DNA of 20,097 nucleotides from a virus. The notes under the pieces are model-generated. The model did not search any database. It saw only the letters and a list, made by a program, of their open reading frames with translations, and was not told the DNA's origin. The stretch's first letter is position 1. Every line of letters begins with the position of its first letter. Shown piece after piece: positions 1 to 20,097 of the stretch. The translations under genes and the position numbers were made by a program. Location of the stretch: IMG/VR virus record IMGVR_UViG_3300025138_000510, positions 1 through 20,097 of that record, one strand, 5' to 3'.

Positions 1-106
1 CTGTTAGATTAACAATGTATCTAACACCAGTGAACGTTCCAACTAATACAGAAGCTATTACGGGTACTAATATAAAATTCTTTTTGAATAGTTCTGCAAT
101 GTTCAT
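1..106 (-). CDS. Small membrane protein, 3'-truncated by the window edge
   Basis: The ATG at 106-104 opens a frame that stays open for 35 codons to the window edge, so only the N-terminus is visible. After a short polar head (MNIAELFKKN) comes one hydrophobic stretch at about residues 11-27 (FILVPVIASVLVG...), followed by GVRYIVNLT. This predicts a single membrane segment close to the N-terminus. A good ribosome binding site, GAGGA, sits about 9 bases upstream and overlaps the stop codon of the 214-aa gene, so the two are probably translated from one message. Small membrane proteins at the end of phage replication operons can be holin-like or act on the host membrane, but nothing visible here identifies a function. 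Confidence 0.6.
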   Translation of the reverse strand, partial: MNIAELFKKNFILVPVIASVLVGTFTGVRYIVNLT

Positions 107-118
107 AATTTAACGTCC

Positions 119-763
119 TCATTTTTTCTCCTCAATCTCATAAAAGAAATTGTCGGTGTCTTCAGTCTTCCACTTACCTGTATCTTCTACGTTCCATTCA
201 TTTGTTTGTACCTTCCAATCAGGAATATTATCTTTCACTGTGAAAGAAGGTAAGTCCCAAATACATCTGTTGTTAGGTTGTGCTGCATAGTTCCCATCGT
301 CAAGGGCTATGATATGTGCGCACTTATGTTCGTGCGGTATTTCCGAATGATCGGTATCTAGTATATTACCATCTGGGTGTGCCCAGTCAACTGTAAATAG
401 GTAGCTACCGTGATGCCACTTTTTATCTTTACCAATATATTTGCCTGAAGCTGCGCTTAAGATATTCCAAGAAGTAATAGTAGGAAAATAACTAAAAGAA
501 TTCCATAACTCCAACTCATCAAGTCTACGTTTAGGTACATCTTCGATTTTAAATCCTCTTTGAATAAATGCTGATATTGGGAGACGATAAAAGATTGCAC
601 CGTTTTCCATAATGCAATGAAATAAGATTGCACGTCCACCCATAGAGGTGATACCAAAGATAATGCAGTCTTCAACTTCTCCGTGATGTTTTTTAAGATC
701 ATATAAATACTCCTTTCGTATTTGTGCGTAGGTTGCTGGAATGTTTGCGTTTAAATAAGACAC
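119..763 (-). CDS. Conserved-looking phage protein of unknown function, 214 aa
   Basis: I do not recognise a named domain. The protein has no signal peptide or membrane segment. It is rich in aromatic residues and histidine, with a His/Asp-rich middle (KKWHHGSYLF, DTDHSEIPHEHKCAH). That could suggest metal binding, but no standard motif is complete. The C-terminus is strongly charged. The start is GTG, chosen because it overlaps the stop of the polymerase gene as TAGTG, with a GGGGTGA ribosome binding site about 9 bases upstream inside the polymerase gene. It therefore seems to be coupled to the polymerase and to be the next-to-last gene seen in the replication operon. A role in DNA metabolism is possible by position only. 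Confidence 0.8.
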   Translation of the reverse strand: MSYLNANIPATYAQIRKEYLYDLKKHHGEVEDCIIFGITSMGGRAILFHCIMENGAIFYRLPISAFIQRGFKIEDVPKRRLDELELWNSFSYFPTITSWNILSAASGKYIGKDKKWHHGSYLFTVDWAHPDGNILDTDHSEIPHEHKCAHIIALDDGNYAAQPNNRCIWDLPSFTVKDNIPDWKVQTNEWNVEDTGKWKTEDTDNFFYEIEEKK

Positions 764-2625
764 TATTTTATTTCACCCCAATTACTACCTTTTTCATAAT
801 CTACTTTGTTTGGAACTTTAAGTTCCACAGCAGATTCCATTATCTCAATAATTTGTTCTGCCCTTGCATCTGATTCAACCGATATATCTACTTCATCGTG
901 AATTTGAATGTGTGGTATTATACCATTTTCATATAAAGCTACCATACTTTTTTTAGTCATATCAGCTGCACTTCCTTGTATTAATTTGTTTAATGCCTTG
1001 TAAGTAAAGGCACGTTTTAATGGCTCATCATATTCTTTTCTAGCCATCTCTAGTGGTAGTGGTTTAAATATACCAAATTGAGTTGGTTGCCAAAGATCAA
1101 AATGACACGCTCTACCAAGTAAAGTTCTAATTTTACCACGATCATTTGCTTTACGAGATACATTTTCCATCAGTTGTTTTACAAATGGAGCTTTAGTGTG
1201 ATATTGTTTAATTAGTTTCTCTGCAGAATCTTTCATTAAACCTAATTCAGCCATCAATTTATTTTTACCCATACCATACATTAAACCTAAATTAATAGTT
1301 TTGGCTTGCTTACGTTCTATACCTGCCATATCTGCAACAACTTGGTGGAAATCTGCATCCCCTTGATTGTATGCTTCTACAATCTCATCAACACCATCTA
1401 AATTTTGTAACTTTGCATAGTGAACTAAAATTCTAGGTTCTTGTTGTGAGTAATCAAATGATCCCCAAACAGTTTTTTCTTCTGGAATAAATATAGATCT
1501 AATCATTGGTCCTAACTCTGGGTGTCTAGCTGGAATTTGTTGTAGGTTTGGATTGCTCATACTAAATCTACCAGTAACTGTACCACCTTGGTCAGATCTT
1601 ATTTGATTTATGTCTGCGTGTATCCTACCATTAACTGAATGTTTAGTTATTGAATCTATAAATGTAGTGTGTGCTTTGTTTATCTCTCTTGCATCTGCAA
1701 TTAATTTTGGTAATTCGTGTGGGTGATTTTGTAAAAAGTTTTTTGTAAAACTTGGTTCTTTACTTTTTTCTGTTCTATCATACGGAAGTTTTAGTTTATC
1801 AAATGCTTTTGCAATAGATCTAGCTGCGTGTATTTCTACAGCAACTCCAGTTAAACTTTTAATTCTACTGACAATTTTAGATTCACGTTGCATAAGATTT
1901 TTCTTAATCTTAGCTGCTTTTTCTAGATCAACTCTTACACCTTTAAATCTCATATCTACAAGACAAGGAAATAATTTAGTTTCTAAATTAAATACATCCC
2001 AAAGTTCTTCTTTATATAATTCTGTTTCTAATCTTTGCCAAAGTTTAAGTGTAGATTCTGCATCTCGTTCTGCATATTGTCCTACAAATAATGCAGGTAG
2101 TCTCCACATATCTTTCTTAGGATTTAAACCATATTCTTTTGCAGCTGCATTTAAAATACTTTCGTCTTTACCAATACCAACATATTGTTTTGCTAAAGGA
2201 TTTAATGCATAAGATAATCTATTTTCATCAATCAATGATGCTGCTATCATAGTGTCAACGATTTTACCTTTGACTATTACTCCTGCTGATCTTAACCAAC
2301 AAATATCATACATTGCATTGTGAAATATAAAGGTAGTATCTACTTGACTACAAATATCTTTAATCCAATTTAACACTAGATTTTTGTCCATATTACCACC
2401 TGATTCGTGATGTATCGGAAAATAGCCTGACCACCCCTCTACGGCCACCGCAACGCCAGCAATGTGGCCTCTACCGGTTACATTACCTGACCCTAAAGTA
2501 GTTAAATGTGGATCATTAGTCTCTAAATCTATAGCTATTTCTTTTGCACCTTTTAAATCTTTTAGTTCTTCTGGCATTACCCACTCTGTTTCAGGGGTAA
2601 ATAATGGTATTTGGGTACTTCTCAT
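763..2625 (-). CDS. polA: Family A DNA polymerase (PolA-like) with 3'-5' exonuclease domain
   Basis: Replicative phage DNA polymerase of 620 aa. The N-terminal part carries the three proofreading exonuclease motifs: Exo I with D33 and E35 (AIDLETND), Exo II with D107 (FHNAMYD), and Exo III with Y184 and D188 (YAERD). The C-terminal part has motif A with D391 and E396 (DYSQQEPR), motif B from R438 through K442 to Y450 (RKQAKTINLGLMYG), and motif C with D577 (IHDEVD). All catalytic carboxylates are present, so both activities should be intact. There is no 5'-3' exonuclease domain, as in T7-type phage enzymes. The residue matching E. coli Phe762 is Leu446. The ATG overlaps the stop of the DUF3310 gene (ATGA) and has an AAGGGA ribosome binding site 7 bases upstream. 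It sits with primase and helicase genes in one operon. Confidence 0.97.
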   Translation of the reverse strand: MRSTQIPLFTPETEWVMPEELKDLKGAKEIAIDLETNDPHLTTLGSGNVTGRGHIAGVAVAVEGWSGYFPIHHESGGNMDKNLVLNWIKDICSQVDTTFIFHNAMYDICWLRSAGVIVKGKIVDTMIAASLIDENRLSYALNPLAKQYVGIGKDESILNAAAKEYGLNPKKDMWRLPALFVGQYAERDAESTLKLWQRLETELYKEELWDVFNLETKLFPCLVDMRFKGVRVDLEKAAKIKKNLMQRESKIVSRIKSLTGVAVEIHAARSIAKAFDKLKLPYDRTEKSKEPSFTKNFLQNHPHELPKLIADAREINKAHTTFIDSITKHSVNGRIHADINQIRSDQGGTVTGRFSMSNPNLQQIPARHPELGPMIRSIFIPEEKTVWGSFDYSQQEPRILVHYAKLQNLDGVDEIVEAYNQGDADFHQVVADMAGIERKQAKTINLGLMYGMGKNKLMAELGLMKDSAEKLIKQYHTKAPFVKQLMENVSRKANDRGKIRTLLGRACHFDLWQPTQFGIFKPLPLEMARKEYDEPLKRAFTYKALNKLIQGSAADMTKKSMVALYENGIIPHIQIHDEVDISVESDARAEQIIEIMESAVELKVPNKVDYEKGSNWGEIK

Positions 2626-2828
2626 TCGTAATCCCTTTCGATTATCATATCAATATAGTGCTTAGCTTTAAGAAGGTCTTCTTTCCCACCCTTATTTTTC
2701 GCTCTCACTATGTATTTTATAGCGTTGCCTTCTGCAAAAAGCAACTTGTTTTTATTTATAAACTCTGCCGGTTGAATGACATAGTCTCGATAGTGATTTC
2801 CACCGATCTGTTTTTTTAATGACTTCAT
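2622..2828 (-). CDS. DUF3310 family small phage protein (related to T7 gp1.7 region)
   Basis: This 68-aa protein matches what I know of DUF3310, a family common in phage replication clusters. It has the conserved start IGGNHYRD, the central IQPAEFI and NAIKYIVRAKNKGG, and the C-terminal EDLLKAKHYIDMIIE. T7 gp1.7, a nucleotide kinase acting on dGMP and dTMP, contains a related domain. By that analogy this protein may take part in nucleotide metabolism, but it is much shorter than gp1.7 and has no P-loop, so kinase activity cannot be claimed. Both ends overlap neighbouring genes by 4 bases (ATGA with the helicase stop, ATGA with the polymerase start), which supports the boundaries and points to coupled translation. 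Confidence 0.88.
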   Translation of the reverse strand: MKSLKKQIGGNHYRDYVIQPAEFINKNKLLFAEGNAIKYIVRAKNKGGKEDLLKAKHYIDMIIERDYE

Positions 2829-4333
2829 AATATATAAGCCCTATCAAAGTTCTTTGGATCTAAGACGTGTAATTCACGCTTCGCTCTCGTCGCTCCAGTG
2901 TAGAATAGTCTATGTAATTCATCAGGATCATTACTAAATGTTTCAAGAGCTGCGTTGGTTAAATCTTGCATCAATAAAACTTTGTCAGCTTCTCCTCCTT
3001 TCGCTCCGTGTATAGTTGACATTTTTATACGAGGATTTTTATTTAGTGTTTCTCCATTCGCCCTCATATTACGAATGTAATTTTCTGTAATAGTATCTAG
3101 TCCTTCAAAAGATTCGAACCATACTTTATCTGTTATCAGTCCGTGTTTTTCTTGGCATTCTTTTAATGTATATTTATCATCAGAGTGTAATGTTTTACCT
3201 TTTCTAAATCCTTCTAATACATTTGACCCAACATATTCATAAATGTTTTTAATTTCTAAATGATTTAACATCTCTCCCTTTCTCCAAGATTCCCAATTGT
3301 TTAGTGCTAACAATAATTTAAGAGGTATAGAGTTTCGTCCTTTGTATTGATAATACCAACCTTGAAGTTCACATAGATCTTTTACATCATCTAAAAAATA
3401 ATTAGCCGAAGATAGAACCAACCAATTACCTTTAGACATATCTACTTGTGTAATGTCAGAATATCTTTTTAAGATCCCTTCATCATCTCTAGGTTTATAT
3501 TGTTTATCAAATCTATTTTGAACTTTACTTATTATATGTTGTGATAGTTCGTGTATAGGTCCACCCGGTATACGATAAGATTGTTCTAATGTTTTAATAT
3601 CATCTACTTCTTCTTTGAGTGCTATAAAATGATCTACATCTGCGCCAGCCCATTTAAAGATAGCTTGATCATCATCTCCTGCGATGTAAGTTTTGTTGGC
3701 ATTTGCCCAAAGTTTTCTAACCATATCCCATTGTATTAAAGATAAATCTTGTGCCTCATCTATAAATAATACTTCAAACTTAGGGTTAATATCTTTGGCT
3801 ATAAAATCTTCAAGTAAATCATTGAAGTCTTTCAAACCTTTTTCTTTTTTAAATCTTTGTAATTCTTCTTTTAATAAAAATAATGTACTTCTTTCTATGT
3901 CTAATATATTTTTTCTTGAATCATAGTATTCTAATAGATCTATTCTCTTTACAGCTGCAGTATTTATAATTGTAAGGTATTCATTATCTGAATTAAATGT
4001 ACCGTCGTCTGCAGAATAAGAAGCTGTTTTAATTGGAATGCCACATTTTTGACCAAATTCTTTATAGTCTTCTGACTTCATCATTTTTTCTTTTGTCATT
4101 CCTAATTGTCTGAATGCATAAGAATGCAAAGTTCTAAAATTATCTAGATCATTATCTATGTCTAATGCAAATTTTTCAGCAGCTCTTGTTGCAGCTTCAG
4201 TAGCTGCTTTTCTAGTAAAAGAAAAGTATCCTATTTGTTTAGGTCTAATCCCCTTTTGTATAAATTCGTCCACTAAGTTTAATAACGTTGTTGTCTTTCC
4301 CGTTCCCGGTGGTCCTAATATTATTGTTTTCAT
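2825..4333 (-). CDS. UvrD/Rep-like superfamily 1 DNA helicase
   Basis: ATP-dependent DNA helicase of 502 aa, probably the unwinding enzyme of the phage replisome or a recombination helicase. Superfamily 1 motifs appear in order: Walker A at 7-14 (GPPGTGKT), Ia at 37-46 (FSFTRKAATE), Walker B DEAQ at 192-195, III at 219-230 (GDDDQAIFKWAG), IV with QSYR at 251-254, V at 440-450 (TIHGAKGGEAD), and VI at 478-488 (YTGATRAKREL). It is shorter than host UvrD (about 720 aa), so the 1B/2B accessory regions are probably reduced, as in other phage enzymes. The Walker A motif lies only 6 residues from the chosen Met, so there is no room for a later start. The start lies inside the 71-aa gene and has only a weak AGAAAG about 17 bases upstream, so it may depend on re-initiation. 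The stop overlaps the DUF3310 start. Confidence 0.93.
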   Translation of the reverse strand: MKTIILGPPGTGKTTTLLNLVDEFIQKGIRPKQIGYFSFTRKAATEAATRAAEKFALDIDNDLDNFRTLHSYAFRQLGMTKEKMMKSEDYKEFGQKCGIPIKTASYSADDGTFNSDNEYLTIINTAAVKRIDLLEYYDSRKNILDIERSTLFLLKEELQRFKKEKGLKDFNDLLEDFIAKDINPKFEVLFIDEAQDLSLIQWDMVRKLWANANKTYIAGDDDQAIFKWAGADVDHFIALKEEVDDIKTLEQSYRIPGGPIHELSQHIISKVQNRFDKQYKPRDDEGILKRYSDITQVDMSKGNWLVLSSANYFLDDVKDLCELQGWYYQYKGRNSIPLKLLLALNNWESWRKGEMLNHLEIKNIYEYVGSNVLEGFRKGKTLHSDDKYTLKECQEKHGLITDKVWFESFEGLDTITENYIRNMRANGETLNKNPRIKMSTIHGAKGGEADKVLLMQDLTNAALETFSNDPDELHRLFYTGATRAKRELHVLDPKNFDRAYIL

Positions 4334-4460
4334 ATTTTTTTATTTTTCTTTCTGCCATTTTTAGTTTTATTGTTGTTGTTTCTAGTTCTTGTTTAAGTAC
4401 TTCTATGTGTTGTCTCATTCTTAAATGCCAATTAATGCCTATGTCTTTTGAATATTTCAT
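4245..4460 (-). CDS. Small coiled-coil protein of unknown function, 71 aa
   Basis: The short protein is mostly a charged helix (about residues 12-45, with RQHIEVLKQELETTT and KMAERKIKKYE), a likely coiled coil. A polar tail of about 26 residues follows. The start ATG overlaps the primase stop as TAATG, the same junction used elsewhere in this genome, and without this gene about 126 bases between primase and helicase would be empty. The odd point is that the last 89 bases overlap the helicase start in another frame, a long overlap for a phage. The functional part may end near the helicase start. It might be a helicase or primase partner by position, but no family was recognised. Confidence 0.6.
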   Translation of the reverse strand: MKYSKDIGINWHLRMRQHIEVLKQELETTTIKLKMAERKIKKYENNNIRTTGNGKDNNVIKLSGRIYTKGD

Positions 4461-5998
4461 TAAAAATCATCTTGTTGGTAAGTAACCTTTGATAAACTAG
4501 CATCAATTTTTTTCATAGTTTTAATTTTAATTAGTCGTGGTTGTTGTTTTTTTATAGTCATCCTAATTTCTTCTACGAATATATTTTCTAATCTTTTGAT
4601 TAAATTTCCTGTTTTAATTTTATCCATATCCCAATGGTTTTTCTTACAAAAATTATAAAAGTCTTCCATTCTAAAATATGTAAACTCTCTTTTCTCATCA
4701 GTAAAAGGTAACTTATTAAATATATCATCAAGTGTTCTAGCTGCTTGTCTATTGGTAGTCCAATCTTGTAGCAATCCTGTAATTTCATTAATAGGATCTA
4801 AAGATTCTAATGGTTCTATTTCTTGTATGTTAGTCATCATTGGTTTTAAAAAATGTTGTTTCCAATCTTTTGGTTTAGGTACAGGGATAATAGAGTTTGC
4901 TTGATCTAAACACGCTAGTGCAAACATTCCTGGGTTGTAAAGTTGTTCTGATTTTAATTCTATTCTTTTGTCTCCTACATTTAAAAACCATTGTGGTGGG
5001 TTGGATGTGTACTTTGTTAAGTTTGCTAACATAGGCATTTCTTCTTCACCAAATCCTACACCAAATTTTTTTGTTCTACATAAACCTGATTGACAAACAT
5101 CTCTTATTGGAACATCTTTACACTTGTATTTGTCATAACCTTTTTTATTTATTTGTTTAATTACTGTGTTTTGTATTTCTGATGATGAAAGAGGTGGGTT
5201 CATATATTTAGTGTTAGCTTCATCAACTAATTTTTCCCAATTGTCTGGGTCACATTTTTTATAATAAACTGCAATACTAAATAAAGCATTGTTTCTACCC
5301 CCCTCACCAAAACCAATAGACGCTAATTTATTTAGGCAAGGAGGACCAGCTGGAAAAGCTTCTTCTATTTTCTTTTCTTCAACTTTAATTTTTTCAATTT
5401 CTTCTTTGCTTTTGTTGTAAACATCATAGAGCTGATAAAATTCCTCAAGTGTACAACTGGCGCCATTATCGTTGATAGCATATCGCAATCCTTTCACATC
5501 ATTGTAGTAGGGTAGATTTAAGAAATTACCTGTATCCCCACGTTCTACAAGTATTTCTGTTTGTTTAGGGAAGATCTCGCAACCTTCGTATCCTAAAACT
5601 TTTGCAAATTTTTTAAGTGTGTTCTGCATAAGAGATGCAGATATAAATTCTGTAGTAAATAAAAAGACGTGTGCTCCACCTGATTTAGAACGGCAAACGA
5701 TTAAGGGGAGGTTAAGAGTTCGTATGCTTTGAATGAGCTTGCTATGATCAAAATTATATTCATCGATATCAATACAACCCCACCTGCAATCATTATTCTC
5801 CGTAATAGGGATAATTCCGAGGGCTGCTCCTTTTCCTTCAAGATGGTTTTTCCAGAGTTCATCTGTGACGGGTTTACGAACAATAAAAGCTTTGCCTTTT
5901 TGTTTTCCGTTTTCGCCACGTTCTCCGGGTTGATATTGTCCATATGCTATTGTTAGTCCACTAAATATATTTTTAAATTTTTCTTCCTGCATTATCAT
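4460..5998 (-). CDS. Archaeo-eukaryotic-type DNA primase (AEP superfamily, TOTE-like)
   Basis: Likely replicative primase of 512 aa. The N-terminal AEP catalytic domain shows motif I with D77 and D79 (CIDIDEY), motif II from S104 to H110 (SKSGGAH) followed by VFLF, and a third strand-loop region at about 148-165 (EILVERGD, then NFLNLPYY), typical of the TOTE-type branch. A charged linker (195-215) leads to a helical region with cysteines C221, C293, C302 and C307 (GPPCLNKL, YKCKD, DVCQSGLC). Their spacing suggests a Zn or Fe-S site like that of PriL/PriCT domains; this is inference. The last 90 residues look like a winged helix (YFRMEDFYNF...). No Walker A was found, so the protein has no fused helicase. 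An in-frame ATG two codons downstream (at 5992) is an alternative start; neither has a clear ribosome binding site. The stop overlaps the next gene. Confidence 0.88.
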   Translation of the reverse strand: MIMQEEKFKNIFSGLTIAYGQYQPGERGENGKQKGKAFIVRKPVTDELWKNHLEGKGAALGIIPITENNDCRWGCIDIDEYNFDHSKLIQSIRTLNLPLIVCRSKSGGAHVFLFTTEFISASLMQNTLKKFAKVLGYEGCEIFPKQTEILVERGDTGNFLNLPYYNDVKGLRYAINDNGASCTLEEFYQLYDVYNKSKEEIEKIKVEEKKIEEAFPAGPPCLNKLASIGFGEGGRNNALFSIAVYYKKCDPDNWEKLVDEANTKYMNPPLSSSEIQNTVIKQINKKGYDKYKCKDVPIRDVCQSGLCRTKKFGVGFGEEEMPMLANLTKYTSNPPQWFLNVGDKRIELKSEQLYNPGMFALACLDQANSIIPVPKPKDWKQHFLKPMMTNIQEIEPLESLDPINEITGLLQDWTTNRQAARTLDDIFNKLPFTDEKREFTYFRMEDFYNFCKKNHWDMDKIKTGNLIKRLENIFVEEIRMTIKKQQPRLIKIKTMKKIDASLSKVTYQQDDF

Positions 5999-6016
5999 TT
6001 CTAATTTTTTTTGTAA

Positions 6017-6038
6017 AGGGGGATCTCACAATCCCCCT
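6017..6038 (-). promoter_or_regulatory. Strong hairpin between the 256-aa gene and the primase gene (attenuator or RNA-stability element)
   Basis: An exact 8-base inverted repeat, AGGGGGAT and ATCCCCCT, encloses a 6-base loop. It fills much of the 48-base gap, the longest inside the replication operon, and is strikingly GC-rich against an AT-rich background. On the minus-strand transcript it is followed by TTTAC and then a run of A, not a U-tract, so it is a poor intrinsic terminator. It could instead be a leaky attenuator, a processing site, or a 3' protector of the upstream message, lowering primase output relative to the upstream gene. Confidence 0.55.
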
Positions 6039-6046
6039 CCATTTGA

Positions 6047-6817
6047 CTAGTAGGGAGTTGAATCCACTACTTTCTCTTCCACATCTGCTTTTGTTTGCAC
6101 ATTACCTTTAGAAGCACTAGAATTAAATTCTTTAGACTGTAAGTATAAAGATTTATCCTCTTGCCCTAATATTCTGTCTTGTGTAACAACCCATCCATAC
6201 CAAGAACCTTTGTCGTTCTTTTGTAGTGTAGATGATAAATTGTACACAACCCCGTGCATTGGTGGTATTACAAAACCACCTTTTCCATCAGCAATTTGTA
6301 TGGTTTTCATCATTGAATTCCATTTTTTGCTAACGTTTAATTGAGTTGACTTCATAGTAATCAAAGCAGGAGTATAACCACCTGTCTTTGTCTCAATCAT
6401 TACATAATAAGAAGCTGTTTCTTCTAAGTAGTTACCATTTGGTAATCTAATTTTAGAACCATCTCTCTTACCTGTTTGGATTATAGGACTGTTCGGTAGG
6501 TGTACAGCCACAGGAGCACCTGGACCATCACCTCTATCCGACCATTCTGGATAATCTTTCTTATAGTAACAAGGAATAACCTTGATACCTTTTTTACCAT
6601 CGAACATTTCGCTGGTAACAGTATTATAGATCATACCAGGTTTGGCACCTTCTATATACTTTGCATCACCATCAGTTACCTGCGGTGATAGCTGTCCTAA
6701 GATTCTGACAAAAGGTAACGCCATATCTTCTTGCGTCATATTTTCAAAACCTTTGGATATGTCATCACCAAACAGTGCTAGTGATGTGTCTTGTTTAGCT
6801 TTTATTTCATTAGCCAT
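6047..6817 (-). CDS. Replication-module protein, possibly ssDNA-binding, 256 aa
   Basis: I do not recognise a certain family. The 256-aa protein is soluble. It has an N-terminal helix region (MTQEDMALPFVRILGQLSPQ), a central beta-rich part with many aromatic and basic residues (KVIPCYYKKDYPEW, YYVMIETKTGGYTPALI, SWYGWVVTQDRILG), and a low-complexity polar C-terminal tail ending EEKVVDSTPY. This layout, together with its place directly upstream of primase, helicase and polymerase, fits a phage ssDNA-binding protein, usually made in large amounts. The very good ribosome binding site (GGAGGA, 5-6 bases before the ATG) fits high expression. The acidic tail typical of such proteins is weak here. 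Treat the function as a hypothesis. Confidence 0.55.
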   Translation of the reverse strand: MANEIKAKQDTSLALFGDDISKGFENMTQEDMALPFVRILGQLSPQVTDGDAKYIEGAKPGMIYNTVTSEMFDGKKGIKVIPCYYKKDYPEWSDRGDGPGAPVAVHLPNSPIIQTGKRDGSKIRLPNGNYLEETASYYVMIETKTGGYTPALITMKSTQLNVSKKWNSMMKTIQIADGKGGFVIPPMHGVVYNLSSTLQKNDKGSWYGWVVTQDRILGQEDKSLYLQSKEFNSSASKGNVQTKADVEEKVVDSTPY

Positions 6818-6830
6818 TATACATCCTCCA

Positions 6831-7436
6831 TTATTTTTTCCGGCTTATTTTAGTTTTGTCTTTAATCCAAGTATTAAAGACTTCAGAGGGCATATCGAGA
6901 CCGGCCTCGACACGCTCTCTAAATAGGGCAGTAAGTGTAGCCCAAGCCACATCAGATTTCTGTTGTGGTTCAAACCCATTTTCTGCCGCAAGGTTAAGCA
7001 ATTGCTCCGCCTTGTCATCTTCTCCACGACCGAAAGTTACAAAGATATTGTTTTTAATAATATCCTCCAACTTATTGTCCCGAAGCCATTGATAGGCTGC
7101 AGCTCTTTTCGTTTCATCTTTTGGAAGAGTGCACCTAAATTCTTTTTTAACTGATACTGCAGATCCATCACCTAACTTTATTTCAGTTAAGTTCTGTTCT
7201 GCTAATAGTTCTGGTATAACCCTAGAACTAATATCATCAGCTTCTTGTTTTTTTGATTTTAGCCTGTCTTCTAGTTCTGCAATTTCGTCTTCTTTTTGTT
7301 TTAACTTTTGACATTCTGCAGCTATAGTAGTTACTTCAACTGAATCTAAAAGATCTTTTGAATCTTTTAACATTTCTTCTCTTACATCAAAGCTACCACT
7401 TCCTGTAAAAGTTTTTATTTTTTGTTTTACGCTCAT
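6831..7436 (-). CDS. Phage protein with N-terminal coiled coil, function unknown, 201 aa
   Basis: Residues about 36-78 form a strongly charged coiled coil (KQKEDEIAELEDRLKSKKQE). A globular C-terminal domain follows, containing FGRGEDDKA at 135-143 and a helix with ATLTALFRERVEAG at 166-179. From memory, similar C-terminal domains occur in unnamed phage proteins near recombination or ssDNA-binding genes; I cannot name the family. The layout somewhat recalls Gp157- or Gam-like phage proteins, without a clear match. The start has an AAAGGA ribosome binding site at good distance. The gene follows the 135-aa gene after a 2-base gap and precedes the 256-aa gene by 13 bases, so all three share one message. 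Confidence 0.75.
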   Translation of the reverse strand: MSVKQKIKTFTGSGSFDVREEMLKDSKDLLDSVEVTTIAAECQKLKQKEDEIAELEDRLKSKKQEADDISSRVIPELLAEQNLTEIKLGDGSAVSVKKEFRCTLPKDETKRAAAYQWLRDNKLEDIIKNNIFVTFGRGEDDKAEQLLNLAAENGFEPQQKSDVAWATLTALFRERVEAGLDMPSEVFNTWIKDKTKISRKK

Positions 7437-7438
7437 TA

Positions 7439-7846
7439 TTATCCTTTCTGATAGAGATCGAAATTTATTGGATAGTATTTAGCTTCTCTTCGATCCCATT
7501 TGAGAAGGTTAAATTTACCGTTTGTTTTATCACAAACGATTGCACAAGAAATACCAATAATAGCTGGATCTCCTGTTAACAATACATAATCTTGTTCTCT
7601 AAAGTCTCTTAAGTTTTTTTGCATTTTAAAAACAAAAGGACTTGATGAAAATATTATTTGAGAATCTGGACCATAATTAGGCAAACAGATTACAAGGTAT
7701 CCAAAATCAGATGCACCTAAAATATTTATATTTGCAGGTGGATGTTGTAATACGTAAACAAATTTTTCATTAGGATTATTTTTATAAAAGTCTAAAAATT
7801 CTCTTAATGAGTTTGGTTTATATAATTCAAAAATTTTATTCTTCAT
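7439..7846 (-). CDS. First gene of the replication operon, unknown function, 135 aa
   Basis: Soluble protein of 135 aa with no recognised domain. It starts with a helical, basic segment (KNKIFELYKPNSLREFLDFYKN), continues with hydrophobic strands (KFVYVLQHPPANINILG, FGYLVICLPN, DYVLLTGDPAIIGISCAIVCD) and ends in a basic, aromatic tail. This looks like a compact alpha/beta fold. It is the first gene after the divergent promoter region and would be the earliest product of the leftward operon, a usual place for host-takeover or regulatory proteins. The ATG has no clear ribosome binding site, and with the leftward promoter proposed here its leader would be only about 15 bases. Real gene likely; function unknown. 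Confidence 0.75.
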   Translation of the reverse strand: MKNKIFELYKPNSLREFLDFYKNNPNEKFVYVLQHPPANINILGASDFGYLVICLPNYGPDSQIIFSSSPFVFKMQKNLRDFREQDYVLLTGDPAIIGISCAIVCDKTNGKFNLLKWDRREAKYYPINFDLYQKG

Positions 7847-7859
7847 TCTATTATTCTAG

Positions 7860-7887
7860 TTGACAAAGATATAAAGATTATTATATG
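7860..7887 (+). promoter_or_regulatory. Rightward sigma70-like promoter for the SNF2-like gene
   Basis: A perfect -35 box TTGACA (7860-7865), a 16-base spacer and a -10-like TATATG (7882-7887, 4 of 6 matches) predict transcription from about 7894. The -10 box covers the ATG at 7885, so the message would start after it. This favours the in-frame ATG at 7915 as the true start of the SNF2-like gene. Confidence 0.5.
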
Positions 7888-7895
7888 AATGTCAA
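7868..7895 (-). promoter_or_regulatory. Leftward sigma70-like promoter for the replication operon, overlapping the rightward one
   Basis: Read on the minus strand, TTGACA (7895-7890), a 16-base spacer and TATATC (7873-7868, 4 of 6 matches) mirror the rightward promoter almost exactly. The predicted start near 7861 leaves a leader of about 15 bases before the 135-aa gene. A second minus-strand possibility is the perfect TATAAT at 7885-7880, with a weak -35 TTTATT at 7908-7903. Confidence 0.45.
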
Positions 7896-7914
7896 TAGAA
7901 AGAATAAAATAATT

Positions 7915-9372
7915 ATGGAATATAAATTTAAAACAAAACCCTATAAGCATCAATTATCTGCTTTAGAAAAATCTTGGGATAAACAAGAGTTTGCTTATTT
8001 TATGGAAATGGGTACAGGTAAATCTAAAGTATTAGTTGATAATATGGCTATACTTTATGACAAAGGTAAAATAAATGGGGCACTTATTATAGCACCAAAA
8101 GGTGTTTACAACAATTGGTATACTCAAGAAATACCAAATCATTTAGCTAGTCATATACAACCTAAGATGGTATTATGGACAGCTTCATCTTCAAAATCAA
8201 AATTAAAAGAATACGATTCATTATTTGAAACAGGATATGATCTTCATATTTTAATTATGAACGTAGAAGCTTTTAGTACAAAGAAAGGTTTAGATTTTGC
8301 TGGAAAGTTTTTAAGAACTCATAGAACTTTAATGGCAGTTGATGAATCTACAAGTATAAAAACACCAACAGCAAAAAGAACTAAAGCTATTCTTACTTTA
8401 GGTAAACTTGCATATTATAGAAGAATACTTACAGGTTCTCCTGTAACTAAATCACCACTAGATTTATATACTCAATGTGCTTTTTTAAATGAACACTTAC
8501 TTGGGTTTAGTTCTTATTATACATTTAGAAATAGATATGCTACTTTACTAGATCGAAATTTTGGTGGTCGTAAAGTACAAATTGTAGGTGGATATAAGAG
8601 ATTAGATGAATTAGCACAAATATTAAAAGCTTTTTCTGACAGAGTTCTTAAGGAAAATTGTCTAGATCTTCCTCCAAAAATATACATAGAACGACAAGTA
8701 GAACTTACAGAAGAACAAAGCAAAGCCTATGCTACAATGAAATCCGCTGCCCTCGCTACACTAAGAGGTAAAATGGCTACAGCACCTCACGTTTTAACAC
8801 AAATGATGAGATTACATCAAATTACTTGTGGTCATTTAAAGAATGACGACGGCACAACAACTGAAATTAAAAGTAATAGACTTAAAGAATTATTAAAAGT
8901 TTTAGAAGATACTAATGGTAAAGCTATTATTTGGGCTAATTATATTCACGATATAGAGAATATAGTAGAAGCTATTAGTACAGCTAAAAATGAAGACCAA
9001 CAATTAACCTATGGTGCTAAATCAGTAGTACAATATTATGGTGCAACTTCGTCAGAAGATAGAGCCAAGGCTATTGAAAAATTTCAAGATCCTAATTCCG
9101 ATGCCCGATTCTTTGTTGGTAATCCACAGACCGGTGGATATGGTATTACCCTTACAGCTGCAAGTAATGTAATATATTATTCTAATGGTTATGATCTTGA
9201 GAAAAGATTACAATCAGAAGACAGAGCACATAGAATAGGTCAGAAAAAATCTGTAACCTATGTTGATCTTGTAGCAACAAAAACTATTGATGAAAAAATT
9301 AAAAAAGCATTGCGTAAAAAGATTAATATTGCTACAGAAGTTATGGGTGAAGAATTAAGGGATTGGATATGA
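7915..9372 (+). CDS. SNF2-like superfamily 2 helicase/ATPase
   Basis: DNA-dependent ATPase of 485 aa from the chosen start. Superfamily 2 motifs: Walker A GTGKS at 33-37, Ia-like region IIAPKGVYNNW at 58-68, Walker B as DEST at 143-146 in place of the usual DEAH, motif III TGSP at 173-176, motif V at 403-417 (NPQTGGYGITLTAAS), and motif VI QSEDRAHRIGQ at 433-443. The RAHRIGQ signature is typical of SNF2-family enzymes; phage members are thought to serve in replication or recombination. The in-frame ATG at 7885 would add 10 residues (MNVNRKNKII), but it lies inside the proposed -10 box. The conserved part begins at KFKTKPYKHQ, just after the ATG at 7915. It leads a three-gene plus-strand operon divergent from the replication block and is coupled to the next gene by an ATGA overlap. 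Confidence 0.92.
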   Translation: MEYKFKTKPYKHQLSALEKSWDKQEFAYFMEMGTGKSKVLVDNMAILYDKGKINGALIIAPKGVYNNWYTQEIPNHLASHIQPKMVLWTASSSKSKLKEYDSLFETGYDLHILIMNVEAFSTKKGLDFAGKFLRTHRTLMAVDESTSIKTPTAKRTKAILTLGKLAYYRRILTGSPVTKSPLDLYTQCAFLNEHLLGFSSYYTFRNRYATLLDRNFGGRKVQIVGGYKRLDELAQILKAFSDRVLKENCLDLPPKIYIERQVELTEEQSKAYATMKSAALATLRGKMATAPHVLTQMMRLHQITCGHLKNDDGTTTEIKSNRLKELLKVLEDTNGKAIIWANYIHDIENIVEAISTAKNEDQQLTYGAKSVVQYYGATSSEDRAKAIEKFQDPNSDARFFVGNPQTGGYGITLTAASNVIYYSNGYDLEKRLQSEDRAHRIGQKKSVTYVDLVATKTIDEKIKKALRKKINIATEVMGEELRDWI

Positions 9373-9806
9373 TAAATTTTAATCAAAGTGATAGTCACGA
9401 TATAAAAATACAATTAGAATATTTAAATAATAAACCAGAATATCAAGAAGATAACTTAGCAATAACTAATATAAAAACTAAACCTTTTGATTTTTGGAAT
9501 AAAAGTAAAATTATTGAATTTAAAAAAAGAAACTGTGAACACAATAGATTTCCTGATTTTATTTTACAAGAAGATAAATTAAGAATTAATACTGAAATAG
9601 CAAATAAACACAATATAACTTTTTTATATCAAAATAAATTTAGTAATGGTAAAGTTTGGGAATGGAACATAAGTAAAATGACAAAAGAAAATACTTTACC
9701 AAAACCTATTGTTAAAGAAATGAATCACTATACTTATGTAGATAATCAACAAAAAGTTCCTAAAAAAGTTTATATGTTAACTTTAGCTATGGGATATGAA
9801 ATTTAA
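9369..9806 (+). CDS. Possible PD-(D/E)xK-type nuclease-like protein, 145 aa
   Basis: The start ATG overlaps the stop of the SNF2-like gene (ATGA) and has an AAGGG ribosome binding site about 7 bases upstream; this is preferred to a TTG two codons earlier. The protein has D41 followed by E50-F-K52 (KSKIIEFKKRN), then a helix-strand run with LYQNKFSNGKVWEWNIS at 86-102 and a C-terminal VPKKVYMLTL. From memory this order (acidic residue, ExK strand, then strand with FxDGxxxxW) resembles small phage nuclease-like proteins of the PD-(D/E)xK type. It is basic and rich in Asn and Lys. Nuclease and SNF2/DEAD helicase pairs are common in phage replication modules, which fits. The fold call is tentative. 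Confidence 0.45.
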   Translation: MINFNQSDSHDIKIQLEYLNNKPEYQEDNLAITNIKTKPFDFWNKSKIIEFKKRNCEHNRFPDFILQEDKLRINTEIANKHNITFLYQNKFSNGKVWEWNISKMTKENTLPKPIVKEMNHYTYVDNQQKVPKKVYMLTLAMGYEI

Positions 9807-9864
9807 TTAAATGAAACCCATAATGATCACCTTGTTATATTTAACATTTGGTGGAGACATTAAA

Positions 9865-10026
9865 ATGGATACGTTTGAAATACAAAGCAGCTGTAGTAGT
9901 TGGTTTCATCAAAACGTAAAAGTACACGAAACTAAAAAGAAAGCTTTTATGAAAAATTTATATTACCATAAATACAAAGGTAAAAAAGTTATTGGTTATA
10001 TTTGTGGAGATGAACCACCACAATAA
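9865..10026 (+). CDS. Small basic protein of unknown function, 53 aa
   Basis: The frame is open from an ATG at 9811, but the ATG at 9865 has a clear GGTGGAG ribosome binding site 8 bases upstream, whereas 9811 has none, so the shorter form is given. The protein has two cysteines near the N-terminus (SSCSSW), a basic middle (ETKKKAFMKNLYYHKYKGKK) and an acidic end (GDEPPQ) after a third cysteine (YICG). No family was recognised. It ends the plus-strand operon. Its TAA is directly followed by the TAA of the opposing SpeD-like gene, with no base between them. Small basic last genes of this kind may act on host proteins or DNA, but this is speculation. Confidence 0.6.
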   Translation: MDTFEIQSSCSSWFHQNVKVHETKKKAFMKNLYYHKYKGKKVIGYICGDEPPQ

Positions 10027-10404
10027 TTAAATATCCTGTAATCCCGTTTCACGATTCAAGTATTTGTATTCTATTTTATGAACATCAAAGTCTTTCATAA
10101 TCTTATTACAAATATCTGTAGGACTAAAATCACCACAACTATAAACATCTAATTGCATTAACGCAGGCTTTGGTTCGTCCCAAATATGCATAGCAATGTG
10201 TGATGTTTCTATAATAGCAACAGCTGTGATACCTCGGTTGCCAGGCATATTACAATATTTTACATAAGGACCCATAAAGACCTTCATTTCAATGGATTCT
10301 ATAAAACCCATCATCCAATCTTTTAGCCAATCTTCATCTGTTGGTGGTTTACTAGCTTCAGCACGAATAATTAAGTGCTTATGCACCAACAAACTATTTT
10401 TCAT
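10027..10404 (-). CDS. speD: SpeD-family pyruvoyl-dependent decarboxylase homologue (AdoMetDC-like)
   Basis: At 125 aa it has the length of bacterial class 1b S-adenosylmethionine decarboxylase proenzymes, which cleave themselves to form a pyruvoyl group and supply aminopropyl groups for spermidine. The core is present: S68 in ETSHIAMHIW (the self-cleavage serine), H73, and C90 in DVYSCGDF. These match Ser63, His68 and Cys83 of the Thermotoga enzyme, though the Ser-to-Cys distance here is 22 instead of 20. The residue before the serine is Thr where the known enzymes have Glu. It may make polyamines during infection as an auxiliary metabolic gene; some SpeD homologues instead decarboxylate arginine or ornithine, so the substrate is uncertain. 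It is the last gene of the virion/lysis operon, 4 bases after the lysin. Confidence 0.85.
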   Translation of the reverse strand: MKNSLLVHKHLIIRAEASKPPTDEDWLKDWMMGFIESIEMKVFMGPYVKYCNMPGNRGITAVAIIETSHIAMHIWDEPKPALMQLDVYSCGDFSPTDICNKIMKDFDVHKIEYKYLNRETGLQDI

Positions 10405-10408
10405 AAAG

Positions 10409-10894
10409 CTAACTTACAACTTTGCCGTCTTTCCATTTCATATCTGGAAGACCGTTTTCATATTTTTTACCGTCGTATGTTAAAACTTGTTTTCTGTTAG
10501 CACCATTTTCATTATAGCTAACGTGTACCCAACCACCTGCTGGATCTTCTGGGTCATAGTATTCTAAAATTAATTGATCAAAGTCTACGTTGTTTTGTAG
10601 CCAGTAAGCAATCTTAATATTAGGTATAGATGCTATTTCTAGGTCTACGGCTTGGCCGAGCGCGTGCTGCGATGTCTTTTTGCTACCGATCGCTTCACAC
10701 AATTCTTCGCTACGATATCCGCTGGTAATTGTAATTGGTAAATCAAAATGTGCTCGTAGTGGTTCTAAAATTTTATAACAAACGTTTTCTAAATTTTTTA
10801 TATCTCCAGCTCCAGGTTTATTATCTATACCCTTACGTGTCGCTGTCATCGATTTGGTCATCTCCTCAAGTTTGAAGTGTTTTGAAAGTTGCAT
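10409..10894 (-). CDS. Endolysin, M15 family peptidase (D-Ala-D-Ala carboxypeptidase-like)
   Basis: Peptidoglycan peptidase of 161 aa that should cut peptide bonds in the host wall during lysis. The M15A zinc-site motif is clear: S75, H77, G80, A82 and D84 in SQHALGQAVD, with the third ligand H124 in GWVHVSYN. SGYRSEEL at 58-65 is also typical. There is no signal peptide or wall-binding domain, so it would need a holin to reach the wall. The frame extends 24 codons further upstream, but the ATG at 10894 has a strong AGGAGA ribosome binding site that overlaps the stop of the holin-like gene, and the protein from here begins at the family's normal start (MQLSKHFKLEEMTKS). Holin-like gene, lysin and SpeD-like gene follow each other within a few bases. 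Confidence 0.92.
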   Translation of the reverse strand: MQLSKHFKLEEMTKSMTATRKGIDNKPGAGDIKNLENVCYKILEPLRAHFDLPITITSGYRSEELCEAIGSKKTSQHALGQAVDLEIASIPNIKIAYWLQNNVDFDQLILEYYDPEDPAGGWVHVSYNENGANRKQVLTYDGKKYENGLPDMKWKDGKVVS

Positions 10895-10902
10895 ATTTTC
10901 TC

Positions 10903-11097
10903 CTAGTTGATTATTTTTTCTAAAGCAAAGAGTACTGCTGATCCCGCAACAGTTAAAAGAACCCAATAGATCTTGTCTATCTTACCGCCCAATTTTTCTA
11001 CATCTTCGTGCACGTGTTTTAAATTTTTTTTAACGCCGGATATATGTCCGTATAAAGATAAAATATGTTCTCGTGTAGTTTTGGGTTCTATTGCCAT
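10903..11097 (-). CDS. Holin-like small membrane protein, XhlA-type layout, 64 aa
   Basis: The protein has a polar, helical N-terminal part (about residues 8-43, with LKHVHEDVEKLGGKIDK) and one C-terminal membrane segment at 44-59 (YWVLLTVAGSAVLFAL), then a short basic end. This is the layout of haemolysin XhlA-like phage lysis proteins, which place a coiled coil in the cytoplasm and anchor in the inner membrane. Its place directly before the M15 endolysin supports a holin or holin-helper role. No second membrane segment is present, so it may instead be a helper, with the true holin elsewhere. The ATG lies 2 bases after the stop of the 1448-aa gene and has no clear ribosome binding site. Confidence 0.72.
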   Translation of the reverse strand: MAIEPKTTREHILSLYGHISGVKKNLKHVHEDVEKLGGKIDKIYWVLLTVAGSAVLFALEKIIN

Positions 11098-11099
11098 AA

Positions 11100-14000
11100 T
11101 TAGCTAAAGGTTATTTCGTCTCGATCATTAAACAATTGTTGTCCTCTGACCGCGGTTGTTGCTTGGTTATTGATATTTACAGGATTTAGTATAGGTGTTT
11201 TTCCTGCTGCAGACGCATTAGATGGAGGTAATTTTAATGGTTGAATAGGAGTTAAATTTTGTGGTTCTGATTCTATTTGTCTGTAAAAAGATACATTACC
11301 ATCTTCTAAACTAATTCTTCTATTACTATTTATTAAATCATTAACTTCAGGTAAAGCTTTGAAATATGGATTAGGTAAATCCACACCTTCTTTTTTATTA
11401 AGATCTCTGTTTATTTCTGAAACTTTATTAACAAAAAAATTATTAGGTCTACTTGGAGTAAATACTCCTTGAAATAAATTATTTAAAGTATCTTTGTCAA
11501 TACCTTTTCTAGATACTGTTTTTCTTATTTCATATTCTGGTGTACCTAAAGCTCTAGCTGCTTTAATATTTGCATACATTTCTTTCATTGTATTAAATTT
11601 TCTTGATTCAGCATATTTATATCTATCAATAATATCTTCTGCATCTACTCTTCCTCCTCTTAACAAAGGAGCAATAAATAAATTATTATCTTTTTTTAGA
11701 TCAGAACCAAATCGAGTTGTCATATAAACTAAAGATTTAGAAGGATCTACAGTTATTTCTCTACCTCCCCATAGTCCAGGTAATTCATCTGATAAATTAT
11801 ATAAATTACCATACTTATCTGTAGTACCTGTTGCAGCTTGACTTAATCTTTTCATTTGTGAAATAGAACCAGGTGATAAAGATTTACCTACGTGTAACAT
11901 ACCTTTTCCAATTTTAACCATAGTCTCATCTTTTTCGCTCCATATTCTTCTACCTGATCTTCCGTAACCTCTTCTAAAAGTAGAATCAATTAATGCTTCA
12001 GTAAAAATAGATTCTGTTGCATAAGGTTTTAATATCTCTGTGCTACTTTCAATCATACCTTCTCCTAATGATTTCATTAAAGATTCTCTGTTGTTATTAC
12101 CTTCACCTAATTGTGTAACGATTGCATTAAAAGGTCGAATTAAAGTATCATATGCATTCATATAACTAAAATCAATATATTTTAGATTACCATTTTCATC
12201 TCTACCAGTAGGTAAAAGTGTAGAATTTTGTGACCATTCAGGTACAAATTTTCTTAAAGCATCCATCTCTTTATCAGTTACATCATTTTTAGCTTTAAAC
12301 ATTTCAACTAATCCATAAGGAATACCACCCACTGTTGCTCCAAAACTAAATAATCTTTTTTGTCCAAGACCTACTAATTCTGGAATACCACTAGTCATTT
12401 CATCTATAGATCTTTGTAAAATATTATTACCTGTTCTCATAATTTCTAATGGAAATGCTATGAAATTTCCAAAAGGAGTTTGTCTTAATGCCCTACCTGT
12501 TCTACCAATGTATGCATAGTTCGGTACTTGGTTTCTCGTTAAGTTACCTGCTACTTCGTTTAAAAAATTTTCATAAATTTCTTGATTATTAATACCACTT
12601 CTAATGTAATCCATTCTTGGTGCACTTTTAATAAAGTAATCTGCAATAGCTTGACCATTGTCTCCTAATGCTTTTATAGCTTCGGGATCTCTATCTAAAA
12701 TTTTTAAAATGTTATCACTATTTAAACCTAATTTTTTAGCAAGACCAGAGTATCTATTTTTCTCAAGGCTCCAATTAATTATTTTCCAAAAATCATCTTC
12801 AGCTACATATGCATCTTGTAATTTAGCATATGTTTTTAACAAACCTTTTTTTGTTCTATCTGTTATAGTTTTAGGAAGTTTATTATATAAACCTCTTTCA
12901 ACCGCAGCTGGATCTTTTATAATATCTCCTATTAATCTTTTAGTTTCTCCAGACTGAACTTGTGAATCTACTACTCCAACTTTTAATAAAGTTTGAGTTA
13001 GAGCTTCATCATCTTTGCTTAATGTTCCAAAAATTCTTTTACCTGTAAGATTGTAAGCTTGTTTTACAGCTCCTGATCCACCCAATGATTGAGGTAATAA
13101 TAATTTAATATCCCCATAATTTGGAAACGCTGCACCATTGGCAGCTACAAACGCTCCTGCGCTTAATAAGTTTCTAACGTGTGTTAATGGAGAAAGAATT
13201 GTTTTTGCAATTTGTGAACCTGCTTTTGGAGCAAGAACTGCATATTTATAAAAAGTACCCACACTACTTTTATTTAACCAATCACTTGTTACATCTAAAA
13301 TTTGATCATAGGTAGGAGCTTTTATGTATTTGCCATCTAAAGGTGTTGGTACATTAGTAGTATTTACATATTGTTTATATTTATTAGTATTAGATAATTC
13401 AGCCATAGCTTCTTTATTGGCTTTAGTTAATTGTTCATTAAGTTCAAATAATTCTTTTTGTCCAGCTGGACCTGCCTCTATTAATTGAGCTCTTCTGGCT
13501 GTGGCCATTTCTCTACTGAAACCATATTTACTTTTTAAGATTGCATCTTCTACTTGATCTACAGATTTTATAAAACCATTTGGACCAGAACCTTGTCTAG
13601 CAATACTGTTTAAATAATCTAAGGTATAATTTAAATTAGCTTGCTTTCCTACTGTTGCAAAAAAAGTATATGAAGGATCTTTAATCACTCCAAATAATTC
13701 TTCTTGCCAAGGATTTAATACTTTATTTTTTAAAATAGAATTATCTATTCTTACATTTTTTAAATCTTCTGCACCTACATTTGAATTTTTTAAATCATAA
13801 GGAGTAACTTCATCATTAGCTATTTTTGATGCAAATTTTCTAACTTCTTCATCTGCTTCTTTTAGAATAGTATCTGAATCAATTGGTCTTCCTGTGCTTT
13901 GAAGCTCTTCAATTCTATACTTTACATATTTTTCTTTACTTCTTTCTATAACTTCTTCAGTAGGTTTATATTTATTAAACCCTAATAAACCTTTTGTTTC

Positions 14001-15446
14001 AAATCCTTCATAAACTCTTGTAGTATATCTTCCAAAATTATCTGTAATAGCTTTAGCAGTTGTTTCATCTATGTTTTGTAAATACAATTTACTTGACATA
14101 TTATCAATAGATAGTCTTGCATTGATAATTGCGTTTCTTAATTTTATAGAATCTCCACCAACACTTTTAACTTTGTTTAAAATTTTTTTAAATGCATCAG
14201 ATTCTTCACCAATTTTTACATAATCATCTATAGTAAAAGCTCCTCTAGTTGAAATTTTTTTAGATAGTTCTTCTACATTAGGTACTCTACTTTCTAAAAT
14301 TTGTTTTTTAGAATTAACTTCTAATAGTTTTTTATTCATAACTTCATCACTAATAGATTTTCCACTATCTAGTTCTCTACCTAAATCAACTAATTCTTCT
14401 TCTAATTGTTTAAACTCTTTAACTGCACTTAGTTCTTCAGCTACTCTTGTTTTAGATTTTGGATCTATAAGTCTTTGAGAGTTTTGACTAGTAGGACTTA
14501 CAATTTCTTGTAAGTCTGTTCTAAATATTTCTTGACCTGTTCTCTTTTCATTTATACCTTTTCTTGTATTTAAATATTGATCATAAAATTCATCACCCAA
14601 ATTTTTAAGACTTGTGTCTATTTCTTTTACAGTATTAGTGGCTGCAATGTTTGCACCTTTTTTCATACCATCAAAATATTCTTTGCTTTCAAAAGTACCT
14701 CTAGGACCTGCTCCTTTAGCAGACATTCCAAACTCTCCAAATTTTTCAAAGTTTTGTTGAATAGCATTTGATGAGTATTCATCTAATACTTTATCTCCTG
14801 AACCTCTTAATGCTTTAATTCCTTTTCCTGCACCAATAATACCTAAATTAAATAAAGCACCTTCAGTACCAAACTTTAATCTATTTTTTAATTTTCTGTA
14901 TGCATCTTGTCTACCACTTTCTTTTTCTTCTTTATCCATCATAGTAATAGCATAAGGTTCTAAGGACGTACCTCTAGCCATATCAGCAAAAGTGCCAATG
15001 TCTTCATCAGCTACTAATGCCTCTCCAATGCCAGCACCCACTACACCTCCTGCAGTAGGGCTCATAATCTTAGACCCTATCTTACCCATACTCATATACT
15101 TACTACCTTTTTTAGCTTGTAATGCTCTTGTCGCTAATTGAGATCCTATCTTATAACCTTGAACAGCAGGTATACCTATCTGTGTTAATGCTTGAGTAAT
15201 TTTACCTATGGTTCTTGCTTCAGCTTCATCGTCAAAGGGATTGACGTCATCAAACCATTTCTCTACACTTTTAGCTGTATTAGTGTCTCCTATTAAATCA
15301 AATAGTTCTGCACCTAATGATACAAAACCTTTTGGTATATTCCAAAGACCTGTGGCTACACCAGCAAGTGCTGATTCAAAAAAGCCAACTTCTTCGTCTT
15401 TTTCTTTTTGTTTTGATTCTTCTAAACTTAATGGAGTAATAGGCAT
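11100..15446 (-). CDS. Giant virion protein, probable internal/DNA-ejection protein, 1448 aa
   Basis: By far the largest gene. The N-terminal part has short amphipathic and Gly/Ala-rich hydrophobic stretches (about 24-55; 131-143, AGGVVGAGIGEAL; 195-210, EGALFNLGIIGAGKG) that could insert in a membrane. A long, charged helical region follows at about 300-700. Two conserved-looking segments stand out: SPLTHVRNLLSAG at about 752-764 and RQTPFGNFIAFPLEIMRT at about 988-1005. These recall domains such as LPD38 in large polyvalent phage proteins; this is from memory. The C-terminus is polar and rich in Pro/Asn. Size, helical content and position between virion genes and lysis genes match the large internal core proteins of podoviruses, which are ejected with the DNA. 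No lysozyme motif was found. It has a good AGGAG ribosome binding site. Confidence 0.72.
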   Translation of the reverse strand: MPITPLSLEESKQKEKDEEVGFFESALAGVATGLWNIPKGFVSLGAELFDLIGDTNTAKSVEKWFDDVNPFDDEAEARTIGKITQALTQIGIPAVQGYKIGSQLATRALQAKKGSKYMSMGKIGSKIMSPTAGGVVGAGIGEALVADEDIGTFADMARGTSLEPYAITMMDKEEKESGRQDAYRKLKNRLKFGTEGALFNLGIIGAGKGIKALRGSGDKVLDEYSSNAIQQNFEKFGEFGMSAKGAGPRGTFESKEYFDGMKKGANIAATNTVKEIDTSLKNLGDEFYDQYLNTRKGINEKRTGQEIFRTDLQEIVSPTSQNSQRLIDPKSKTRVAEELSAVKEFKQLEEELVDLGRELDSGKSISDEVMNKKLLEVNSKKQILESRVPNVEELSKKISTRGAFTIDDYVKIGEESDAFKKILNKVKSVGGDSIKLRNAIINARLSIDNMSSKLYLQNIDETTAKAITDNFGRYTTRVYEGFETKGLLGFNKYKPTEEVIERSKEKYVKYRIEELQSTGRPIDSDTILKEADEEVRKFASKIANDEVTPYDLKNSNVGAEDLKNVRIDNSILKNKVLNPWQEELFGVIKDPSYTFFATVGKQANLNYTLDYLNSIARQGSGPNGFIKSVDQVEDAILKSKYGFSREMATARRAQLIEAGPAGQKELFELNEQLTKANKEAMAELSNTNKYKQYVNTTNVPTPLDGKYIKAPTYDQILDVTSDWLNKSSVGTFYKYAVLAPKAGSQIAKTILSPLTHVRNLLSAGAFVAANGAAFPNYGDIKLLLPQSLGGSGAVKQAYNLTGKRIFGTLSKDDEALTQTLLKVGVVDSQVQSGETKRLIGDIIKDPAAVERGLYNKLPKTITDRTKKGLLKTYAKLQDAYVAEDDFWKIINWSLEKNRYSGLAKKLGLNSDNILKILDRDPEAIKALGDNGQAIADYFIKSAPRMDYIRSGINNQEIYENFLNEVAGNLTRNQVPNYAYIGRTGRALRQTPFGNFIAFPLEIMRTGNNILQRSIDEMTSGIPELVGLGQKRLFSFGATVGGIPYGLVEMFKAKNDVTDKEMDALRKFVPEWSQNSTLLPTGRDENGNLKYIDFSYMNAYDTLIRPFNAIVTQLGEGNNNRESLMKSLGEGMIESSTEILKPYATESIFTEALIDSTFRRGYGRSGRRIWSEKDETMVKIGKGMLHVGKSLSPGSISQMKRLSQAATGTTDKYGNLYNLSDELPGLWGGREITVDPSKSLVYMTTRFGSDLKKDNNLFIAPLLRGGRVDAEDIIDRYKYAESRKFNTMKEMYANIKAARALGTPEYEIRKTVSRKGIDKDTLNNLFQGVFTPSRPNNFFVNKVSEINRDLNKKEGVDLPNPYFKALPEVNDLINSNRRISLEDGNVSFYRQIESEPQNLTPIQPLKLPPSNASAAGKTPILNPVNINNQATTAVRGQQLFNDRDEITFS

Positions 15447-15459
15447 TTATGCTCCTTTG

Positions 15460-16581
15460 TTAAAAACCTTCTTCGCCGGGTAATATAAATTTTTTGCCAT
15501 TCCATTTACCCATTACTTCTCCACTAGGTCCTGCTTTTTCAAAATAATAATATTTATTTTTTACTTCACTACCTGTTGTTTTAGTTGGGTCTGGGTGTTT
15601 CATAATATCTTTTCTTTTAATATTGTTTTCATACATTATTTCACCAACCGCATACGCCGTGCCGGGACTAGTTTCTAAACTTGACATAATAATTTTTATA
15701 GTTTCAAGTTTGTTTCTTCCACTAGATGCGTTTTTAGATAATGATACTGCAGCATCTTTTACACTAGTTCCAGTTAATCTAGCTAATGCTTTAGCATTTT
15801 TTTCTAATGGACTATCCTCTAATTGTCTAAGAGCTGCTTGAAATCCTAATGTTTTAGCTTGTCTATCTCCTGCTCTTTCGGCTGCATCTATTTTAGAAAA
15901 ACCTTCTAAGGCTGGTGAACCAGCTTTACCAACAGCTTCACCTAAAGATTGTCCTCCAGGTTGTGCCATTAAATTAGCACCAAATTTAGCAATCTCTAAA
16001 TATCTTTGTCTATTTAATTCATCTTTGTCTCCACCAAGACTTTCTTTAAACATATCCATATATTCTTGCATAACTTCTTTATCTGATTTAAGTGCTGGTG
16101 TTTCAGGTGGTGGTGTTTCAGGTGGTGGTGTTTCAGGTGGTGGTGTTTCATTTTTTGGTAATAAGCTTGAATCTATATTTAAATTTTCTGCTTCTTTTAT
16201 TATTTTATTTTGTTCTGCAAGTTTTTCAGCTACAAAAGCATTTTTAGCTGAATCGCTACTAATTGCATCAAAGTTTGCTTGTTCTTTTTCAATAAAACCA
16301 CCAGGAGTAATTTCATCTATTCCATATAAAATTTGAGGTTCGTTTGCTAGAAGCATTTTATCGTATTCTTGCATAAACTCTTCTTCTGTTTTAAAACCTT
16401 TACTTAATATTTCTTGTTTTCTTTTTTCATCTTTTATTGTTTGTTCGTAACTTTTAACTGGTCCAGCTTCTGAATATCCTACTCTACCACCATCATTATA
16501 TCCTAGACCTGTAGCGATCCCCGTTCCATAACTAGAGACCGGACCACCTCTAAACATAGGTCTTCGTAAGATTCTGCTCAT
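15460..16581 (-). CDS. Virion-associated protein with GGRxGY motif and ETPPP repeats, 373 aa
   Basis: The N-terminus (RRPMFRGGPVSSYGTGIATG, then DGGRVGYSEAG at 30-40) is Gly/Arg-rich and, from memory, typical of virion proteins in pelagiphages. Residues 145-161 are four tandem ETPPP units, a stiff proline linker between an N-terminal charged helical part (about 41-142) and a C-terminal helical domain (about 165-300, with Ala-rich GSPALEGFSKIDAAERAGDRQ). The C-terminal 80 residues look like a small basic beta domain (KYYYFEKAGPSGEVMGKWNG). No named domain was recognised. The start overlaps the stop of the 254-aa gene (TAATG), and 13 bases separate its stop from the start of the 1448-aa gene. 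A role in the internal core or tail is inferred from position. Confidence 0.72.
   Translation of the reverse strand: MSRILRRPMFRGGPVSSYGTGIATGLGYNDGGRVGYSEAGPVKSYEQTIKDEKRKQEILSKGFKTEEEFMQEYDKMLLANEPQILYGIDEITPGGFIEKEQANFDAISSDSAKNAFVAEKLAEQNKIIKEAENLNIDSSLLPKNETPPPETPPPETPPPETPALKSDKEVMQEYMDMFKESLGGDKDELNRQRYLEIAKFGANLMAQPGGQSLGEAVGKAGSPALEGFSKIDAAERAGDRQAKTLGFQAALRQLEDSPLEKNAKALARLTGTSVKDAAVSLSKNASSGRNKLETIKIIMSSLETSPGTAYAVGEIMYENNIKRKDIMKHPDPTKTTGSEVKNKYYYFEKAGPSGEVMGKWNGKKFILPGEEGF
16097..16150 (-). repeat. 15-bp tandem repeat inside the 373-aa gene, encoding ETPPP units
   Basis: The plus-strand unit TTTCAGGTGGTGGTG occurs three times without a mismatch from 16101, 16116 and 16131, with partial copies on both sides. 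It keeps the reading frame and encodes a Pro-rich spacer. The perfect identity of the units, including third codon positions, suggests recent expansion by slippage. Confidence 0.9.
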
Positions 16582-17345
16582 TAAAATAAACCCTTAATAG
16601 CTCCACCTAATCCTGCAGCACCAATACCTAGTCCTAGTAATTGTTGTGTTGTGCTTGGAGGAGGAGTTGATTGAACTTGTGTTGCTGCCGGGAAACCACC
16701 GATAACTGATGCTAATTGTGGACCAACTAAACCTAGTCTAGTGTAATCTGCAAACGCTGCTTCTCTTGCTGCTTCTTGTTGTGCAGCTAAATCAGCTTGA
16801 CCTAATTGTCTTTGTTGTGCACCTAATTGAGTTTGGTATGTACCTAAACCTTGTTGTGCTGCAAGATCTGCTGATCTTGCTTGTCTTGCATCTGCAAAGC
16901 CTTGTTGTCTCATTTGAGCTTCTTGTACAGCTCTTGCAACGTCAGCGGATGCTTGATACTCACCCATCATTGCAGATTCTCTACCACCGCCATATGCTCC
17001 AGCTTGAACTGCTCTATTTCTTAAAGCACCTAAACCTTTTTGTTGTTCTCTCTCTAATGCATTTAAAGAAGCATCAATAACTTGTTCTTGATATGGAGAC
17101 ATATAAGATGCAAGTGAACCAGCTTGTTGGGCTGTTCCTTCACCTGTACCTGTTAACTGACCAAGACTAGCTGCTGCTGTTGCTGCATCTTTTTCTAATT
17201 GTGCTTGACCCTGAACAAACTGTGAACCAGTGTATGTAGATGTTGGTAATGATTGACCTAATAATCTTAAGCCTTCATTTGTTACGCCAAGACCGGCGGC
17301 TTCTACAAAGGGTTCCCTATACTGTCTAGTTTCTGTTATTGCCAT
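16581..17345 (-). CDS. Ala/Gln-rich virion protein, probable internal core protein, 254 aa
   Basis: The protein is dominated by Ala, Gln and Gly. Residues 84-200 form a long helical region (YQEQVIDASLNALEREQQKG, GALRNRAVQAGAYGGGRES, then repeated AQQ/QLGQ units). A Pro/Thr linker at about 225-233 leads to a Gly-rich hydrophobic C-terminus at 236-254 (LLGLGIGAAGLGGAIKGLF), which looks able to enter a membrane. The segment RAVQAGAYGGGRE is a pattern I have seen in unnamed phage virion proteins. Small internal proteins with this composition in podoviruses (for example T7 gp14) are ejected into the host envelope. Both ends share the TAATG overlap with neighbours, so it should be made together with the 455- and 373-aa proteins. 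Confidence 0.72.
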   Translation of the reverse strand: MAITETRQYREPFVEAAGLGVTNEGLRLLGQSLPTSTYTGSQFVQGQAQLEKDAATAAASLGQLTGTGEGTAQQAGSLASYMSPYQEQVIDASLNALEREQQKGLGALRNRAVQAGAYGGGRESAMMGEYQASADVARAVQEAQMRQQGFADARQARSADLAAQQGLGTYQTQLGAQQRQLGQADLAAQQEAAREAAFADYTRLGLVGPQLASVIGGFPAATQVQSTPPPSTTQQLLGLGIGAAGLGGAIKGLF

Positions 17346-18712
17346 TATTTTCTTGCCTCTAAGTTATTCATTAAGTTGTACATTCGTTTTGCTCCTTTAT
17401 TAACACTGCCACCACCTGCTGCTCTAACAGCATTTGCTGTCATTACAAATTCATTTTTAGAAAGTCTTGCAGGTACATCATCTGCTCTTTCTTTTTTACC
17501 TATGGGTATAAACCCACCTTTTCTCATATCCATTTCTCTTCCACCTAAATTCATTAAGCCACCTTCTTTCATACCTTCAGAATTAAGTTCTTTATTTTTT
17601 TGATCATTTCTATTTTTAAATTCTGTAAATATATCTATAAATCTTTCATAACCATCAGGATCTCTAAAATCATCTTTACCATATGGTTCTATTGCACCTA
17701 TTGCCATCATATCCATAGTTCTTCCTTTAACAGCATCACCATCTGCTAATGGAATAACACCAGCTGAATCTGATACATACATTTGAACAACTCTTTCATT
17801 ACTCATTGGAGAATTTTCTACAGCTTCTCTTATACCACCAAAATCTATTTCTACATCACCGCCGTCCGCGAATCTCATCATCGGCATTGGCTTAACATTA
17901 CCTTGTAACATACCTAGACCTTGTTGTGCATAATCTAAACTATCCTCAATATCATTATCATCACCACCCTTCATCATTTCTACAAATTCTTCCATAGACA
18001 TTTCTTCTTTATCACCGTCTTTGTCTACTTCTGCATCTACTTTTATAACTTCCATAATTCCATTATCTGATGCAGCTGAAGGGGGAGCTTTTGTTTTAAC
18101 CATTGTACCATATCTATATCCTGCTCTACCACCGTCGGCGTAACCATATTTATCTAACATAATATTAATATCATCTTCATCATAGTTAGCATTTTTAAAT
18201 ATATTAAAGATAGCTGTTCTTCGATCACCTTTGTTTTGCATTCCTTGTGAAAGTAAACTTGCATTGTAATCATCTATTGCTTGTTGATTTAATTCTGCTT
18301 GTTTAATACCAGTGTCAATTCCAGCTTGAGCTCCCATAGTTAAGTAAGGACTATCTGCTGCTTTACCCGCAAGTTTGGATGAAGCAAGTTGTGCTTGTTG
18401 TTTAAAAAAACCTTTATCTCCCATTGATAATTTTGCAGCTTCTCCTGATTTAGAAAATTGTCCTAATGCGTCTGGAGCTGCGGCTAATGCAGCTGTAATA
18501 CCAATATCTTTTAAATCTGCTTCATCATCTGTAGCAAATTTAGTACCACCAGCAAGAAGAGCTTTTGTTATTGCAGGGTTAGAAAATATACCAGTTGTAG
18601 CAAAACTAGCTGGACCCATTGCTGCTGCAATGTAAGGTATGAAAGGACGTATTTCCTTTGGTATAAGTTTTTTAACAAATTTTCTTGCTTTTTTAAACGG
18701 ATTGAATCCCAT
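17345..18712 (-). CDS. Virion-associated protein with GGRAGY and VPARLSKNEFV motifs, 455 aa
   Basis: The protein has a very basic N-terminus (MGFNPFKKARKFVKKLIPKE), a hydrophobic Gly/Ala-rich part at about 24-56, and then a helical region. At 192-202 lies DGGRAGYRYG, like the motif in the 373-aa protein. An acidic region follows at 226-258 (DAEVDKDGDKEEMSMEE), then a second Gly-rich patch (RFADGGDVEID). The C-terminus has KGGFIPIGKKERADDVPARL and KNEFVMTANAVRAAGGG, a module I recall from many marine phage virion proteins; its function is not known to me. It begins 68 bases downstream of a good sigma70-like promoter and has only a weak ribosome binding site. It may belong to the internal core or tail. 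Confidence 0.72.
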   Translation of the reverse strand: MGFNPFKKARKFVKKLIPKEIRPFIPYIAAAMGPASFATTGIFSNPAITKALLAGGTKFATDDEADLKDIGITAALAAAPDALGQFSKSGEAAKLSMGDKGFFKQQAQLASSKLAGKAADSPYLTMGAQAGIDTGIKQAELNQQAIDDYNASLLSQGMQNKGDRRTAIFNIFKNANYDEDDINIMLDKYGYADGGRAGYRYGTMVKTKAPPSAASDNGIMEVIKVDAEVDKDGDKEEMSMEEFVEMMKGGDDNDIEDSLDYAQQGLGMLQGNVKPMPMMRFADGGDVEIDFGGIREAVENSPMSNERVVQMYVSDSAGVIPLADGDAVKGRTMDMMAIGAIEPYGKDDFRDPDGYERFIDIFTEFKNRNDQKNKELNSEGMKEGGLMNLGGREMDMRKGGFIPIGKKERADDVPARLSKNEFVMTANAVRAAGGGSVNKGAKRMYNLMNNLEARK

Positions 18713-18779
18713 AATTTATATCTCTATTGTATTGTTGAAATGCAAGATAGCAACTCTTGAATGTAAGCTGGTATCCTTC

Positions 18780-18808
18780 ATTTTACTTGTTTTTTACTCC
18801 TTCGTCAA
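18780..18808 (-). promoter_or_regulatory. Sigma70-like promoter ahead of the 455-aa virion gene
   Basis: On the minus strand TTGACG (18808-18803, 5 of 6) is followed by a 17-base spacer and TAAAAT (18785-18780, 5 of 6). The predicted start near 18773 leaves a leader of about 60 bases. The site fills the 97-base gap between the 82-aa and 455-aa genes, the longest gap in the virion block, and would boost the internal-protein, lysis and speD genes on their own. Confidence 0.55.
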
Positions 18809-18809
18809 T

Positions 18810-19058
18810 CTAGAATATATTAGCTCCTGCTCCTAAATTTATCTCTTCTACGGTTAATTTAACGTCTCTTCTTATGTGTTCTGCTTTAGTATCTGTATCA
18901 TTATTTTGTACATCTGCTAATGCTTCTGCATCGGACATATACTCTTTACCTGTTTCTGTGTTAGTTAAAGTTATTTCACATTTAGGTGTAATTACTGGTA
19001 CTTTTTTACCATTTATTATCTCATATCTAACTGAAGCTTCTGTCTCTACAAATGACAT
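18810..19058 (-). CDS. Small virion-block protein of unknown function, 82 aa
   Basis: The sequence reads as a small beta-rich part (ASVRYEIINGKKVPVITPKCEITLTNTETG) followed by acidic helical residues (MSDAEALADVQNNDTDTKAEHIRRDVKLTVEEINLGAGANIF). The C-terminal NLGAGANIF is hydrophobic. No family was recognised, but similar short proteins often lie next to tail or head-completion genes in marine phages. The start overlaps the stop of the 108-aa gene (TAATG) and has a strong GGAGGA ribosome binding site. Its last codons are next to the -35 box of the promoter that follows. Confidence 0.78.
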   Translation of the reverse strand: MSFVETEASVRYEIINGKKVPVITPKCEITLTNTETGKEYMSDAEALADVQNNDTDTKAEHIRRDVKLTVEEINLGAGANIF

Positions 19059-19384
19059 TATCTGTCCTCCCTATTTATTTCCAATAAACTAACGGTTACA
19101 TCTGGTCCAGTAATATCTGATAACATCTTTAATATATCATTCTCTTGTAGCACTAATATATTAACAACAAATTCGTCAGTAGCATCTGCTGCTATAGTTT
19201 TTTTACCATAAAAATAATCTACACCACCTGAATTAATTTTAATTGTAACAGCAGCATTTCCAGCACCTTCATTGTAAATATGAATAGATTTTATTAAAGA
19301 TCTGGTATTACTAGGTACTGTATAAACATCTTTTTGAGTAGTAGATATTAAATCTGCATTTACTTTTTTATATATATTAGCCAT
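19058..19384 (-). CDS. Probable small structural protein, beta-rich, 108 aa
   Basis: The pattern of alternating hydrophobic strands (DVYTVPSNTRSLIKSIHIYNEG, NAAVTIKINSGGVDYFYGKKT, DEFVVNILVLQENDILKML, DVTVSLLEIN) suggests a beta-sandwich, as in small phage decoration or tail-attachment proteins. There is no signal peptide or membrane part. The name of the family is not known to me. It starts inside the end of the 54-aa gene (8-base overlap) and its stop overlaps the 82-aa gene, so these three short genes are likely translated together after the upstream virion protein. The structural role is inferred from position and fold pattern. Confidence 0.75.
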   Translation of the reverse strand: MANIYKKVNADLISTTQKDVYTVPSNTRSLIKSIHIYNEGAGNAAVTIKINSGGVDYFYGKKTIAADATDEFVVNILVLQENDILKMLSDITGPDVTVSLLEINREDR

Positions 19385-19541
19385 TAAACCAAGTAAACCT
19401 CTCTGAATCTTCTTTAAGTTGTGTTAAAAAAGTAGAATTTAATTGTTCAATAATAGAAGTTAAAGATCTATTAATTTGTCTTTGGTTATCTTCACTATAT
19501 TCTTTTTTAGGTTCTGGTAATCTTATTACTATTCTAGTCAT
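19377..19541 (-). CDS. Short conserved-looking protein, 54 aa, between two virion genes
   Basis: This small gene fills the gap between two virion genes. The product starts MTRIVIRLPEPKKEYSEDNQ, continues RQINRSLTSIIEQLNSTFLT and ends QLKEDSERFTWFNG. The middle (about 18-42) is an amphipathic helix. The start ATG overlaps the stop of the upstream virion gene (TAATG), and its stop lies 8 bases inside the next gene. Both junctions are in the style of this genome, which strongly supports a real gene. Short proteins with a NQRQINRSL-like helix recur beside tail genes in marine phages as far as I recall; their function is unknown to me. Confidence 0.78.
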   Translation of the reverse strand: MTRIVIRLPEPKKEYSEDNQRQINRSLTSIIEQLNSTFLTQLKEDSERFTWFNG

Positions 19542-20097
19542 TATCTTCTTCCGTCTGGTTGCAAGTCAGCTTGGAATGTACCAAATCTCCAAGATTGTCC
19601 TGATCCTGTATTCTCTATTTTAAGCGCAGCATATCTACCGCGTGCTCTTGTATCTACTTTAGTCGTAGTTGATGTAATTGTAAAGGGACTTAAAGCTGTA
19701 TTTGTATTAGGATCTGCAGGGTAATCAGCTACTGAAATAGTAACTTGTGCGTCCCCTACTAAATTTTTAAAGTTAGGTAAAAATCTTCTCATAGCTAAAA
19801 AGTATTCTCCAATACCTTGATCTGTTTGTAAAGCAAAGTCATAAGATTGTGCAAAAGAAGTTAACACTGTTGTACTTCCATTTGGATTAATTTGATCTGT
19901 TCCTACTTCGTGCTCAAACAATACGCTTTGACCTAATCCTGTTTCACCTATAATTGTAGGGAAAGTTCCAGTATTAGAACTATTAAAAGCTGTAGCATAT
20001 GGTTTTGGATAAACTAATGAATCAATCCAAGTTGTTCTTATAGAATTTGTATTAACTCCTGTGTACCAATTACCCATAGGTGTTGGTGTATTAGTTT
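19541..20097 (-). CDS. C-terminal part of a virion (probably tail or neck) protein, 5'-truncated
   Basis: The frame stays open to the window edge, so at least 185 residues are the C-terminal part of a longer protein; the internal Met at 20077 is probably not the start. The visible part is beta-rich (DAQVTISVADYPADP, SPFTITSTTTKVDTRARGRY) and ends GQSWRFGTFQADLQPDGRR. This ending, with RARGR, a W-R-x-G turn and a final PDGRR, is one I recall from large structural proteins of marine podoviruses. Next to the small structural genes it could be a tail tube or connector protein. No domain can be named with certainty from this fragment. The stop overlaps the 54-aa gene. Confidence 0.75.
   Translation of the reverse strand, partial: TNTPTPMGNWYTGVNTNSIRTTWIDSLVYPKPYATAFNSSNTGTFPTIIGETGLGQSVLFEHEVGTDQINPNGSTTVLTSFAQSYDFALQTDQGIGEYFLAMRRFLPNFKNLVGDAQVTISVADYPADPNTNTALSPFTITSTTTKVDTRARGRYAALKIENTGSGQSWRFGTFQADLQPDGRR

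Follow-up and report, generated by a model that had tools for sequence, protein, structure and literature searches.

A short gap between two divergent gene sets in a pelagiphage genome raises the question of whether one stretch of DNA can carry promoters for both directions and, if so, whether it acts as a switch between them. The window analysed here is a contig of 20,097 nucleotides (IMG/VR record IMGVR_UViG_3300025138_000510, positions 1 to 20,097) of the HTVC023P type, whose nearest named records are phage 023Pt_psg01 and the Pelagibacter phages HTVC027P and HTVC023P; we infer a SAR11 host. A sequence-only reading of this window had placed two overlapping, face-to-face promoters in the gap, and we compared the gap with those of related phages.

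The divergent gap and its paired boxes

The 68-bp gap (7847-7914) is bounded by a leftward ATG at 7846 and a rightward ATG at 7915. The rightward set consists of an SNF2/DEAD-type helicase gene (7915-9372, + strand; Pfam SNF2-rel_dom and Helicase_C, phrog_62), an ORF (9363-9806, + strand) whose match to a PDDEXK endonuclease (E 9e-4) falls below the curated cut-off, and a further small ORF. On the - strand, a Pam3_gp32-like gene of unknown function (7439-7846) is followed by the replication genes (763-7436), which encode Pam3 gp33-like and gp34-like proteins, a primase, a UvrD-like helicase and a DNA polymerase. Position 7915 is most likely the helicase start, and AGAAAG at 7897-7902 (+ strand), its probable Shine-Dalgarno sequence, is kept among relatives. 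An ATG at 7885 was rejected as the start of a longer helicase frame, as it lies inside the rightward -10 box and relatives do not keep it. Elsewhere in the window, an S-adenosylmethionine decarboxylase gene (10027-10404, - strand) is a possible auxiliary metabolic gene.

Within the gap, a 36-bp element (7860-7895) consists of TTGACA (7860-7865) and TGTCAA (7890-7895), a perfect inverted repeat with 24 bp between its arms, as the sequence-only reading had stated. Each arm is a consensus -35 box on its own strand. The left arm is the -35 of the rightward promoter, for which the -10-like box is TATATG at 7882-7887 (+ strand) after a 16-base spacer (N16), with a start predicted near 7894. The right arm, read on the - strand, is the -35 of the leftward promoter, and its -10-like box is TATATC at 7873-7868 (- strand), also at N16, with a start predicted near 7861. 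The two TATATn boxes each sit within the spacer of the opposite promoter, again as described beforehand. Both are weak, with four of six matches and the conserved final T absent, and the leftward promoter in the window has an alternative -10 register, TATCTT at N18.

By itself, the motif is moderately unlikely to have arisen by chance. Dinucleotide shuffling of the window produced an exact TTGACA-N20..30-TGTCAA pair 2% of the time, while TTGACA-N15..18-TATAT, scanned on both strands, was found only at the two sites of the element (0.15 expected), and two or more such sites occurred in 1.25% of shuffles. The element is unique within the window by these scans. A generic promoter scan of the window gave 11 hits against 10.4 expected and the element did not stand out, because its -10s match the consensus at only four of six positions. 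The real evidence, which settles whether the element is genuine, is its conservation.

Conservation across related loci

Related loci were gathered by protein similarity and not by motif. Among the 155 that hold the gene pair, a set that includes the window itself and duplicate contigs and comprises 67 distinct element sequences, both arms are kept in every one, 24, 25 or 26 bp apart. Seven further loci have no paired gap in our table; one of them (L132) carries the repeat on direct reading, and the others lie on contigs that stop within the gap or close to it. Loss of one arm among close relatives, which the sequence-only reading had named as evidence against its proposal, was sought and found in none of the 155 paired loci. 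The same reading had asked whether relatives keep both the arms and the 16-base spacing: the arms are always kept, but the spacing is not fixed, with TATAT at N16 or N17 and at least 11 changes of arm spacing on the tree.

That tree was built from 94 distinct helicases (94 tips). Along it, the ten TTGAC/GTCAA columns show no change and the sixth positions two changes each, whereas the bases immediately inside the arms show 11-29 changes and third codon positions a mean of 13.8. The conserved block thus coincides exactly with the six bases of the -35 hexamer, and the bases flanking it vary.

The -10 boxes are also held in register. Across the 67 distinct elements, TATAT at N16/17, within the 16-18 bp spacer range of a sigma70-type core promoter, is found in 63 rightward, 48 leftward and 44 in both directions, compared with 1.5, 1.4 and 0.04, respectively, when the interiors are shuffled. 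Positions 1-5 of the -10 are constrained while position 6 drifts freely across the family, which is unusual for sigma70; a rightward TATAAT is present at N19 in 43 of 94. An N18/19 register for the leftward -10 was considered and rejected, since its extra positions drift neutrally (21, 27 and 32 changes) compared with 8-13 changes at positions 1-5 of the N16 register. We relied on these conservation counts instead of -10 scores, for which the matrix consisted of approximate E. coli frequencies. Collectively, the conserved arms and TATAT registers, together with the bidirectional promoter-like layout of a sister clade described below, give good support to the proposal of two interlocked, face-to-face promoters, and the element is very likely a genuine promoter for both directions.

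The main fact that this model explains only in part is a subclade, which includes 023Pt_psg01, that lacks the leftward TATAT. Here, the leftward -35 is unchanged despite a poor or degenerate leftward -10, which suggests that the right arm may serve another role. Six elements of this subclade have TGnTA at N18, which resembles an extended -10.

In a pattern scan of IMG/VR, 69 of 76 new sites among the matches listed adjoin the same genes, with the remaining seven at scattered places. Across 1.6 Mb of retrieved DNA, few further inverted repeats turned up, all chance-like except the orthologous site in 023Pt_psg01. An operator repeated across the genome was rejected on this basis, as each genome has one true site and otherwise chance hits.

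Several relatives differ around the dual promoter. In one contig (L159), the helicase leader carries an insertion, G+C-rich and about 150 bases long (AAAGGACCTCCGTCC...GGGTTGATATG), downstream of the dual promoter and ahead of the helicase start; an Rfam search of this contig and the window returned no family. Four others (L121, L153, L124 and L120) have a small additional leftward ORF (MYKKQFIVEVSL-like) between the Pam3_gp32-like gene and the dual promoter. Separately, an unrelated phage contig (L234, ~2745-2781) carries TTGACA-N-TATAT-NNN-TGTCAA between apparently divergent genes, which is possibly an independent case.

Sister-clade layouts and the operator alternative

The inverted repeat of the window is absent from the cultured relatives HTVC027P and HTVC023P and from the other phages related to HTVC027P. 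HTVC027P-type pelagiphages share the same helicase gene and gap with the window, and in 75 of 80 HTVC027P-like loci we found TTGACT-N17-TATATA-N16-AGTAAA or a near form, with spacers of exactly 17 and 16 in 29 of 36 distinct sequences. In the loci displayed, this bidirectional promoter-like sequence directly precedes the helicase. Its layout differs from that of the window element in having just one -10, the palindrome TATATA, with a -35-like box on either side (TTGACT and TTTACT, 39 bp apart). Since TATATA reads the same on both strands, this one -10 can act in both directions. Neither this shared -10 form nor the interdigitated form is visible in the HTVC023P gap, and a third lineage (L349) has the repeat TTGACA-N25-AGTCAA. 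Bidirectional initiation thus seems, from these sequences, to be kept across clades while the layout changes, and the two clades indicate that one divergent gap can shift between shared -10 and interdigitated layouts with both directions kept.

These comparisons bear on a further suggestion of the sequence-only reading, that the palindrome could be an operator. In that case, TTGACAnnnATATA...TATATnnnTGTCAA would mainly bind a dimeric or tetrameric regulator of the phage or its host, overlapping one promoter, and the arms would be half-sites. The symmetry of the element is compatible with such a site, as are the 3-nt distance between TATAT and the right arm in its dominant forms and the invariance of the right arm where the leftward -10 degenerates. 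However, the half-sites of a dimeric operator would be expected to keep a fixed spacing, and here the arms lie 24, 25 or 26 bp apart and the left arm lies 3 or 4 from ATATA. Spacing changes are tolerated in promoter spacers and usually not in rigid operators, so this drift fits a promoter and makes the operator the weaker rival. In addition, the conserved half-site equals the -35 consensus exactly, each genome has a single site apart from chance hits, and no regulator has been identified. In the sister clade, this gap holds another bidirectional promoter-like arrangement, with a different arm sequence and 39-bp spacing, which likewise argues more for a promoter than for a fixed operator. We consider the operator explanation quite unlikely.

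Probable overlapping promoters, with proposed co-expression or competition

The comparative sequence evidence points to a bidirectional sigma70-type promoter as the probable identity of the element, with two interdigitated cores that would serve both gene sets for compact co-expression and not for switching. Host RNA polymerase, presumably with a sigma70-type factor, would bind in either orientation. Initiation near 7894 would yield a transcript for the SNF2 helicase and two small ORFs, and initiation near 7861 one for the primase, UvrD-like helicase, DNA polymerase and others. With ribosome sites in leaders of about 14-21 nt, two transcription units would arise from one 68-bp gap. With about 33 bp between the predicted starts, there would be no room for two polymerases at once, and the element would accept one at a time. 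DNA-metabolism genes lie on both sides, and the simplest reading of this arrangement is therefore that the compact gap would let the two sets be expressed together.

Overlapping divergent promoters are a known kind, for which the element qualifies by its sequence geometry (overlapping predicted footprints); it is a variant and not a new category. The bidirectional promoters of Warman, Grainger and colleagues have one shared symmetrical -10 and starts 7-25 bp apart, mostly 18 (PMC12825309, PMC10268837). Like these, the element has divergent (here predicted) starts in a short stretch and a short gap between the two mRNAs, and polymerase would fit in either orientation but never in both together. 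Unlike them, it has two separate TATAT -10s, two consensus -35s and predicted starts some 33 bp apart, and thus falls outside the shared -10 type, whereas the HTVC027P-clade element has that layout. The Pr and Pc promoters of pLS20 also overlap fully, such that one polymerase can be accommodated at a time. They pair a strong promoter with a weak, activator-dependent one, are controlled by RcoLS20 and looping, and have -10 and -35 boxes that are proposed to coincide (PMC4207663); the window element instead has consensus -35s both ways, interdigitated boxes and no known regulator.

The sequence-only reading had proposed that the two gene sets may be mutually exclusive. A regulated switch between leftward replication and rightward helicase genes, operated by polymerase competition or by a phage factor, would suit the interlocked geometry, which would bar simultaneous occupancy. 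There are also precedents, as the overlapping divergent Pc and Pr form part of a switch in pLS20 (PMC4207663) and bidirectional promoters of E. coli can show repression of one direction when the other is activated (PMC12825309). In the latter study, however, none of the five promoters tested was active enough at its basal level for polymerases to compete, and steric competition was negligible (PMC12825309). With DNA-metabolism proteins on both sides that are likely needed together, and no regulator identified, mutual exclusion is unsupported here and a switch appears distinctly improbable. That only the rightward promoter is real, with the right arm conserved for another reason such as a start site or early transcribed region, is very improbable: the rightward TATAT is the better kept (63 vs 48 of 67), but the right arm is a perfect antisense -35 with no change at five positions, the leftward TATAT is in register in 48 of 67, and the sole other upstream promoter space of the leftward genes lies inside the helicase gene.

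For the bidirectional promoter itself, two consensus -35s may place the element nearer to a competing regime, while its weak -10s make its strength uncertain. It is a doubtful possibility that the element lies within that regime, where polymerase would set the left/right ratio without a repressor and a later polymerase-modifying phage factor would tip the balance. As a natural, deeply conserved element with two consensus -35s, it should make polymerase competition testable.

Early expression in the sister clade offers some context. An RNA-seq account of HTVC027P describes early genes of unknown function and expression classes in a mosaic layout, and high early-to-middle expression has been reported for gp33 and gp34 (PMC12753301). 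In the HTVC027P genome, the promoter-like motif TTGACA ... TAGGAT is repeated upstream of gp33, gp34, gp36 and gp38 (17395 and 17718 on the - strand, 19224 and 19774 on the + strand), and these motifs may be early promoters.
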